Part shown: positions 1 to 64,000 of the stretch, in pieces
Layout of the letters: each line of letters begins with the position of its first letter
Position numbering within the stretch: position 1 is the stretch's first letter
Assembly (NCBI RefSeq): GCF_008017755.1
Contig: NZ_VRTS01000002.1
Coordinates: 310,001 to 374,000, forward strand
Source of the DNA: Alkalisalibacterium limincola
GTDB lineage: Bacteria > Pseudomonadota > Gammaproteobacteria > Xanthomonadales > Xanthomonadaceae
Direction: 5' to 3'
DNA length: 64,000 bases
The notes under the pieces: generated by a model
Told to the model about the DNA's origin: nothing
Database searches by the model: none
The model's input: only the letters and a program-made list of their open reading frames with translations
Position numbers and translations under genes: made by a program

Positions 1-1
1 T

Positions 2-103
2 GTCGGTGGGCAGCTGGCGGCGATGTGGCGACGCATCTGGAGCGCGGAGCCGGCGGAACCGTCCCCGGGGCCGGGTTCGTCGGTTGGCGGGCCAGCGCAG
101 TAG
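2..103 (+). CDS. C-terminal end of an unidentified rightward gene (partial)
   Basis: An open frame enters from the left window edge and stops at a TAG, giving about 33 residues that end in a Pro/Gly/Ser-rich tail (ending GGPAQ). Codon use is G/C-rich at third positions, as in the neighbours. It would be convergent with dusB, and the short G/C stem GGCCCCGG-cttg-CCGGCC just after the stop could separate the two transcripts. The fragment is too short to recognise a family. It may also be a chance open frame in non-coding DNA, so confidence is low. Confidence 0.3.
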   Translation, partial: VGGQLAAMWRRIWSAEPAEPSPGPGSSVGGPAQ

Positions 104-128
104 GCCCCGGCTTGCCGGCCTGCGGTCG

Positions 129-1118
129 TCAGGCAGCGATGTCGAGTTCGCCTGCCACCAGTGCGTCGAAATAGTCGCGGGTCAGCGCCAGCTGGGCATC
201 CGCCGTTTCGGCGCGATTGACGACGGCGCGGAAGGCGGCGTTTTCCGGGCGGTCCTTCGCGTACCAGCCGAGGTGCTTGCGGGCGATGCGGACGCCGGCC
301 TGCTCGCCGTAGAACGCGTGCAGCGCCTGCAGGTGTTCCAGCAGGATCCGGCCGACCTCCTCCAGCGACGGTGGGTCGAGGTATTCGCCGGTGGCCAGGT
401 GGTGGGCGATCTCGCCCAGGATCCACGGCCGGCCCTGGGCGGCACGGCCCACCATGACGGCATCGCAACCGGTGTGCTCGAGCACCGCACGCGCCTTGTC
501 CGGCGAATCGATGTCGCCGTTGGCGATGACCGGGATGTCGAGCGCCGCCTTGATCGCGGCGATCGTGTCGTATTCCGCCTCGCCCTTGTAGAGCTGGTCG
601 CGGGTGCGGCCGTGCACGGCCAACGCGACGATGCCGCTGTCCTGGGCGATGCGGGCGATGGACGGCGCGTTGCGGTGGGCGCTGTCCCATCCGGTGCGGA
701 TCTTCAGCGTCACCGGCACGTCGACCGCGGCCACCACGGCCGACACGATGCGGCCCACCAGGGCCTCGTCGCGCATGAGCGCCGAACCGGCCCAGGCGTT
801 GCACACCTTCTTCGCCGGGCAGCCCATGTTGATGTCGATGATCTGCGCGCCGTGGTCGACGTTGAAGCGCGCCGCCTCGGCCATCGCCACCGGGTCGGTG
901 CCGGCGATCTGCACGCTTATGGGGTCGGGCTCGCCGACGTGGTCCATGCGCGAGAGCGACTTGCGCGTGTGCCACAGGCACGGGTTGGCGCTGGTCATCT
1001 CCGACACCGCCAGGCCCGCGCCCAGCCGCTTGCACAGCAACCGGAACGGCTTGTCGGTGACCCCGGCCATCGGGGCCAGGATCACGCGGGGCTGGATCTG
1101 GAACTCGCCGATGCGCAT
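129..1118 (-). CDS. dusB: tRNA-dihydrouridine synthase B
   Basis: This is a 329-residue FMN-dependent enzyme that reduces specific uridines of the tRNA D-loop to dihydrouridine. The N-terminal TIM barrel opens with LAPMAGVTD. The signature NMGCPAKK places the catalytic cysteine at about residue 100, and the downstream segments HGRTR and NGDI are flavin/tRNA contact motifs of the family. I chose the ATG that begins MRIGEFQIQ because the frame upstream is Arg/Pro-rich and unlike Dus proteins, and this start gives the normal family length. In enterobacteria dusB is followed by fis, but no fis is visible in the 128 bases remaining downstream. Confidence 0.95.
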   Translation of the reverse strand: MRIGEFQIQPRVILAPMAGVTDKPFRLLCKRLGAGLAVSEMTSANPCLWHTRKSLSRMDHVGEPDPISVQIAGTDPVAMAEAARFNVDHGAQIIDINMGCPAKKVCNAWAGSALMRDEALVGRIVSAVVAAVDVPVTLKIRTGWDSAHRNAPSIARIAQDSGIVALAVHGRTRDQLYKGEAEYDTIAAIKAALDIPVIANGDIDSPDKARAVLEHTGCDAVMVGRAAQGRPWILGEIAHHLATGEYLDPPSLEEVGRILLEHLQALHAFYGEQAGVRIARKHLGWYAKDRPENAAFRAVVNRAETADAQLALTRDYFDALVAGELDIAA

Positions 1119-1147
1119 CCGGCGATTATACCGGTGGGTCGCCGGCC

Positions 1148-2082
1148 TCAGCCGAAGCGGCGGGCAAGGTCGGCGGCCGTGGGCATGGCCAGGGCCGCGC
1201 CGCGCCGCTCGGTCGACAGGCCGGCGTAGCGGCCGGCGAACACGATGGCATCGTCCAGGGGGGCGCCCTCTGACAGCCGGGCGCACAGGGCACCGTTGAA
1301 CGCATCGCCCGCGCCGGTCGAGTCGATGCAGTCCACCGCTTCGGCGGCGAACCGCGTGACCTGGCCGGAATCGACCAGCACGCAGCCGCCGGCGCCCAGC
1401 GTCACCAGCACGCGGGGGCAGGGCAGGACCGCGCAGGCGAGGGCCAGCGCTTCATCGTCCAGTCCCGCCACGGCCTCGGGCGCCACCTCCAGGCCATCGA
1501 AGCGGTGCATCAACGCACTGAACTCGCTTTCGTTGGGCGTGATCAGTTCGCAGGCCTGCAGCATCGCCGCGTCGACCTGAGCGTCGACGGGTGCGGGATT
1601 GAGTACGGTGAACAGGCCGCGTTCCCGGCCATGTTCCAGTGCGTGCCGGATTGCGCCCGCCGGCGACTCCAGCTGTGCCAGCAGCACCCGCGCGCCCGCG
1701 TGGCCGCCGATGGCGTCGGTGATGAAGGCGGGCGTCAGGTGCAGGTTCGCACCCAGGGCCACGACAATCAGGTTGCGGCCGGCTGCATCGACCAGCACCG
1801 CGGCGGTGCCCGAGGGCTGCGCCGGCACGGATTCGATTTCCAGCACGAGTTGGTTCTCCGCGGCCAGCGCGCGCGCAATGCCGGCGGCGGCGTCCTCGCC
1901 CAGCGCGCCGACGAAGCAGGTGGCCGCGCGGCGCGCACCGCCGCGATGGCCTGGTTGAAGCCCTTGCCGCCGGGCCCGCTGGCGTAGTGGCCGCTGCGGG
2001 TGGCGCCGGGTTCGGGCAGGCGTGCCGTGGTCCAGACGTGGTCGAGGTTGAACGAGCCGACGACGAGGACCCGGGCGGTCAT
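1148..2082 (-). CDS. rbsK: Ribokinase (PfkB family), one frameshift
   Basis: This PfkB-family kinase probably phosphorylates ribose or a nucleoside-derived sugar. The N-terminus reads VVGSFNLDHV and contains the substrate-binding GPGGKGFNQA. The C-terminus carries DSTGAGDAFNG with the catalytic Asp and anion hole. The two halves lie in different frames; the shift is near 1926-1933, where adding one G restores a continuous protein of about 311 residues, the usual length. Its ATG is 10 bases after the stop of the upstream nucleoside transporter, so the two are almost certainly one operon for nucleoside uptake and ribose salvage. The exact sugar is not determined; adenosine kinase-like activity is an alternative. 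Confidence 0.85.
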
Positions 2083-2092
2083 TCGCAGGGCC

Positions 2093-3358
2093 TCAGAAGC
2101 TGCCGAGGACGCCGGCGATCGTCGCCGTCATCAGCGTGGCCAGGCTGCCGCCCAGCACCGCCTTGAGGCCGAAGCGCGCCAGGTCGGACCGGCGCTCCGG
2201 TGCCAGGCCGCCGATACCACCGATCTGGATCGCGATCGAGGAGATGTTGGCGAAGCCGCACAGCGCGTAGGTGGCGATCAGCCGGCCCTTGTCGGTCAGG
2301 CCCTCCTGGATGCCGGCCAGCTGCACGTAGGCGACGAACTCGTTGAGCACCACCTTGGTGCCGATCAGCCCGCCGACGGCGACGATGTCGGGGGTCGGCA
2401 CGCCGATCAGCCACGCGACCGGGGCGACGATGTAGCCCAGGATCAGCGACAGGCTCAGCGTCTGGCCCATCATCGCGTTGAGCCCGGTGACTTCGCCGAC
2501 CCAGCCGATCGGGCCATTGACCAGTGCGACCAGCGCGATGAAGGCCAGCAGCATCGCGCCGACGTTGAGCGCCAGCCGCAGGCCCTCGCCGGCACCCGAG
2601 GCCGCCGCGTCGATGACATTGGCGGTGGTCTTCTCGACCTCCACCCGGACGTGGCCGCGGGTCAGCGGTTCGCCGGTTTCCGGGCACAGCACCTTGGCGA
2701 TCACCAGCGTGGCGGGCGCGGCCATGATGCTGGCGGCGATCAGGTGCTGGGCGTAGAAGCGCTGCACCTCCGGGTCGCTGCCGCCCAGCAGCATCACGTA
2801 GGCGCCCAGGACGCCGCCGGCGATCGTGGCCATGCCGCCGACCATCAGCGTGAGCAGCTCCGAGCGCGTCATGCCCAGGATGTAGGGCTTCACCACCAGT
2901 GGCGCCTCGGTCTGGCCGATGAAGGCGTTCGCGCACACCGACAGCGTTTCCGCACCCGACACGCGCATCACCTTGGTGATCACCCAGGCCATGCCGCGCA
3001 CGATCACCTGCATGACGCCCAGGTGGTAGAGCACCGCCATGAACGAAGCGAAGAAGATGATGGTCGGCAGCACCTGGAAGGCGAACACGAAGCCGATGTT
3101 CTCGACGTTGACCAGTTCGCCGAAGATGAAGCGCGAGCCCTCCTGGGTATAGCCCAGCAGGTTCACGAAGCCGCGCGAGAGGAAGCCGAACACCGTGGCA
3201 CCCCACGGCGTGAGCAGGACGAACACCGCGAAGACCAGCTGCAGGCCCAGGCCGGTGGCCACCAGCCGCCAGTCGACCGCGCGCCGGTTCTCGGAGAACG
3301 CCAGGGCGATGGCCAGCAGCGTGGTGAGGCCGATCAGGCCGAAGAGGATGTCGAGCAT
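2093..3358 (-). CDS. Concentrative nucleoside transporter (CNT/NupC family)
   Basis: This is a 421-residue inner-membrane cation-coupled nucleoside symporter. The whole protein is hydrophobic, with about eight to ten predicted membrane segments. It shows CNT-family features: FVFAFQVLPTIIFF, the re-entrant-loop region AFIGQTEAPL (Gln-Thr-Glu of the nucleoside site), and the second half GTKVVLNEFVAY followed by CGFANISSIA. The length matches bacterial NupC/CNT proteins. It is the first gene of a two-gene unit with ribokinase, which suggests uptake followed by phosphorylation of the sugar released by nucleosidases or phosphorylases encoded elsewhere. No specific operator was recognised in the 78 bases upstream. 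Confidence 0.93.
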   Translation of the reverse strand: MLDILFGLIGLTTLLAIALAFSENRRAVDWRLVATGLGLQLVFAVFVLLTPWGATVFGFLSRGFVNLLGYTQEGSRFIFGELVNVENIGFVFAFQVLPTIIFFASFMAVLYHLGVMQVIVRGMAWVITKVMRVSGAETLSVCANAFIGQTEAPLVVKPYILGMTRSELLTLMVGGMATIAGGVLGAYVMLLGGSDPEVQRFYAQHLIAASIMAAPATLVIAKVLCPETGEPLTRGHVRVEVEKTTANVIDAAASGAGEGLRLALNVGAMLLAFIALVALVNGPIGWVGEVTGLNAMMGQTLSLSLILGYIVAPVAWLIGVPTPDIVAVGGLIGTKVVLNEFVAYVQLAGIQEGLTDKGRLIATYALCGFANISSIAIQIGGIGGLAPERRSDLARFGLKAVLGGSLATLMTATIAGVLGSF

Positions 3359-3436
3359 GGGGGTACCAGGCGCCTGTTGCGGCCGTATGACGGCGCAGCG
3401 TAGTGCAGGGCCGGGGGGGCGGCAACACCGCCGTGC

Positions 3437-4600
3437 TCAGTCGCGCGCCACGACCCGGTTGCGGCCGTCGGCCTTGGCCCGGTGCAGGCGTTCGTCGGCC
3501 CGCTTCATCAGGTTCGACACGTCGGCGGCATCGTGGGGGAAGGCGGCCAGCCCGGCGCTGATCGTCAGCGTCTCGGGGGGCAGGCCGGGTTCGGGCACGA
3601 AGGGCCGTTCCTCGACCGCCATGCGCAGGTGCTCCATGTGCTCCCAGGCCGGGCCCATCGGCATCGGCATGAGCACCATGAACTCTTCGCCACCGATGCG
3701 GATGATGACCGAGTGCTGGTCGAGCGTGCGCCGCAGCACGTCGGTGACATGGCGCAGGGCGCGGTCGCCGGTGCGGTGCCCGTGGTCCTCGTTGATGCGC
3801 TTGAAGCGATCCAGGTCGACCAGGCCCATGGTCAGCGTCATCCCGTCGCGGCGGGCGTTCTCGATCAGTTCCGGCACGCGCAGCTTGAGGTGGCTGCGGT
3901 TGGGCAGGCCGGTCAGGCCATCGGTGCCGGAGAGTTCGACCAGGCGCTGGATCCGGAACACCACCACCAGGGTCAGCACCGTGGTGATGCCGATGATGAT
4001 CAGGCGCTGCACCTGGGTCCCCGTGCTGACGATGCCGTACTCCGGGGAGACCAGTTGCTCGGGCGCATGCGTGGTGAAGACCAGCAGGGCCATGCCCGCA
4101 TACTGCAGCATGGCCAGCGAGCCGATCAGCAGCGTGGCCCGGCCATCGTTCTTCATCGCGGTGATCATGATCGCCAGCAGGTAGCAGGCGAAGACGACCT
4201 GGCTGTTGAGGGCGGCCGCGACATCGATCCGCATCAGCAGGAACAGCACCAGGGTGACGAGGCTGATGTCGACCGCGCCGGTGAGGAAGGGCAGCCACTG
4301 GAAGCGGCGGCGCTGGCCCGCCATCCACAGCCAGACCAGGGAGAACGCCAGCGCGATGCTGGCCCCGAAGAAGCCTGCGAGCGACTCCTCCAGGCTGCCG
4401 TCGCCCAGGTAGTTCGCGACCGGCAGCAGCATCAGGATCAGGACCAGCACGATGCGCAGGCCGGCGATGACGCGCTCACCCCCGGCGCCGACGTCGAGCA
4501 TGATCTCGTCGGGACGCTGGGACAGCGAACGTGCCACGTCGTGAAGTGTCTCGCCGAGACTGCTCAATCGTTCCTCGCTCCTGCCGGACTTGCCCAGCAT
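3437..4600 (-). CDS. Membrane-bound diguanylate cyclase (GGDEF)
   Basis: This is a 387-residue inner-membrane protein with six hydrophobic segments (about residues 47-63, 78-94, 104-123, 133-149, 157-176 and 199-217), followed by a GGDEF domain (about 225-385). The active-site loop reads RIGGEEF (GGEEF at 303-307) and the metal-binding DLDRFKRIN is intact, so it should make cyclic di-GMP. The usual inhibitory RxxD site five residues before the active loop is absent: an RTLD sits eight residues upstream, so product inhibition may be lost or different. The start MLGKSG was chosen over a much longer upstream frame that overlaps the neighbouring exporter gene and lacks family character. Confidence 0.9.
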   Translation of the reverse strand: MLGKSGRSEERLSSLGETLHDVARSLSQRPDEIMLDVGAGGERVIAGLRIVLVLILMLLPVANYLGDGSLEESLAGFFGASIALAFSLVWLWMAGQRRRFQWLPFLTGAVDISLVTLVLFLLMRIDVAAALNSQVVFACYLLAIMITAMKNDGRATLLIGSLAMLQYAGMALLVFTTHAPEQLVSPEYGIVSTGTQVQRLIIIGITTVLTLVVVFRIQRLVELSGTDGLTGLPNRSHLKLRVPELIENARRDGMTLTMGLVDLDRFKRINEDHGHRTGDRALRHVTDVLRRTLDQHSVIIRIGGEEFMVLMPMPMGPAWEHMEHLRMAVEERPFVPEPGLPPETLTISAGLAAFPHDAADVSNLMKRADERLHRAKADGRNRVVARD

Positions 4601-4622
4601 AGCGCTGCAGCTGGCCGCGATC

Positions 4623-5201
4623 CTATCCCGGCAGGCCCTGCCAGGCGATCCATGCGGCGATGAGGGCGAAGAACGCGGCCGCGGCCCAGCGCACATGGTG
4701 CAGCGGGATGCGTGGCCCGGCGTGCTGGCCCAGCAGCACCACCGGCGCATTGGCCAGCAGCATGCCGAAGGTGGATCCGGCCACGACCTGCCACAGCGGG
4801 TCGTAGGTGGCGGCCAGCACGACGGTGGCCACTTGGGTCTTGTCCCCCATCTCCACCAGGAAGAAGGCCAGCGTGGTGGCGATGAAGGCGCTCCGGGCAC
4901 TGAGCGGCGGGGCATGCTCGTCGAGCTTGTCCGGCACCAGGGTCCACAGGGCCACCGCCAGGAAGCTGGCGGCCAGCAGCCAGCGCAGCACGCCGGCGCT
5001 GATCCAGTCCGCCACCCATGCGCCGACCCATCCGGCCAGGGCGTGGTTGAGCAGCGTGGCCACGAAGATGCCGGCGATGACCGCCCAGGGGCGGCGGAAG
5101 CGGGCGGCCAGCACCAGTGCCAGCAACTGCGTCTTGTCGCCGATCTCGGCGATCGCGACGGCCAGGGTCGAAATGATCAGGGTATTCAACGTGCGCTCCA
5201 T
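4623..5201 (-). CDS. GDT1/UPF0016 family Mn2+ exporter
   Basis: This is a 192-residue inner-membrane transporter of the TMEM165/GDT1 (UPF0016) family, whose bacterial members export manganese. It has two internally repeated halves of three membrane segments, each with the family signature: AEIGDKTQ (Glu about residue 19) and VEMGDKTQ (Glu about 117). The acidic residues bind the metal. The ATG giving MERTLNTL was chosen because upstream in-frame sequence lies inside a structured Mn riboswitch. The riboswitch strongly supports Mn2+ as substrate. Calling it MneA/MneP-like is inference; it is not the MntP family by sequence. Confidence 0.93.
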   Translation of the reverse strand: MERTLNTLIISTLAVAIAEIGDKTQLLALVLAARFRRPWAVIAGIFVATLLNHALAGWVGAWVADWISAGVLRWLLAASFLAVALWTLVPDKLDEHAPPLSARSAFIATTLAFFLVEMGDKTQVATVVLAATYDPLWQVVAGSTFGMLLANAPVVLLGQHAGPRIPLHHVRWAAAAFFALIAAWIAWQGLPG

Positions 5202-5203
5202 GG

Positions 5204-5375
5204 CCGGGCAAGACATGCGAAGACCCGCCTGCACGCCCGGCCGGGGGTGCACGCAGGTCTCCGGTCTTGCCCGGGGGATCGCGTCGATCCACCCCACGCG
5301 CCATGGCTGCTGCCAAGTGTGTTGACGCGTGGACCCCGCGCAGGGCGGGTGGGCTACTCCCCGAAGACAGGGAAA
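5204..5375 (-). promoter_or_regulatory. yybP-ykoY manganese riboswitch
   Basis: Read on the minus strand, the leader contains the hallmark blocks of this class in the right order: GGGGAGTAG (5354-5362), CGTCAACA (5320-5327) and GGGCAAGACC (5263-5272) followed by GGAGACC. The 3' part folds into a long hairpin with AGACC/GGTCT ends. An 11-base-pair perfect stem (arms 5264-5274 and 5204-5214) ends two bases before the exporter ATG, and no clear Shine-Dalgarno sequence lies outside it. Manganese is the known ligand of this class. Translational control by occlusion of the start region is my inference. Confidence 0.88.
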
Positions 5376-5476
5376 GCAGGGCCGAGTCTATCCGGAGGCA
5401 GGTGGCAAGGCGAGGGGCACCGACTGGTTGACACTCAAATGCGAATGGACCAAGTAGTCCCGGCCGTGGCGCGGCT

Positions 5477-6511
5477 TCAGCTGCGACTTGCGTGCCGGCG
5501 ATCCGGGCGCAGCTGCAGCAGCCGGCCGATGGAATCCGCGGCCGGCGCGGTCAGGGTGACGTCGCGCGCCTCGCCGTCGCGCTGGATGCGCAGCGGGATC
5601 GACGTGCCGGAAGGGTGGCGCGACAGCTCGCGCATCGCTTCCGCCGGCGAGCCCACTTCGGTGCCGTCGATGCTGAGGATCACATCGCCGGCTTCGAGCC
5701 CTTGCAGGCGCGAATCACTGGAAACGACCAGCACGCCGCGGTCCACGCCGAAGTAGCGGCCGAGGCCGGCTTCCACCGTGGCCAGGTTCAACGCGCGCCA
5801 GCGCAGGGCCTCCCTGAGCCGCGGTGCGCGGCATTCGCCATCCACGTCCTCCCCGCAGCCGGCGAAGGGCAGGATCGGACCGATGTGCAGGTCGAGATCG
5901 GGTGGCACCAGGCCCAGGTCGCGCAGGTTGCCCAGCGACTGCAGGCGCTCGCGCACGTGGGTGTCGATGACGGCGTCCAAGCCGCCTGCCCACAGCGAGG
6001 ACGGCATCGTGCGCGCCTGCAGGCCAAGCTGGAGCACCTCGCCATCGCGACGCACGAGCAGGGTGACGCTCTGTCCGTCCTCGAGGCCCGAAAGGTGCTC
6101 GCGGGCCTGGCGTACCCGCCCGGCGGCGTCGGCGTCGGAAAGCAGGTGGCCGTCGATGGATTCGATCACGTCGCCCGACCGCAGGCCGGCTTCGGCGGCC
6201 GGACCTTCGGGTGTGACTCCCCGCACCGCCACGCCACCTGCGGGCCCGCCGCCGAGCACCACGCCCAGTCGCGGTCGATCGCCGCCAACCAGTTGCATGT
6301 GTTCGATCGAGATGCGCTGTGCATCTTGTCCGAGTCGCTGGCTGAGCTGGGCCAGCCGACGCGCGGCGTCGGCCAGGTCGCGGCGGGCTTCGGCCAGCTC
6401 CGACGCGGTGGCGGAGTCGTCCGGGTCCTGGACAGCGGCGGGGGCCGCGGGACTGAAGGCCATGACTGCGCTCGCCAGGGCGGCGTAAAGGATGGTCCTG
6501 ATGTGGTTCAT
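5477..6511 (-). CDS. Exported protein with two PDZ domains and no protease domain
   Basis: This 344-residue protein has an N-terminal signal peptide (hydrophobic to about residue 25, cleavage near PAAPAAVQD), a short coiled-coil-like helical stretch (about 35-70, rich in Ala/Arg/Leu), a first PDZ domain (about 80-170, with AAEAGLRSGDVI) and a second PDZ domain (about 255-325, with GLEAGDVILSIDG). PDZ domains bind C-terminal peptides of unfolded or membrane proteins. No trypsin-like catalytic triad or GNSGG motif is present, so it is not DegP/MucD itself. It follows an ECF sigma factor and a one-TM protein, apparently in one operon, so a periplasmic sensing or chaperone role in that stress system is plausible. 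Function is otherwise unknown. Confidence 0.85.
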   Translation of the reverse strand: MNHIRTILYAALASAVMAFSPAAPAAVQDPDDSATASELAEARRDLADAARRLAQLSQRLGQDAQRISIEHMQLVGGDRPRLGVVLGGGPAGGVAVRGVTPEGPAAEAGLRSGDVIESIDGHLLSDADAAGRVRQAREHLSGLEDGQSVTLLVRRDGEVLQLGLQARTMPSSLWAGGLDAVIDTHVRERLQSLGNLRDLGLVPPDLDLHIGPILPFAGCGEDVDGECRAPRLREALRWRALNLATVEAGLGRYFGVDRGVLVVSSDSRLQGLEAGDVILSIDGTEVGSPAEAMRELSRHPSGTSIPLRIQRDGEARDVTLTAPAADSIGRLLQLRPDRRHASRS

Positions 6512-6538
6512 GTCGCGTCTCCAGGAGGGAACAATGGG

Positions 6539-7093
6539 TCAATCAAGGGCGAGCACGAGACCGCCGGAACCGGTGGCCGCGAGCGTCTCGTTCTGCCGAA
6601 GCCCGGCCAGTTCGGCGAGCAGCTCCACCCGTGCGTGCCACAGCGTCGCGACATCCTCGGGGCGCGCATCGGCGAGCGCGGCGTCGATGGCACCGATGTC
6701 CGCGGCAATCCACTCCGCGGCCAGCACGGCGCTGCCACTGCGCAAGGCCGGAGGCTGGGCGGCGAGGCTCGACTCCAGGGCCTGCGAGCGTTGCACCAGG
6801 GCCTCGACATCCGGCGCGGCCGCCGGCTCCGTGGTCACCGCGTCCATCGGGGCCAAGCCCGCGGGCGTGGTCGCGGGCTCGTGCAGCCGCGGCATCCAGA
6901 TCGCCACCAGCACGGCACTGGCCGCCACCGCCAGCCACAGGCCGGTGCGACGACGGCGTCGCGGCCGCCGCTTCAGTTGCGCGGCCACCTGCGGCCACAC
7001 CGGGCGCGGCGGCAGTTCGGGCGGTAGCGCGGCGAATGCGTCGCGCGCCGGCACGCGCTGCGGTGGCGGGGGTGGAAGCGTGGTGTCAGGCAT
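6539..7093 (-). CDS. Putative membrane anti-sigma factor (single TM)
   Basis: This 184-residue protein has a Pro-rich N-terminus, an amphipathic segment (about residues 24-42, with PVWPQVAAQL), a basic stretch KRRPRRRRRT, one membrane helix (about 51-67) and a periplasmic tail of about 115 residues rich in Ala, Leu and Glu. It overlaps the end of the sigma-factor gene by 8 bases, the usual arrangement for an anti-sigma factor. The zinc-binding HxxxCxxC motif of the common anti-sigma domain is absent, so assignment rests on position and topology rather than sequence family. It could instead be an accessory membrane protein. Confidence 0.65.
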   Translation of the reverse strand: MPDTTLPPPPPQRVPARDAFAALPPELPPRPVWPQVAAQLKRRPRRRRRTGLWLAVAASAVLVAIWMPRLHEPATTPAGLAPMDAVTTEPAAAPDVEALVQRSQALESSLAAQPPALRSGSAVLAAEWIAADIGAIDAALADARPEDVATLWHARVELLAELAGLRQNETLAATGSGGLVLALD

Positions 7094-7658
7094 GGTGGAC
7101 CTCCGTGCGGGTGACGCCCAGCAGCTCGCGCAGCTGGCTCAGTCCCCGCGAAACGCGTGATTTGGAGAAGCTGGCACCCTTGCCCATCAGTCGACCGATC
7201 TCCTCGTGGGTGTAACCCTCGCCGTGGTGCAACCACAGCACGGTGCGGGTGGTGTCGGGCAGGGCGTGGAGTGCCCGGCGCAGCAGGGCCGCGTCGGTGG
7301 CGGCGGCAGGCAGCCAGTCGGCATCGCGCTGGTCGTCGGGCTCGGGTTCGGGAGGGTCATCGCTGAACTGCAGCCGCTCGGCGCGGCGCAGGCGCATCAG
7401 CGCGGTATTGACCGCGATCTGTCGCAGCCAGCCCCAGAACGGCGCACTGCCCCGGAATCCGGCAATGCCCTCGAACACCTTCAGCATCGTGTCGTGCAGC
7501 ACTTCGCTCGCCTCGTCGGGATGGGCGGTCATGCGCAGGGCCAGCGTGTAGACCGGACGCTCGAAGTGCCGGTAGATCTCCGACCATGCCGCCTCGTCGC
7601 CGCGCCGGGCGGCGGCGATCAGGGTGTCGGGCAGGTCGATGGCGAAGGGGCTGCGCAT
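7086..7658 (-). CDS. ECF-type RNA polymerase sigma factor
   Basis: This is a sigma-70 family extracytoplasmic-function factor of about 190 residues. Region 2 is recognisable in HFERPVYTLALRMTAHP and the following DEASEVLHDTMLKVF. Region 4 carries the helix-turn-helix from LPDTTRTVLWLHH through YTHEEIGRLMG to KSRVSRGLSQL. I use the ATG at MRSPFAIDL; a start 24 codons upstream is possible. It is the first gene of a three-gene unit with a one-TM putative anti-sigma factor and a PDZ protein, resembling rpoE-rseA-mucD logic with different partners. It diverges from an iron transporter operon. Confidence 0.9.
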   Translation of the reverse strand: MRSPFAIDLPDTLIAAARRGDEAAWSEIYRHFERPVYTLALRMTAHPDEASEVLHDTMLKVFEGIAGFRGSAPFWGWLRQIAVNTALMRLRRAERLQFSDDPPEPEPDDQRDADWLPAAATDAALLRRALHALPDTTRTVLWLHHGEGYTHEEIGRLMGKGASFSKSRVSRGLSQLRELLGVTRTEVHHA

Positions 7659-7767
7659 GTCCACGTCCCATAGGATGCGCCGGACGCGGAAAGCGTCGCA
7701 GGTTTCCTGGGCCGGCGTACCGGTCCGCAAGAGCCGGGGAGCCGGAGGGCCATGTCTGCCCGAAAGA

Positions 7768-7799
7768 TCGTAATAGGAATTATTCGCAATAGCGTATGA
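7768..7799. promoter_or_regulatory. A/T-rich promoter region with weak Fur-like palindrome
   Basis: In a very G/C-rich setting this is an A/T island: GGAATTATTC and CGCAATAG are followed by TATGAT (7794-7799), a 5-of-6 match to a -10 hexamer reading rightward. The AATtATT core resembles the centre of a Fur box but the flanks match poorly. It may be the promoter for the iron transporter operon, the divergent sigma-factor operon, or both. No convincing -35 was found. Confidence 0.4.
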
Positions 7800-7860
7800 T
7801 GGGGCGTACGGCGCACGGCGTCCTCCTGGCCCTTGGGGCAGGTGGGTTTGCGTGACGCTT

Positions 7861-7879
7861 GCGAATGATTATCATTTGT
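7861..7879 (+). promoter_or_regulatory. Fur box upstream of the iron ABC transporter
   Basis: The 19-base site contains AATGATTATCATT, 13 consecutive matches to the centre of the classical Fur consensus. It lies 22 bases before the ATG of the substrate-binding lipoprotein and overlaps the likely 5' untranslated region or promoter. Iron-dependent repression by Fur of the transporter genes is the straightforward reading. Confidence 0.85.
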
Positions 7880-7900
7880 CCATTGCCCTAGGAGCCGTCG

Positions 7901-8971
7901 ATGTCCCAGCATTCCCGCACGTTTCTGGCCGCCGTCCTGCCCGGCGCGCTCGTGGCCCTCCTGGCGGGCTGCGGCCCCTCCGGCGAGGCCCCTTCGACGA
8001 CTGGCGGGGTGGACGACGCCCCATCGGAGCTGGTCGTGTACTCCGAGCGCCGCGAGCCGTTGATCCAGCCGGTCTTCGACCGCTACACCGAAGAGACCGG
8101 GATCCGCGTGCGCTACCTGACCGACACCACGCCGGTGCTGATCGAGCGCCTGGTGGCGGAAGGCGCGAACACCCGCGCCGACATCCTGATGGCGGTCGAC
8201 GCCGGCAACCTGTGGCAGGCCGCAGAGCGTGGCGTGCTGGCACCCTTGGCATCGCCCGAGCTCGAGTCCGCGATCCCGGCGAACTACCGCGACCCGGAGG
8301 GGCGGTGGTTCGGCCTGTCGCTGCGCGCCCGCACGATCGTGCATTCCACGCAGCGCGTGCAGCCCGGCGAGCTGTCGACCTACGAGGACCTGGCCGACCC
8401 GAAGTGGCGCGGCCGGCTGTGCCTGCGCTCCTCGCGCAAGGTCTACAACCAGTCCCTGACCGCCACGCTGATCGAGCGCCTGGGCGCCGAGCAGGCCGAG
8501 CAGGTGCTTGCCGGCTGGGTCGCCAACCTGGCCACGGATCCGTTTCCCGACGACACCATGCTGATCAATGCGGTCGCGGCGGGGCAGTGCGACGTGGGCA
8601 TCGTCAACACCTACTACTTCGGCCGCGTGCAGCGCGACAACCCGGATGTCCCGGTGGCGATCTTCTGGCCGAACCAGGGCGGCAGCGGCGCCAATGGCAG
8701 CGGCGTGCACGTGAACGTGTCCGGTGCCGGCATCACCGCGAACGCCCCGCACCCGGAAGCGGCGCGCGAATTCCTGGAGTGGCTGGCTTCCGAAGGGGTG
8801 CAAAAGCAGTTCGCCGAGGTGAACTTCGAGTTTCCCGCGCGCCGCGGCGTGGATGTCGACCCGCTGGTGGCGGCCTGGGGCGAGTTCGAGGCCGACCCGA
8901 TCGACGTGGTGGTCGCGGGCCGCAGGCAGTCCGAAGCGGTGCAGATGATGGACCGCGTGCGTTGGCGTTGA
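7901..8971 (+). CDS. Fe(3+) ABC transporter substrate-binding lipoprotein (FbpA/FutA family)
   Basis: This 356-residue periplasmic binding protein has a lipoprotein signal with lipobox LLAGC (Cys24). The mature part starts with the family pattern SELVVYSERREPLIQPVF, and the ferric-iron ligand region is visible as NTYYFGRV (tandem tyrosines, as in FbpA/FutA). The length and motifs fit class II ferric-binding proteins. An AGGAG ribosome site precedes the ATG, and a strong Fur box lies just upstream. The permease gene follows after 10 bases. Iron is the most likely cargo given the Fur site and the tyrosines. Confidence 0.93.
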   Translation: MSQHSRTFLAAVLPGALVALLAGCGPSGEAPSTTGGVDDAPSELVVYSERREPLIQPVFDRYTEETGIRVRYLTDTTPVLIERLVAEGANTRADILMAVDAGNLWQAAERGVLAPLASPELESAIPANYRDPEGRWFGLSLRARTIVHSTQRVQPGELSTYEDLADPKWRGRLCLRSSRKVYNQSLTATLIERLGAEQAEQVLAGWVANLATDPFPDDTMLINAVAAGQCDVGIVNTYYFGRVQRDNPDVPVAIFWPNQGGSGANGSGVHVNVSGAGITANAPHPEAAREFLEWLASEGVQKQFAEVNFEFPARRGVDVDPLVAAWGEFEADPIDVVVAGRRQSEAVQMMDRVRWR

Positions 8972-8981
8972 GGCCACGCCG

Positions 8982-10568
8982 GTGACGGCAGCGCGGCAGC
9001 CGCAGTGGCCGCGGCTGGCGGCGGCGCTGCTGGCGCTGCCGCTGCTGCTGCCGCTGGCCTTCCTGGCCACCGGCTTCGGTGATGGCCGGCCGGACCTGTG
9101 GGCGCACGTTTCCCAGCACCTCCTGCCGAGGGCCACGGGCAACACGCTGGTGCTGGCGCTGCTGGTCGGTGTGTTCACGCTGATCCCGGGCATCGGCTTC
9201 GCGTGGGCCGGTGCCCGCTTCGAGTACCCGGGGCGTCGCGTTCTGGACTGGGCGCTGGTGCTGCCGCTGGCGATTCCCGGCTACGTGGTCGCCTTCGTCT
9301 ACGTGGGCGTGTTCGACTACAGCAGCCTGCTGCAGACCAGCTGGCGGCAACTCGCCCCGGGCCTGCCGGCCCTGCCGACCCCGCGTGGCCTGGTGGGCGC
9401 GGCGCTGCTGTTGTCGCTGGTGCTCTATCCCTATGTGTACCTGCTCTCGCGCGCCGCCTTCCTCAGGCAGGGGTCGGCGGCCCTGGACGCTGCCCGCAGC
9501 CTTGGCCGGGGGCCGGTCGAGGGCTTCTTTCGCGTCGTGCTGCCGATGACCCGCCCGGCCTGGGTGGCGGGCGTGACGCTGGCGGTGCTGGAGACGCTTG
9601 CCGACTTTGGCGCCGTGAGCATCCTCGGCGTCGAGACGCTGACCACGACGATCTACCGGGTCTGGTTCGACCTGCAGTCCTTGCCCAATGCCGCGCAGCT
9701 GGCCTGTGGCCTGCTGGGCCTGGTCGCGCTGGCGCTGCTGGTGGAACGGTTGGCGCGGGGCAAGGCGCAGTACGCCGAACGCGCCATCAAGCCGCTGCCG
9801 CGGCGCGCGCTGCGGGGCTGGCATGGCTGGTTGGTCACGGTGCTGGCCGGGGTCACCGTGACGATGGGGTTCGTGGTGCCGATGCTGCGATTGGGCACAT
9901 GGGCCTGGAGTGCGCGCGACGAGCTGCCCCGGGTGTCTGAGGCGGCATGGAACACCGTGGCGCTCGGCGGCATGGCCACGGCCCTGGTCCTGTTGCTGGC
10001 GTTGGTGCTGGTGATGATCGCGCGGCGCATGCCCGGGGATCGCGCGGTGTTCGCCGCCAGCTTCGTCGGCAACCTCGGCTATGCGGTGCCGGGCACGGTT
10101 CTGGCCGTTGGCGTGATGTTGATGCTGGTGTGGATGGAGGGTGGCCTGGCCCAGCTGGGTCTGGGGCGCGTGGCCTTGTCCTCCAGCCTGGTGGCCGTGC
10201 TGCTGGCCTTGTCGGCGCGCTTCCTGCGCGTGGGCCACGGGGCGGTGGAAACCGCGTTCTCCGCGCTGCGCCCGTCGGTCATCGAGACCGCGCGCACGCT
10301 GGCGGTGCCGGCTTGGATGCGTTTCACCCGCATCACGCTGCCGCTGTTGCGACCGGGCCTGGTGGCGGGCGCGCTGCTGGTGCTGGTGGAGGTGATGAAG
10401 GAACTGCCCGCCACGCTGATGCTGCGCCCCTTCGGCTGGGACACGCTGGCGGTGCGCGTGTATGCCTACACCAGCGAGGGACTGTGGGCGCAGGCAGCGT
10501 GGCCGGCGTTGCTGCTCTCCGCCGTCGGCCTGCTGCCGGTGTGGTGGCTGATGCGGCAGCAGCGCTGA
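8982..10568 (+). CDS. Fe(3+) ABC transporter permease (FbpB family)
   Basis: This 528-residue inner-membrane permease is made of two fused halves, each with about six membrane segments and its own ATPase-contacting EAA-type loop (around DAARSLGRGPVEGFFRVVLP in the first half and ARTLAVPAWMRFTRITLP in the second). This duplicated organisation is typical of FbpB/ThiP-like permeases. It is co-transcribed with the substrate-binding lipoprotein. No ATP-binding subunit follows: the next gene is gcvT, so an FbpC-type ATPase must come from elsewhere in the genome. Confidence 0.93.
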   Translation: MTAARQPQWPRLAAALLALPLLLPLAFLATGFGDGRPDLWAHVSQHLLPRATGNTLVLALLVGVFTLIPGIGFAWAGARFEYPGRRVLDWALVLPLAIPGYVVAFVYVGVFDYSSLLQTSWRQLAPGLPALPTPRGLVGAALLLSLVLYPYVYLLSRAAFLRQGSAALDAARSLGRGPVEGFFRVVLPMTRPAWVAGVTLAVLETLADFGAVSILGVETLTTTIYRVWFDLQSLPNAAQLACGLLGLVALALLVERLARGKAQYAERAIKPLPRRALRGWHGWLVTVLAGVTVTMGFVVPMLRLGTWAWSARDELPRVSEAAWNTVALGGMATALVLLLALVLVMIARRMPGDRAVFAASFVGNLGYAVPGTVLAVGVMLMLVWMEGGLAQLGLGRVALSSSLVAVLLALSARFLRVGHGAVETAFSALRPSVIETARTLAVPAWMRFTRITLPLLRPGLVAGALLVLVEVMKELPATLMLRPFGWDTLAVRVYAYTSEGLWAQAAWPALLLSAVGLLPVWWLMRQQR

Positions 10569-10677
10569 GGTCGAGGCCGCGGGCGTGACGGGTCCCGCCG
10601 GCCGGCTGGCGCGGTCTATGGAGCCTGCCGCCAACCTGCGATAATGGCGGTTTCCCGCTTCCAGCAAAGGCCGCCCC

Positions 10678-11783
10678 ATGTCGCAAGCCACGGTCCTCAA
10701 CGCCTCCCACCGCGCCCTCGGCGCGAAGATGGTCGATTTCGGCGGCTGGGACATGCCGATCAGCTATGGCTCGCAGATCGAGGAGCACCACGCCGTGCGT
10801 CGCGACGCCGGCATGTTCGATGTGTCGCACATGACCGTGGTCGACCTGCGTGGCGAACGCACGCGCGAGTTCCTGCGCCAGCTCGTCGCCAACAACATCG
10901 ACAAGCTCAAGAAGCCGGGCAAGGCGCTCTACACCTGCATGCTCAACGAGCGCGGGGGCGTCATCGACGACCTGATCGTGTACTTCATGGAAGAGTCCTG
11001 GTTCCGCATGGTGGTCAACGCCTCCACGCGCGAGAAGGACCTGGCCTGGATCACCCGGCATGCGGCGGCGTTCGGCGTCGAGGTGCGCGAGCGCGGGGAC
11101 CTCGGGATCATCGCGGTGCAGGGGCCGGCGGCGCGCGCGACCTTCATCGCCCTGCTCGACGGCGCGCCGCGGGCGTGGTCGGGGCGCTGGGCCGCTTCGC
11201 CGCCGCCCAGGTGGCCGGGCCGGACGGCGGCGAGCTGTTCGTCGCCCGGACCGGCTACACCGGCGAGGACGGCTTCGAGGTGGTGCTCGAACACGGGCAC
11301 GTGCCGGCGTTGTGGGAGCGCCTGCTGGCCGCCGGCGTGAAGCCCGCCGGCCTCGGCGCACGCGACACGCTCCGCCTGGAGGCGGGCATGAACCTCTACG
11401 GGCAGGACATGGACGAGACCGTGTCGCCGCTGGAGGCCGGCCTGGCCTGGACGGTGAGCTTCGACGAGGGCCGCGACTTCATCGGCCGCGCGGCGCTGGA
11501 GGCGCTCAAGTCGGCCGGGGTGGGCCGCCGGATGATCGGCATCGTCATGGACGAGAAGGGCGTGCTGCGTCACGGCCAGCGCGTGCTGTGCGCGGCGGGC
11601 GAGGGCGAGATCCTCTCGGGCACGTTCTCGCCGACCCTGGGCCGCGCCATCGCCTTCGCGCGGGTGCCCGCCGGCGAGCTGGGGGAGGTGCGGGTGGACA
11701 TCCGCGGCCGCGAGGTGCCGGTGCGCGTGGTGAAGCTGCCGTTCGTGCGCGAAGGCCAGGCGCAGGACGGCGTGCTGGCCTGA
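10678..11783 (+). CDS. gcvT: Glycine cleavage system aminomethyltransferase (T protein), one frameshift
   Basis: GcvT transfers the methylene group from the aminomethyl-lipoyl H protein to tetrahydrofolate and releases ammonia. The N-terminal part ([27 protein letters not shown]) and C-terminal part ([33 protein letters not shown], with the catalytic Asp of the [10 protein letters not shown] region) are both well conserved but sit in different frames. The shift is at 11171-11173 (CGGGC); one extra G restores a protein of about 368 residues, the normal length. An A/T-rich GATAAT-like -10 element lies about 40 bases upstream. It heads the cluster gcvT-gcvH-gcvPA. Confidence 0.92.
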
Positions 11784-11874
11784 ACCCGCCGTTGCATGGG
11801 CAACACCTGCCTTGGCCGGGCACCTCCGGTACAATCCGCGCCTTGGCCTTGACCGATTCCAACAGGAGCATTCC

Positions 11875-12266
11875 ATGAGCGAGATCCCCGGCGACCTGAA
11901 GTTCCTCAAGACCCACGAGTGGGCCGCATCGAGGACGACGGCACCGTCACCGTCGGCATCTCCGACCACGCGCAGGGCCTGCTGGGCGACCTGGTGTTCG
12001 TGGAACTGCCCGGCGTCGGCGACACGCTTGAAGCCGGAGCCGGCGCGGCCGTGGTCGAGTCGGTCAAGGCCGCGTCCGACGTCTACGCCCCGGTGGCCGG
12101 CCAGATCGTCGCGATCAACGACGCACTGACCGACAAGCCCGAGACGATCAACGAGGACGCCTACGGCGAGGGCTGGATCTTCCGCATCAAGGCCGACGAC
12201 GTCGGCGAGCTGGAGTCGCTGCTCTCGCCCGACGACTACGCCGAGCTGCTCGACAACGAAGGCTGA
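11875..12266 (+). CDS. gcvH: Glycine cleavage system H protein, one frameshift
   Basis: This small lipoyl-carrier protein shuttles the aminomethyl group between P, T and L proteins. The lipoylation site is seen as [14 protein letters not shown] (central Lys), and the ending GEGWIFRIK is typical. The N-terminus [17 protein letters not shown] is in another frame; the shift is at 11924-11925, where one extra C restores WARIEDDG and a protein of about 130 residues. A ribosome site AGGAG precedes the ATG. TACAAT about 45 bases upstream could be its own -10 element. Confidence 0.93.
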
Positions 12267-12374
12267 TCACCGTCTTCACCCCGCCCGGTCCATGATCGGG
12301 CGTCCCCAGGCGCGCCCGCGCCTGCCGCACACCGGGCCGGCCCCACCGGCCCCCGGATCGCCACGAGTCCCGCC

Positions 12375-13741
12375 ATGCCGTTCATTCCCCATAGTGATGC
12401 CGACGTCCGCACCATGCTCGAGGCCATTGGCGTCGACAGCATCGAGGACCTGTTCGACGAGATTCCCGCCGAGCTCAAGATCGAAGGGCTGGCCGGCGTG
12501 CCCGACGGCCTCAACGAGATGGCGATCAATCGGCTGATGGCCGAGCGCGCGCGCCTGGACGAGGCCCACCTGAACTTCGCCGGCGCCGGTGCCTACGAGC
12601 ACCACATCCCGGCGGCGGTCTGGCAGATCGTCTCGCGTGGCGAGTACTACTCCGCCTACACGCCGTACCAGGCCGAGGCCAGCCAGGGCAACCTGCAGCT
12701 GATCTACGAATACCAGACGATGATGACCCGCCTGACGGGCATGGACGTCTCCAACGCCTCGATGTACGACGGTGCCACGGCGCTGGCCGAGGCGATCCTG
12801 ATGGCCGAGCGGACCCAGCGGCGCAACGCCAAGCGCGCGTGCTGATGCCGGTGTCGGTGCACCCCGCCTACCGCAAGACGGTCCGTTCGATCCTGGAGCT
12901 CCAGGGCATCGCGATCGAGGAGATCGATTGCCCGGACGGCCGCCTGGACGTTGCCGCGCTCGAGAAGCTGGACGGCGAGTTCACCAGCCTGGTCGTGCCG
13001 CAGCCGAACTTCTTCGGCGTGCTCGAGGACGTCGACGCGCTGACCGATTTCGCCCACGCACGCGGCGCCCTGGTCATCGCGGTGGTCAACCCGATGAGCC
13101 TGGCGGTGCTCAAGGCGCCCGGGCAGTGGGGCAGCGAGGTCGAGGGCCTGCGCGGCGCCGATATCGTCTGTGGAGAAGGCCAGCCGATGGGTGTGCCGCT
13201 GTCTTCCGGCGGCCCCTACTTCGGCCTGCTCGCCTGCCGCCAGGCGTTGGTGCGCGACCTGCCCGGTCGCATCGTCGGCCGCACCACCGACCTGGACGGC
13301 AAGCCCGGTTTCGCGCTGACGCTGCAGGCGCGCGAGCAGCACATCCGCCGCGCCAAGGCCACGTCGAACATCTGCACCAACCAGGGTCTCCTGGTCACGG
13401 CGGCGACGATCTACATGGCGCTGATCGGGCCGGAGGGCCTCACGCGCGTGGCCGCCCAGTCCATGGCGAACACCCGCAAGCTGCGGGCACGGCTGGAACG
13501 CATCAGTGGCGTGCGGGCACTGTTCCCGGAGCAGGTCCATTTCCACGAGGTGGCGTTGCAGCTGCCGCGCCCGGCAAGCGAAATCATCGAGCGTCTTGCC
13601 GCCCAGCGCATCGTCGCCGGCGTGGCGATCGGCGAGGAGTATCCCGGCCTCGGTGACGCGCTCCTGGTGTGTGCCACCGAGACCAAGACCGACGACGACA
13701 TCGAGCAGTTCGCGCAGGCACTGGCCGCCGCGCTGGACTGA
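12375..13741 (+). CDS. gcvPA: Glycine dehydrogenase (decarboxylating) subunit 1, one frameshift
   Basis: This is the N-terminal-half subunit of the split P protein, which with GcvPB decarboxylates glycine and loads the aminomethyl group on GcvH. Conserved stretches are [25 protein letters not shown], the [14 protein letters not shown] motif and [11 protein letters not shown]. The reading frame breaks near 12833-12841; one added base gives [12 protein letters not shown] and a protein of about 455 residues, the standard GcvPA length. No GcvPB (the PLP-binding subunit) follows it here, as the downstream 736 bases hold no gene. Confidence 0.9.
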
Positions 13742-13742
13742 G

Positions 13743-14070
13743 CTTGCTGCGACGAATGTGTTCCGGGCCCGCGTCGGCAACGACGCGGCCGCGCGTTTTA
13801 GGATCCAAGGTTCGCGCAATAACGATGTTGCATCGCGTAAAAAACGCGACCGGGTCGGCGCGTCGACTTGCGTTCCATGCAACGCGACGGACGCAAGAAC
13901 CGATGCGTCGTTGGTCGATGTTTTCGCGGCTTGCAACTGTGCGAAGAATTTCGCGCACTTGCTGCGAGGCTTGCCATTGCTTGCTTTCCGGGCAACTGAG
14001 CGATGGCCGCGTCGGTGTTGCCTGGCGAGGTGCGCTGCGCACCCGCGTCGAGTCGACTGCGATGCCTTGC
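13743..14070 (+). repeat. Gene-free stretch with seven copies of CTTGC
   Basis: The region after gcvPA has no supported gene and a lower G/C content than its surroundings. CTTGC occurs on the plus strand at 13743, 13867, 13930, 13958, 13970, 13980 and 14066, with the complement GCAAG at 13893, far more often than chance suggests for a five-base word in about 330 bases. Several small stems are possible: CGCGT/ACGCG near 13834-13848, and CTTGCGT/ACGCAAG at 13867-13897. An 8-bp stem CCGCGTCG-gcaa-CGACGCGG (13769-13788) followed by TTTT at 13796 may be a weak terminator for gcvPA. Confidence 0.45.
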
Positions 14071-14112
14071 CTGAAAGCCGCATGGGCCGGTGCTCTGCGC
14101 GCGTGCGATGTG

Positions 14113-14141
14113 TTGACACGTGGTTTGCACGTGATTAGCTT
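14113..14141 (+). promoter_or_regulatory. Putative sigma-70 promoter ahead of the candidate small RNA
   Basis: A perfect -35 hexamer TTGACA is followed after exactly 17 bases by TAGCTT, a weak -10. The spacer holds the inverted repeat CACGTGGTTTGCACGTG, which could be an operator. Placed about 185 bases before a strong terminator with no gene between them, it may start a small RNA or an attenuated leader of the downstream histone-like gene. Confidence 0.45.
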
Positions 14142-14147
14142 TCGCCC

Positions 14148-14330
14148 AGCAGTCTCGGTTAGCGCGCAAAGGTGAATTTGGAAAACTCAGTGTCAGGGGC
14201 AACGGCCAAACGGTCGCCCGAAAATTCCTACACCATCGACCTGGAGAAAATCGCTCCGGGAAAGCCCGAGTCTCCCCCGCTTCCGTACCCCCATCGCAAC
14301 GCCCGCGTCGAAATCGACGGGGGCGTTTTT
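14148..14330 (+). ncRNA. Candidate small RNA or transcription attenuator
   Basis: About 180 bases lie between a TTGACA promoter and a textbook intrinsic terminator and contain no credible gene. The 3' half shows a hairpin CTCcGGG-aaag-CCCGAG (14254-14270), then two unpaired C runs (CCCCC at 14274-14278 and 14288-14292), then the terminator. C-rich unpaired segments are a known mRNA-contact feature in some xanthomonad small RNAs, but no known family was recognised. Because the histone H1-like gene begins 148 bases later on the same strand, the terminator could instead attenuate that gene. Ends are estimates. Confidence 0.45.
14298..14330 (+). terminator. Strong rho-independent terminator without an upstream protein gene
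   Basis: The stem AACGCCC (14298-14304) pairs with GGGCGTT (14321-14327), with an inner CGTCGA/TCGACG helix and a T5 run (14326-14330). It ends a rightward transcript, although the nearest rightward protein gene stops more than 550 bases upstream. Confidence 0.85.
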
Positions 14331-14477
14331 CGTTTCCAGCGGCGCGTTCCACGGCGTCGTTCCGATCCACTGGCGCGACGTATTCACGCCAGGCGGCTCA
14401 CCGGCGGTCGTACACCCCCGGTGGTTTGACCCAGGCCTGGGAAAGGCAAAGTCAATTGACGAGGAGTTGGACGAACC

Positions 14478-14948
14478 ATGGCTACGAAGAAAGCAACCAA
14501 AAAGGCGGCTGCCAAGAAACCGGCAGCCAAGAAGGCAACCGCGAAGAAGGCTACGGCAAAGAAGGCCACTGCCCGTAAGGCAGCGCCGAAGAAGGCCGCC
14601 AAGAAGTCGGTGAAGAAGGCTGCACCGAAGAAGGCCGCCAAGAAGTCGACGAAGAAGGCCGCTCCGAAGAAGGCTGCCAAGAAGTCGACGAAGAAGGCTG
14701 CGCCGAAGAAGGCCGCCAAGAAGTCGGCACCCAAGAAGGCTGCTGCCAAGGTCAAGAAGGCGGTCAAGAAGGCGGTCAAGAAGTTGACGCCCAAGAAGAC
14801 CGCCAAGAAGTCGACCCGCAAGCCGGCCGCGAAGAAGGCGGCACCGAAGACGGCAGCGCCCAGGAAGGCAGCGAAGAAGCCCGCCCGCAAGAAGGCGGCA
14901 CCCGCTGCACCGGTCATGCCGGCACCGCCGGTCGCGCCGTCGCTGTAA
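14478..14948 (+). CDS. Histone H1-like Lys/Ala-rich nucleoid protein
   Basis: This 156-residue, extremely basic, low-complexity protein is built almost only from Lys, Ala, Pro, Ser and Thr. Residues 35-83 are a tandem repeat with unit AAPKKAAKKS[V/T]KK (13 residues, nearly four copies), as in the C-terminal tail of eukaryotic histone H1 and in bacterial H1-like proteins common in xanthomonads. The C-terminus changes to a non-basic Ala/Pro/Val tail. It should be disordered and bind DNA non-specifically. An AGGAG ribosome site lies 12 bases before the ATG, and a strong terminator follows. The possible attenuator or small RNA upstream may regulate it. Confidence 0.88.
   Translation: MATKKATKKAAAKKPAAKKATAKKATAKKATARKAAPKKAAKKSVKKAAPKKAAKKSTKKAAPKKAAKKSTKKAAPKKAAKKSAPKKAAAKVKKAVKKAVKKLTPKKTAKKSTRKPAAKKAAPKTAAPRKAAKKPARKKAAPAAPVMPAPPVAPSL
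14580..14726 (+). repeat. 39-bp tandem repeat inside the histone H1-like gene
   Basis: The 13-codon unit (GCnCCGAAGAAGGCC and the following CCAAGAAGTCG, then a KK spacer) is repeated 3.8 times with a few synonymous changes (GCT/GCC, GTG/ACG). Copy number is expected to vary between strains by slippage. Confidence 0.85.
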
Positions 14949-14973
14949 GCGTCACCCCGATCGGCCTTCGATC

Positions 14974-15006
14974 AGCCCTCCCTGCCTTTGGCGGGGAGGG
15001 CTTTTT
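14974..15006 (+). terminator. Rho-independent terminator of the histone H1-like gene
   Basis: AGCCCTCCCtGCC pairs with GGCgGGGAGGGCT around a TTTG loop and is followed by T5. It lies 26 bases after the stop codon. Confidence 0.9.
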
Positions 15007-15081
15007 GTTTCTGTGACCGGCATCGTCCGTGCGGGTCGATTCGCGCGTGACGCGGTGAGGGGCCGGGACTACGATAGGTGC

Positions 15082-17178
15082 ATGAACGACAACGTCACCC
15101 CGCTGGTGTCCCCGGCAGCCCGCGCCGGCCACGACGACGCGATTTTCCGTGAACTGGCCGAGCAGTCGGCGGACATCCTCGCCCTCGGCGAGTCGGCGGG
15201 TCGCATCCGCTACGTGAGCCCCGCCGCGCGGCGCGTGCTGGGCCGGCGCCCCGAGACGCTGGTGGGTCGTCGACTGGCGAAGTGGTTGCATCGCGCCGAC
15301 CTGCAGAAGCTGCAGGCGTCGCAGGACCGTGCGCGTGGAACCGGCCCGCGCGAGGCGGTGCTGGAGGTGCGCGTGCGCCACGCCGACCAGCGCTGGCTGT
15401 GGCTCGAGGCCCGGATACGCTGGTTGCCCCTCGGTGTTGGCGGGCAGTGGCAATGGGTGGCCAGCCTGCGCGACATCACCGAGCGCCGACGCTTCGAGCA
15501 GCACCTGGCCGCCGAGAAGGACCGCGCCCAGGCGACCTTGCGGGCGATCGCCGATGGCGTGATCAGCGTGGGGGCGGATGCCCTGGTCGAGTACCTGAAC
15601 CCTGCGGCGGAACGCATCACCGGCTGGGCCGGGCCCGACGCGGTGGGTCGACCGGTGTGGGAGGTGTTCCGGCCCACGGCGCAACGACCGCCGCCGGCCG
15701 AAGCCGGCATCGCCGCGCTGGCGGCATGGATGCATGCGATCAGCGAGGGACCGGCGACCTTGGCCCGCCGCGACGGCAGCGAGTGCGTCGCGCAACTCTC
15801 GGTGGCGACCATCGCCGACAGCGAGGGGCTGCCGCGCGGCCTGGTGCTGACCTTCCGGGACACCTCGCAGACGGCGGCCCTGGTGAGGGAGTTGGCTTAC
15901 CGCGCCAGCCACGATTCGCTGACCGGACTGCGCAACCGCGAGGAATTCGAACGCCAGCTCAAGCGCCTGGTGGCCGATGCCAATACCGGTGGCGGGCCGC
16001 ATGCGGTGTGCTACATCGACCTGGACCAGTTCAAGCTGGTCAATGACACTTGCGGCCATGCCGCCGGCGACGCGCTGCTCAAGGACGTCGCCAACACGTT
16101 GCAGTCCCTGTTGTCCGGCGAGGCGATGCTGGCGCGCCTGGGCGGCGACGAGTTCGGCGTGCTGTTGCCGCATTGCGTGGTCAGCGAGGCGGCCCGCCAG
16201 GCACAGGGCATGGTCGATGCGCTGGCGCACCTGCGCTTCGAGTGGTCCGACCGGCAATTCACGATCGGTGGCTCGATCGGCGTCGCCACGCTCAGCACCA
16301 AGGACATTTCGCAGGAACAGGTGCTGATGGCGGCCGACGCGGCCTGCTACGTGGCCAAGGAGCGGGGACGCAACCGGGTCCACGTCTTCGAGCCCTCCGA
16401 TGTCGACGTGGTCCGGCGCCAGGGCGAGATGCGCTGGATCCCGCGACTGCAGACCGCGCTGGAGGTGGGCGACTTCCACCTGCTGGGCCTGGATATCGTG
16501 CCCACGTCCACCGGGGTGCCCACCGGGCGCCACATCGAGGTGTTGATTTCCTTGCCCGACGCCAGCGGCCGGCTGGTGCCGCCGGGTGAGTTCCTCCCGG
16601 CTGCCCAGCACTACGGCCTGATGGGACGCATCGACCGCTGGGTCATCGGGCAGGTCTGCGAGTGGTTGCAGTGGCGCGACCACACCGGCCGGGCGCTGCC
16701 GGAACTGGTGGCGATCAACCTGTCGGGTTCGTCGCTGAGCGACCCGGAGTTCCGCGACTACGCCGAGGAGTGCGTTCGCGGGCTGCCACCCGAGGCCTCG
16801 CTGTGCTTCGAACTGACCGAAAGCGAGGCGATCGCCAACCTCGGCGAGGCCGGCGAGTTCATCCGCCGCATGCGCGAGTTCGGCTGCACGTTCGCACTCG
16901 ACGACTTCGGTGCAGGCCTGAACTCGTTCGCCTACCTCAAGCGGCTTCCTGTCGACTACATCAAGATCGACGGCCAGTTCGTCCGCGATGCCGACGACGA
17001 CGGCGTGAGCCTGGCGATGGTCGAGTCGATCCACCGCATCGGCAAGGTGCTGGGCGTGCGCACGATCGCGGAGTTCGTTGAGAGCGAGGCGGTCTACCGC
17101 CGGGTCAAGGAGATCGGCGTTGACTACTGCCAGGGGTACTTCTTCGGCCAGCCGCGGCCGCTGTTGAGCCTGGACTGA
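15082..17178 (+). CDS. PAS-PAS-GGDEF-EAL cyclic di-GMP protein with variant EAL motif
   Basis: This 698-residue cytoplasmic signalling protein has no membrane segment. A first PAS domain (about 25-140, ending in the PAC motif LRDITERRRFE) and a second (about 150-265) precede a GGDEF domain with intact RLGGDEF (354-358) and DLDQFKLVND. A phosphodiesterase-type domain follows (about 455-695), with NLSGSSLSD, FELTESEA, DDFGAGLNSF and KIDGQFVRD. The signature EAL is replaced by EVLIS (486-490): the metal-binding Glu remains but the usual Arg of ExLxR is Ser. Cyclase activity is likely; phosphodiesterase activity is uncertain. The ATG MNDNVTPL was chosen as the best family start. Its 3' end overlaps the convergent hydrolase gene by 55 bases. 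Confidence 0.92.
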   Translation: MNDNVTPLVSPAARAGHDDAIFRELAEQSADILALGESAGRIRYVSPAARRVLGRRPETLVGRRLAKWLHRADLQKLQASQDRARGTGPREAVLEVRVRHADQRWLWLEARIRWLPLGVGGQWQWVASLRDITERRRFEQHLAAEKDRAQATLRAIADGVISVGADALVEYLNPAAERITGWAGPDAVGRPVWEVFRPTAQRPPPAEAGIAALAAWMHAISEGPATLARRDGSECVAQLSVATIADSEGLPRGLVLTFRDTSQTAALVRELAYRASHDSLTGLRNREEFERQLKRLVADANTGGGPHAVCYIDLDQFKLVNDTCGHAAGDALLKDVANTLQSLLSGEAMLARLGGDEFGVLLPHCVVSEAARQAQGMVDALAHLRFEWSDRQFTIGGSIGVATLSTKDISQEQVLMAADAACYVAKERGRNRVHVFEPSDVDVVRRQGEMRWIPRLQTALEVGDFHLLGLDIVPTSTGVPTGRHIEVLISLPDASGRLVPPGEFLPAAQHYGLMGRIDRWVIGQVCEWLQWRDHTGRALPELVAINLSGSSLSDPEFRDYAEECVRGLPPEASLCFELTESEAIANLGEAGEFIRRMREFGCTFALDDFGAGLNSFAYLKRLPVDYIKIDGQFVRDADDDGVSLAMVESIHRIGKVLGVRTIAEFVESEAVYRRVKEIGVDYCQGYFFGQPRPLLSLD

Positions 17179-18425
17179 GTCCGGCCGCCCCGTGCGGCCA
17201 CCAGGGCCGGGTCAGCGGCGAGGCGGTCCAGCTGCACCCAGTCGTGGCGCGGCAGGCCCAGCGCCCGGTCGATGACCGTCGGCAGCAGGCCCGAAGGCGC
17301 CGGGCTTTCACTGTTCCACACGATCGCCACGCCGATGCCGCGATCGGGCAGGAAGCCCATCGCCGCGCGCGAACCCTGTACGGCGCCACCATGGAACACC
17401 AGCGTCTCGCCGGCGTAGTCGTAGATGCGCCAGCCGGCGGCGTAGTGCGCGTCGCGCAGCCGGTCGCGGCGCCAGGTGGTTGAGCGCAGCTGGTCGGGCG
17501 TGCGCACCACCGGGGCATGCACCGACTCCAGCACCTCGGTACTCAGCACCTCGGGGCGTCGGCCCATGTTCGCGATCAGCCACTGCGCCATGTCGCGGGC
17601 GCTGGCATTCACGCCGGCCGACGGTGGCAGGCGGTAATAGGTTTCCTGGGCGCGCACCGGCACCCAGCCGCGGGCACCGCGGACATGCGGCCGTGCCCAG
17701 CTGGGCGTGGACTCCAGTGCATCGCGGCCGTAGGTGGCCGAATACATGCCCAGCGGATGGAACAGGCGCTTCTCCACCTCGCGGTGGAAGAAATCGCCGG
17801 TGGCCGCGAACACGACGTCGCCGATCAGGCTGAAGGCGACGTTCTGGTAGGCATAGCAGGCGCCCGGCAGGCAGGTGGCCGGCGCTTCGCCCAGGCGCGC
17901 GGCCAGCACCGGGTAGGGCTGGTCGGCCTGGATGTCGCGGTCGAACGCGCGCGTGGCCACGCCCACCTGGTGGCTGAGGATGTCGCGGATCGTCAGCAGC
18001 TCCGCACCCTGTTCGTTGGGCAAGCGCAGTGCCGGCATGAAACCGGAGACCCGGCTTTCCCAGCTGAAGATGCCATCGCGCACCAGCACGCCGGTCAGCA
18101 CGCCGGCGAAGGTCTTGGACAGCGACGCGATCCGGTAGGCGGTGTCCGGGGTGGCCTTCTCGCCGGTCGTGGCGTCGACCACGCCGATGCCCCGTGCGAC
18201 CAGCACGCGGTCGTCCTGGACGATCGTGATCATCAGGCCGGGGATGCCGGTGCGCTCGACGATCTGCTCGGCGAGGCGCTCGATCTCGCGGGCTTCGGCG
18301 GTGAAGTCGCGCTGGCCCTGGGCGGGGCGCTGCTCGGTGACGGTGGCTTCGAGGGGCGCCGGGAAGGCGAAGGCCAGCGCGGCGATGGCGCCGGCGAGGA
18401 ACAGCGTGGCTTTCGTCTGTCGCAT
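17124..18425 (-). CDS. Exported serine hydrolase of the class C beta-lactamase/penicillin-binding family
   Basis: This 433-residue protein has a cleavable signal peptide (hydrophobic 6-22). The three motifs of the serine beta-lactamase-like fold are present: SLSK (Ser101, Lys104), YQN (Tyr193, Asn195) and HGG late in the protein (FHGGAVQG). Members act as DD-peptidases, esterases or, rarely, beta-lactamases; substrate cannot be read from sequence. An unusual Cys pair (ATCLPGACY) lies just before the YQN motif. The last 55 bases overlap the convergent c-di-GMP gene, and the natural C-terminus could be shorter. Confidence 0.88.
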   Translation of the reverse strand: MRQTKATLFLAGAIAALAFAFPAPLEATVTEQRPAQGQRDFTAEAREIERLAEQIVERTGIPGLMITIVQDDRVLVARGIGVVDATTGEKATPDTAYRIASLSKTFAGVLTGVLVRDGIFSWESRVSGFMPALRLPNEQGAELLTIRDILSHQVGVATRAFDRDIQADQPYPVLAARLGEAPATCLPGACYAYQNVAFSLIGDVVFAATGDFFHREVEKRLFHPLGMYSATYGRDALESTPSWARPHVRGARGWVPVRAQETYYRLPPSAGVNASARDMAQWLIANMGRRPEVLSTEVLESVHAPVVRTPDQLRSTTWRRDRLRDAHYAAGWRIYDYAGETLVFHGGAVQGSRAAMGFLPDRGIGVAIVWNSESPAPSGLLPTVIDRALGLPRHDWVQLDRLAADPALVAARGGRTQSRLNSGRGWPKKYPWQ

Positions 18426-18502
18426 GGGCTGCGTATGCTCTGGCTTCCGCCCAGTGTAGCGCGAGATTCCGCGCCGGGCATGAACACGTCAAGGGGAATG
18501 CC

Positions 18503-19094
18503 GTGGCCACCGTACTTGTCATCCTGGCGATCATCGTCGTGCTGGGCTTCTTCATCGTCGGCATCTACAACGGCCTGATCACCGCCCGCAACGCCTACAA
18601 GAACGCGTTCGCGCAGATCGACGTGCAACTGACCCGGCGCCACGATCTGATCCCGAACCTGGTCGAGGTGGCCCGGGGCTACATGTCGCACGAGCGCGAG
18701 ACGCTCGAGGCGGTCATGCCGCGCGCAGCGGGGCGGTCAACGCGCAGAAGTCGCCGCGGCCGACCCGGGCAACCCGGAGGCGATGAAGCAGCTGGCCGGT
18801 GCCGAGAACATGCTGACCCAGACCCTGGGCCGGCTGTTCGCGCTGTCGGAGGCCTACCCGGACCTCAAGGCCAACCAGAACATGATGCAGCTCTCCGAGG
18901 AGCTCACCTCGACCGAGAACCGCGTCGCGTTCGCCCGCCAGGCCTTCAACGACCAGGTCATGGCCTACAACAACAAGCGCGAGGTGTTCCCCTCGAACAT
19001 CGTCGCCGGCATGTTCAGTTTCCAGCACGCCGCATTGCTCGAGATCGAGGACCCGGCCAAGCGCGAGGTCCCGAAGGTGTCCTTCGGGTCCTGA
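18503..19094 (+). CDS. lemA: LemA family membrane protein, two frameshifts
   Basis: LemA proteins have one N-terminal membrane helix and an extracytoplasmic helical bundle. The N-terminus (VILAIIVVLGFFIVGIYN, then LITARNAYKNAFAQIDVQLTRRH and DLIPNLVEVARGYM) and C-terminus (LAGAENMLTQTLGRLFALSE, YPDLKANQNMMQL) are clear. Two one-base losses, near 18716-18724 and at 18750 (AAG-GTC to AAGTC), break the frame in the variable middle. Repairing both gives about 197 residues, the usual size. The start is a GTG with AAGGGG upstream. It is followed after 13 bases by an HtpX-like protease gene, a pairing seen often in bacteria. Confidence 0.88.
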
Positions 19095-19107
19095 GGCGGG
19101 CACCGGC

Positions 19108-20994
19108 TTGAATTTCTTCGAACGCCAGGAGGCGGCGCGCAAGCTGTCGCGTCGCCTGGTCGCCCTGTTCGTCATGGCGGTGCTCGGCATCGTCCTGGCG
19201 GTGAACGTGGCGCTGGGTTTCGCCTTCGGTGGCTTCGCGCCCGGGCCGATGCTGCTGGCGTCCCTGGTCACGGTCGGCGTCATCGGCGTGGCCTCGCTGT
19301 TCCGGGTCAGCGGCCTTCGCAACGGCGGCGGCGCGGTGGCCCGCGAGCTGGGCGGCACGCTGGTGGCCGAGGACACGACCGACCCGCACTACCGGCGCCT
19401 GCGCAACGTGGTGGAGGAGATCGCGATCGCGTCCTCGGTGCCGGTGCCGGAGATCTACGTGCTGGAGAAGGAAGGCGGCATCAATGCCTTCGCGGCCGGC
19501 TGGTCGACCTCGGATGCCGCCGTCGCGGTGACCCGCGGTGCGCTGGAGAAGCTCAACCGCGACGAACTGCAGGGCGTGGTGGCGCACGAGTTCAGCCACA
19601 TCCTCAACGGCGACATGCGCCTCAACATCCGCCTGATGGGCGGGCTGTTCGGCATCCTGGTGCTGGCGCTGATCGGCCGGCAGGTCATGTACGGCGCCCG
19701 CTTCACCCCGCGCTCGCGCAACAACAATGCCGGCGCGATCATGGTGGTGGCCCTGGTGGTCATGCTGATCGGCTACATCGGCCTGTTCTTCGGTCGCCTG
19801 ATCAAGGCCGGCGTGAGCCGGCAGCGCGAGTACCTCGCCGACGCCTCGGCCGTGCAGTTCACCCGGCAGACGCGCGGCATCGCCGGTGCGCTCAAGAAGA
19901 TCGGCGGCATCCCCGAGGGTTCGAAGCTGCAGCAGGCCGAGGGCGAGGAAGTCAGCCACATGCTGTTCGGCGACGGCGTCGGTTTCTCGTCGATGTTCGC
20001 GACCCACCCCCCGCTGCTGCAGCGCATCCAGGCCCTGGAACCCGCCTTCCGGGCCGACGAGTTCAAGGAGCTTTCCAAGCGCTGGGCGACCTCCCCACCA
20101 TCCGGGCTGCAGGAGGACGTGGCGCTGGGGCTGGTCGGTGGCGGGGCGACGATGCCGTCGGCCACCGGGCAGTCCGACGTCGTCCCGACCGGCGTGGTGG
20201 CCCACGTGGCGTCACCCGACGCGCCGGACTACGTGCTGGCCGGCGCAATGCTCGAGGCGATCCCGGATGCGTTCCGCCAGGCCGCCCGGCACGCGGAGGA
20301 GGCCACGGCGCTGGTCTGGGGACTGTTGTTCTCCCGCGATGGCGAAGTGCGCGAGCGGCAGCATTTCGAACTCGCCGCGCGCCATGGGAAGGATGCTGCC
20401 GACCGGGCCCTGCACTGGGCCGACCGGCTCGTTGAACTGCACCCGATGTCGCGCCTGCCGCTGGCCGAGCTGGCATTTCCGGTCCTGCGCCGGCGCCCCC
20501 GCGCGGAGCTGCAGGCATTCTCCGATGCGGTGCACGCCCTGGTGCATGCCGATGGCCGCATCAGTGCCTTCGAGTACTGCCTGGGGCAATTGCTGGAAAC
20601 CCAGGTGCACGAGGCCCTGGACCCGGCAAGGCACTGGCGCGCCGGGCGCCGCAAGCTGTCGCAAAGCCGCGACGCGCTGGCCACGGTGCTGGCCTTGCTG
20701 GCGCACCTGGGCCACGACGACGAGGCGGGCGCCAAGCGTGCCTTCCACGCCGGGTTGAGCCGCAGCCTGCCCAACCAGCACATCGACTACGCGCCGCCGC
20801 CCGAGGGCATCACCGCGCTGGACGAGGTGTGGCCGGTACTCGACGAGTTGGAGCCGACGTCCAAGGCCTTGCTGGTGGAGGGCATGGTCGAGGCGGTCAG
20901 CCACGATGGCCGCGTCGGCGTGGCCCAGGCGGAACTGTTGCGGACCGTGTGCGCGGTGCTGCATTGCCCGGTACCGCCGCTGGTCCACGCCTGA
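19108..20994 (+). CDS. Membrane M48 family zinc metalloprotease with long C-terminal extension
   Basis: This 628-residue inner-membrane protein begins at a TTG 13 bases after lemA. Two membrane helices (about 15-65) precede an M48 peptidase domain with VVAHEFSHILNGD (zinc His160/His164, catalytic Glu161) and the third zinc ligand in SRQREYLADASA. Two more hydrophobic segments lie between them. After the catalytic domain a region of about 300 residues (from about 330) contains a tellurite-resistance (TerB)-like helical part with VHALVHADGRISAFEYCLG and VEAVSHDGRVGVAQAELLR. The usual HtpX ends at about 290-300 residues, so this is a larger variant. The LemA partner suggests envelope quality control. 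Confidence 0.88.
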   Translation: MNFFERQEAARKLSRRLVALFVMAVLGIVLAVNVALGFAFGGFAPGPMLLASLVTVGVIGVASLFRVSGLRNGGGAVARELGGTLVAEDTTDPHYRRLRNVVEEIAIASSVPVPEIYVLEKEGGINAFAAGWSTSDAAVAVTRGALEKLNRDELQGVVAHEFSHILNGDMRLNIRLMGGLFGILVLALIGRQVMYGARFTPRSRNNNAGAIMVVALVVMLIGYIGLFFGRLIKAGVSRQREYLADASAVQFTRQTRGIAGALKKIGGIPEGSKLQQAEGEEVSHMLFGDGVGFSSMFATHPPLLQRIQALEPAFRADEFKELSKRWATSPPSGLQEDVALGLVGGGATMPSATGQSDVVPTGVVAHVASPDAPDYVLAGAMLEAIPDAFRQAARHAEEATALVWGLLFSRDGEVRERQHFELAARHGKDAADRALHWADRLVELHPMSRLPLAELAFPVLRRRPRAELQAFSDAVHALVHADGRISAFEYCLGQLLETQVHEALDPARHWRAGRRKLSQSRDALATVLALLAHLGHDDEAGAKRAFHAGLSRSLPNQHIDYAPPPEGITALDEVWPVLDELEPTSKALLVEGMVEAVSHDGRVGVAQAELLRTVCAVLHCPVPPLVHA

Positions 20995-21027
20995 TCAGGC
21001 CGGCCGGGGTTTCGCGCCCGGCGGGAA

Positions 21028-22625
21028 TCAATCGGTCGCCAGCACCAGGTCGCTCGCCCGTTCGGCGATCATGATCGTCGGGGCGTTGGTGTTGCCGCCG
21101 ATCAGCTTCGGCATCACCGAGGCATCGACCACCCGGAGGTTCTCCACGCCCCGCACCCGCAGCTGCGGGTCGACCACCGCCTGCTCGTCGTCGCCCATGC
21201 GGCAGGTGCCGATCGGGTGGTAGATCGTTTCCGCCTTGCGGCGGATGTAGGCGACGAGTTCCTCGTCGGAGGTCACTGCGGCCCCCGGCAGCAGCTCCTC
21301 GCCGCGGAAGGGGGCGAACGCCGGCTGCGCCAGGATGCGGCGCGACAGCTTCAGGCCTTCCAGCAGCACCGCCAGGTCCTCCTGGCCCGGGTCGGACAGG
21401 TAGCCCGCTTCCAGCACCGCCTTGGCCTTCGGGTCGGCCGAGGCCAGCCGCAGGCGGCCTCGGCTGCGCGGGCGAAGGCCACACACGTGGACGGTGTAAC
21501 CGCTGCCGGCGAGACGGTTGCGGCCGTGGTCGTCGAGCTGGGCGGGAACGAAATGGAACTGCAGGTCGGGGCGGTCGTCCGGCGCCAGTGGCGAACGGGC
21601 GAAGCCCCCGGCCTCGGCGATGTTGCTGGTACCCGGCCCCTGGCGTTGCAGGTAGTAGCGCGCGGCCACCCAGGGGTCGAACAGCGTGTCGTAGGTGATG
21701 CGCTGGGTAGCGCGCTGCAGCGTGCACACGTCGAGGTGGTCCTGCAGGTTCGCACCGACGCCGGGCAGGTCAAGGTGGATGCCGATGCCGTGGGCCGACA
21801 GTTCCTCGGCCGGACCGATGCCCGAGAGCATCAGCAACTGGGGCGAGTTGATCGCGCCGGCGCTGAGCAGCACCTCGCGGCGCGCGCGCGCCTGGATCGA
21901 GCGGCCGCGGTGGGTGTAGGCGACGCCGGTGGCCCGTGAGCCTTCCATGGTGACCTTCCCGGCCAGCGCCCCGGTGGCCACGTGCAGGTTGCCGCTTGCG
22001 CACCGGGGCCAGGTAGGCGGCGGCGGAGGAACAGCGCGCACCGTTGCGCTGGGTCACCTGGTACCAGCCGAAGCCGGCCTGTTCGGGGCCGTTGAAGTCG
22101 GGGTTGCCGGGCAGCCCGGCCTGGCCCGCCGCCGCGATGAACGCGGCCGAGAGCGGGTTGGTGTAGCGCAGGTCGTCCACGCCCAGGGGGCCGTCGGCGC
22201 CGTGCCAGGGGCCGGCCCCGCGCGTGTTGGCCTCCGAGCGCAGGAAGTAGGGCAGCACGCTTGCCCAGTCCCAGCCCTCGGCGCCGAGCTCGGCCCACTC
22301 GTCGTAGTCGCGCGCATTCCCGCGGATGTAGCACATCGCATTGATCGAGCTGGAGCCGCCCAGCACCTTGCCGCGCGGCCACCACAGGCTGCGGCCGTCC
22401 AGTTGCGGTTCGGCCGCGGTCTGGTAGTCCCAGTTCACGCCCTTCTTGCCGACCAGCTTGGCGATGCCCGCGGGCATGTGCAGGAACGGATGCCAGTCGC
22501 TCGGGCCGGCCTCGAGCAGCAGCACGGAGGTGCGCGGGTCGGCGGACAGGCGATTGGCCAGGACGCAGCCGGCGGAGCGCGCCGACGATGATGTAGTCGT
22601 ACTCGGGCTGGTGCGTGGACGTCAT
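21028..22625 (-). CDS. GMC-family flavoprotein oxidoreductase (choline dehydrogenase-like), two frameshifts
   Basis: This FAD-dependent GMC oxidoreductase would be about 532 residues when repaired. The N-terminus YDYIIVGA leads, after a two-base loss near 22574-22582, into the dinucleotide-fold remainder (SAGCVLANRLSADPRTSVLL). Then follow WPRGKVLGGSSSIN, LLSAGAINSPQLLMLSGIGP, the catalytic-His motif HPIGTCRMG and the terminal NTNAPTIMIAERASD. A second frame break is near 21992-21996. The protein resembles BetA/alkJ-type alcohol dehydrogenases; no betaine genes are nearby, so an alcohol other than choline is possible. It diverges from a transporter gene. Confidence 0.85.
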
Positions 22626-22743
22626 CCTCCGAGGCTAGGCGGGCTGGATAGAGCAAATGCTCTGTGCCGGGGCATGTGGCGGGCACCGGCGGCCAGCCGC
22701 CCGCGGGCTGGCGCCGCCGGCCAAGGCATCGGATCATTGGGCC

Positions 22744-24093
22744 GTGGGCGCCCTCGATCGACTGCAACGCTTCCAACGCGAGCTCGGCGCCACCCCGGCG
22801 CTGTGGTGGGCGTTCGTGTACTTCTTCTGCCTGCTCAGCGGGTACTACGTGCTGCGGCCGGTGCGCGACGCGATGGCCGCCTCGCCCGACGCCGATGCGG
22901 TGTTCCCGTCGTGGTTGATCGAGGCCGCCTCCGGCGCAGGCGTGGTGCTTGGCGACTACACGCTGCAGGTGCTCTTCAGCGCCACCTTCGTCGCGATGCT
23001 GCTGATGCAGCCGGTGTATGGCGCACTGGTGAGCCGTTTTCCCCGGCGCATCTTCCTGCCGGCGGTCTACCTGTTCTTCATCGCCTGCCTGCTGGGTTTC
23101 TACCTCGTCTTCCACGCCGCCATGCCGGGTCGCGGTGCGTTGTTCTTCGTGTGGCTGGCAGTGTTCAACCTGTTCGCCGTGTCGGTGTTCTGGAGCTTCA
23201 TGGCCGACGTGTTCTCCAACGTCGAGGCCAAGCGGGTGTATGGCTACATCGGGGCCGGTGGAACCATCGGTGCGCTGCTCGGGCCGGCGCTGACCCGGAC
23301 GCTGGTGCAGACGGTGGGCGTGGCGAACCTGATGCTGGTCTCGGCGTTGCTGCTGGGCCTGTGCCTGGTGTGCATCCTGAAGTTGCGCTCGCACGCGCTG
23401 CGCCGCGAGCGCGAGCAGGGCGTGGTGTCTGCCGGGCAGCCGATTGGCGGCTCGGTGCTGGCGGGGTTCGGCCTGGTCTGGCGCGACCCCCTGCTGCGCG
23501 CGCTGTCGCTGCTGATGTTCTTCGGCGTCGGCGTGGGCACGCTGCTCTACAGCGAACAGGTGGCCATCGCGCGTGCGGCGTTCGCCGACCCGGCCGAGCG
23601 TGCCGCCTACTTCTCCACCATCGACCTGGCCATCAACGTGCTGACCATCCTGGTGCAGGTGTTCCTGACCGGGCGGCTGATGACCCGCTTCGGCATCGCG
23701 CCGCTGCTGCTGTTGCCCGGGCTGGCGATCATGCTCGGCTTCTCACTGCTGGCGGCCTCGCCCTTGCCGGTGTTGGTGGCGCTGGTGCAGATCGTCACCC
23801 GGGCCAGCGAATTCTCGCTGGCCAAGCCAGCCCGCGAGACGATCTATACGCGGGTCGACCGCGAGTCGCGATACAAGGCGAAGGCCTTCATCGACACCGT
23901 GGTCTACCGTGCGGGCGACCTGAGCTTCGTGTGGCTGCACAAGCCGCTGGCGGCGCTGGGGTCCACGGCCGTGTTCGGTGTCGGCGTTTTCGTGGCCGCT
24001 GGATTCTTCCTGAGCGCCTGGCGGGTGGTCAGGGCGCAGCAGGCCTTGCCCGAACAGCCCACGCCCGCCGCCCGGGCCGCGTCCGCCGCATGA
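22744..24093 (+). CDS. NTP/NDP-exchange-type major facilitator transporter
   Basis: This protein of about 449 residues has some 12 membrane helices. Motifs FFCLLSGYYVLRPVRDAMA, VFWSFMADVF and EAKRVYGYIGAGGTIGALLGP are those of the ADP/ATP-translocase-like (TLC/Npt) branch often annotated as MFS or NTP/NDP exchange transporter in xanthomonads. I prefer the GTG at VGALDRLQRF, because the upstream in-frame extension is Arg/Pro/Ala-rich and non-conserved. Known members in obligate intracellular bacteria import ATP; in free-living bacteria the substrate is unknown. Confidence 0.8.
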   Translation: MGALDRLQRFQRELGATPALWWAFVYFFCLLSGYYVLRPVRDAMAASPDADAVFPSWLIEAASGAGVVLGDYTLQVLFSATFVAMLLMQPVYGALVSRFPRRIFLPAVYLFFIACLLGFYLVFHAAMPGRGALFFVWLAVFNLFAVSVFWSFMADVFSNVEAKRVYGYIGAGGTIGALLGPALTRTLVQTVGVANLMLVSALLLGLCLVCILKLRSHALRREREQGVVSAGQPIGGSVLAGFGLVWRDPLLRALSLLMFFGVGVGTLLYSEQVAIARAAFADPAERAAYFSTIDLAINVLTILVQVFLTGRLMTRFGIAPLLLLPGLAIMLGFSLLAASPLPVLVALVQIVTRASEFSLAKPARETIYTRVDRESRYKAKAFIDTVVYRAGDLSFVWLHKPLAALGSTAVFGVGVFVAAGFFLSAWRVVRAQQALPEQPTPAARAASAA

Positions 24094-24120
24094 AAAACCC
24101 CGGCCTTGTGGCCGGGGGTT
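24093..24120 (-). terminator. Intrinsic terminator between convergent transporter and fadE genes
   Basis: Read leftward, AACCCCCGGCC pairs with GGCCGGGGTT around ACAA and is followed by T5, so it ends the fadE transcript. In the rightward direction the same stem lies directly after the transporter stop codon but has only a short T tract, so it may serve both genes unequally. Confidence 0.8.
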
Positions 24121-24161
24121 CGCGGGGTGTCGCCGTGGAATGGCCGCGCCTGCCGCGTGGG

Positions 24162-26627
24162 TCAGGCGGCCTTCGTGATGCGGCTGCAGTCGGCCATGGC
24201 CGCCGACTGCAACTGGGCGTGGTCGAAATCATCCACACTGATCGCATCGAGCGTCATCTCGCGCAGGTCCACCAGGGCGGCCTTTTCCTCCGCGCTCAGT
24301 ACGCCCTTGGCCACGGCGTCGTCGAGCTGGGCGTCGTGGTCCATGCCCGAGACCTCGCCTGCCTTGAGCGCCTTGAGGAACTTGCGCTCGATCGGTTCGG
24401 CGTGGATGACCCGGGGCAGGTAGCTGTTGATGCGCCCGGCAGGGTTGTTCGCGCAGGGCGTCAGGAACACGCCTTCGGCCAGCTTGTCGCGGGCATCCGA
24501 CGGTGACATCAGCATCGCGGCGGCGCGGTGGCCCAGGCGGTCCGACGGCGCCTGCGCGCGGCGGCCCCAGGGGAACACCAGCATCCACAGCACCCAGCCG
24601 ACCGGACGGATCGGGAAGTTGCGCAACGCACCCGACAGCGCCAGCTCGATCTTGTGCACGCCATCGAGCGTGGCCCAGGCCAGCAGCGGACGTTCGCCGA
24701 CCGGACGGCCGTCATCCTCGTAGCGCTTGAGCATCGCCGAGATGATGTAGAGGTGGCTGAGCACGTCGCCCAGGCGCCCGGACAGCTTCTCCTTGAACTT
24801 CAGCTTGCCGCCCAGCAACAGCATGGAGGTGTCGGCGACCAGGGCCAGGTTGGCCGAGTAGCGGTTGAGCTTGCGGTAGTAGCGGCGCGTGTAGGCGTCG
24901 CCCGGCGCCCGGCCGAAGCGCGCCCCGGTCAGGCCGAACCACAGGCTGCGGAACGCGTTGGAGATCGCGAAGCCGATGTGCCCGAACAGGTTGCGGTCGA
25001 ACTCGTGCAGGCGCACCTGCGGATCCGGATGCTGGGCGGCCTCCATCTCCTTGAGCACCCACGGGTGGCAGCGGATCGCACCCTGGCCGAAGATCATCAG
25101 TGAGCGGGTCATGATGTTCGCGCCCTCGACCGTGATCGAGATCGGCGCGGCCTGCCAGCTGCGGCCGAGGTAGTTGCGCGGCCCGAGGATCACGCCCTTG
25201 CCGCCGTGCACGTCCATCGCATCGCTGGCCACCTGGCGGCCCATCTCGGTGGCGTGGTACTTCGCGATCGCCGAAGGCACGGCCGGCTTCTCGCCACGGT
25301 CGACCGCGGCGGCCGTGGCCTGGGACAGCGCGCTGACCGAGTAGGCATTGCCGGCGATGCGCGCCAGCGCTTCCTCGACGCCCTCGAAGCGACCGATCGA
25401 CAAACCGAACTGCTTGCGGATGCGCGAGTAGGCGCCGGTGACCACCGCGCCGGCCTTGCTGCCGCCCGAGGCGGTGGAGGGCAGGGTGATCGCGCGGCCG
25501 ACGGAAAGGCACTCGACCAGCATGCGCCAGCCCTCGCCGATGTAGTCCTCGCCGCCGATGAGCTGCGACAGCGGCAGGAACACCTCTTCACCGCGCACCG
25601 GGCCGTTGTGGAACATGCAGTTGAGCGGCACGTGGCGGCGGCCGATGTCCAGCCCCGGGGTGTCGCGCGGGACCAGCGCCAGCGTGATGCCGCGGTCGGC
25701 CTCGCCACCGAGCAGGCCCTCGGGGTCGTGCAGGCGGAAGGCCAGTCCGATCACCGTGGCCACCGGGGCCAGGGTGATGTAGCGCTTGTCGAAGGTCAGC
25801 TTCACGCCGACCACCTCGGCACCGTTCCACTTGCCGGTGGTGACGATGCCGTAGTCGGGAAGCGAGGTCGCGTCGGAGCCGGCAAACGGGCCGGTGAGCG
25901 CGAAGCAGGGGATCTCGCGGCCATCGGCCAGGCGCGGCAGGTAATGTTCCTTCTGCTCGGCGGTGCCGTAATGCAGCAGCAGCTCGGCGGGGCCCAGGGA
26001 GTTGGGTACGCCGACCGTGGAGCTCAGCGTGGCGGAAATCGAGGCCAGCTTCTGGATGACCTTGTGGTGCGCCAGCGCGGAGAAGCCCAGGCCACCGAAG
26101 TCCTTCGGGATGATCATGCCGAAGAACTTCTTCTCCTTCAGGTACTGCCACACCTCCGGCGGGAGGTCGGCGTGGTCGTGCGTGATCTCCCAGTCGTTGA
26201 TCATCCGGCACAGCTCCTCGCACTCGTTGTCGAGGAAGGCCTGCTCCTCGGCGCTGAGCATCGGCCTGGGCTGGGCCAGCAGGTCCTCCCACTTGGGCAT
26301 GCCGGAGAACAGCTCGCCCTCGAAGCCGACCGTGCCGGCCTCCAGGGCCGTCTTTTCGGTGTCGGAGAGCTTGGGCAGCATGCGCAGGTAGATCTTCAGC
26401 AGCGGCGCGGTGATCTGCTGGCGGCGGAAGTCGCCGATCATCAGCGGCACCGCGACCAGGGCCAGCAGCACGCCGGCGATGATCGTGGCCACCAGGCTGG
26501 CGCCCAGCAGGGCGACCAGCACCAGCGCGCCGGCGGAGGCGATCGCCCAGGTGGAAAGGCGGGTGCGGTGGTAGGCGCAGGCACCGCCGACCAGCAGCAG
26601 GGTGAGGAAGGGGATCAGGACGCTCAT
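24162..26627 (-). CDS. fadE: Acyl-CoA dehydrogenase, FadE type
   Basis: This 821-residue enzyme catalyses the first step of fatty-acid beta-oxidation. Its length matches E. coli FadE (about 814), not the 380-residue classical enzymes. Two N-terminal membrane helices (residues 4-22 and about 28-55) anchor it, followed by the acyl-CoA dehydrogenase core with IPKDFGGLGFSALAH, FALTGPFAGSDATS, YHATEMGRQVASDAMDVHGG and VEGANIMTRSLMIFGQGA, and the FadE-specific C-terminal domain. The ATG overlaps the hydrolase stop codon (ATGA), so translation is coupled. The operon is preceded by a perfect TetR-type palindrome, which suggests induction by an acyl-CoA or fatty acid. Confidence 0.95.
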   Translation of the reverse strand: MSVLIPFLTLLLVGGACAYHRTRLSTWAIASAGALVLVALLGASLVATIIAGVLLALVAVPLMIGDFRRQQITAPLLKIYLRMLPKLSDTEKTALEAGTVGFEGELFSGMPKWEDLLAQPRPMLSAEEQAFLDNECEELCRMINDWEITHDHADLPPEVWQYLKEKKFFGMIIPKDFGGLGFSALAHHKVIQKLASISATLSSTVGVPNSLGPAELLLHYGTAEQKEHYLPRLADGREIPCFALTGPFAGSDATSLPDYGIVTTGKWNGAEVVGVKLTFDKRYITLAPVATVIGLAFRLHDPEGLLGGEADRGITLALVPRDTPGLDIGRRHVPLNCMFHNGPVRGEEVFLPLSQLIGGEDYIGEGWRMLVECLSVGRAITLPSTASGGSKAGAVVTGAYSRIRKQFGLSIGRFEGVEEALARIAGNAYSVSALSQATAAAVDRGEKPAVPSAIAKYHATEMGRQVASDAMDVHGGKGVILGPRNYLGRSWQAAPISITVEGANIMTRSLMIFGQGAIRCHPWVLKEMEAAQHPDPQVRLHEFDRNLFGHIGFAISNAFRSLWFGLTGARFGRAPGDAYTRRYYRKLNRYSANLALVADTSMLLLGGKLKFKEKLSGRLGDVLSHLYIISAMLKRYEDDGRPVGERPLLAWATLDGVHKIELALSGALRNFPIRPVGWVLWMLVFPWGRRAQAPSDRLGHRAAAMLMSPSDARDKLAEGVFLTPCANNPAGRINSYLPRVIHAEPIERKFLKALKAGEVSGMDHDAQLDDAVAKGVLSAEEKAALVDLREMTLDAISVDDFDHAQLQSAAMADCSRITKAA

Positions 26628-27553
26628 CGTGACTCTCCGGGTGTGGTGCCGGTCGGGAGGAGGTTGCCGGGGGCGGACAGGAAATCCAGCACCTCGGCGG
26701 TAAAGGCATCGTTGTCGTCGCCTGCCACCATGTGGGTGGCGTCGGGCAGGCGCGTGTGGCGGGCGTGTGGCACCAGGGCCAGGAACTCGCGCACGGTGTC
26801 GTCGGAAACCAGGTCGCTGCGGCCTCCCGAAAGTAGCAGGACCGGCACCGCGACCTTCGATGCCGCTTCCATCATACGGTGCTGGTGCTGGTGGCTGTCG
26901 CGCGCGAACTCGGTGAGCAGTCGCGGGTCCCAGTGCCAGCGCCAGCGGCCATCTTCGCCCTCGCGCAGCAGCGCGCGCAGCTGGCCGGGGCCCTTGCGTT
27001 CGCGGCGGTGCGGCAGGTAGCGGGCAATCTCGGCACCGGCATGTTCGAGCGAGTCGAAGCCGTCCGGGTGGGCACCCATGAAATCCAGGATCCGGTTGAC
27101 CCCCGCCGGTTCCCAGCGCGGCGTGATGTCGACCAGCACCAGCGCGCTGTAGCGCGGCTGCCGGGCCTGTGCCAGCAGGCCAAGCAGCCCGCCCATCGAG
27201 GCGCCCACCAGTACCGGCGCCTCGCGGCAGTGCGTCGACACGGCCTCGAGGTCGTCGACGAACTGTTCCCCGGCATAACGGACATGCGCCGGGTTGCGCT
27301 CGCTCTCGCCATGACCACGCGCGTCGAAGGCCAGTGTCGGGTGCCCGGCACGGGCCAGCGCCGAGGCGCTTCGGGCCCAGGCCTGCCGGGTCTGGCCGAA
27401 GCCATGGGCCATGACCACCGGGGTGCGCGGCATGGCCGCATCCGGTGCATGCCATTGCGCGGCCAGCGCCAGGCCATCGGCCGTGACGATGCGCTGCGGA
27501 CGGCAGGGCACCGGGGGCGGGGTTGGGACTCTGGTTGTGTCGGCAATTACCAT
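26624..27553 (-). CDS. Alpha/beta hydrolase
   Basis: This serine hydrolase of about 309 residues has an alpha/beta fold. The oxyanion segment VVMAHGFGQTRQAW, the conserved FDARGHGESE and the nucleophile elbow VGASMGGLLG (Ser) are present. The Asp is likely in the GGRSDLVSDD region and the His in LPDATHMVAGDD. It is co-transcribed with fadE (4-base overlap), so a lipid ester or thioester substrate feeding beta-oxidation is plausible. I use the ATG inside the palindromic operator (MVIADTTRV); a TTG 12 codons upstream is the alternative, and neither has a strong Shine-Dalgarno sequence. Confidence 0.85.
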   Translation of the reverse strand: MVIADTTRVPTPPPVPCRPQRIVTADGLALAAQWHAPDAAMPRTPVVMAHGFGQTRQAWARSASALARAGHPTLAFDARGHGESERNPAHVRYAGEQFVDDLEAVSTHCREAPVLVGASMGGLLGLLAQARQPRYSALVLVDITPRWEPAGVNRILDFMGAHPDGFDSLEHAGAEIARYLPHRRERKGPGQLRALLREGEDGRWRWHWDPRLLTEFARDSHQHQHRMMEAASKVAVPVLLLSGGRSDLVSDDTVREFLALVPHARHTRLPDATHMVAGDDNDAFTAEVLDFLSAPGNLLPTGTTPGESR

Positions 27554-27573
27554 ACGCAAAAGTATGGTAATTG
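27544..27573. promoter_or_regulatory. Perfect inverted repeat, likely TetR operator
   Basis: CAATTACCATAC (27544-27555) and GTATGGTAATTG (27562-27573) form a 12-bp perfect palindrome with a 6-base spacer in the intergenic region between the hydrolase-fadE operon and the divergent TetR gene. It covers the proposed hydrolase start codon. A further exact half-site GTATGGT occurs at 27599-27605. Size, symmetry and position fit the binding site of the neighbouring regulator. Confidence 0.85.
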
Positions 27574-27703
27574 AGTGGAGGGCTGTCAATACCCTTCAGT
27601 ATGGTGCATTCATTCGGCAGGGCATTGATCGGCTGGATTTTTTCCAGTGCGCCACCGGACATTCATGCTTGCGCCGGGTTTCACGCCGGTTACACTTGCT
27701 CGA

Positions 27704-28288
27704 ATGTCCAGCCAGAACCGCAAGCTCGACCGCCCGAACCGGCTCAGCGCCGAGGACTGGGCGCAGGCCGCCCTCGACGTGGTCGCCGAATCCGGCGTGG
27801 CTGCGGTCGCCGTCGAGCCCCTGGCGCGTCGGCTGGGCGTGACCAAGGGCAGCTTCTACTGGCATTTCCCCTCGCGCGATGCATTGCTGCACTCGGCCCT
27901 GGAGCGCTGGGAGGTGCTGGAGCAGGAAACGGTCTTCGGCCAGCTCGAGGCCATTTCCGATCCGCGCGAGCGGCTGCGCTCCCTGTTCCGGCTGGTGGCG
28001 CACGAGGTGCGGCCGCACATTATCTATAGCGAGTTGCTCAAGGCGCTCGACCACCCGGTGGTCAAGCCGGTCATGGAGCGGGTCTCGCAGCGGCGAATGG
28101 ACTACCTGACCGCTTCCTACCGCCAGGCCGGCATGCCGCGGCTGGAGGCCCAGCAGCGCGCACGCCTGACCTACGCCGCCTACGTCGGTTTCCTGCAATT
28201 GTCCCTGCAACTGCAGCAGCCCCGCCTGCAGCACGACGAATTCGAGTCCTACGTCGATCATGTGATGTCGACGTTGATCCCCGGCTGA
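27704..28288 (+). CDS. TetR/AcrR family transcriptional regulator
   Basis: This 194-residue regulator has an N-terminal DNA-binding domain: AALDVVAESGVAAVAVEPL, then the recognition helix LGVTKGSFYWHFPSRDALL. The C-terminal ligand/dimer domain (about 75-190) includes YAAYVGFLQLSLQLQQ. I start at MSSQNRKLDRP. A TACACT element 8-14 bases before the ATG hints at a leaderless or very short-leader transcript. It diverges from the hydrolase-fadE operon and very likely controls it through the palindrome between them, analogous to fatty-acid regulators of the TetR class; the ligand is inference. Confidence 0.88.
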   Translation: MSSQNRKLDRPNRLSAEDWAQAALDVVAESGVAAVAVEPLARRLGVTKGSFYWHFPSRDALLHSALERWEVLEQETVFGQLEAISDPRERLRSLFRLVAHEVRPHIIYSELLKALDHPVVKPVMERVSQRRMDYLTASYRQAGMPRLEAQQRARLTYAAYVGFLQLSLQLQQPRLQHDEFESYVDHVMSTLIPG

Positions 28289-28383
28289 TGTGCGCATCGC
28301 CGGTCCCGGGTCGCAGCGTCCTGCGCGGCCACGCCATCCCGTTTCCATCTAGACACGGCCCCCGGCCGAGGAGTCCCTGAAGC

Positions 28384-30132
28384 ATGTCGAGTTCGCTTGC
28401 CGCCCTCAATGACTGGGTTGCCGACGTGGCCCGCCTGACCCAGCCCGAGTCCATCCACTGGTGCGACGGTTCCGACGAGGAGTACCAGGCGCTGGTGCGC
28501 AGGATGCTCGACAACGGCGACCTGATCGAGCTCAACCAGGAGACGCACCCGGGCTGCTACCTGCACCGCTCCGATCCGGGCGACGTGGCCCGCGTGGAGC
28601 ACCTGACCTTCGTGTGCACGCCCGAGCGCGACGACGCGGGTCCGAACAACCACTGGATGGCGCCGGCGGATGCGCACGCGAAGATGGACGAACTCTTCGA
28701 AGGCTGCATGCGTGGACGCACGATGTACGTGATCCCCTACTGCATGGGGCCGATCGATTCGCCGATTTCGCGCTGCGGCGTCGAGATCAGCGACAGCCCC
28801 TACGTGGCGGCCAACATGCGCATCATGACCCGCATGGGCAAGCCGGCGCAGGCACGCATCGAGCGCGAGGGCCGCTTCGTGAAGGGCCTGCACTCGGTCG
28901 GCGAGCTGGATCCCAAGCGCCGCTTCATCATGCACTTCCCCGAAGAGCTCACGATCAAGAGCTTCGGCTCGGGCTACGGCGGCAATGCGCTGCTGGGGAA
29001 GAAGTGCCATGCCTTGCGTATCGCCAGCCACCAGGCCCGCTCGGAAGGGTGGCTCGCCGAACACATGCTGATCGTCGGCATCGAGAACCCGGCCGGCGAG
29101 ACCCACTACGTGGCCGCCGCGTTCCCCAGCGCCTGCGGCAAGACCAACCTGGCGATGCTGATCCCGCCGGAAGGCTACCGCCGCGACGGCTGGAAGGTGT
29201 GGACGGTCGGCGACGATATTTCCTGGATGACCCCGGGCGAGGATGGCCGCCTGTGGGCGATCAATCCCGAGGCCGGCTACTTCGGCGTGGCGCCGGGCAC
29301 CAGCGAGTCGACCAATCCGAACGCGCTGAAGATGCTCAACCGCGATGCGATCTTCACCAATGTCGGCGTGACCGCCGACAACCAGCCGTGGTGGGAGGGC
29401 CTGCCCGGCCAGCCGGCGAAGGACTGGCAGGGGCGCGACTACGACCCGGCCAATGGCCCGGCCGCGCATCCCAATTCCCGCTTCACCGTCAGCGCGAAGC
29501 AGTGCCCGAGCTACTCCGACAAGGCCGAGGCCGCCCAGGGCGTGCCGATCTCGGCGATCGTGTTCGGCGGCCGCCGTGCCTCGCTGGTGCCGCTGGTGTC
29601 CGAGGCGCGCGACTGGACCCACGGCGTGTTGATGGGTGCGGCGATGGGCTCGGAAACGACCGCCGCCGCCACCGGCGCGGTCGGCGTGCTGCGCCGCGAC
29701 TCGATGGCGATGAAGCCGTTCTGCGGCTACAACTTCGCCGACTACTTCTCGCACTGGCTCGACTTCGACCGGCCGGGCGCGAAGCTGCCGCGCATCTACA
29801 AGGTGAACTGGTTCCGCAAGGGCGACGACGGCAAGTTCCTGTGGCCTGGCTTCGGCGACAACCTCCGTGTGCTGGAGTGGATGCTCAAGCGCGTGACCGG
29901 GCAGGTCGACGCGCGCGAGACGCCGGTGGGCAACCTGCCGCGCGCCGAGGACCTCAACACCGCCGATCTCGAGATCGATCCGGCCGCCCTGGATGCGTTG
30001 CTGTCGGTCGACGAGGCGGGCTGGAGGTCGGAGCTGTCCTCGATCGGCGAGTACCTGGAGGACTTCGGCCCGCGCATGCCGGGCAAGCTCAGGGAAGAAC
30101 AGCGCCGGATCGCCGACGCGCTCAAGGCCTGA
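28384..30132 (+). CDS. pckG: Phosphoenolpyruvate carboxykinase (GTP)
   Basis: This 582-residue enzyme converts oxaloacetate and GTP to phosphoenolpyruvate, the gluconeogenic entry from the TCA cycle. The GTP-type family is identified by the kinase P-loop FPSACGKTNLAM (with the reactive Cys), IKSFGSGYGGNALLGKKC, VGDDISWM and ARFTVSAKQCPS-like residues (SRFTVSAKQCPS). A GAGGAG ribosome site precedes the ATG by 10 bases. Its place directly after the fatty-acid oxidation unit fits growth on acetyl-CoA-yielding substrates, but it has its own upstream region. The following methyltransferase gene is 12 bases away and may be co-transcribed. Confidence 0.97.
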   Translation: MSSSLAALNDWVADVARLTQPESIHWCDGSDEEYQALVRRMLDNGDLIELNQETHPGCYLHRSDPGDVARVEHLTFVCTPERDDAGPNNHWMAPADAHAKMDELFEGCMRGRTMYVIPYCMGPIDSPISRCGVEISDSPYVAANMRIMTRMGKPAQARIEREGRFVKGLHSVGELDPKRRFIMHFPEELTIKSFGSGYGGNALLGKKCHALRIASHQARSEGWLAEHMLIVGIENPAGETHYVAAAFPSACGKTNLAMLIPPEGYRRDGWKVWTVGDDISWMTPGEDGRLWAINPEAGYFGVAPGTSESTNPNALKMLNRDAIFTNVGVTADNQPWWEGLPGQPAKDWQGRDYDPANGPAAHPNSRFTVSAKQCPSYSDKAEAAQGVPISAIVFGGRRASLVPLVSEARDWTHGVLMGAAMGSETTAAATGAVGVLRRDSMAMKPFCGYNFADYFSHWLDFDRPGAKLPRIYKVNWFRKGDDGKFLWPGFGDNLRVLEWMLKRVTGQVDARETPVGNLPRAEDLNTADLEIDPAALDALLSVDEAGWRSELSSIGEYLEDFGPRMPGKLREEQRRIADALKA

Positions 30133-30144
30133 GTCGCCTCGCGC

Positions 30145-31152
30145 GTGTCGGGCGACGCGAAACACGGGGAGGCCGGGGACGCCGGCATCTGGGAACGCCT
30201 GTGGAAGACCGGCGCACTGCATTCGTGCGCCGGCGCCTTCCGCGAGAACTATGACGGTGCCCTTGCCGCATTCTGGACGGCGCGTTTCGGTGCGCTGGAG
30301 GACGGCGCTGTGGTGCTCGACGTGGGCACCGGCAACGGGGCCATTCCACTGCTGGCCAAGGACGCGGCGCGCGCGCGCGGGGTCGCTTTCAGGATCCACG
30401 GTGCAGACATCGCCGACATCGACCCGGTGGGCAGTTGCCCCGACGGGGCCCGGCGCTACGAGGGCATTGAATTCCATCCGCGGGCGCCGCTGGAGAAGCT
30501 GCCCTTCGCCGATGCCAGCGTCGACCTGGTGTGCTCGCAGTACGCGTTCGAGTACGCCCGGCGCGACGCGGCCCTGGCGGAAGTGGTCCGGGTGATGGGG
30601 CCGCGCGGGCAGGCCGGGTTCGTCCTGCATGCGCGCGCATCACTGGTCTGCTCGACCGCGCTGGAACAGCTCGAGCACTGCCGGTTCCTGTTGCGCGAGT
30701 CGGGCCTGTTCGCGCAGGCACGCGGGTTGGCGCAGCGACTGGTGGCAGCAGGTCCCGACGGACCGGCGCGACTGGTGGCCGATCAAGACACGGAGCGCTT
30801 GCGCGTGGCGCTCAACGCGTCGGCAGGCGAGGTGCAGCGTCGCATGGCGGCGACGCAGACCCGGGACATGCTGGCCAAGGCGATGCACATCGTGTCCACC
30901 GTCCTGGCCGAAGCGCCGCGCAATCCGCCGGAGGTGACGCTGCCGTGGTTCGATCGCGCGGTGTCCGGACTGGCCGACGAGGAGCGGCGGCTGCAGGCTT
31001 TGGATGCCGCGGCGCTGGACGAGGCGGGCATGGTGGCCTTGCGCGAGGCCTTCCAGGCCCACGGTTGCCGGGACTGCGACATCGGCGTCCTCCACCACGA
31101 GCGTGGGCCGCTGATGGGGTGGACGCTTGTGGTGGCCAATGGACCCGCGTGA
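30145..31152 (+). CDS. Class I SAM-dependent methyltransferase
   Basis: This 335-residue protein starts at a GTG. The SAM-binding motif I is VVLDVGTGNGAIPLL (about residues 56-70), with an acidic motif II near HGADIADI and a post-motif LPFADASVDLVCSQYAFEY. The C-terminal half is helical and unassigned. The substrate is unknown. Its end overlaps the start of the GT41-like glycosyltransferase gene by 14 bases, so the two are co-transcribed, and it could act on the same protein or glycan targets. Confidence 0.8.
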   Translation: MSGDAKHGEAGDAGIWERLWKTGALHSCAGAFRENYDGALAAFWTARFGALEDGAVVLDVGTGNGAIPLLAKDAARARGVAFRIHGADIADIDPVGSCPDGARRYEGIEFHPRAPLEKLPFADASVDLVCSQYAFEYARRDAALAEVVRVMGPRGQAGFVLHARASLVCSTALEQLEHCRFLLRESGLFAQARGLAQRLVAAGPDGPARLVADQDTERLRVALNASAGEVQRRMAATQTRDMLAKAMHIVSTVLAEAPRNPPEVTLPWFDRAVSGLADEERRLQALDAAALDEAGMVALREAFQAHGCRDCDIGVLHHERGPLMGWTLVVANGPA

Positions 31153-33066
31153 GCGCGCGCTCGGGCTGCACCGCGACGGCCAACTGGTCGAGGCCGATCG
31201 GGCCTACCGCGCGGCACTCGACGCCCATCCCGACGATGCGCGACTGAGGCATTTCCACGGGGGACTGCTGATGCAGAGCGGGCGCCTGGAAGAGGCGGCG
31301 CTGCAGTTCCAGAAGGTGGCGGCACAGGCGCCGGACGCGGTGGAAAACCTGGCGGCCCTGGCCTTGTGCCTGCGCGACCTGGGGCGCCTGGCCGAGGCGC
31401 TGCCGGTGGCCCATCGGGTGCTGGCGCTGCGGCCGGACGATGCGCTGGCCCTGCTGGTGGCGGGCAGCACGCATGCCGCGCTGGGGGAAGGAACGCAGGC
31501 CGAGCGCCTGCTGCGCGAATGCGTCGGCCTGGCGCCTGCCAATACCGAAGCTTGGCATCACCTCGGCGTGGTGCTGCAGGAACAGGGGCGCTGGGACGAG
31601 GCGGCCAGCGCGCACGAGCGCGTCGCCGCGCGCCGTGCCGGCGCCTGGTACAACGTCGGCCTGTGCCGCGAGCGCCAGGGAGACTTGCTGCTGGCGCGCG
31701 AGTGCTACGGCCGGTTCAACCAGGCCCATCCGGACCGCATTGCCGGCTGGACGCGCCGTGCCCAGGTGCAGGCGCTGCTTTGCGACTTTCCCGGTGAAGC
31801 CGAGAGCGTGGCGCGGATCCGCGCGCGCCTGGCGCGCCCGGAGGCGCTGGCCGTCGACGACCAGGCCGAACCGTTCGTGCTGTCGTTCCTGCCCTTGCCG
31901 GATGCCGACCGCCGACGACTGCTGGAGCATGCCGTGCACCAGGTGCAGGCGAAGGCGGGACGCCTCGCGGATGGCATGCAGCCGGCGAAGACGGGCGCGC
32001 GGCAGGCGGGCACGCACTTGCGGCTGGGCTACGTGTCCCCGGACTTCGGTGAGCACGCGGTGGGGTCGCTGATGCGCGATGTGTTCGCCGCCCACGACCG
32101 CGGCCGCGTCCACGTGACCGCCTATTCGTTGCGGCGGCACGCCGGTGCCACGGCCGACGCGATCCGCAGCGGCTGCGACGTGTTCCGGGATTGCGAAGCG
32201 ATGGCCACGCCGGCGATCGCCGAGTCCATCGCCGCCGACGGCATCGACGTGCTGGTCGACCTGGGGAGCTACACCTCCGGCGCCCGTCCCGAGTTGCTTG
32301 CGTTGCGGCCGGCGCCGGTGCAGTTGGCCTACCTGGGGTTCCTCCACCCGCATGGCGCCCCCTGGCTGGACGCGGTGGTGCTGGATCCCTGGTTGTTGCC
32401 GGCGGGGGCAGAGGCGATGTTCGGCGAACCGGTGCGGCGCCTGTCCACACTGATGCTGCCGGGGCGGAGCGCGGAACCGGCGCCAATCGATCGTGCGCGC
32501 TTCGGCCTGCCCGCCGAGCGTGTCCTGCTCGCCGCCTTCAACAACAGCTACAAGTTCGATCGCGCGTTGCTGGAAGCCTGGCTGGAGATCGCCGGCAGGG
32601 CCCCGCAGGCCGTCTTCGTGCTCAGCGTGCCGCCGCAGGCCGAACCGCTGCTGCGCAGGCACTGGGCCGGACAGGGGGGGTGATCCCGGCCAATTGCTGT
32701 TGCTGCCGCGTCTGGCCACCGGCGAGCACGCCGCGCGCCTGGCGTGTTGCGACCTGTTCCTCGACGCCTTCCGCTACCAGGGGGGGAGCCAGTGGCATCG
32801 GTGCGGTAGCGGCCGGCCTGCCGGTGCTCGCGCTGGCCGGTGACCGGCCCCTGGCCCGGATGGGTGCGGGGCTGTCGGCGTTCCTGGGCCTGGACGAACT
32901 GGTGTGCCCGACCATGCAGGCCTACATCGACACCGCCGTGGACCTGGCCACCGACGCGCAGCGGCGCCGGGACGTGCGTCGGCGCCTCGATGAGGCCGTT
33001 CGCCGCACGGGGCTGTTCGATCCGCGGCGCATTGCGTCCGCACTCGAGGACGTGGCCGGCGCCTGA
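31139..33066 (+). CDS. TPR-containing GT41 (O-GlcNAc transferase/SPINDLY-like) glycosyltransferase, two frameshifts
   Basis: This protein would be about 641 residues when repaired. N-terminal tetratricopeptide repeats (about 1-235, such as HLGVVLQEQGRWDEAASAHE) precede a GT41 catalytic region: LRLGYVSPDFGEHAVGSLM (conserved His), VDLGSYTSGARPELLALR, LAYLGFLHPHGAPWLD, FNNSYKFDRALLEAWLEI (Lys of the nucleotide-sugar site) and CDLFLDAFRYQGGASG. Two breaks fall exactly in G7 runs (32674-32680 and 32780-32786); removing one G from each restores the frame. The eukaryotic homologues add GlcNAc or fucose to Ser/Thr; donor and target here are unknown. It lies between a methyltransferase gene and a TonB-dependent receptor gene. 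Confidence 0.85.
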
Positions 33067-33217
33067 GCGGCGCGTGCCACGCCCCGCAGGGCAACCGGCC
33101 GGGTCTACGCTATTCGTGGCCACCCCCGGCCGTGGCCCTGGGCCTGCGACGCAAACCCGCATCCGGAAAGGAGTTTTGTTCAGTTTCGGCCGCAGTTGTT
33201 AATTCAGCGTGCAGGGA

Positions 33218-33246
33218 TTGACCCTGGTGTTAAAAGATTGCTAATG
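33218..33246 (+). promoter_or_regulatory. Promoter of the TonB-dependent receptor
   Basis: TTGACC (33218-33223) is followed after 16 bases by GCTAAT (33240-33245), a 5-of-6 and a 4-of-6 match to the sigma-70 hexamers, inside an A/T-rich island (GTTAAAAGATTGCTAATG). The remaining 5' untranslated region of about 120 bases holds no recognised riboswitch. The 308 bases between the glycosyltransferase and the receptor hold no other supported gene. Confidence 0.65.
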
Positions 33247-33374
33247 TCGGCGCAACCGGGGAATCAGGGCTGGCTGTTGCCGTACCCGGGGGCCTGCTGG
33301 TTTGCCATCAGGCTTAGCAGCGATGCCAAGTCCCGATACTTAACTAGTTCCATCTTTGACGTTGGAGAGAACGA

Positions 33375-36035
33375 ATGACTGTCAACCGTAATCTGCTGAG
33401 CGAAGCAGTGCGTTTTGGCCTGGCGGCTGGTGCCGTCGGCCTCATCGGCACTGTTGCCGCTCCTGCCTATGCACAGCAGGGCGAGCAGGCAACCGAGCTG
33501 GACCGCATCGAGGTCACCGGTTCCCGAATCAAGCGTGCTGAAATCGAAGGCCCGAGCCCGATCACCGTGATCGACCGTGCCGACATCGACGTCAGTGGCG
33601 AGCTGTCCGTTGCCGACTTCCTGCGCAACAACGTGTACAACTCGTTCGGCTCCACCCGTGAGTCCTCGGGTTCGGCCACCGGCTCGCAGGCCACCATCAA
33701 CCTGCGTGGTATCGGTTCGGTCTACACCCTGGTGCTGCTGGACGGTCGTCGCATGACCTCCTCGCCGACCCTGTCGGGCGGCGCGCAGAACATCAACCTG
33801 ATCCCGATGGCCGCCGTCGAGCGCATCGAGATCCTGCGTGAAGGCGCGGGCGCCATCTACGGTTCCGACGCGATCGGTGGCGTTGTCAACGTCATCCTGC
33901 GCAAGGACTACGAAGGCCTGGTCATGTCGGCCGGCATCGAGCGTCCGACCGGCGCCGGTCCGAACGCCGCCAGCGGCGCCGTCGCCGGTGGCATCAGCTC
34001 CGACCGCGGCAACATCACCTTCTCGCTCGACCACCAGTCGCGCGACCAGATGTACAACCGCGACATCCGCGACAAGATCGACCCGGCCCTGTGGGCTTCG
34101 GGCCTGAGCATCTTCACCTCGGCCGCGAACATGTTCGCCCCGGGCGTGGGCGTGCTGGGTGCGCCGAACTGCGACCAGTACGAGAACAACATCTTCCGCC
34201 CGAGCCTGGGCCGTTGCGCGTTCGATCACGGTAACACCTCGGCCAACGAGTCCTCGCTCAAGCGCGACTCGATGCTGGTCAACGGCAACTACCAGATCAC
34301 CGACCGCACCTCGTTCTTCTTCCGCGGCATCAACTCCGACACCCAGTCCCTGGGCGTCTACGCGTCGGCCCCGGTCGACACGTTCCCGACCATCGCGGCG
34401 GACAACCCGTTCAACCCGCACGGCGTGGAAGGCACCCTGTACTACCGCTTCACCCCGCTGGGCACCCGCGACTCCATCCGTCGTGACACCTACCGCGACG
34501 TCAATGTTGGCCTGCAGGGCAACAACGACTGGTTCGGCGGTGCGGACTGGGAGCTGAGCATGGGCCACGGCCGCGTGCGCCAGAGCTCGGTGAACTACAA
34601 CTACGGCATCGGCAGCGTCCTGCAGGACCTGATCGACGCCGGCGAGTTCAACCCGTTCGACCCGACCCACCCGTCGGTCGCCGCCAACGCCGGTGCGATC
34701 GGTCACACCGTGCTGGTCGAGTCCGAGCAGCGTGAAGTCAGCGCCGATGGTTACATCGCGTTCGACCTGTGGGACATGCCGAGCGGTCCGGTCGGCTTCG
34801 TGACCGGCTTCGAGTACCGTGACCTGCGCCTGTCGCAGATCTATGACGCCCAGTCGGCTGCCGGCAACGTGTTCGGTTCCGCGGGTGCGGGTACCGGTGG
34901 TGAGCGCGCCTACAAGGCCGCCTACTTCGAGGCCCTGATCCCGATCCTGTCGACCCTGAACCTGACGGTCGCCGGTCGCTACGATGACTACAACGACTTC
35001 GGCAACAAGTTCTCGCCGCGCGTGTCGTTGGAGTTCCGTCCGCTCGACACCCTGCTGGTTCGTGGTTCGTGGGGCCGTGGTTTCCGCGCTCCGACGCTCA
35101 ACGACCTGTACGGTGCCGACTCGACGACCAACCTGAACAGCCCGCCGAACTCCTCGCTCCAGCCGCCGCACGCCGGTGGTGACGAGCTGGCTTGCGCGGC
35201 GCTGACCGCCGAGCGTGCCGCTTCGGGCAACGCGAACTACCAGCCGTACCCGGTCGATCCGTGCACCAGCACGAACCAGTACCAGTGGCTGCTGACCGCC
35301 AACCCGAACCTGCAGGCCGAAGAGTCGAGGAACTGGGGCGTGGGCGTGGTGTTCAGCCCGACCGACACGCTGTCGATCGCGGTGGACTACTGGGACATCA
35401 CCCTGGAGAACATCATCGGCACCGTGCCGCGCGCCCTGGCGTTCCGCCTGGGTGACCAGGGCACGAACCCGGCCTATGGCGTGATCCGTACCCCGGGCTT
35501 CACCGCTCCGGGCGGCACGGCGATGCCGGGTGCACCGCAGCAGATCCTGCTGCCGATCGACAACGGCGCCGAGCGTCGTGCCCGCGGTGTGGATCTTGAT
35601 GCGAACTTCCGCATCAATACCGCTGCCGCCGGTTCGTTCCGCAGCCACCTGGCGGTGTCGCGCCAGCTGCAGTTCGACTTCACCCCGATCGGTGGTGCAA
35701 CGCTGGAGCAGGCCGGTACCGCCGGTGCGCCGAAGACGCGTGGCCAGCTGACCCTGGGTTGGGATTACGCGGACTTCGGTTTCGCCGTGATCACCAACTA
35801 CATCGCCAGCAGCACCAATGCGAACCCGGCCCAGAGCCTGCCGTCGTGGACCACCTTCGACGCCCAGGCCAACTGGTCGACGCCGTGGAACGGCAAGGTC
35901 ACCCTCGGCATGCGCAACGTGACCGACAAGGACCCGCCGTTCAACAACCTGCTGTTCGGCTTCCCGTTCTACAGCAACAGCCTGTACAACATCTACGGCC
36001 GCACGCCGTACATGCGCTACGAGCAGCGCTTCTGA
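33375..36035 (+). CDS. TonB-dependent outer-membrane receptor
   Basis: This 886-residue receptor has a signal peptide (cleavage after APAYA, before QQGEQ). The TonB-box region is followed by a plug domain (about 40-170) with LDRIEVTGSRIKRAEIEGPS, INLRGIGSVYTLVLLDGRR and EGAGAIYGSDAIGGVVNVIL. A 22-stranded barrel then ends in the terminal Phe (MRYEQRF) required for outer-membrane assembly. The subfamily is the large-substrate type often linked to peptide or glycan import in xanthomonads, not a classical siderophore receptor. Codon use (CGT, GGT, AAC, CCG) suggests high expression. The sulfotransferase and oxygenase genes follow. Confidence 0.95.
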   Translation: MTVNRNLLSEAVRFGLAAGAVGLIGTVAAPAYAQQGEQATELDRIEVTGSRIKRAEIEGPSPITVIDRADIDVSGELSVADFLRNNVYNSFGSTRESSGSATGSQATINLRGIGSVYTLVLLDGRRMTSSPTLSGGAQNINLIPMAAVERIEILREGAGAIYGSDAIGGVVNVILRKDYEGLVMSAGIERPTGAGPNAASGAVAGGISSDRGNITFSLDHQSRDQMYNRDIRDKIDPALWASGLSIFTSAANMFAPGVGVLGAPNCDQYENNIFRPSLGRCAFDHGNTSANESSLKRDSMLVNGNYQITDRTSFFFRGINSDTQSLGVYASAPVDTFPTIAADNPFNPHGVEGTLYYRFTPLGTRDSIRRDTYRDVNVGLQGNNDWFGGADWELSMGHGRVRQSSVNYNYGIGSVLQDLIDAGEFNPFDPTHPSVAANAGAIGHTVLVESEQREVSADGYIAFDLWDMPSGPVGFVTGFEYRDLRLSQIYDAQSAAGNVFGSAGAGTGGERAYKAAYFEALIPILSTLNLTVAGRYDDYNDFGNKFSPRVSLEFRPLDTLLVRGSWGRGFRAPTLNDLYGADSTTNLNSPPNSSLQPPHAGGDELACAALTAERAASGNANYQPYPVDPCTSTNQYQWLLTANPNLQAEESRNWGVGVVFSPTDTLSIAVDYWDITLENIIGTVPRALAFRLGDQGTNPAYGVIRTPGFTAPGGTAMPGAPQQILLPIDNGAERRARGVDLDANFRINTAAAGSFRSHLAVSRQLQFDFTPIGGATLEQAGTAGAPKTRGQLTLGWDYADFGFAVITNYIASSTNANPAQSLPSWTTFDAQANWSTPWNGKVTLGMRNVTDKDPPFNNLLFGFPFYSNSLYNIYGRTPYMRYEQRF

Positions 36036-36064
36036 TCTTCGGATCCGTAGCGTGAAACATGGAG

Positions 36065-36095
36065 CGGCCCGCCTTGTGCGGGCCGTTTCCTTTTT
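36065..36095 (+). terminator. Intrinsic terminator of the TonB-dependent receptor
   Basis: CGGCCCGC (36065-36072) pairs with GCGGGCCG (36078-36085) and is followed by TTTCCTTTTT. It sits 30 bases after the receptor stop codon and before the sulfotransferase start, so the next gene has either its own promoter or depends on read-through. Confidence 0.88.
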
Positions 36096-36139
36096 GGCCC
36101 CGTACAATTCCCGGATTCCCGCGACGACATCGGAACCGG

Positions 36140-37555
36140 ATGACCTCCAGCAGCAACCTGCCCCCGCCGATCTCCTGGCACGCCCACCCCGACCCGCAGC
36201 TTGAAGCGCTGCTCGCGCGGGCCGACCCTGCTTCGCTGCGCCAGGCCTTGGACAATCCGGGCGTCAGGGCGGACAGCTTTGCCCGGTTGCGCGTTGTCGA
36301 TGCGCTCTACCGATGCGATCCGGGCGACGAGCAGCTGGAGTGGCGATGGCTGCAGGAAATGCTGCTTTCAAACCGGCCCGCGGCCGCGTGGCCCGTTGTC
36401 CAGCGCTGGCCGCAGGCGCCCGGCACGGGGTTCGAGCGACTGTTCCTTGCCGCACAGGTGGCCCAGATCGCCGCGCCCCGTGGCGAGGCGGCGCGCCGCT
36501 ACCAGACGTTGCTCCAGGCGTTCCCGGACCGGGTCGATGCCTGGCAGAAGGCGCTGGAGTTCGATCCCGGCTTGCCGGTGGACCAGAGCGGCATGGAGCG
36601 GCTGGACGCATGGACGTCGGGCCCGGACGCCTATGCGTGCGAGAAGGCCGCGTTCGCCAGATCGAGCCTGCTGCGCACGGCGGCGCCTTCCGAGTCGTTC
36701 GCGCTGGCCATGAAGGCGCAGGCGCTCAAGCAGGCGCGAATCGGTCGGTGGAACCTCGATGCGCTGGTCGGGCAGCTGGCCGGAGACCGTGCCGCGGTGC
36801 CTGTGCCGGTGTCGGGTTCCGCCTCGCCCGGGGTGCGACCGGTCTTCATCGTCGGGCTGCCGCGCAGCGGCACCACCCTGCTGAGCGCCATGCTGGCGGC
36901 GCATCCGCGCGTGTCCACGGCTGGCGAACAGGGGCTGGTGGCCGCGCTGGCGATGGGACCGGCACGCAGCCAGGTTCTTTCAGGGGCTGCCCATGGCGGG
37001 CTGTACCAGGACTGGTACCTTGCTGCCGTCGGCGACCTGACTGACGGGGCGGATGTCGTGGTCGACAAGATGCCGCTCAATGCCGAGCACGTCGGGATCA
37101 TCCTCGCGGCGTTCCCCGATGCGCTTGTGGTCCACATCGAGCGCGACCTTCCCGATGTGGCGGCGTCCATCCACCTGCATGATTTCGACTTCGGCTGCGG
37201 TTTCAGCATGTCCGCGGGCGACATCGGCGCTTACGCCGGCGTGATCTCGCGGCACCTCTCCCACTGGCGCGAACGCGCGCCCGGGCGGGTGCTCGAAGTG
37301 GCCTACGAGGCGTTGACGCAGGACGCACCGAAGGCGCTGTCCCCCGTGCTGGAACGGCTGGGCCTGGCCTGGGACGCACGGATGGCGGATTTCTGGAAGC
37401 GGCCGCAGTCGGTGGCGACCTTCAGCGAGGCGCAGGTCCGGCGTCCGCTCAACCGCGATGCGGTGGGGGCGTGGCGGCGATACCTGCCGGCTGCGGAAGG
37501 GTTCATGCGGGAGCTGGAAGCGCAGCACCGTTTCCGTCGTGACGCGACCGGGTAG
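36140..37555 (+). CDS. Sulfotransferase-family protein with helical N-terminal domain
   Basis: This 471-residue protein has an Ala/Leu/Trp-rich helical region (about 1-225, repeat-like as in TPR-sulfotransferase proteins) followed by a PAPS-type sulfotransferase domain. The 5'-phosphosulfate loop is VFIVGLPRSGTTLLSAML, VVDKMPLNAEHVG carries the conserved Lys-Met-Pro, and VHIERDLPDVAASIHLHDF matches the 3'-phosphate binding region. I chose the ATG MTSSSNLPPP after the terminator. The family often lies beside TonB-dependent receptors and the TIGR02466-type oxygenase, as here. Whether it moves sulfate, and onto what, is unknown. Confidence 0.85.
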   Translation: MTSSSNLPPPISWHAHPDPQLEALLARADPASLRQALDNPGVRADSFARLRVVDALYRCDPGDEQLEWRWLQEMLLSNRPAAAWPVVQRWPQAPGTGFERLFLAAQVAQIAAPRGEAARRYQTLLQAFPDRVDAWQKALEFDPGLPVDQSGMERLDAWTSGPDAYACEKAAFARSSLLRTAAPSESFALAMKAQALKQARIGRWNLDALVGQLAGDRAAVPVPVSGSASPGVRPVFIVGLPRSGTTLLSAMLAAHPRVSTAGEQGLVAALAMGPARSQVLSGAAHGGLYQDWYLAAVGDLTDGADVVVDKMPLNAEHVGIILAAFPDALVVHIERDLPDVAASIHLHDFDFGCGFSMSAGDIGAYAGVISRHLSHWRERAPGRVLEVAYEALTQDAPKALSPVLERLGLAWDARMADFWKRPQSVATFSEAQVRRPLNRDAVGAWRRYLPAAEGFMRELEAQHRFRRDATG

Positions 37556-37578
37556 GCGGCGCCGATCCGGGGTGGCCC

Positions 37579-38244
37579 CTACTGCTTGGCGTGCCAGGCG
37601 TTGAACGCGACCACGATGCGCGGGCGTTCGCCGGTATAGGGAAAGATCTCGTGCAGCAGGTAGGAGGGGAACATCAGCAGCTTCCCGGGCTTGTGCTGGA
37701 GCTGCCACGGTCCGTGCCGGTAGGGCACCTGCAAGGCACTGTTGGTCGGGTCCAGGTACATGTCGCAGCCGGCCCGCGGGTCGTGGAAGCGCACCGCGCC
37801 ACTGTTGCTGCCGGGTTCTCCGGGCTCGCCGGGGTCGACGCAATAGATGCCCGACCATGCGGCATTGGGATGGTTGTGCAGGCCCTGGTATCCCCCCTTG
37901 CGGGTGACATGGAACCAGGTGTGGTACTGCAGGTCCAGGCGTGAGGCTCTGGCCGCATCCATCCCGCTGATCCCGGCGACGAACTGCCGCAGGGTGAGGT
38001 CGATGAAGCGGCACAGCGCGCGGATTTCCGGCTCCGGCCGGGTGTGCAGGTGGAAGTTGCTCTCGAACAGCCCGTATTGGGTGTCGCGTCGAACCGCGTC
38101 GCGATGCACGTCACCCTCGGCTTCCATCTTCAGGAACCGGCGCGCCAGGGCCTCGTTGAGGGCCTGCGCATCCGGCATCTCGCTCTCGATCAACGGCACC
38201 GCCCAGAGCGGGTGGACGGTGGCCTGCAGGTTCTCGTGGCTCAT
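37579..38244 (-). CDS. Putative 2-oxoglutarate/Fe(II)-dependent oxygenase
   Basis: This 221-residue protein resembles the family of putative 2OG-Fe(II) oxygenases (TIGR02466 type). Likely iron ligands are the His of GLHNHPNAAWSGIYCV and its nearby acidic partner, and the distal His of SYLLHEIFPYTGERPR, where the Arg would bind 2-oxoglutarate. The start MSHENLQATV gives a normal length. It is convergent with the sulfotransferase gene, 23 bases away. Hydroxylation of a peptide or amino-acid side chain is a reasonable hypothesis, but no substrate is known for this family. Confidence 0.8.
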   Translation of the reverse strand: MSHENLQATVHPLWAVPLIESEMPDAQALNEALARRFLKMEAEGDVHRDAVRRDTQYGLFESNFHLHTRPEPEIRALCRFIDLTLRQFVAGISGMDAARASRLDLQYHTWFHVTRKGGYQGLHNHPNAAWSGIYCVDPGEPGEPGSNSGAVRFHDPRAGCDMYLDPTNSALQVPYRHGPWQLQHKPGKLLMFPSYLLHEIFPYTGERPRIVVAFNAWHAKQ

Positions 38245-38346
38245 GGGTGAAGATTCGCACAAGCGTGGCGGGATGTCAGGCGGTGTGCCGGCAAGCCGCA
38301 CCGGTTATCCTCGCCACACGAACGCTTCGGGCAGAGGGAGAACCAC

Positions 38347-38727
38347 ATGCGCTGGACCTGGATGCTGCTGAGCGCGCTTGCCACCGTGCATCTGGCGGGG
38401 TGCGCCCGCGACCAGTCCGACACACCCACGCGCCCGTTCACGACCGAGGGCGTGCACTTCGCGCTGACGCCGTCGGCGGCACGCGACTGCGACCCGGAAA
38501 CGGTCTACGAGGCGGTGATCGGCTGGCGCGTCCAGCGCCCGGGACGCGTGCGCGTCGACATCCGGGTGGACGGGGCGGAAGGGGAGTTGTTCGCCCGCTC
38601 CAATGAGCCCGAGGGCAGCGAGCGAACCGGCCCCTGGGTGCGTCGCGGGATGTGGTTCATGCTCGTGGACCGCGACAGTGGGGAGGTGCTGGCGGCCCAG
38701 CGCGCGGGACCTGAAACCTGCGATTGA
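38347..38727 (+). CDS. Small putative lipoprotein, unknown function
   Basis: This 126-residue protein has a short signal sequence and the lipobox VHLAGC (Cys19). The mature part is mostly beta-predicted, with two Cys residues (RDCDPETV and PETCD at the C-terminus) that could form a disulfide, and a central VRVDIRVDG strand pair. I recognise no family. It diverges from the 2OG-oxygenase gene and is convergent with ptsI, only 4 bases from its stop. Confidence 0.7.
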   Translation: MRWTWMLLSALATVHLAGCARDQSDTPTRPFTTEGVHFALTPSAARDCDPETVYEAVIGWRVQRPGRVRVDIRVDGAEGELFARSNEPEGSERTGPWVRRGMWFMLVDRDSGEVLAAQRAGPETCD

Positions 38728-38731
38728 GGCC

Positions 38732-40446
38732 TCAGCCGCGGTCCAGCCAGGCCGCGATCGCGTCGCGGTCACGCGCGGCCAGCAGCGTGCGGACGCGCCG
38801 GCGAAGCTTGCCGCGATGGCTCCGCCGGATCATCTGGCGCACTTCCAGCAGGTTGGAAGGATGCAGGCTGAACTCGCTCAGCCCCAGCGCCAGGAGCAGG
38901 CGCGTGTAGGCGGGTTCGCCGGCCATCTCCCCGCACACCGACACCGGGATGCGGTGCGCACGCGCCTGCCGGATGACTTCGTGCAGCAGGCGCAGCATCG
39001 CCGGGTGCAGCGGCGAGTGCAGGTCGCCGACGGCATCGTTGCCGCGGTCGGCCGCCATCAGGTACTGCACCAGGTCGTTGGTGCCTATGGCGAGGAAATC
39101 GACCTGGTCGGCGAAGCCGTCGATGGACAGGGCCGCGGCCGGCACTTCGATCATCGCCCCGACCTGGTAGTGCGGGTCGGCCACCAGGCCGGCCTCGACG
39201 AGCTCCGCTTCGCACTCGGCGATCAGCGCCCGAGCGGCCAGCAGTTCGGCGCGCTGCGTGAGCATCGGCAGCAGGATCCGGACCGGTCGAACGCCGCGCT
39301 GCGAAGGATCGCGCGCAGCTGTGTCTTGAATATCAATGGACGCGCCAGCGCCAGGCGCAGGCCCCTGAGGCCCATCGCCGGATTCGGTTCGCTGGCCATG
39401 CCCAGCCCCGCTGCGTCGGCCTTGTCGGCCCCCAGATCGATGGTGCGGATCGTGACCGGGCGCCCGCGCATGCCCATGACCACCTCGCGGTAGACGCGGA
39501 ACTGCTCCTCCTCGTCGGGCAGCAGGGGGCGGTTGAGGAAAAGGAATTCGGTGCGGTACAGGCCGACGCCGGCGGCATCCATGGCGTGCGCCTCGCCGAC
39601 GTCCTCCATCGACTCGGCGTTTGCGAACAGCAGGATGTCGTGGCCGTCCTCGGTACGGGTCGGGGCATGGCGCAGGCGCTCGAGCTGCCTGCGCTCGCGC
39701 CGGAGTTCGGCGACCCGGCGGCGATAGCGGCGCAGGTCGCCCGCATCGGGCTCGACGATGACCTCGCCGCTGCTGCCGTCCACGATCAGGGCGTCGCCGT
39801 CGTTGATGCGCTGGATCGCATCGTGGGCGCTGACCACCAGCGGCAGGTGCAGGCTGCGGGCGAGGATCGCGCTGTGCGAGAGCGCACTGCCGGTGCCGGT
39901 GACCACCGCCACGATCCCACGTTCCTTGAGCTGGGCCAGCTCGGCCGGGGCCACGGTCTCGGCCACCAGGACCTCGCCCGAACGCAGCGGAAGCGCCGGT
40001 TCGGACGCCCGGTGCAAGGCGGCGTAGACCCGCCCGATGGCATGGTCGATGTCCTCCTGGCGACTTCGCAGGTAGGGGTCGTCCATCGCGGCGAACACCG
40101 ACGCCAGGCGGTCGCGCTGCAGCCGCAGCGCGTACTCGGCGCTGTAGCGTCCGGTCTCGATGAGCTCCCGCAGGCCGCTGAGCAGCTCAGGGTCGTCGAG
40201 CAGCAGGGCATGCAGGTCGAGGAACTCGCCCAGCTCCTTCGCGATGGCGCCCTGCAATTGCTCGCGCGTCGCGGCCAGCTCGCTGCGGGCGCTGGCGATC
40301 GCCTCTTGCAGGCGCTCGACTTCCCCGTCGACGGATTCCGGCTCGATCCGCGTGGCGTCGACGTCGATGGCGTGGGGTTCGCGCACGCGGGCGCGGCCCA
40401 GCACCAGGCCGCGCGATGCGCCGACGCCCTGGATCGACAGCCTCAT
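38732..40446 (-). CDS. ptsI: PTS enzyme I, one frameshift
   Basis: Enzyme I autophosphorylates from phosphoenolpyruvate and passes the phosphate to HPr. Visible features are the N-terminal SIQGVGASRGLVLG, the active-site region GTGSALSHSAILAR (phosphorylated His), GLYRTEFLFLNR, TIRTIDLGADK, and in the C-terminal half IEVPAAALSIDGFA, IGTNDLVQYLMAADR and VCGEMAGEP. The two parts are separated by a shift near 39288-39291; one extra C restores about 571 residues. It overlaps ptsH by four bases (ATGA). With no EIIB or EIIC genes nearby, it probably drives a regulatory cascade. Confidence 0.93.
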
Positions 40447-40715
40447 TCGCCTTCCTCGTCGAAGCGGCGTTCGAACAGGTCGATGACGGCGGCCAGCGCG
40501 GCCGCTTCGTCCTCGCCCTCGAGCCGGAGCTGCAGGGTGGTGCCCTGCGCGGCCGCCAGCAGCATCACCCCCATGATGCTCTTGGCATTGATCTCGCGGT
40601 TGCCGTTGGACAGCCAGGCCTGCGCCTTGAACCCCGACAGCACGCGCACCAGCTTGCTGGCCGCGCGCGCGTGCAGGCCCAGGCGGTTCGTGACCTCGAT
40701 CGGCTGCTCAATCAT
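40443..40715 (-). CDS. ptsH: Phosphocarrier protein HPr
   Basis: This 90-residue HPr has the active-site stretch NRLGLHARAASKLV (phosphorylated His) and the regulatory serine region INAKSIMGVMLLAA (Ser of the HPr-kinase site). The Ser site is meaningful here because hprK is encoded in the same cluster. It overlaps the upstream EIIA gene by 8 bases and ptsI by 4 bases. Confidence 0.95.
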   Translation of the reverse strand: MIEQPIEVTNRLGLHARAASKLVRVLSGFKAQAWLSNGNREINAKSIMGVMLLAAAQGTTLQLRLEGEDEAAALAAVIDLFERRFDEEGE

Positions 40716-41100
40716 CGTCGAGGAGGACTCCGTTGCGCGCCCCGGCAGCCGCCGTGCGCGCAAGTTCGTCGAGCGCTTGCTCGGCGTAGTTGAAGCTGCG
40801 CAGCAGCATGGGCAGGCTGAGGCCGGCGACGCGCCGGACGGGCGTGCCCAGTTCGGCCACCCGGGCGGCCAGGCGGCTGGGGGAGGACCCGTAGACGTCC
40901 ACCAGCACCAGCACGCCATCGCCCTGGTCGACCCGGCGAAGCGCCGCACTCGCCTCGGGCAGCGCCGTGTCGGGGCTGTGCTCGAAGTCGAGCTCGAAGC
41001 ACTCCGCCGCGAGGGGCAGCTTGCCCAGCAGGCGGGTGGCGACCTGCAGCATCGGCGCACCGATGCCTTCGTGGGTGATGAGGAGGATGCCGACGGCCAT
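40708..41100 (-). CDS. PTS mannose-type EIIA domain protein
   Basis: This 130-residue protein is a stand-alone EIIA of the mannose family. The N-terminus AVGILLITHEGIGAPML contains the phosphorylatable His (ITHEG), and VLVLVDVYGSSPSRLA is the second conserved block. No partner EIIB, EIIC or EIID is encoded here, so it probably has a signalling role, as in other proteobacteria with the hprK-rapZ-EIIA-ptsH-ptsI order. Confidence 0.9.
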   Translation of the reverse strand: MAVGILLITHEGIGAPMLQVATRLLGKLPLAAECFELDFEHSPDTALPEASAALRRVDQGDGVLVLVDVYGSSPSRLAARVAELGTPVRRVAGLSLPMLLRSFNYAEQALDELARTAAAGARNGVLLDDD

Positions 41101-41138
41101 CCGGGAAAACTACCAGATCGAAGGCGCCGCGGGTGCCG

Positions 41139-42017
41139 CTATTCGAGCTCGCGGTGGTAGGTCAGCACGTTCTCGCGGCCACTCTCGCGGAAATGCCGGG
41201 CCATCGCTTCGGCCAGATAGACCGAGCGATGTCGGCCACCGCTGCAGCCGAAGGCGACGGTGACATAGCTGCGGGTGCCCGACTCGAAGCGCGGGATCCA
41301 TTCGTCGAGAAAGGAGCGAACCTTCTCGGCGTATTCGCGCACTTCCGTCTGCAGCTCCAGGTAGTCGCGCACCGGTGCGTCGCGCCCGGACAACGGCTTG
41401 AGCGTGGGGTCCCAGTGCGGATTGGGCAGCGCCCGTGCGTCGAAGACGAAGTCCGCGTCCGGTGGCAGCCCGCGCTTGTAGGCGAACGACTCGAACAGTA
41501 CCGACACGCCTTCCTGGGGGCCGGCGGAGAACTCGCTGCGCACCCGTTGCCGCAGCTGGTGGACGTTCATTCCGCTGGTGTCGATGACCAGGTCGGCCAG
41601 GGCGCGCACCGGGCGCATGACCTGGCGCTCCAGTACGATCGCATCCGCCAGTGCCAGGCCGGTGTAGCTCAGCGGGTGGCGTCGGCGGGTCTCCGAATAG
41701 CGCTTGAGCAGCGTCTCGTGCGTGGTGTCGAAGAACAGCAGCCGCGGGTCGAGCCCCCGGGCGCCGACCGCCGCAAGCAGGTCGGGCAACTCGTGCAGGT
41801 CGCCGCTGCGGTTGCGCACGTCGATTCCCACCGCCAGCCGCCCGGGAGGTGCCTCGCTGCCCATGACGTTGTCGACGAAGTCCGGCAGCAGTCCCGCCGG
41901 CAGGTTGTCGACGCAATAGAAATCCAGGTCCTCGAGCGTGTTGAGCGCGACGCTCTTGCCCGAGCCGGACAGGCCACTGACGATCACCAGGTCGGGTTTT
42001 CCGGTCAGCTCGTTCAT
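41139..42017 (-). CDS. rapZ: RNase adapter protein RapZ
   Basis: This 292-residue P-loop protein ([17 protein letters not shown] at the N-terminus) has the C-terminal RNA-binding domain ending in [20 protein letters not shown]. In enterobacteria RapZ guides RNase E to GlmZ RNA and thereby controls glucosamine-6-phosphate synthase. Whether it acts on a similar RNA here is unknown. Its start overlaps the hprK stop (TGATG), so the two are translationally coupled. Confidence 0.96.
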
Positions 42018-42970
42018 CAGTACGCCGCGCCTCCCCCCTGGAGCATCTGGCTGTGGCGCGCCATGAAGGCGTGCGCCGGGTCGATCCCCTTCGCACGCAG
42101 GATATACAGTCGCACCGCCGCTTCAAGCAGCACGGCCAGGTTGCGGCCCGGGGCGACCGGGATCGTGATGCAGGGGATGTCCAGGCCCAGCACCTCGCGG
42201 TGGCTGGTGTCGCCCGCCAGCCGGTCGATCTCGGCCCCGTTCTCTGCGCTGACGGGCTCCAGGTGGACGATCAGACGCAGGTACTTGTTCCGCTTCACCG
42301 CGGTGTGGCCGAACATCTCGCGGATGTTGAGGATGCCCAGGCCGCGCACCTCCAGCAATTCCAGCAACAGCTCCGGGCAGGTGCCGTCGAGCACGTCGGG
42401 CGCGATCTGGGTGAACTCCGGCGCGTCGTCGGCGACCAGCCGGTGGCCGCGGGTGATCAGCTCCAGTGCCAGCTCGCTCTTGCCCGAGCCGCTTTCACCG
42501 GTGATCAGCACGCCGATCGAGTAGACCTCCAGGAACACGCCGTGCATCGTCACGCTGGGGGCCAGCGCACGCGCCAGGTGGTACTGCAGCAGGGTCAGCA
42601 GCTCGTGCCCGCGGCGCGGGGACACCCACAGGGCGGTGCCGGATTCCTCGGCCGCATCGCGCAGGTCCGACGGGCAGCTCTGGTCGCGCGTGATGACCAG
42701 TGCCAGCGGCTTGAACGCGACGATCTTCTGCAGCGTTTCCCAGCGATGGCGCGCGTCCAGGCCGTCCAGCCAGCTCAGTTCCTCGGTGCCGAGGATCTGC
42801 ACGCGGTTGGGATAGATCGTATTGAGGTAGCCGGCCATCGACGGCCGCCGGGCGAGGTGCTCGCCGGATTCGATCAGGCGATCGCCTCCGTCGTGGTTGC
42901 CCAGCCAGCGCAGCTCCAGTCGCTCATGGAGCTGGTCGAAAAGCTCCTGGGCACTGATGCGCTCGCTCAT
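42017..42970 (-). CDS. hprK: HPr kinase/phosphorylase
   Basis: This 317-residue bifunctional enzyme phosphorylates or dephosphorylates the regulatory Ser of HPr. The N-terminal domain (about 1-130) precedes the kinase P-loop [20 protein letters not shown], and the signature [15 protein letters not shown] follows. The start [10 protein letters not shown] is four bases after the ptsN stop. HprK is best known from Firmicutes carbon catabolite control; the proteobacterial form sits in incomplete PTS clusters like this one and likely links metabolite state to sigma-54 or cell-surface functions. Confidence 0.96.
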
Positions 42971-42974
42971 GGGG

Positions 42975-43445
42975 TCAGGCCGCGGCGTGCGCGGCCTGCC
43001 AGTCCGACAGCAGGCGGTGGATGGCGGCGCTGTCCGGTGCCTTGCGCAGGCTGTCGCGGAAGGATGCGTCGCCGAACATGTCCGCGAGCTGGGACAGCAG
43101 CACCAGGTGCTGGTGGGTGAAGTGTTCGGGGACGGCCAGCGCGAAGACCAGGTCGACCGGCTCGCCATCGGGTGCGCCGAAGTCCAGCGGTTCGCGCAGC
43201 CGCACGAACGCGCCGGTGGCGGTGGCCAGGCCCGGCGTGCGGCCATGCGGGATGGCCACGCCGTGCCCCAGCCCGGTCGAGCCGAGGCGCTCGCGCGCGC
43301 ACAGGCTGTCGAAGACCGGCCGGTCGAGTTCGGCCGGCTGGTCCTGGATCAGCAGGTCGGCAACGACTTCCAGCAGCCGCTTCTTGCTGCTGGCGGACAC
43401 GCCGGCGCTGATGCGCGCGGGGCTGATCAGGTCAAGCAGATGCAT
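42975..43445 (-). CDS. ptsN: PTS EIIA-Ntr (nitrogen regulatory) protein
   Basis: This 156-residue EIIA of the fructose/nitrogen type has the active-site motif [14 protein letters not shown] containing the phosphorylatable His. In proteobacteria it receives phosphate from HPr/NPr and controls potassium uptake, sigma-54 functions and stress responses. It lies between hpf and hprK with 6- and 4-base gaps, as in the classical rpoN-hpf-ptsN order. Confidence 0.95.
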
Positions 43446-43451
43446 GGTGTT

Positions 43452-43778
43452 TCAGCCGAAGCTTTCCGATCGGGCCGGGCTTTCGCCGCGGTGGTGGTCG
43501 GTCAGCTTTTCCTTGTGTTTGAGGACGATGCGATCGAGCTTGTCGGCCAGGGCATCGATGGAGGCGTACATGTCTTCGGAGACGGCGTCGGCGAAGAGGG
43601 TCTTTCCGGAAATCGCCAGCGTGGCCTCGGCCTTCTGGTCCAGTTTTTCCACACCCAGGATGATGCGGACGTCGAGATGGTGGTCGAAATGACGGTCGAC
43701 GCGCTCGAGCTTCGAGTTCACGTAGTCACGCAGGGCCGGGGTGATGTCGATGTTGTGGCCGCTGATGTCGATCCGCAT
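43452..43778 (-). CDS. hpf: Ribosome hibernation promoting factor (short HPF)
   Basis: This 108-residue short-form HPF/YfiA protein binds the 30S decoding region in stationary phase. Typical segments are MRIDISGHNIDITPALRDYV, VDRHFDHHLDVRIIL and DMYASIDALADKLDRIVL, followed by a short acidic/basic tail. The AGGAGG ribosome site just before this ATG decides the start. A 120-base gap separates it from rpoN, so an internal promoter is possible. Confidence 0.96.
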   Translation of the reverse strand: MRIDISGHNIDITPALRDYVNSKLERVDRHFDHHLDVRIILGVEKLDQKAEATLAISGKTLFADAVSEDMYASIDALADKLDRIVLKHKEKLTDHHRGESPARSESFG

Positions 43779-43898
43779 GGCAAACCTCCTGTGGCGCTGG
43801 AAATGCCCCGGGGCGGACGCCGCGGGGCCGGAACGGGGAGGGGGAGGCGCCATGGGATCGGTCCCGCGTCGCCGCCACACCTCGCTGGTATGGGGGAG

Positions 43899-45398
43899 TC
43901 AGCCCAGTCGCTGCCGCTCGTTGGACGCAGGGATGTTCATTGCTTCCCGGTATTTTGCCACGGTTCGGCGGGCAACGGGGATCCCGCCGGTCTTGAGCTC
44001 GGCGGCCAGCTTCGCGTCCGAAAGCGGCTTGCGCGGGTCTTCGGCGTCGATCAGACGCCGGATCAGGGCCTGTATGGCGGTGCTGGAGGCCGCCCCGCCG
44101 TCGCCGGTGGCGACGCCGGAGGCGAAGAAATACCTGAATTCGAAGGTGCCGCGCGGGGTGTGCAGGTACTTGCGCGCGGTGGCCCGGGAGACGGTGGATT
44201 CGTGCAGGCCGACATCCTCGGCGACCTCGCGCAAGGTCAGCGGCCGCATGGCCTGTGGGCCCAGCTCGAGGAAGCCCGACTGCTGGCGGACGATGCAGTT
44301 CGCCACCTTGAGCAGGGTTTCGGCGCGGGTTTCCAGGCTCTTGATGAGCCAGCGGGCCTCCTGCAACTGGCCGCGCAGGTAGCTGGCGTCGCTGCGGCTG
44401 GCCTGGGCGATCAGGCCCTCGTAATGCCGGTTCACCGACAGCTTGGGCTGGCTGCCCGGGGCCAGCGCCACGTGCCAGACACCGCCTTCGCGCCAGGTGA
44501 TGCAGTCCGGGGCGATGAATTCGGGTGTGCCGGGGTTGATCTGGGCGCCCGGGCGCGGGTCGAGCGAACGCAGCAGCGCGACCGCCTCGCACACCTCCTC
44601 GCCGGGGCGGCGCAATTGCGTCGCCAGGCGCTCGGGGCCCAGTTTCGCCAGCAGTTCGAGGTGCTCGCAGGCGATCTCGCGTGCCAGCGCAAGGCCCGGA
44701 GTTTCCGGGCTGAGCATCGACAGTTGCACGCACAGGCATTCAGACAGGTCGCGGCAGGCCACGCCCACCGGATCGAAGCGCTGCACCCGGTGCAGCACGG
44801 CCAGGACCTCGTCTTCGCCCGCGTCGATCTCCGGCTTGAGGCCTTCGCGGATCGCCTTGATCGTCTCGCCCAGGTAGCCATCGTCGTTGACGGCCTCGAT
44901 GAGCGCCACGGCGATGCTGCGGTCGCGCGGTGAGAGCGGGCTGAGGTGCAGTTGCCAGAAGAGGTGGTCGTGGAGGTCCTCGATCGCGGCGGTGGACGCG
45001 GCCAGGTCGGCGGCGTAGTCGCTGGGCCCATGGCCCTGGCCGCTGCCGGAGCTGGTCCAGTCGCCTTCGAAGGCATCCGGGCCCTGGCCCAGGTCCCCGC
45101 CCGCGTCGGTGTCGCTGGCGGCGCGTTCGGCGACCTGCGTGGCGCTGCGTTCGGCCGCCACGTCCGGGGTGTCCCCGCGCGCCTCGAGCGCTTCGGCCTC
45201 GCTGGCCTCGGCGGTGGATGCAGCGGAGTCGTCGGCGACATCCTCCTCGCGGTCGAGCAGGGGATTGGCTTCCAGCGCCTCGTTGACCTCGGCCTCCAGC
45301 TCGATCGCGGAAAGTTGCAGCAGGCGGATCGCCATGCGCAGCTGCGGCGTGAGCGTCAGCTGCTGGCCGAGCTTGACGGTGAGCGATGTCTTCAGCAT
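43899..45398 (-). CDS. rpoN: RNA polymerase sigma-54 factor
   Basis: This 499-residue sigma-54 has the Gln/Leu-rich activator-interacting region I (LGQQLTLTPQLRMAIRLLQL), an acidic, poorly conserved region II (about 48-130), the core-binding region with DLHDHLFWQL, a helix-turn-helix with TLREVAEDVGLHESTVSR, and the RpoN box ARRTVAKYREAM near the C-terminus. An AAGGGA ribosome site precedes the ATG. It follows lptB after 34 bases, the conserved order in many gammaproteobacteria. Confidence 0.97.
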   Translation of the reverse strand: MLKTSLTVKLGQQLTLTPQLRMAIRLLQLSAIELEAEVNEALEANPLLDREEDVADDSAASTAEASEAEALEARGDTPDVAAERSATQVAERAASDTDAGGDLGQGPDAFEGDWTSSGSGQGHGPSDYAADLAASTAAIEDLHDHLFWQLHLSPLSPRDRSIAVALIEAVNDDGYLGETIKAIREGLKPEIDAGEDEVLAVLHRVQRFDPVGVACRDLSECLCVQLSMLSPETPGLALAREIACEHLELLAKLGPERLATQLRRPGEEVCEAVALLRSLDPRPGAQINPGTPEFIAPDCITWREGGVWHVALAPGSQPKLSVNRHYEGLIAQASRSDASYLRGQLQEARWLIKSLETRAETLLKVANCIVRQQSGFLELGPQAMRPLTLREVAEDVGLHESTVSRATARKYLHTPRGTFEFRYFFASGVATGDGGAASSTAIQALIRRLIDAEDPRKPLSDAKLAAELKTGGIPVARRTVAKYREAMNIPASNERQRLG

Positions 45399-45432
45399 CG
45401 TCCCTTACCCCGTGGCTGGCGCCCCCGCGCGA

Positions 45433-46151
45433 TCACAGTCGGAAACTCTCGCCAAGATAGACCCGACGGACGTCGGGGTTGGCCAGCACCGCTTCGGGCG
45501 TACCCTGGGTGAGCACCGTGCCGGCATTGAGGATGTAGGCGCGGTCGCAGATGCCCAGCGTCTCGCGCACGTTGTGGTCGGTGATCAGCACGCCGATGCC
45601 GCGCGACTTCAGGTGGCGCACGATGCGCTGGATCTCGCCGACCGAGATCGGGTCCACGCCGGCGAAGGGTTCGTCGAGCAGCATCAGCCGCGGCTTCATC
45701 GCCAGTGCCCGCGCGATCTCGACGCGCCGGCGTTCTCCGCCCGAGAGGCTGGCACCCATCTGGTCGGCGACATGGCCGATCTGCAGTTCGTCGAGCAAGC
45801 CTTCAAGCTCGCGCCTGCGACCATCGCCGTCGAGGTCGCGTCGGAGCTCCAGCACCGCCATGATGTTGTCGGACACGCTGAGCTTCCGGAACACCGAGGG
45901 CTCCTGGGGCAGGTAGCCGACCCCGAGCTTGGCGCGCATGTGCATCGGCGCGGACGTGATGTCGGTGCCGTCCAGCTCGATGCGCCCGGCATCGGTGCCG
46001 ACCAGGCCGACGATCATGTAGAAGCAGGTGGTCTTGCCGGCGCCATTGGGGCCCAGCAGGCCGACCACCTCGCCCGCATCGAGCTCCAGTCCGAAGTCGG
46101 TGACGACCTCCCGGGACTTGTAGCGCTTGCGCAGGCCGGACGCTTGAGCAT
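45433..46151 (-). CDS. lptB: LPS export ABC transporter ATPase, frameshift just after the start
   Basis: LptB is the cytoplasmic ATPase that powers lipopolysaccharide extraction with LptF/G. Walker A is [18 protein letters not shown], the signature is [16 protein letters not shown] and Walker B is [12 protein letters not shown]. The expected start [12 protein letters not shown] is present, but its first three codons and the rest are in different frames; one extra G near 46144-46148 restores a 239-residue protein, the standard size. The ATG overlaps the lptA stop (TGATG). Without the repair the only start would be a non-conserved upstream one inside lptA. Confidence 0.95.
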
Positions 46152-46702
46152 CAGCCCTCGCCCCGCCGTGCCGGCTGGATGACCATGCGCACGCGGCCAC
46201 CCTCGCCACCGGCGTTGATCTGTCCGGAATCGAGGTTGTAGACCACCCGCTCGCCGCTGAGGTTGCCCCGGGGCTGCTCGATCTCCACGCTGCCGGTCAG
46301 CACGATGCTGTTCCCCGACAGGTCGTAGTCGATGCGGTTGGCGCGTGCGTTCATCGGAAGGCCGGCGTCGTCGACCTGGCGCATGCGGGCCGGGCTGCCC
46401 GTGAGCACGACGCGCGCGATCTCGCCCGCCCGTGTGCTGACATCGGCCGCGTCGGCCTGGATGTTCAGGGTTCCCTGCACGATCTGCACGTTGCGGCGCA
46501 GCCTCAGCGTGCTGTCGTCGGAGAGCACGCCGTCGAAGTCCTCCGCATCGATCTCCATCGGCTGGTCGCGGTCGCTGCTGCGTGCCTGCCCGGTGACCGG
46601 GGCGGCGGCAAGCGCCAGCGCCAGCGCGGCGAGCGCGAGCACGCCCAGCGAGGGCCGGAAGTTTGCGGCGGGGGTCGGATCAGCGGCGCGGGACGGGTTC
46701 AT
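46151..46702 (-). CDS. lptA: LPS periplasmic bridge protein LptA
   Basis: This 183-residue secreted protein of the OstA/LptA family forms the periplasmic bridge between LptC and LptD. The N-terminal signal segment is hydrophobic ([18 protein letters not shown]). The OstA fold is recognisable in [31 protein letters not shown] and [14 protein letters not shown]. The [11 protein letters not shown] lies inside the lptC end (23-base overlap). Confidence 0.92.
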
Positions 46703-47246
46703 GTCGGATCCTGACTTCGGCGTGCAGTTGCAGGCGGCGGGTATCGAGGTCGGCATCCAGACCCCGGCCCGTGAGTATAGAGTTCCCGCGATCGATGCTG
46801 ACAGCCACGGGGCTGTGGGCGGTGCGCTCCTCGGGTCGCACGTGCAGTGCCTCGGTGCGCACGCGCACCGGCGCGGCCGCGGGGTCCGGTGGTCCGTCGA
46901 GCTCGACGGAACGCGTGAGGCGCAGCTCGTCGGCCGCGGCGTTCACCCAACCCGCTTGCGCGGTGGCCGTCCACCTGCCGTCCTCGGACGGGATGATGAA
47001 AAGGGGACGCTCGAGGTAGATCTCCGCACTCTCGGGGTCGCGGGAGAGTTGCGGGCCGCTGACGGTGAACGACTCCCTGCCCGCGACATCGAGCACGACC
47101 AGCTGGTAGTGGTCCATCGTGTAGTCGGCGCGCGGAGGCCCGACGAAGGCCTGCAGGTCGCGGTCCGGCCGCATCTGCAGCGCCAGCCAGCCCGAGGCAA
47201 GCACCGCGACCAGAAGCACGGCACCGATGAGGCCGCGGCGGTTCAT
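46680..47246 (-). CDS. lptC: LPS export membrane protein LptC
   Basis: This 188-residue bitopic protein has an N-terminal membrane anchor (LIGAVLLVAVLASGWLAL) and a periplasmic beta-jellyroll, with DYTMDHYQLVVLD and a second strand set ESAEIYLERPLFI. It receives LPS from LptBFG and passes it to LptA. The start overlaps the kdsC stop by 4 bases. Confidence 0.9.
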   Translation of the reverse strand: MNRRGLIGAVLLVAVLASGWLALQMRPDRDLQAFVGPPRADYTMDHYQLVVLDVAGRESFTVSGPQLSRDPESAEIYLERPLFIIPSEDGRWTATAQAGWVNAAADELRLTRSVELDGPPDPAAAPVRVRTEALHVRPEERTAHSPVAVSIDRGNSILTGRGLDADLDTRRLQLHAEVRIRHEPVPRR

Positions 47247-47797
47247 TCCGGGAGGTACCTCGAGAGGATCGCCTCGGCCTGGCCGGACGCGGCCAGCAGC
47301 ACGTCGCACAGTTCGCGCACGGCGCCCTGGCCACCGGCATGGCGGGTGCGCCAGTGCACGCGCTCGCGCACCCAGGGGTGGGCATTGGCCGGTGCGGCGG
47401 CCAGCCCGGCCAGCGACAGCGCGGGCAGGTCGCCGAGGTCGTCGCCCATGAAGCTGGCCTGGTCCGGCGTGAGGCCGAGCTGTCCGCAAAGCATGCGCAG
47501 GCACTCGCGCTTGTCGTCCACGTCCTGGTGGACATGCGACAGGCCCAGTTCGCGCGCCCGCGCCTCGACGATGCGACTGTTCCGCGCGGTGACCAGCGCC
47601 ACTTCGATGCCGATCCGGCCGAGCAGCTTGATGCCGAGGCCATCGTGCACGTGGAAGGTCTTCGCCAGTTCCCCGTCGGCGCCGATGACGATGCCGCCGT
47701 CGGTCAGCGTGCCGTCGACGTCGAAGCACGCCAGGCGTATCCGCGAAGCACGCTCACGGATGTCCGCCGGCAGGTCGTTGAGGTGGGAGTAGGGCAT
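47243..47797 (-). CDS. kdsC: 3-deoxy-D-manno-octulosonate-8-phosphate phosphatase
   Basis: This 184-residue HAD-superfamily phosphatase removes the phosphate from KDO-8-P to give KDO for LPS inner core. Motif I is ACFDVDGTLTDGGI (the nucleophilic Asp and acid/base Asp), motif II is VTARNSRIV and motif IV is SFMGDDLGDLP. Its length is typical for the tetrameric C0-type KdsC. It is coupled to lptC and follows kdsD after 42 bases. Confidence 0.96.
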   Translation of the reverse strand: MPYSHLNDLPADIRERASRIRLACFDVDGTLTDGGIVIGADGELAKTFHVHDGLGIKLLGRIGIEVALVTARNSRIVEARARELGLSHVHQDVDDKRECLRMLCGQLGLTPDQASFMGDDLGDLPALSLAGLAAAPANAHPWVRERVHWRTRHAGGQGAVRELCDVLLAASGQAEAILSRYLPE

Positions 47798-47839
47798 CGA
47801 TTCCCGCTGCAGGGCTGTGGTGATCGCGATTGTGCCCGC

Positions 47840-48850
47840 TCAGACGACGCGGGCGCGCAATAGATCGTGAATGTTCAGGGCGCCGACCACGCGGCGTTCA
47901 GCGTCGAGCACCAGCAGGCCGTTGATCTTGTGCGTCTCCATGAGGTGCGCGGCCTCGATCGCCAGCTGGTCGGGGCCGATCGTTTTGGGGGAGCGACTCA
48001 TCAGGGTCACCACGCGCGTGTGGCGCAGGTCGACCTGGGTGTCGTCGAGCGTGCGTCGCAGGTCGCCGTCGGTGTACACGCCCAGCAGGCGGTCCTCGGC
48101 ATCGACCACGGCGGTCATGCCCAGGCGCTTGCGGCTGATCTCCACCAGCGCTTCGCTGAGCGTCGCGTCCTCGCGCACCTTCGGCACCGCATCGTCGCCA
48201 TGCATGATGTCGTGGATGTGCAGCAGCAGGCGGCGTCCGAGCGCACCGGCCGGGTGCGAGCGGGCGAAATCGTCGGAGGTGAAGCCGCGGGCCTCCAGCA
48301 AGGCCACTGCCAGCGCATCGCCCATCGCCAGCGCGGCGGTGGTGCTGGTGGTCGGCGCCAGTCCCAGCGGGCAGGCTTCGGCACTGACGCTGACGTCGAG
48401 GTGCACGTCGGCATGGCGCGCCAGCGTCGAGCGGGGGCGGCCGGTCAGCGCGATGAGGCGGTTGCCCTTGCGCGCCAGCACCGGAAGGATGGTCAGCAGT
48501 TCATCGGTTTCCCCGGAGTTCGACAGCGCCAGCACGACATCCTCGTCGATGATCATGCCCAGGTCGCCGTGGCTGGCCTCGCCCGGGTGCACGAAGAAGG
48601 CCGGCGTGCCGGTGGAGGCCAGCGTGGCGGCGATCTTGGTGGCGATGTGCCCGGACTTCCCCATGCCGGTGCAGATGACCCGTCCACGGCATGCCAGCAT
48701 CAGCCGGCAGGCTTCGACGAAGCCGCCATCGATGCGCTCTCCGAGGGCGAGGATGGCCTGCGCTTCAAGGTCCAGCACGGCGCGCGCACTGCGCACCAGC
48801 GCGGCGTCGTCGATCTCGTGCGCTGCGGCGGGGGAGGGGTGGGCACTCAT
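47840..48850 (-). CDS. kdsD: Arabinose-5-phosphate isomerase (KpsF/GutQ family)
   Basis: This 336-residue enzyme converts ribulose-5-P to arabinose-5-P, the first step of KDO synthesis. The SIS domain (about 40-180) has CTGMGKSGHIATKIAATLAS and ALSNSGETDELL. Two CBS domains follow (about 210-330), with LSEALVEISRKRLGMTAVVD and MSRSPKTIGPDQ. It is the first gene of the long leftward KDO-LPS-rpoN-PTS run. Confidence 0.96.
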   Translation of the reverse strand: MSAHPSPAAAHEIDDAALVRSARAVLDLEAQAILALGERIDGGFVEACRLMLACRGRVICTGMGKSGHIATKIAATLASTGTPAFFVHPGEASHGDLGMIIDEDVVLALSNSGETDELLTILPVLARKGNRLIALTGRPRSTLARHADVHLDVSVSAEACPLGLAPTTSTTAALAMGDALAVALLEARGFTSDDFARSHPAGALGRRLLLHIHDIMHGDDAVPKVREDATLSEALVEISRKRLGMTAVVDAEDRLLGVYTDGDLRRTLDDTQVDLRHTRVVTLMSRSPKTIGPDQLAIEAAHLMETHKINGLLVLDAERRVVGALNIHDLLRARVV

Positions 48851-50531
<1,681 letters not shown>

Positions 50532-50550
50532 GGCTCCCGGCCCCTCGGGG

Positions 50551-51258
50551 TCAGCGGCTGGACCTCACCAGCCGCGTCTCCATCGTGTCGCGGCCTTCGT
50601 TCTGCACCACCCGCACCGGCAGGTAGCCGTTGCCCGGGTCCATCCACATCGTCGTGACGCGATCGCTGTTGGCGCGCTGGCGCTCCAGCTTCACCGCCTC
50701 CACCTCGCCCTTGGGCGTGGCTACCCGCTCGGTCCCGGTGACCCGGTACACGTGCTCGTCCACTTCCCCCCGGTCGGCCACCTGGTAGCGCAGCGGGCCG
50801 CGGTTGCCACTCGCGAGGTCGCGGGCGATGGCCAATGGCAGGATGTGGCGGTCGAGCACGCCGGCTTGGTAGGGCAGGCGGGTTTCCTCGTCGCGGTCGC
50901 GGGTGACGATCGAGCCGCCGCCGGCATCCACGCGCACGCTGCGCTCGCGGCTGCGGGTGGCAGCGCGCTGCGAATAGTCGTACTCCATCGCCTCGATCAG
51001 GTCGGGCGTCCAGCGGAAGCGCGAGCGCTCGGTCACCTCGACCCCGGCAAGCGACGCGACGCCGCGCGTGCCGCGGGTCTGGCTGTGCATCTCCCACACG
51101 CCGTTGCCGGCCGCGCTGACGCGGACATCGGCCTGGCCCAGGGCGCGCCCATTGCGCAGGACCTCGTACTCGGCGCTATAGGCCGCCGGTGTGCTCGCCA
51201 TGGCCGGTGCCAGGGCCAAAGTGGCCAGAAGGGCGAGGGCTGTCTTGATTCGCTTCAT
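50551..51258 (-). CDS. Exported DUF3108-family protein
   Basis: This 235-residue protein has a signal peptide (cleavage near APAMASTPA) and the DUF3108 beta-rich domain seen as [19 protein letters not shown] and later [23 protein letters not shown]3108 proteins are periplasmic, of unknown function, and related in fold to outer-membrane lipid-binding barrels. Its first 27 codons overlap the 3' end of purN on the same strand in another frame. Confidence 0.85.
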
Positions 51259-51910
51259 CGATGCTCAATTCCTGGTCCGGACCCAGTTGCAGCGGTACCC
51301 GCAGGGGGCGGCCATCGAACACGACCTGTCCGTCGTGTTGCGACACCCGACCCTGGGCGATGAGGCCGACACTGGCGACCAACAGTGGATGCTCGCGCTC
51401 GAGCACCCGATTGGCCAGCGATGTGGCGTCGTCGCCCGGAAGTACCGGCACCCGGGCCTGGGCGATGACCGGGCCGGCATCCAGGGCAGGGATCACGTAG
51501 TGCACGCTGGTCCCGTGTTCCCGGTCACCGGCGGCCAGCGCCCGTGCGTGGGTGTCGAGCCCCGGGTATTTCGGCAGCAGCGAGGGATGGATATTGACCA
51601 TCCGGCCTGCAAACCGGCGCACCTGGGACCCGTCGATCAGACGCATGTATCCCGCACAGACGATGAGGTCGGGCTGAACGTCGGCGATGGCGCTGAACAG
51701 CGATTCATCGTGGGCCGCACGCGTGGCGAAGTCGCGAGGTGCCAGCGCCACTGCATGGACGCCTGCCGCGGAGGCACGAGCGAGCACCGCAGCCTTGGGC
51801 CGGTCGGAGAAGACGCCGACGAACTCGACGTCCAGGCGTCCGGCCGCACGCGCATCGAGCAGGGCCTGGAAATTGCTTCCACGCCCCGAGGCGAGAACAG
51901 CCAGCCTCAT
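51176..51910 (-). CDS. purN: Phosphoribosylglycinamide formyltransferase
   Basis: This folate-dependent GAR transformylase acts in purine synthesis. The N-terminus [20 protein letters not shown], the catalytic region with [13 protein letters not shown] (Asn, His) and HVIPALDAG-type [14 protein letters not shown] are present. At 244 residues it is about 25 longer than usual; the extra C-terminal tail ([14 protein letters not shown]) lies wholly in the overlap with the DUF3108 gene, so the tail may be a recent extension or come from a sequence error. It is coupled to purM by an ATGA overlap. Confidence 0.95.
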
Positions 51911-52944
51911 CCGATGCGGACCCGGTCCCCGTCGGTCGCCCTGGTCACCGTGCCGATGGGCCAGCTTTCCATGCCCTCGGCGGCCAGCATGGCTTGGGCT
52001 GCGCCGACCGCGTCGGCCGGCAGCAGCACGGTGAAGCCGATGCCGCAGTTGAAGGTGCGCCACATCTCGGCGTCCTCGACCGCACCTTCGCGCTGGAGCC
52101 ACTCGAACACTGGCGGCAGCGTCCAGGCACCGGCATCGATGTCCAGTCCGAGGCCCTCGGGCACGACCCGGATGATGTTCTCGCTGAGCCCGCCGCCGGT
52201 GATGTGGGCCATCGCGTGCACTGGCTGGGCGGCGGCCAGTGCCAGCATCGGCTTGACGTAGATGCGCGTCGGCGCCATCAGCGCGTCGCCCAGCGTCGTG
52301 CCGCCGAGGTCGAGGTCAAGCGGGCTGCCGGCGCGCTCGAGGATGCGGCGCACCAGCGAATAGCCGTTGGAATGCGGGCCCGACGAGGCCACGCCGAGCA
52401 CCACGTCGCCGGCCTGCAGCCTGCTGCCGTCGAGCAGTGCGGACTTCTCCACCGCTCCCACGGTGAAGCCGGCCAGGTCGTACTCGCCGGGGCCGTACAT
52501 GTCCGGCATTTCGGCCGTCTCGCCGCCGATCAGCGCGCAGCCGGCCAGCTCGCAGCCGCGGGCGATCCCGCCCACCACCGCGACCGCCGTATCGACGTCG
52601 AGCTTGCCGGTGGCGAAATAGTCCAGGAAGAACAGCGGCTCGGCGCCCTGCACCAGGACGTCGTTGACGCACATGCCGACCAGGTCGATGCCGATCGTGT
52701 CGTGGCGTCCCAGGGTCTGGGCCAGCTTGAGCTTGGTGCCGACGCCGTCCGTGCCCGACACCAGCACCGGCTCGCGGTAGCGGTTGGACAGGTCGAACAG
52801 GGCCCCGAAGCCGCCCAGCCCGCCCATGACTTCGGGCCGGAAGGTGCGCTTGACCAGCGGCTTGATGCGCTCGACCAGGGCATTGCCCGCATCGATATCG
52901 ACGCCGGCCTCGCGGTAGGTCATCGGAGTGGGAGTGTTGCTCAC
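51907..52944 (-). CDS. purM: Phosphoribosylformylglycinamidine cyclo-ligase
   Basis: This 345-residue AIR synthetase converts FGAM to AIR with ATP. The sequence contains [20 protein letters not shown], the [13 protein letters not shown] loop, [20 protein letters not shown] and [15 protein letters not shown] use the GTG at [14 protein letters not shown] because it matches the N-terminus of xanthomonad PurM; an internal ATG seven codons on is possible. It forms a purM-purN operon. Confidence 0.96.
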
Positions 52945-53058
52945 GGCGGGTCCCTGCAGGCAAAGCGGCATTTTAGCAGGGCTTGGCTGCCGCACGGTTG
53001 GACGGGGTGCCGCCGCATGCGGCAACATGCGGTCAGATTGGCAGCTTGGAAGCGCACG

Positions 53059-53887
53059 ATGCGTCCTGAACGTTCTGGTGGCCTGGTGGCAACGGCCCTG
53101 CTGTGGCTGGCCCTCGTGGGCCTGGCGGGTGTGGCGATGGCCCAGGAGGCTGCCCCGGAGGACGAGGCGGGCGCGGTGATGTCGCGCTGCCGACGGGGCC
53201 GGCGGAGTGGGCCGACGGCCCGCGGCCGACCCCCGGGTTGTGGCTGGTCATCGACGACGGCCGGGGTCCAAGGCTGGTGGTGTCGCGGCAGCGCAATGCC
53301 GTCGCACCGCTGGTGCAGGCCGCCGGCAACCAGGGGCTCGTGCTGCGCCTGCCCGAGGGCGGCACGCAGGACGACCGCCAGGGGCTTGAAGCCGCCTGGG
53401 AAAGCAATGACGCGACGACGCGACAGATCGCCGGGCGCTACGGCAGCGGCGAGCTGGTGCTTGGTCGCCTTTCGCGCGTCGGTGCCGGCTGGGAGGCGCA
53501 GTGGCGCGTCGTCGACAGCCTGGGCGAGGCTGAAGCGTTCTCGCGCTCGGGGGCGATGCGCTGGCCCTGCTCGGCGAGATGGGCGACATCTCGGCCCGCC
53601 ACCTCGCGCAGCGCTCGCAGGACCTGCTTTCGGCCGGCCCCGCGGGCGAGCGTGAAGTGGTGTTCGAGAACATCCGCTCCGCCGAGGACTTCATCCGTTT
53701 GCGCGCCTACCTCGACGGCCTCGCGGTGGTCCGCGGCGTCCAGCCCGTCGGCGCCGAGGGCAACCAGCTCAGGGTCCGGCTTTCGCTGGCCACCGGGATC
53801 GACCGCTTCGACGCGATGATCGGCGCCGGCCGGGTGATCGAGCCGGCGGGCGCCGATCGCGATACCCCCCGCTACCGGTTGCGCTGA
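53059..53887 (+). CDS. DUF2066-like exported protein, two frameshifts and apparently short N-terminus
   Basis: Identified mainly by synteny: xanthomonads carry a DUF2066 gene between purM and the AI-2E transporter. A signal peptide ([21 protein letters not shown]) is followed by a frame change near 53170-53182, then [20 protein letters not shown] and [21 protein letters not shown] second change lies in the G5 run 53549-53553, followed by [20 protein letters not shown] and the end PRYRLR. One extra base at each site gives about 276 residues. The stretch between the signal peptide and the WLVIDDG block is only about 20 residues, whereas I expect a much longer domain there, so an internal deletion is possible. 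Its stop overlaps the next start (TGATG). Confidence 0.65.
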
Positions 53888-55069
53888 TGGACCGCACCCT
53901 GGAGCTCCGGCTGCAGTGGCTGTTGCTGCTGTTCGGCCTGGGCGCGCTTCTGTACCTGCTCGGTCCGGTGCTGACCCCGTTCGTGGTGTCGGCGCTGCTG
54001 GCGTGGCTGTTCGATCCACTGGCCACCCGGATGCAGCGGCGCGGCCTGAGCCGGACCCTGGCCACGGTGGTGGTGTTCGTCCTGTTGGCCCTGGTGCTCA
54101 CCATCGTGGTGTTGATCGCGATCCCGTTGCTCGAGCACCAGCTGTCCTACCTGTTCGAGCAGTTGCCGCGCTATCGCGAATGGTTCATGGGCTCGGCATT
54201 GCCCTGGGTCGAGGCACGCACCGGACTGGAGTTGGCCAGCTTCTTCGACCCCGACCGGTTGATCGAGCTGACGCGGGAGCACTGGCAGGAGGCGGGGGGC
54301 GTGGCCTCGACGGTCATGGGCCATGTCACGCGTTCGGGCATGGCGATCGTCGGCTGGCTGATCACGTTGATGCTGATCCCGGTGGTGACGTTCTATTTCC
54401 TGCGCGACTGGCCGATGTTCATGTTGCGCATCCGCCAGTTGCTGCCGCGCCCGGTCGAGCCGCGCGTGGTGGCCCTCGCCGGCGAGTCCGACGTGATGCT
54501 GGGTGGCTTCCTGCGCGGCCAGATGCTGGTGATGCTCGGACAGGGCCTGCTGTATTCGGTGGGCCTGTGGCTTGTCGGCATCGACCTGGCGTTCCTGATC
54601 GGCATGGGCGCGGGGCTGATCAGCTTCATTCCCTACCTGGGGGCGATCGTCGGCCTGGGCGTCGCGGTCATCGCCGCGCTGGTCCAGCATGGCGACCTGC
54701 TGCACGTGGTGCTGGTGCTCGCGGTCTTCGCCTTCGGCCAGACCGTGGAAAGCGTCGCACTGACGCCGTGGCTGGTCGGCGACCGCATCGGCATGCATCC
54801 GGTGGCGGTGATCTTCGCGGTGATGGCCGGTGGTGCCCTGTTCGGGTTCGTCGGTGTCCTGTTGGCGCTGCCGGTGGCGGCGGTGGCGATGGTGCTGCTG
54901 CGCTACGCCCATACCCGCTACGTCGAAAGCCAGCTCTATGCCGGGGAGACCAACGAAGGCGTGGTCGTGCCCGATCCGGGGACGGGGGAGGAAGCACGCG
55001 ACTGGAGCCCTGCCACGCCCCCCCGGGCTGGACCGCGTCAACGAGCCGCTCGACCCGACCCGGAAATGA
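53887..55069 (+). CDS. AI-2E/PerM family membrane transporter, frameshift near the 3' end
   Basis: This inner-membrane protein of about 393 residues has some eight helices. The N-terminal helix pair (LQWLLLLFGLGALLYLLGPV, LTPFVVSALLAWLFDPLA), a soluble middle part (about 80-150) and a C-terminal helix bundle with SFIPYLGAIVGLGVAVIAAL are typical. The family exports small molecules or acts in ion antiport; substrate is unknown. As given, the frame runs on into hda because of a C7 run (55018-55024). With C6 it ends at the TGA 55067-55069, overlapping the hda ATG, the expected arrangement. Confidence 0.88.
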
Positions 55070-55770
55070 GCTCCGCCCAGATTCCACTCGCGCTGCGTTT
55101 CCCTCCGGACCAGCGCCTGGAGCGCTATGTCGGGGCGCCGGCAGCGCTGCTGGATGCCCTGAGGGCGCTGGCCGCCCGACGCGACGCGGACTGGGTCTAC
55201 CTCAGCGGACCGGCCGGCAGTGGCAAGACCCACCTGAGCCTGGCCACCTGCGCCGAGGCCGGTACGTTTGGCCGGACCGTCGCCTACTTCCCGCTGGCGA
55301 CGCTCGCGGGCCGCCTGGCGGCGGCACTCGCCGGTGAGCTGACGGCCTCGCTGCTGGTGCTCGACGGACTCGACGCGGTGGCCGGGAACGCGGCGGATGA
55401 GGTCGCGCTGTTCGATTTCCACAACCGGGCCCGGGCCGCCGACGTGGGCGTGCTCTACACCGGCAGCGTCGATCCGATGTCCCTGCCACTGCATCTCCCG
55501 GACCTGCGTTCGCGCCTGTCCCAGTGCGTGCGCTTCGGCCTTTCCCCGCTGGACGACGCGGGCCGGCGCGACGTGTTGCGACAGCGAGCGCAGGCACGTG
55601 GCCTGAGCCTCGACGACGCGGTGCTGGACTGGGTGCTGAACCGGGTGGGGCGCGACCTGGGAACGCTGGGTGCGTTGCTGGACCGGCTGGATCGCGAGAG
55701 CCTGGCCGCCCAGCGGCGGATCACGATCCCCTTCCTTCGCCAGCTCCTGGGTCCCCGGCCGGGCGGCTGA
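55066..55770 (+). CDS. hda: DnaA regulatory inactivator Hda
   Basis: This 234-residue AAA+ protein stimulates ATP hydrolysis by DnaA when bound to the DNA sliding clamp, preventing re-initiation. The N-terminal clamp-binding motif is QIPLALRF, Walker A is GPAGSGKTHLSLA, and the sensor/arginine-finger region lies in LPDLRSRLSQCVRFGL. The ATG MSSAQIPL overlaps the repaired stop of the PerM-like gene. It is convergent with murU, only 3 bases apart. Confidence 0.93.
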   Translation: MSSAQIPLALRFPPDQRLERYVGAPAALLDALRALAARRDADWVYLSGPAGSGKTHLSLATCAEAGTFGRTVAYFPLATLAGRLAAALAGELTASLLVLDGLDAVAGNAADEVALFDFHNRARAADVGVLYTGSVDPMSLPLHLPDLRSRLSQCVRFGLSPLDDAGRRDVLRQRAQARGLSLDDAVLDWVLNRVGRDLGTLGALLDRLDRESLAAQRRITIPFLRQLLGPRPGG

Positions 55771-55773
55771 GTC

Positions 55774-56472
55774 TCAGGACAGCGCTGCGCGCAACGCTTG
55801 CAGCCGTTCCGGGGTGCCCACGTCGGTCCATCGGCCACGGTGATGCTGGCCGGTGACCTCGCCACGCGCCATCGCCGCGGACAGCAGCGGTGCCAACGCG
55901 AAGCGGGGTGCCGGGTCCGTGCCGCCCGGTGCCTCGCCGACGACCTCCTGCCACCCGTCCAGCAGTCGCGGGTGGTACAGCCCGATGCCGGCGTAGGTCA
56001 GGCGTGGTCCTTCCCCGGGGTGCAGCTGGCCCGCGGCATCCAGCACGAAATCGCCCTCCGGATGCTGGGGTGGGTTGTCGACCATCACCAGGTGCGCGAG
56101 GCCGGAGGGCCGTGGCGGAAGGGTACGGAAGTCGAAGTCGGTCCAGACGTCGCCGTTGACCACCAGGAACGGCGCATCCCCAAGCAGGGGCATTGCATTG
56201 AGCATGCCGCCGCCGGTCTCCAGCGGGGTGTCGCCTTCGTGCAGGTAGTGGATGCGAAGCCCGAAGCGGCTGCCGTCGCCCAGCGCGGGTGCGAAGCAGT
56301 GGTGCAGCCACGAGGTGTTGATCACCACCTCGTCCACGCCCAGTGCCGCCAGCTTGTCCAGGTGCCAGGCGATCAGCGGCCGGCCACCCGCCTCCAGCAG
56401 CGGCTTGGGCAGCCGGTCGGTGAGGGGGCGCATGCGCTCGCCGCGACCGGCGGCGAACAACAGCGCCCTCAC
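55774..56472 (-). CDS. murU: N-acetylmuramate alpha-1-phosphate uridylyltransferase
   Basis: This 232-residue nucleotidyltransferase of the hexose-1-P type has FAAGRGERMRPLTDRLPKPL (the GxG...R...PK signature), HEGDTPLETGGGM and VVNGDVWTDFD (metal Asp). The start is a GTG overlapping the amgK stop (GTGA). AmgK-MurU together convert recycled MurNAc to UDP-MurNAc, bypassing MurA and conferring intrinsic fosfomycin tolerance in pseudomonads. Pairing with a kinase gene supports MurU over other NTP transferases. Confidence 0.9.
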   Translation of the reverse strand: MRALLFAAGRGERMRPLTDRLPKPLLEAGGRPLIAWHLDKLAALGVDEVVINTSWLHHCFAPALGDGSRFGLRIHYLHEGDTPLETGGGMLNAMPLLGDAPFLVVNGDVWTDFDFRTLPPRPSGLAHLVMVDNPPQHPEGDFVLDAAGQLHPGEGPRLTYAGIGLYHPRLLDGWQEVVGEAPGGTDPAPRFALAPLLSAAMARGEVTGQHHRGRWTDVGTPERLQALRAALS

Positions 56473-57467
56473 GCTCCTTCCCGGGCCACCAGCTGGGGGC
56501 GCAGGGTGTGGGCGAACAGCTCGGCCAGCGGCTGCAGCTCCGGGTGTCGCGGAAGTACGGCTTCCAGGTAGCCGATGAAGCGCGGCGCATCCGCCAGGTA
56601 GCGTGGCTTGTCGTCGCGATGGCGCAGCCGGGCGAAGATGCCCAGCACCTTGAGGTGGCGGTGCACGCCGATCAGGTCGACGTCGCGGCGGAAGCGCCGC
56701 CCGTCCGGCACCGGCAGGCCGAGCTGCTCGGCGCGGCTGCGGTAGTTCTCCAGCCAGCGGCCGACCAGCGCCTCCGGCCAGCTCACGAAGGCATCCTTGA
56801 ACAGGCACAGGGGGTCGTAGGCGATCGGGCCGCGCACCGCATCCTGGAAGTCCAGTACCGCCAGCCCGCCGTCGACCGGCATCAGGTTGCGCGGCATGAA
56901 GTCCCGGTGCACCAGCACCCTGGGCTGGTCCAGTGCGGCGTTGACCAGCGCGTCGTATCCGGCTGCCAGGCGTTCCCGGTCCGCGGGTCCCAGCTCCAGC
57001 CCCAGGTGCCGGTCGAGGTACCACTCATCGAAAAGCGAAAGCTCGCGCCTCAGCAGCGCATCGTCATAGGACGGCAGGTCGGCGGGGCAGGGAATCGACT
57101 GCACGCGCAACAACTGATCGGTGGCGGCATCGAACCAGGCCTCGGCGCTCTGGCTGGTGATCTCGTCGAGCAGGGTCTTGCTGCCGAGGTCCTCCAGCAG
57201 CAGGAAGCCCGCGTCCAGGTCCCGCGCCAGCACCTGGGGCACGCGCACGCCGCCGGAGGCCAGCAGCTCGCGCATGCGCAGCCACGACCCGAGGTCCTCC
57301 AGGCCGGGCGGCGCGTCCATGACGATCCAGCTGTACTCCCCGCGCACGGCCCGCCAGTAGCTGCGGAAGCCGGCGTCGGTCGAGGCACGCTCGAGTTCGA
57401 GCCCCTCATCGCAGAGCGATTGACGCAGGAATGCCAGGCGTTGCTCGCTTCGATCCGGGGCGGTCAT
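56469..57467 (-). CDS. amgK: N-acetylmuramate/N-acetylglucosamine anomeric kinase
   Basis: This 332-residue kinase has an aminoglycoside-phosphotransferase-like fold. The catalytic loop VLVHRDFMPRNLM (Asp) and metal-binding LAVLDFQDAVRGP are clear. The start may be MTAPDRSEQR or five codons upstream (MNPTPM). AmgK phosphorylates MurNAc at the anomeric position, the step before MurU; the tight pairing gives the assignment. It diverges from xanB with 90 bases between. Confidence 0.9.
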   Translation of the reverse strand: MTAPDRSEQRLAFLRQSLCDEGLELERASTDAGFRSYWRAVRGEYSWIVMDAPPGLEDLGSWLRMRELLASGGVRVPQVLARDLDAGFLLLEDLGSKTLLDEITSQSAEAWFDAATDQLLRVQSIPCPADLPSYDDALLRRELSLFDEWYLDRHLGLELGPADRERLAAGYDALVNAALDQPRVLVHRDFMPRNLMPVDGGLAVLDFQDAVRGPIAYDPLCLFKDAFVSWPEALVGRWLENYRSRAEQLGLPVPDGRRFRRDVDLIGVHRHLKVLGIFARLRHRDDKPRYLADAPRFIGYLEAVLPRHPELQPLAELFAHTLRPQLVAREGA

Positions 57468-57557
57468 TGGCGTCGGGTTCATTCGCGAAAGCGGGTCGGA
57501 AAGGCAGTCACTGTAAACTCCGACGGCGAAACCGTTAAGTGCCGGAAGCCGATCACC

Positions 57558-58964
57558 ATGAGCCAACTGATTCCCGTCATCCTGTCCGGCGGTTCCGGCA
57601 CGCGCCTGTGGCCGTTGTCGCGCGGGGCCTACCCGAAGCAGTTCCTGGCGCTGTCGGGCGAGCACACGATGCTGCAGCAGACCTGGCTGCGGGTGGCGCC
57701 GATCTCCGGGCGCCCGCTGGTCATCGCCAACCAGTCGCATCGCTTCATGGCCGCAGAGCAGCTGCGCCAGGCGGGTTGCGAACCGGCGGCGATCCTGCTG
57801 GAACCGACGGGACGCAACACCGCCCCGGCCATTGCCGTCGCGGCGCTGCAGGCGATGGCGCAGGGCGAGGACCCGTTGCTGCTCGTCCTGCCCTCCGATC
57901 ACGTGATTGCCGACGAGGCGGCCTTCCGCCGCGCCGTGACCGAGGCGGCTCCGCTGGCACAGTCCGGGCGCCTGCTGACTTTCGGCGTGGTGCCGACGGC
58001 GCCGGAGACCGGCTACGGCTACATCAAGGCCGTGCCCGGCGACGGCCTGCGCCCGGTCGAACGCTTCGTCGAGAAACCGGACCTGGCCACCGCCGAGGCC
58101 TGGCTCGCCGAGGGCGGTTACTACTGGAATTCAGGCATGTTCCTGTTCCTCGCCAGCCGCTATCTCGAGGAACTCGAGCGCTTCCAGCCCGGCATGCTCG
58201 AGTCCTGCCGGCAGGCCCTGGCCAAGGCCCGGCGCGACGAGGATTTCATCCGGCTCGATGCGGATGCGTTCGAGACCTGCGTGTCGGATTCCATCGACTA
58301 CGCGGTCATGGAGAAGACCGACGCGGCCTCGGTGCAGCCGATCGACGCGGGCTGGAACGACGTGGGGTCGTGGTCGGCGCTGTGGTCGATCGCCGACCAG
58401 GACGGCAATGGCAACGCCCACCACGGGGACGTGATCGCGCGTGGGTGCCGCAACACGCTGGCCTGGGCCGATGGCCGGCTGGTGACCCTGCTGGGACTGC
58501 AGGACGTGGTCGTGGTCGACACCGCCGACGCCGTGCTGGTGGCGCATCGCGACCGGGTGCAGGACGTGCGCGGGATCGTGGCCGAGCTCAAGAAGGCCGG
58601 GCGCAGCGAGGGCGAGGGGCATCGCAAGGTTTACCGTCCCTGGGGCAGCTACGACTCGGTCGACGTCGGCGAGCGATTCCAGGTCAAGCGCATCACGGTG
58701 AAGCCGGGTGCCGCGCTGAGCCTGCAGATGCACCACCACCGCGCCGAGCACTGGATCGTCGTCAGCGGCACCGCGCGCGTCACCCGCGGCGAGGAGGTCA
58801 TGCTGCTGTCGGAGAACCAGAGCACCTACATCCCGCTGGGCGTGAAGCACCGGCTGGAGAACCCGGGGCAGGTGCCGCTGGAGCTCATCGAGGTGCAGTC
58901 CGGCAGCTACCTGGGTGAAGACGACATCGTGCGCTTCGAGGACGTGTACGGCCGCACGTCCTGA
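57558..58964 (+). CDS. xanB: Bifunctional mannose-1-phosphate guanylyltransferase/mannose-6-phosphate isomerase
   Basis: This 468-residue type II enzyme provides mannose-6-P and GDP-mannose for exopolysaccharide and LPS sugars. The N-terminal guanylyltransferase has ILSGGSGTRLWPLSRGAYPK and VLPSDHVIADE, with FVEKPDLATAEAWL. The C-terminal cupin isomerase (about 345-465) has PWGSYDSVD, LQMHHHRAEHWIVVSGTA (metal His) and IEVQSGSYLGEDDIVRFED. It is the AlgA/XanB/ManC family; XanB is used because of the taxonomic context. Confidence 0.94.
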   Translation: MSQLIPVILSGGSGTRLWPLSRGAYPKQFLALSGEHTMLQQTWLRVAPISGRPLVIANQSHRFMAAEQLRQAGCEPAAILLEPTGRNTAPAIAVAALQAMAQGEDPLLLVLPSDHVIADEAAFRRAVTEAAPLAQSGRLLTFGVVPTAPETGYGYIKAVPGDGLRPVERFVEKPDLATAEAWLAEGGYYWNSGMFLFLASRYLEELERFQPGMLESCRQALAKARRDEDFIRLDADAFETCVSDSIDYAVMEKTDAASVQPIDAGWNDVGSWSALWSIADQDGNGNAHHGDVIARGCRNTLAWADGRLVTLLGLQDVVVVDTADAVLVAHRDRVQDVRGIVAELKKAGRSEGEGHRKVYRPWGSYDSVDVGERFQVKRITVKPGAALSLQMHHHRAEHWIVVSGTARVTRGEEVMLLSENQSTYIPLGVKHRLENPGQVPLELIEVQSGSYLGEDDIVRFEDVYGRTS

Positions 58965-58969
58965 GTGGT

Positions 58970-58994
58970 GGCGCGGCGCAGAGGCCGCGCCCTT
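58970..58994. terminator. Possible bidirectional terminator between xanB and the peptidase gene
   Basis: GGCGCGGC (58970-58977) pairs with GCCGCGCC (58984-58991) around GCAGAG between the two convergent genes. The T tract is weak (CTT), so termination may be partial or Rho-assisted. Confidence 0.4.
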
Positions 58995-58999
58995 GGGCC

Positions 59000-60522
<1,523 letters not shown>

Positions 60523-60692
60523 TGTAGCGTCCGCCGTAATCTTCCACTTACCCGGCACGCCCGCGAATTCCCACGTTGGGTTCGGCGGCGGGACGCTGGC
60601 GCGGGCGATCCAGCAGGTCGACACTGGCGCCGTCCGACTGGCCCACGCCCGGAAGGCACATGGAAGCCACATCAACCTGACAAGGAGTCAAC

Positions 60693-60995
60693 ATGAAATC
60701 GATTCTGATCCTGGCCCGCGCGGCGGTGCTTTCCCTGCTCGTGAGCGCCGGTGCGTTCGCCGCCGACGTGGTCGACATCAATCGCGCGGGGGCCGAGGAA
60801 CTGGCCCAGGTGCTGGTCGGCGTCGGCCCGGCCAAGGCCGAGGCGATCGTCGAGCACCGCGAGCGCAACGGCGACTTCCGCAGCGCCGAGGAACTGGCGG
60901 AGGTTCGCGGCATCGGCCTGGCGCTGGTGGAGCGCAACATCGACCGCATCGAGGTCGGTGCCGCGCGTCGCGCATCGCGCGGCCGCGAGGACTGA
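60693..60995 (+). CDS. comEA: ComEA-like helix-hairpin-helix DNA-binding protein
   Basis: This 100-residue secreted protein has a signal peptide (ILARAAVLSLLVSAGAFA) and two helix-hairpin-helix motifs (VDINRAGAEELAQVLVGVG and SAEELAEVRGIGLALVERNI). ComEA binds incoming double-stranded DNA in the periplasm during natural transformation. It stands alone here without other com genes. An AAGGAG ribosome site precedes the ATG. Confidence 0.88.
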   Translation: MKSILILARAAVLSLLVSAGAFAADVVDINRAGAEELAQVLVGVGPAKAEAIVEHRERNGDFRSAEELAEVRGIGLALVERNIDRIEVGAARRASRGRED

Positions 60996-61118
60996 TCCCC
61001 CGCGGCGATGGATGCCGTCCCGGAGCGCCTGCGCCGGGCGGTGTCCATTCCCGGTGCCGGGGGAGCATCCTCCGGCGCCGCGTTAGACTTTCCCCATGAC
61101 GATGCCAGGCGCAGCGAC

Positions 61119-61757
61119 ATGACGGGGGCCGACACGACGGGGAGTGGTTGTGGCGCGATCGCCTTGCTGCCCGCCGAGGAGTACCGGCGGGAGCGCTGGC
61201 CCAACGGGGCCGGCTGGACGCGCCAGATCGCCTCGGCCAGCGAGGCCGGCACGGGCCTGCTTTGGCGGCTCTCGATAGCGGAGATCACCAGCGAGGCCAG
61301 CTATTCGCTGTTTCATGGCCTGCAGCGGCACCAGGTGCTGCTGCAGGGAGACGGCATCGTCCTGGAACTCGAAGGCGCACCGGCGCAGCGGGCGGAGCCG
61401 CCTTTCGGCCAGGTGTCGTTCCCGGGCGAGCTTCCGGCGCGATGCACGCTGCTGGGCGGGCCGGTGCACATGTTCAACCTGTTCCACCGCCCGGACCGGT
61501 TCGACCTCTCACTGTGGCGCCGGCCGGTGGTCGGGCCGATGTACTTCTTTCCAGCCAGTGGCGAGACCTGGGCGATGCACCTGCTGTCCGGCCAAGCCGA
61601 ACTGGGTGGCCGCGGGGGCGGGTGCATGATGCAGCAGGGGGACAGCGCCCTGCTGGGAGCCGCAGGCGGTTGCCCGGGGCGGGTGTCGCTCGAAGGCGGT
61701 GGTGAGGTGCTGGTGGCGCGGCTGACGCCGAGGGCCCCTGCAGGCGCGGACTCCTGA
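61119..61757 (+). CDS. HutD family protein
   Basis: This 212-residue double-cupin protein has the HutD pattern: LLPAEEYRRERWPNGAGWTR, LWRLSIAEITSEASYSLFHG and GPVHMFNLFHRPDRF. HutD proteins accompany histidine utilisation genes or stand alone; none of the hut catabolic genes is in this window. I use the ATG MTGADTTGSG, because upstream in-frame sequence is not conserved. It is convergent with the Rieske-type gene. Confidence 0.85.
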   Translation: MTGADTTGSGCGAIALLPAEEYRRERWPNGAGWTRQIASASEAGTGLLWRLSIAEITSEASYSLFHGLQRHQVLLQGDGIVLELEGAPAQRAEPPFGQVSFPGELPARCTLLGGPVHMFNLFHRPDRFDLSLWRRPVVGPMYFFPASGETWAMHLLSGQAELGGRGGGCMMQQGDSALLGAAGGCPGRVSLEGGGEVLVARLTPRAPAGADS

Positions 61758-61769
61758 GGATTCGAGGCC

Positions 61770-62090
61770 TCAGCGGTCGTCGCGCGTCCAGACCGCGCCG
61801 TCCTCGACCTTGACGGGAAACTTGGCGACCGGGGCGTGCGCCGGCGCGCACAGTGCGCGGCCGTCGCGCAGGTCGAACTTCGCACCGTGCAGGGTGCATT
61901 CGATCGTCGCTGCGCCGGGATCCACTTCACCGGCGGACAGCTCGTAGTCCTCGTGGCTGCACTGGTCCTCCAGCGCGTAGTACTCGCCGTCGAGGTTGAC
62001 GACGAGGATCGGGGTGTCGCCGTCCCAGGCCACCGTCTTCTCGCCGGGCAGCAACTCCCCGGTGTCGCACACGCGGATCCAATCGCTCAA
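61770..62090 (-). CDS. Rieske [2Fe-2S] ferredoxin-like protein
   Basis: This 106-residue protein is a single Rieske domain. The cluster ligands are in DQCSHEDYELS (Cys, His) and ECTLHGAKFDLRDG (Cys, His). It resembles the small ferredoxin subunits of non-heme iron oxygenases and the NirD-like protein that ends many xanthomonad suf operons. Its start overlaps the acetyltransferase stop by four bases, so it belongs to the same transcript as sufS. The electron partner is unknown. Confidence 0.88.
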   Translation of the reverse strand: MSDWIRVCDTGELLPGEKTVAWDGDTPILVVNLDGEYYALEDQCSHEDYELSAGEVDPGAATIECTLHGAKFDLRDGRALCAPAHAPVAKFPVKVEDGAVWTRDDR

Positions 62091-62626
62091 AGGGTCTTCT
62101 CCAGGACTTCGAAGCGCAGGTCGTCCCGCCGCGGGATGCCGAAGCGGGTGTCGCCGTACGGGAACGGTTTGGTGATGCCGGTGCGCCGGTAGCCGCGGCG
62201 CAGGTACCAGTCGATGAGCTCCGCGCGCAGGTCGATCACCGTCATGCGCATCGTCGCCTGGCCAAGTTCCTCGCGGGCGATGCGCTCGGCCTCGAGCAGG
62301 AGCCGGTCGCCCACGCCCCGGCCCTGCAGCTGCGGGTTCACGGCGAACATGCCGAAGTAGGCGGCGTCGCCCTCGGGCGCAACGTGCGCGCAGGCCACCG
62401 CCTGTCCGTGCTGCTCGGCGACCAGGACCCTGCTGCCGGGTCGGCGCAGGTCCTCGGCCAGCACCTCGGGTGAGATCCGCCCTCCATCCAGCAGGTCCGC
62501 TTCGGTGGTCCAGCCCACGCGGCTGGCATCGCCGCGATAGGCCCGGGTCACCAGCGCCACCAGCATGGGGATGTCATCCGGGGTGGCGAAGCGGAAAGAG
62601 AGGGAGCTGTCGTCGTGCGCTGTCAT
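62087..62626 (-). CDS. GNAT family N-acetyltransferase
   Basis: This 179-residue acetyltransferase has the GNAT fold. The acetyl-CoA loop is VNPQLQGRGVGDRLLLEAE (motif A), preceded by FGMFAV and followed by WYLRRGYRRTG (motif B). The N-terminus reads FRFATPDDIPMLVALVTRAY. The substrate is unknown. It sits between sufS (20 bases away) and the Rieske-type gene. Confidence 0.85.
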   Translation of the reverse strand: MTAHDDSSLSFRFATPDDIPMLVALVTRAYRGDASRVGWTTEADLLDGGRISPEVLAEDLRRPGSRVLVAEQHGQAVACAHVAPEGDAAYFGMFAVNPQLQGRGVGDRLLLEAERIAREELGQATMRMTVIDLRAELIDWYLRRGYRRTGITKPFPYGDTRFGIPRRDDLRFEVLEKTL

Positions 62627-62646
62627 CTCCGAGCGTCCGGTTGGCG

Positions 62647-63899
62647 TCACGCGAGAAGCTTGCGGACCTTGCCGAGGGCGGCGACGAAGCGCTCGATCTC
62701 CTCGTGCGTGTTGTAGAAGGCCAGCGAGGCGCGGCAGGTGGCCGGTACGCCGTAGAACTTCATCAGCGGGTGGGCGCAATGGTGGCCCGAGCGCACCGCC
62801 ACGCCCTCCAGGTCGAGCAGGGTGGCCAGGTCGTGGGCGTGGGCGCCGTCGACCAGGAAGCTCACCACCGCGGCCTTGTCCTTCGCCTGGCCGATGATGC
62901 GCAGGCCCTCGACGGTCAGCATCTCGCGCTGCAGGTGTTCGAGCAGGTCCGCCTCGCGTCCGGCGACCGCCCCCATGCCGAGGCCGTCAAGGTACTCCAC
63001 CGCGGCACCGAGCCCGATGAAACCGGCGATGTTGGGCGTGCCTGCCTCGAACTTGTGGGGGGGGTCGTTGAAGACCGTGCCCTCGAAGCTGACCTCGCGG
63101 ATCATCTCGCCGCCACCGAGGAACGGTGGCATCGCCTCGAGGTGCTCGCGGCGGGCCCACAACGCACCCGTGCCGGTCGGGCCACACATCTTGTGGCCGG
63201 TCAGCGCGTAGAAGTCGCAGCCGATCGCGGCCACGTCCACGGCCATGTGCGGCAGCGCCTGGCTGCCGTCGATGACGGTGGTGATGCCGCGCCGGCGCGC
63301 CTCGCGGCAGACCTCGCGCACCGGGTTGACGGTGCCGAGCACGTTGGAAACATGGGTGAGCGCCAGCAGCTTCACGTCCGGCGTCATCGCCTTGAGCAGC
63401 GCGTCCATGTCGAGCTCGCCGTCGGTGGTGATCTCGGCGACGCGGATGCGGGCACCGGTGCGCTCGGCCACCAGCTGCCAGGGCACGATGTTGGCGTGGT
63501 GCTCCATGCGGCTGACCAGGATCGCGTCGCCGGGCCCGAGCCTGGGCAGCGCGTAGCTGTAGGCGACGAGGTTGATCGCCATCGTCGTGCCGCTGGTGAG
63601 CACCAGGTCGTCGGGGCGCACGTTGATGTGGCGCGCCAGGCCCTTTCGCGCGCCTCGTAGGCGGTGGTGGCGCGCTCGCCGAGGGCGTGCACCGCGCGCG
63701 AGACGTTCGCGGTGTACTCGGTGTAGTACGCATCCATCGCAGCGGTGACCGGACGCGGCTTCTGTCCGGTATTGGCCGAGTCGAAGTACAGCAGCGGCTT
63801 GCCGTGCACCTTCTGGTCGAGCACCGGGAACTGGCTGCGGATCGCCGCCCAGTCGATGCCGGCCGGATCCCGGGTCGCGTCTTCGGCCACGGTGTTCAT
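62647..63899 (-). CDS. sufS: Cysteine desulfurase SufS, one frameshift
   Basis: This PLP enzyme takes sulfur from cysteine for Fe-S cluster assembly. The N-terminus (FPVLDQKVHGKPLLYFDSAN, ANVSRAVHALGERATTAYE) and the rest are in different frames. The shift lies in an A-run (63644-63646); one added A gives REKGLARHINVRPDDLVLT and about 417 residues. The PLP Lys is in ALTGHKMCGPTG, and the catalytic Cys is in VRSGHHCAHPLM (type II, SufS). Its ATG overlaps the sufD stop (ATGA). Confidence 0.95.
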
Positions 63900-64000
63900 G
63901 CGCCCGCCACGCCGGCCAGGCGTGCCTCCAGCCGGGCCGACAACGCCTCGCGCAGCGCCTCGTCGTCGATCACCGCCAGCGGCTCGCGGCAGAACGCCCG
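63896..64000 (-). CDS. sufD: SufD, C-terminal fragment (runs off the window)
   Basis: The last 34 residues of an open frame entering from the right edge (RAFCREPLAVIDDEALREAL and the remaining tail) end in a TGA that overlaps the sufS start. The ARAFC-type Cys followed by a short C-terminal helix is characteristic of SufB/SufD scaffold proteins, and position before sufS fits the order sufB-sufC-sufD-sufS. Confidence 0.8.
   Translation of the reverse strand, partial: RAFCREPLAVIDDEALREALSARLEARLAGVAGA

What the first reader, a model, noticed from the sequence alone, without database searches (positions are those of the whole stretch)
5477..7658. ECF sigma factor with a non-zinc one-TM partner and a protease-less double-PDZ protein
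The order sigma - membrane protein - periplasmic PDZ protein mimics rpoE-rseA-mucD, but the second gene lacks the zinc anti-sigma motif and the third has PDZ domains with no trypsin-like domain. The PDZ protein could sense misfolded C-termini and act on the one-TM partner, giving a signalling branch unlike the standard DegS route.
Basis: partly seen in the sequence, partly recalled or inferred. Interest (0 to 1): 0.6.

Follow-up and report, generated by a model that had tools for sequence, protein, structure and literature searches.

The report
Sigma factor switch with PDZ partner
Three neighbouring genes, inherited together by many Lysobacter-like bacteria, look like a self-contained stress switch in which a gene activator is held at the membrane by a partner whose tail a PDZ protein probably grips, separate from the textbook envelope-stress system of the same cell.

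Summary
In detail: sigma 7658..7086, one-TM protein 7093..6539 and exported double-PDZ protein 6511..5477, all on the minus strand. The trio is conserved: 73 of 80 named sigma orthologs carry both partners, and 6 of the other 7 are contig ends. A canonical rpoE-rseA-mucD operon lies elsewhere in this genome, so this is a second system. The one-TM protein is very probably an anti-sigma factor: short zinc-less cytoplasmic domain of two helices, with profile relatives in 3 of 12 more distant loci that carry the zinc motif Hx3Cx2C. Missing zinc is no contrast with RseA, which lacks it too. New here: (1) TGCGAC-N16-GCATC stands exactly upstream of sigma in 78 of 80 loci, mostly 8-12 nt before the start codon, implying autoregulation and a nearly leaderless mRNA. 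(2) The same site precedes a few exported or envelope genes in relatives, and in some the PDZ gene. (3) The anti-sigma C-terminus is conserved and often PDZ-ligand-like. PDZ binding to that tail is inferred; the covariation test was uninformative and no complex could be modelled.

The parts
7674..7700 (-). Autoregulatory promoter element TGCGAC-N16-GCATC (-35 at 7700..7695, -10 at 7678..7674)
   Evidence: Exact in 78 of 80 named loci at the same place; own-genome place C13:317674-317700 = window 7674-7700
7086..7664 (-). ECF sigma factor gene; likely GTG start at 7664 (ATG at 7658)
   Evidence: Pfam Sigma70_r2, Sigma70_r4_2; orthologs about 50-61% identical; start from alignment with relatives and promoter distance
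6539..7093 (-). One-TM anti-sigma factor (predicted), 184 aa
   Evidence: Overlaps the sigma stop by 8 nt; partner found in 74 of 80 loci; profile relatives with Hx3Cx2C
6968..7048 (-). Short cytoplasmic sigma-binding region (predicted), residues 16-42, two helices
   Evidence: AlphaFold helices 16-21 and 33-42; conserved A[LF]xxLPxxxPxxxxW
6884..6940 (-). Transmembrane helix, residues 52-70
   Evidence: Hydropathy and model
6572..6808 (-). Periplasmic three-helix domain of the anti-sigma, residues 96-174
   Evidence: Model pLDDT mostly 85-98; conserved S, LE, D, LW, RV positions
6542..6571 (-). Conserved C-terminal tail of the anti-sigma (here ...GGLVLALD), candidate PDZ ligand
   Evidence: Right-end conservation in 62 non-redundant relatives
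5477..6511 (-). Exported double-PDZ protein without protease domain, 344 aa
   Evidence: Pfam, model, Foldseek
6287..6418 (-). Long helix, residues 32-75 of the PDZ protein
   Evidence: Model
6014..6274 (-). PDZ1, about residues 80-166
   Evidence: Pfam PDZ_2 at 91-162; model pLDDT over 90
5543..5794 (-). PDZ2, about residues 240-323
   Evidence: Second PDZ stretch; model pLDDT over 80

Best explanation
The trio is a dedicated sigma / anti-sigma / periplasmic-regulator module, separate from rpoE-rseA-mucD. The one-TM protein holds the sigma factor at the inner membrane with a short zinc-less cytoplasmic domain (inferred from homology and anatomy). In the periplasm the PDZ protein grips the anti-sigma's conserved C-terminal tail and sets its stability, most likely shielding it as RseB shields RseA (inferred). 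When the grip is lost, for example when C-termini of misfolded or mislocalised proteins compete for the groove, the cell's general intramembrane-proteolysis enzymes destroy the anti-sigma (inferred). Freed sigma transcribes its own operon from TGCGAC-N16-GCATC as a nearly leaderless mRNA, plus a small lineage-specific set of exported hydrolases, MacA/MacB-type genes and, in some genera, the PDZ gene from its own promoter (sites shown by computation; activity not shown).
For: Both partners in 73 of 80 named sigma loci and all three genes in 12 of 12 more distant loci examined. Overlapping sigma/partner genes. Profile relatives of the partner with Hx3Cx2C in 3 of these 12. Separate canonical operon. 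Promoter exact in 78 of 80. Second promoter copy before the PDZ gene in L159 and L160 and inside the partner gene in 5 loci. Conserved partner tail, hydrophobic last residue in 12 of 12 distant loci. HtrA-type PDZ pair by fold. Precedent for the three-part plan: SigAb-AabA-AabB (PMC12153292, passages).
Against: No binding shown. Covariation of the tail with PDZ columns is no better than with sigma columns. The window's tail ends in D, and 27 of 62 relatives end in D/N, unusual for a PDZ ligand. No sequence or fold match of the partner to a known anti-sigma structure, and Pfam matches none of the three zinc-motif relatives to an anti-sigma family. In the own genome the regulon may be only the operon itself. 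Function of the promoter is inferred from conservation.
Confidence: 0.5

Rival explanations
1. The PDZ protein is an adaptor, not a shield: it binds the anti-sigma tail or misfolded clients and delivers the anti-sigma to a site-1 protease, so it activates sigma.
For: Same anatomy and tail; HtrA, M50 and other proteases are encoded elsewhere in the genome; S41 peptidases are among candidate targets in relatives.
Against: The PDZ gene is co-transcribed and in some genera has its own sigma site, which fits a damping role at least as well; sign cannot be read from sequence.
Confidence: 0.2
2. The PDZ protein is only an effector of the response (a periplasmic chaperone or scaffold); it does not act on the anti-sigma, whose tail serves another protein such as a tail-specific protease.
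For: Sigma sites before the PDZ gene itself; no tail/PDZ covariation beyond phylogeny; D/N tails in 27 of 62.
Against: Fixed linkage of tail-bearing partner and PDZ protein in 73 of 80 named loci and 12 of 12 distant ones.
Confidence: 0.2
3. The one-TM protein is not an anti-sigma factor but, for example, a co-activator or an unrelated envelope protein.
For: No Pfam anti-sigma match above cut-off; no PDB relative by sequence.
Against: Profile relatives with the zinc anti-sigma motif next to related sigmas; overlapping genes; conserved short cytoplasmic domain.
Confidence: 0.08

Closest known systems
RpoE-RseA-RseB / MucD envelope-stress system
   Same: ECF sigma, one-TM zinc-less partner, periplasmic third protein in one operon
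   Different: Sigma far below the RpoE equivalog cut-off; third protein is a protease-free PDZ pair, not RseB or MucD; a canonical operon is present separately
SigAb-AabA-AabB of Acinetobacter baumannii (PMC12153292, passages)
   Same: Sigma, small one-TM anti-sigma compared there with CnrY, exported third protein; overlapping genes; autoregulation; very few direct targets
   Different: The term PDZ does not occur in the main text of that paper; different promoter and lineage; no homology was tested here
CnrH-CnrY-CnrX (named in PMC7406223 and PMC12153292, passages; role of CnrX recalled)
   Same: Short two-helix anti-sigma cytoplasmic domain and a periplasmic sensor
   Different: CnrX is a metal sensor (recalled), not a PDZ protein; no sequence match to CnrY
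DegS / AlgW
   Same: Related PDZ domains; there a C-terminal peptide is the signal (PMC8545111, passages)
   Different: Here no protease is attached, and the conserved C-terminus belongs to the anti-sigma itself

Membership tests
ECF sigma factor | Sigma-70 regions 2 and 4 without region 3 | tested here: met
   regions 2 and 4 over cut-off, no region-3 match; 190 aa
RpoE equivalog (TIGR02939) | Score over the curated cut-off | tested here: not met
   64 bits against 236.15
rpoE-rseA-mucD operon | Third gene with trypsin-like protease domain | tested here: not met
   such an operon is elsewhere in the genome
Zinc-binding class I anti-sigma (ZAS) | Hx3Cx2C in the cytoplasmic domain | tested here: not met
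   0 of 75 in the window's group; 3 of 12 distant relatives have it
Class II anti-sigma (CnrY-like) | Cytoplasmic domain of under about 50 residues with two helices | tested here: met
   features as given in PMC7406223 (passages)
Class II anti-sigma (CnrY-like) | Sequence relationship to CnrY | tested here: not met
   No CnrY chain among PDB matches up to E 10; short domains may escape detection
Anti-sigma factor (any class) | Binds and inhibits the cognate sigma | not testable with these tools
   Complex model not possible
RseB/MucB | MucB/RseB domains | tested here: not met
   No such Pfam match
HtrA protease (DegS/DegP/AlgW) | Trypsin-like catalytic domain | tested here: not met

The most novel reading that the evidence does not exclude
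The anti-sigma factor carries its own PDZ ligand as a conserved C-terminal latch, and a protease-free double-PDZ protein made from the same operon holds that latch. Free C-termini in the periplasm compete for the PDZ grooves, so occupancy of the PDZ protein, not activation of a PDZ-bearing protease, is what switches the sigma factor on; a near-leaderless autoregulated operon makes the loop fast.
Probability: 0.3. Interest if true: 0.75.

Novelty: new variant of a known kind. Interest (0 to 1): 0.5.

Why it matters
A PDZ protein that reads C-termini without cutting anything would split the sensing and cutting jobs that DegS and AlgW join in one molecule. The module is widespread in Lysobacterales, has a very sharp promoter signature that makes its regulon computable, and offers a clean test of whether an anti-sigma factor can use its own C-terminus as the switch. 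The conserved promoter-to-start spacing also predicts short-leader transcripts, a checkable claim.

Tried and rejected
Covariation of the anti-sigma C-terminal class with PDZ columns: best PDZ column 0.457 bits, best sigma column 0.45, so phylogeny can explain it. PDB search with the anti-sigma profile: no anti-sigma relative. Foldseek with the anti-sigma model: nothing at E 0.001. Alignment A4 laid partner rows on sigma and was dropped. A loose pattern in the own genome gave 11 hits against a control of 6 and was not used for the regulon. The argument 'zinc-less, hence unlike RseA' was rejected. The direction of the zinc-motif change was left open: 2 changes on a quick sigma tree with long branches. 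The published ECF re-classification paper (recalled) was not among the listings I saw, so whether this sigma already has a group number is unknown. Literature searches; none of the listings or passages I saw describes this trio, and I read passages only of PMC8103513, PMC7406223, PMC6085468, PMC12153292 and PMC8545111.

Full report
Anatomy. On the minus strand lie sigma (7658..7086), a one-TM protein (7093..6539) and an exported double-PDZ protein (6511..5477). Sigma matches Pfam regions 2 and 4 and reaches only 64 bits on the RpoE equivalog model, whose cut-off is 236. The PDZ protein has two PDZ domains and no protease domain. The one-TM protein has no family above a curated cut-off.

Conservation. 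In 60 genomes (the window's own and 59 relatives) sigma orthologs of about 50-61% identity are common but not universal. A scan of genome contigs gave 80 named loci, the best of 219 found: Arenimonas, Pseudoxanthomonas, Lysobacter, Luteimonas, Chiayiivirga, Silanimonas, Dokdonella, Tahibacter, Rudaea, Oleiagrimonas and MAGs. A one-TM partner was found in 74 of 80, a PDZ relative in 74 of 80, both in 73 of 80. Of the 7 others, 6 have only 50 to 1013 nt of contig left after sigma, and L043 has the PDZ gene but no partner by my filter. The partner starts 8 nt before the end of the sigma stop codon in 48 of 74 and 4 nt before it in 16.

Not the canonical system. The same genome has an operon that reads as rpoE, rseA, rseC-like and mucD at G000:C11 (L208; the rseA and rseC names rest on my reading of the sequences; the HtrA domain is). 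One M50 protease (RseP type) and further trypsin-like hits lie elsewhere.

The partner as anti-sigma. Its cytoplasmic part is about 50 residues with the motif A[LF]xxLPxxxPxxxxW, present in 68 of 75 by a loose pattern. AlphaFold gives two short helices, a TM helix and a confident periplasmic three-helix domain. I chose 12 more distant loci: the 5 hits outside the window's order, and 7 lower-scoring sigmas from the table. Profile searches found sigma, partner and PDZ matches in all 12. Three of these partners carry Hx3Cx2C, the signature used for zinc anti-sigma domains in PMC7406223 (passages), though Pfam matched none of the three to an anti-sigma family. So the window's protein looks like a reduced member of an anti-sigma lineage; the direction of that change is not settled.

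The tail. Among 62 non-redundant partners (of 75) the last six residues are conserved, mostly A-L-V at -6 to -4. The last residue is Y/F/H in 30, D/N in 27, L or Q in 5; Y and F together make up 1.4% of the rest of the periplasmic part. In the 12 distant loci all tails end in I, L, F or Y; as controls, PDZ proteins of the named set end in a hydrophobic residue in 22 of 69 and sigmas in 5 of 81. With a PDZ protein next door, PDZ-ligand function is the simplest reading. Against it: the window's own tail ends in D; there is no covariation signal beyond phylogeny; and no complex could be modelled.

The PDZ protein. Model: signal helix, long helix 32-75, PDZ1, loose linker with Cys 219 and 227, PDZ2. 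At least two Cys occur in 46 of 75. Foldseek finds DegQ/DegP PDZ pairs, the RseP PDZ tandem and the DegS and AlgW PDZ domains.

Promoter. TGCGAC-N16-GCATC stands exactly upstream of sigma in 78 of 80 loci, which used a cruder start, the two misses L044 and L103 show one mismatch each. Shuffled regions gave 0 per 80. The first in-frame start codon lies 8-12 nt after it in 65 of 78. ECF transcripts usually start a few bases after the -10 element (recalled), so the mRNA should have almost no leader. In the window this points to GTG 7664 as the start. The five out-of-order loci L214-L218 carry the same element; L219-L225 do not.

Regulon. With TGCGACNNTTTN11GCATC 135 of 395 family genomes have a match; a slightly looser form matched in 63 of 119 genomes, with the reversed control pattern rare. 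I fetched 40 stretches, mostly from genomes with more than one hit, not all hits. Second sites stand before the PDZ gene in L159 and L160. Of 27 sites away from the operon, 6 precede HlyD/MacA-type genes, 1 a MacB-like ABC gene, 3 S41 peptidases, 4 FmdA_AmdA-type proteins, 2 DUF5700 putative zinc peptidases, 2 beta-lactamase-family proteins and 1 an aspartyl protease; 8 had no clear target. Pfam supports 15 of these 19; L161, L164, L167 and L189 are assigned by likeness to a scanned relative. 'MacA' and 'MacB' are my names for the HlyD-type and ABC matches. In the own genome only the operon's site is exact, with one 1-mismatch site besides, so the window's regulon may be the operon alone. Five loci have a second exact site inside the partner gene, a possible inner promoter for the PDZ gene.

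Mechanism and verdict. Shown by computation: the conserved trio, the promoter element, the tail, the separate canonical system. Inferred: sigma binding, PDZ-tail binding, shielding and competition, proteolytic release. Precedents for the three-part plan are SigAb-AabA-AabB (PMC12153292, passages) and CnrH-CnrY-CnrX (named there and in PMC7406223, passages). I rate it a new variant of a known kind, interest 0.5.

Noticed in passing
window 5273-5374 (-): Mn2+ riboswitch (yybP-ykoY, Rfam RF00080, 50.1 bits) upstream of a small membrane protein gene at about 4623-5204 (-) that reads like the TMEM165/GDT1 family (name recalled).
   Followed up: partly
window 7780-7900 (+): The region between the sigma promoter and the divergent iron-type solute-binding gene at 7901 has A+T-rich palindromic stretches (such as aatgattatcattt) that resemble Fur sites; not tested.
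   Followed up: no
window 1148-2082, 10644-11783, 12375-13741; L202 (own genome C15): Several genes read as two overlapping frames (a sugar-kinase-like gene, gcvT-like, gcvPA-like, and a DegS-like HtrA gene at C15), which suggests frameshift errors or broken genes in this draft genome. The trio itself is intact.
   Followed up: partly
L060, L098, L099, L100, L104: A second exact TGCGAC-N16-GCATC lies inside the anti-sigma gene, downstream of the sigma gene and before the PDZ gene; perhaps an inner promoter.
   Followed up: partly
L219, L220, L221, L223: A related trio: lower-identity sigma, anti-sigma-profile protein and a third protein with one PDZ domain plus a C-terminal part without Pfam match, lacking the TGCGAC promoter.
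   Followed up: partly

Follow-up and report, generated by a model that had tools for sequence, protein, structure and literature searches.

Attenuators of the trp, his and thr type combine a promoter, a leader frame, hairpins and an intrinsic terminator, and in these leaders the stop codon of the frame is located well before the terminator. In pyrBI of Escherichia coli the terminator lies inside the 135-bp gene of the leader peptide (pyrL) and is suppressed when a translating ribosome follows closely on the polymerase (PMC4824070; PMC5021804). The Xanthomonas small RNA sX13, which adjoins polA and is highly conserved, with C motifs in three apical loops, acts via its C-rich loops (PMC3771888). 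As for the control of methionine metabolism, a survey of its regulators published in 2014 recorded SamR in the Xanthomonadales and confined MetJ to six other groups of Gammaproteobacteria (PMC4239095).

The locus considered here is from Alkalisalibacterium limincola and is part of a window of 64,000 nt (the whole stretch of DNA that was analyzed). We propose, with a probability of roughly 0.55, that it is the 5' leader of a gene for a histone H1-like protein, that it would operate by translation-coupled attenuation of the pyrBI kind, and that it stands where a MetJ domain once was. As in pyrBI, the intrinsic terminator is within the leader frame and the stop codon is beyond the terminator. The two sequences are unrelated, however, and the downstream gene here specifies a nucleoid protein, whereas in pyrBI it serves pyrimidine synthesis. 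In addition, no conserved U-rich pause tract was noticed here, and the leader is longer (198–411 nt, or 66–137 codons, among relatives) and is found at the place that MetJ takes in another family. The trp, his and thr attenuators share with this locus the promoter, leader frame, hairpins and intrinsic terminator, but here the frame passes through the terminator and no alternative antiterminator was identified. An attenuator of the amino-acid operon type was rejected because no stop codon in frame 0 is found upstream of the terminator in 84 relatives. The features of the locus are collected in Table 1.

Table 1. Positions in the window of the features of the leader and of the H1-like gene that follows it.
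Feature	Position	Strand	Remarks
-35 box TTGACA	14113-14118	+	unchanged across 40 aligned relatives
Spacer repeat CACGTG..CACGTG	14117-14133		
Conserved core GTGATTAGCTTTCGCCCAGCAG	14131-14152	+	spacer end, -10-like box, discriminator, first transcribed bases
-10-like box TAGCTT	14136-14141	+	TAGGTT in the majority of relatives
Leader ORF, GTG start, 85 codons, TGA at 14427-14429	14172-14429	+	open in 84/84 relatives
Hairpin P2 (GGTCG/CGACC)	14212-14241	+	within leader frame; relatives keep the stem, bases differ
Local hairpin CCTGGAG/CTCCGGG of the sequence-only reading	14240-14260	+	seen in the sequence
Two C5 runs (14274-14278, 14288-14292)	14274-14292	+	Pro codons of leader frame
Intrinsic terminator, stem 14300-14325 and T5 14326-14330	14300-14330	+	inside leader frame
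Second hairpin CACCGG/CCGGTG	14399-14423	+	where many relatives have a stem ~45-55 nt before H1
Junction relic similar to the final codons of MetJ (..PTDEELRRT)	14450-14477	+	7.3 bits here, up to 22.8 in relatives
Histone H1-like Lys/Ala-rich protein, 156 aa	14478-14948	+	NF038053 and HC2 below cut-off

The TTGACA box and its 17-nt spacing from the -10-like TAGCTT, both pointed out in an earlier reading made from the sequence alone (herein the sequence-only reading), are present and belong to a promoter core that is conserved across the family. The discriminator within this core is C/G-rich, and the RNA would start near 14147–14149 (about 14148). The core has no other match in the window at up to three mismatches (0 expected), and a pattern search found these 22 nt in 167 of the 297 genomes of the window's family, nearly always as a single copy, with the reversed pattern, which served as the control, almost empty. 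A 65-nt sequence model of the promoter element matched nearly all of the genomes of the window's family in the sample of the order and recovered a genus that had been partly missed by the 22-nt pattern as a result of a one-base insertion. The same model gave one match at a convincing score in the window's genome, and the collection contains no further genome of its genus. According to the loci that were fetched, the promoter element precedes an H1-like gene rich in Ala and Lys by ~260–470 nt, and none was found in a search of plasmids. The inverted repeat that had been reported in the spacer does exist, but among 84 loci the double CACGTG is confined to the window's genome. An additional promoter immediately 5' of H1, looked for by eye, was dismissed as the spacing differs among relatives, and GcvPA was unhelpful as an anchor for retrieving loci, returning mainly distant bacteria. 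A perfect met box, AGACGTCT, lies just past the start site in two leaders (L127 and L128) and AGACGTTT is present in many relatives; this occurs at the start of the leader despite the lack of MetJ in the window's family and may be due to chance within the 5' hairpin.

The neighbors of the element are gcvPA and the H1-like gene. The H1-like protein scores 21.7 of the 80 bits needed for NF038053 and 15.5 of the 40 bits for HC2 (PF07382), the curated cut-off being reached in neither case, and its likeness to these two families is of the composition type only. On the other side, the gene for glycine dehydrogenase subunit 1, gcvPA, is broken into a pair of overlapping plus-strand frames (12375–12845 and 12839–13741) corresponding to the first and the second part of NF001696, respectively, representing a frameshift that is either real or a sequencing error. 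The window also contains a manganese riboswitch of the yybP-ykoY type (RF00080; 5273–5374, minus strand, 50.1 bits).

The stretch that follows the promoter had been taken for about 180 bases without a gene, and this has to be corrected, as the 85-codon GTG frame runs right through it. This reading frame is the element that the sequence-only reading missed, yet it holds most of the evidence. It crosses the terminator and ends 48 nt before the H1-like gene. Between the GTG and position +141 there are no stop codons in frame 0 in the 84 relatives, compared to 48.7 ± 6.9 expected from shuffles, and 45 and 26 in frames 1 and 2, respectively. Between +144 and the point 62 nt ahead of H1, a boundary that was picked after the stop positions had been seen and for which frames 1 and 2 are the control, the same relatives have none in frame 0 (23.9 expected) and 18 in each of the other two frames. 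The corresponding values for frame 0 in a non-redundant set of 43 members are 0 versus 26.4 and 0 versus 11.4 expected. The frame-0 stops are concentrated right before H1, with 79 of 84 within the last 62 nt (six frames examined), and in 61 of the 86 loci a TGA in phase with the GTG is located 16–21 nt before H1. The start codon itself is conserved in nearly all of the ~90 leaders, with a few lacking it (L112 and L199), and is preceded by a weak ribosome-binding site in 25 of 84 leaders, including that of the window.

Could the frame simply encode a fast-evolving small basic protein in an operon with H1? The open frame, the conserved start and an N-terminus rich in Ser, Thr and Arg would be expected of such a gene, but its length is anything from 66 to 137 codons, its reading phase shifts between genera and its product matches no family in Pfam or NCBIfam. 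Moreover, there is no constraint at the codon level. Nothing points to selection on the peptide because substitutions among the relatives are spread evenly over the three codon positions, with no codon-position bias, and frame 0 shows no excess of synonymous changes over the other two frames. The G+C content at third positions is likewise modest (0.68 in the leader versus 0.81 in H1). We consider a protein-coding gene of this kind to be very improbable. What the alignments indicate is a frame selected for its openness with a peptide that is free to change, and since openness is kept while the peptide is unconstrained, it fits what a ribosome track needs.

The strong terminator was also identified correctly. 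Its GC stem has a predicted stability of −19.9 kcal/mol, and 74 of the 84 relatives have a hairpin followed by a T run at this site, versus 17–20 in shuffles. The phase between terminator and start is constant in many genera and altered in some lineages, so that a fixed GTG-terminator phase is not claimed here. The local hairpin and the two C5 runs that had been proposed to precede the terminator are all present in the window, but neither is conserved. A stem at the place of that hairpin is seen in 12 of 43 relatives where 15 are expected, which is not above chance. A C5 run is found in 19 of the 84 loci (22.6%, compared to 15.4% after shuffling) and is thus barely more common than chance; in the window's leader frame the two runs fall in the codons CCC CCG and TAC CCC CAT. 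Hairpin P2 recurs in 33 of the 43 relatives of the non-redundant set versus 8.4 expected, with stems such as TCCRCC/GGTGGA, CCATCG/CGATGG, TCGATC/GATCGA and CGTCC/GGACG, and one might speculate that it is a pause hairpin. Many genomes have a hairpin resembling a tRNA T-arm, for example GCGGGTCCGACTCCCGC, between the terminator and H1, ~45–100 nt before the latter (L107, L157, L160 and others).

These results bear directly on the suggestion of an independent small RNA with C-rich seeds, which is not upheld. A stand-alone, trans-acting RNA of ~182 nt, possibly with a dual function through the leader frame, would be in keeping with the separate promoter, the terminator and the conserved hairpin, and there is a precedent for C-rich loops in sX13 (PMC3771888), which is from related bacteria and has C-rich runs, a terminator and an RNA length of similar order. 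The C runs at this locus, however, are restricted to a few genomes and in the window specify proline, the body of the element diverges except for one hairpin, and an open frame extends through it. Folding of the whole 177-nt transcript is no better than that of shuffles (z −0.84), RNAalifold gave no consensus fold for 59 leaders, and no Rfam family matched at the element with either gathering or permissive thresholds. Identity with sX13 itself was rejected, as the element is not downstream of polA but between gcvPA and the H1-like gene, where H1 is the associated locus, and as its C4/C5 motifs are not conserved. A small RNA acting on its own is therefore improbable, and a discrete terminated RNA of ~182 nt may be produced as a by-product.

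We propose instead that the element is a leader controlled by its own translation. The conserved promoter would generate an RNA starting near 14148, on which ribosomes would initiate at the GTG at 14172, translate through the intrinsic terminator and stop near the ribosome-binding site of H1. A ribosome close behind RNA polymerase would prevent the terminator from forming, and hence the polymerase would continue into H1 with the translating ribosome finishing beside the H1 start. If translation of the leader were slow or failed, transcription would end at 14330 and there would be no H1. The suggested control of the nucleoid protein by premature termination is supported in its architecture, in that promoter, leader and terminator are observed to be conserved together before H1 in nearly all of the relatives sampled, and it is from this architecture that we infer translation of the leader, termination in vivo and the regulation of H1, that is, the control itself. 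The main rival to attenuation is simple coupling, in which the frame would be open only to allow translational coupling to H1 by re-initiation and to protect the RNA against Rho, with the hairpin terminating part of the transcripts constitutively at a fixed, unregulated ratio of leader to H1. This would explain why, in all loci, the frame stays open beyond the terminator until no more than 61 nt from H1, and why in most of them its stop is at the ribosome-binding site of H1, but the conserved terminator and the early hairpin P2 suggest more than coupling, and we regard this alternative as rather unlikely.

How such a leader might have arisen is indicated by a second family of the order, f12 (f12, f3 and f8 are family labels in the genome collection's own numbering), in which weak matches of the 65-nt model revealed the same promoter upstream of a MetJ-H1 gene. 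This gene is a single frame in which the first ~80 codons are MetJ and the remainder is an H1-like tail, with MetJ (PF01340) at the front of the H1 protein giving E values of 4e-37 and 2e-38. MetJ matches are present in 51 of the f12 genomes, all in long frames of 137–278 aa, and the fusions, one per genome, are found behind this promoter in L191–L194, L215–L230 and L238–L241. Three more families have MetJ in shorter frames that are without an H1 tail in the loci that were read. In the window's family MetJ is found in 0 of 297 genomes, the leader product does not match the MetJ profile (PF01340), and no MetJ domain is left in the leader or the genome of the window. In f8 (L203–L211) the sequence TAGACGTTTATATGG, possibly an autoregulatory met box, is right at the start of the stand-alone metJ.

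Profiles of the promoter, the MetJ body and the MetJ C-end were built from f12 loci and run on 84 leaders of the window's family. The promoter profile matched 71 of them (best 15.6 bits, shuffles at most 6.3) and the C-end profile matched 83 (best 22.8 bits, shuffles at most 4.5), while the profile of the MetJ body had no matches. The C-end matches fall in the 75 nt that precede the start of H1, where the f12 genes code for the end of MetJ. The junction in the window contains the GAGGAG ribosome-binding site of H1, and its own resemblance to metJ is weak if taken alone. Since a MetJ-like junction has been kept and MetJ is missing from all 297 genomes, the leader appears to occupy the place of a lost MetJ repressor domain, which we tentatively take as decay of metJ, although its replacement would look alike. 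The sequences are most simply read as an initial fusion followed by loss of the repressor domain in the window's family, because the codons at the junction belong to MetJ and are also present in its stand-alone genes. A locus in a third family (L195 in f3) has a similar promoter, a leader frame of 59 codons and an H1-like gene preceded by TTTACCGGGCG, and is perhaps another case of MetJ loss.

No report of the leader or of the MetJ-H1 fusion was found in the literature, where open-access papers were covered, which is no proof of novelty. Taking these observations further, it is a tentative possibility that a MetJ-H1 protein lost its SAM-dependent repressor domain in the ancestor of the family, that the place of this domain was kept only as a terminator-bearing ribosome track, and that control of the nucleoid protein thereby passed from a repressor domain of the methionine pathway to a sensor of translation. 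The MetJ-H1 fusion would connect methionine control with nucleoid proteins, and the leader would be a rare traceable case of a gene that has lost a repressor domain but retained its promoter and junction. The reading frame would be conserved for its openness and not for its product, and both gene finders and RNA finders would misread it. If the proposal is true, a protein that packs the chromosome would be governed, throughout the family, by a switch that senses translation.
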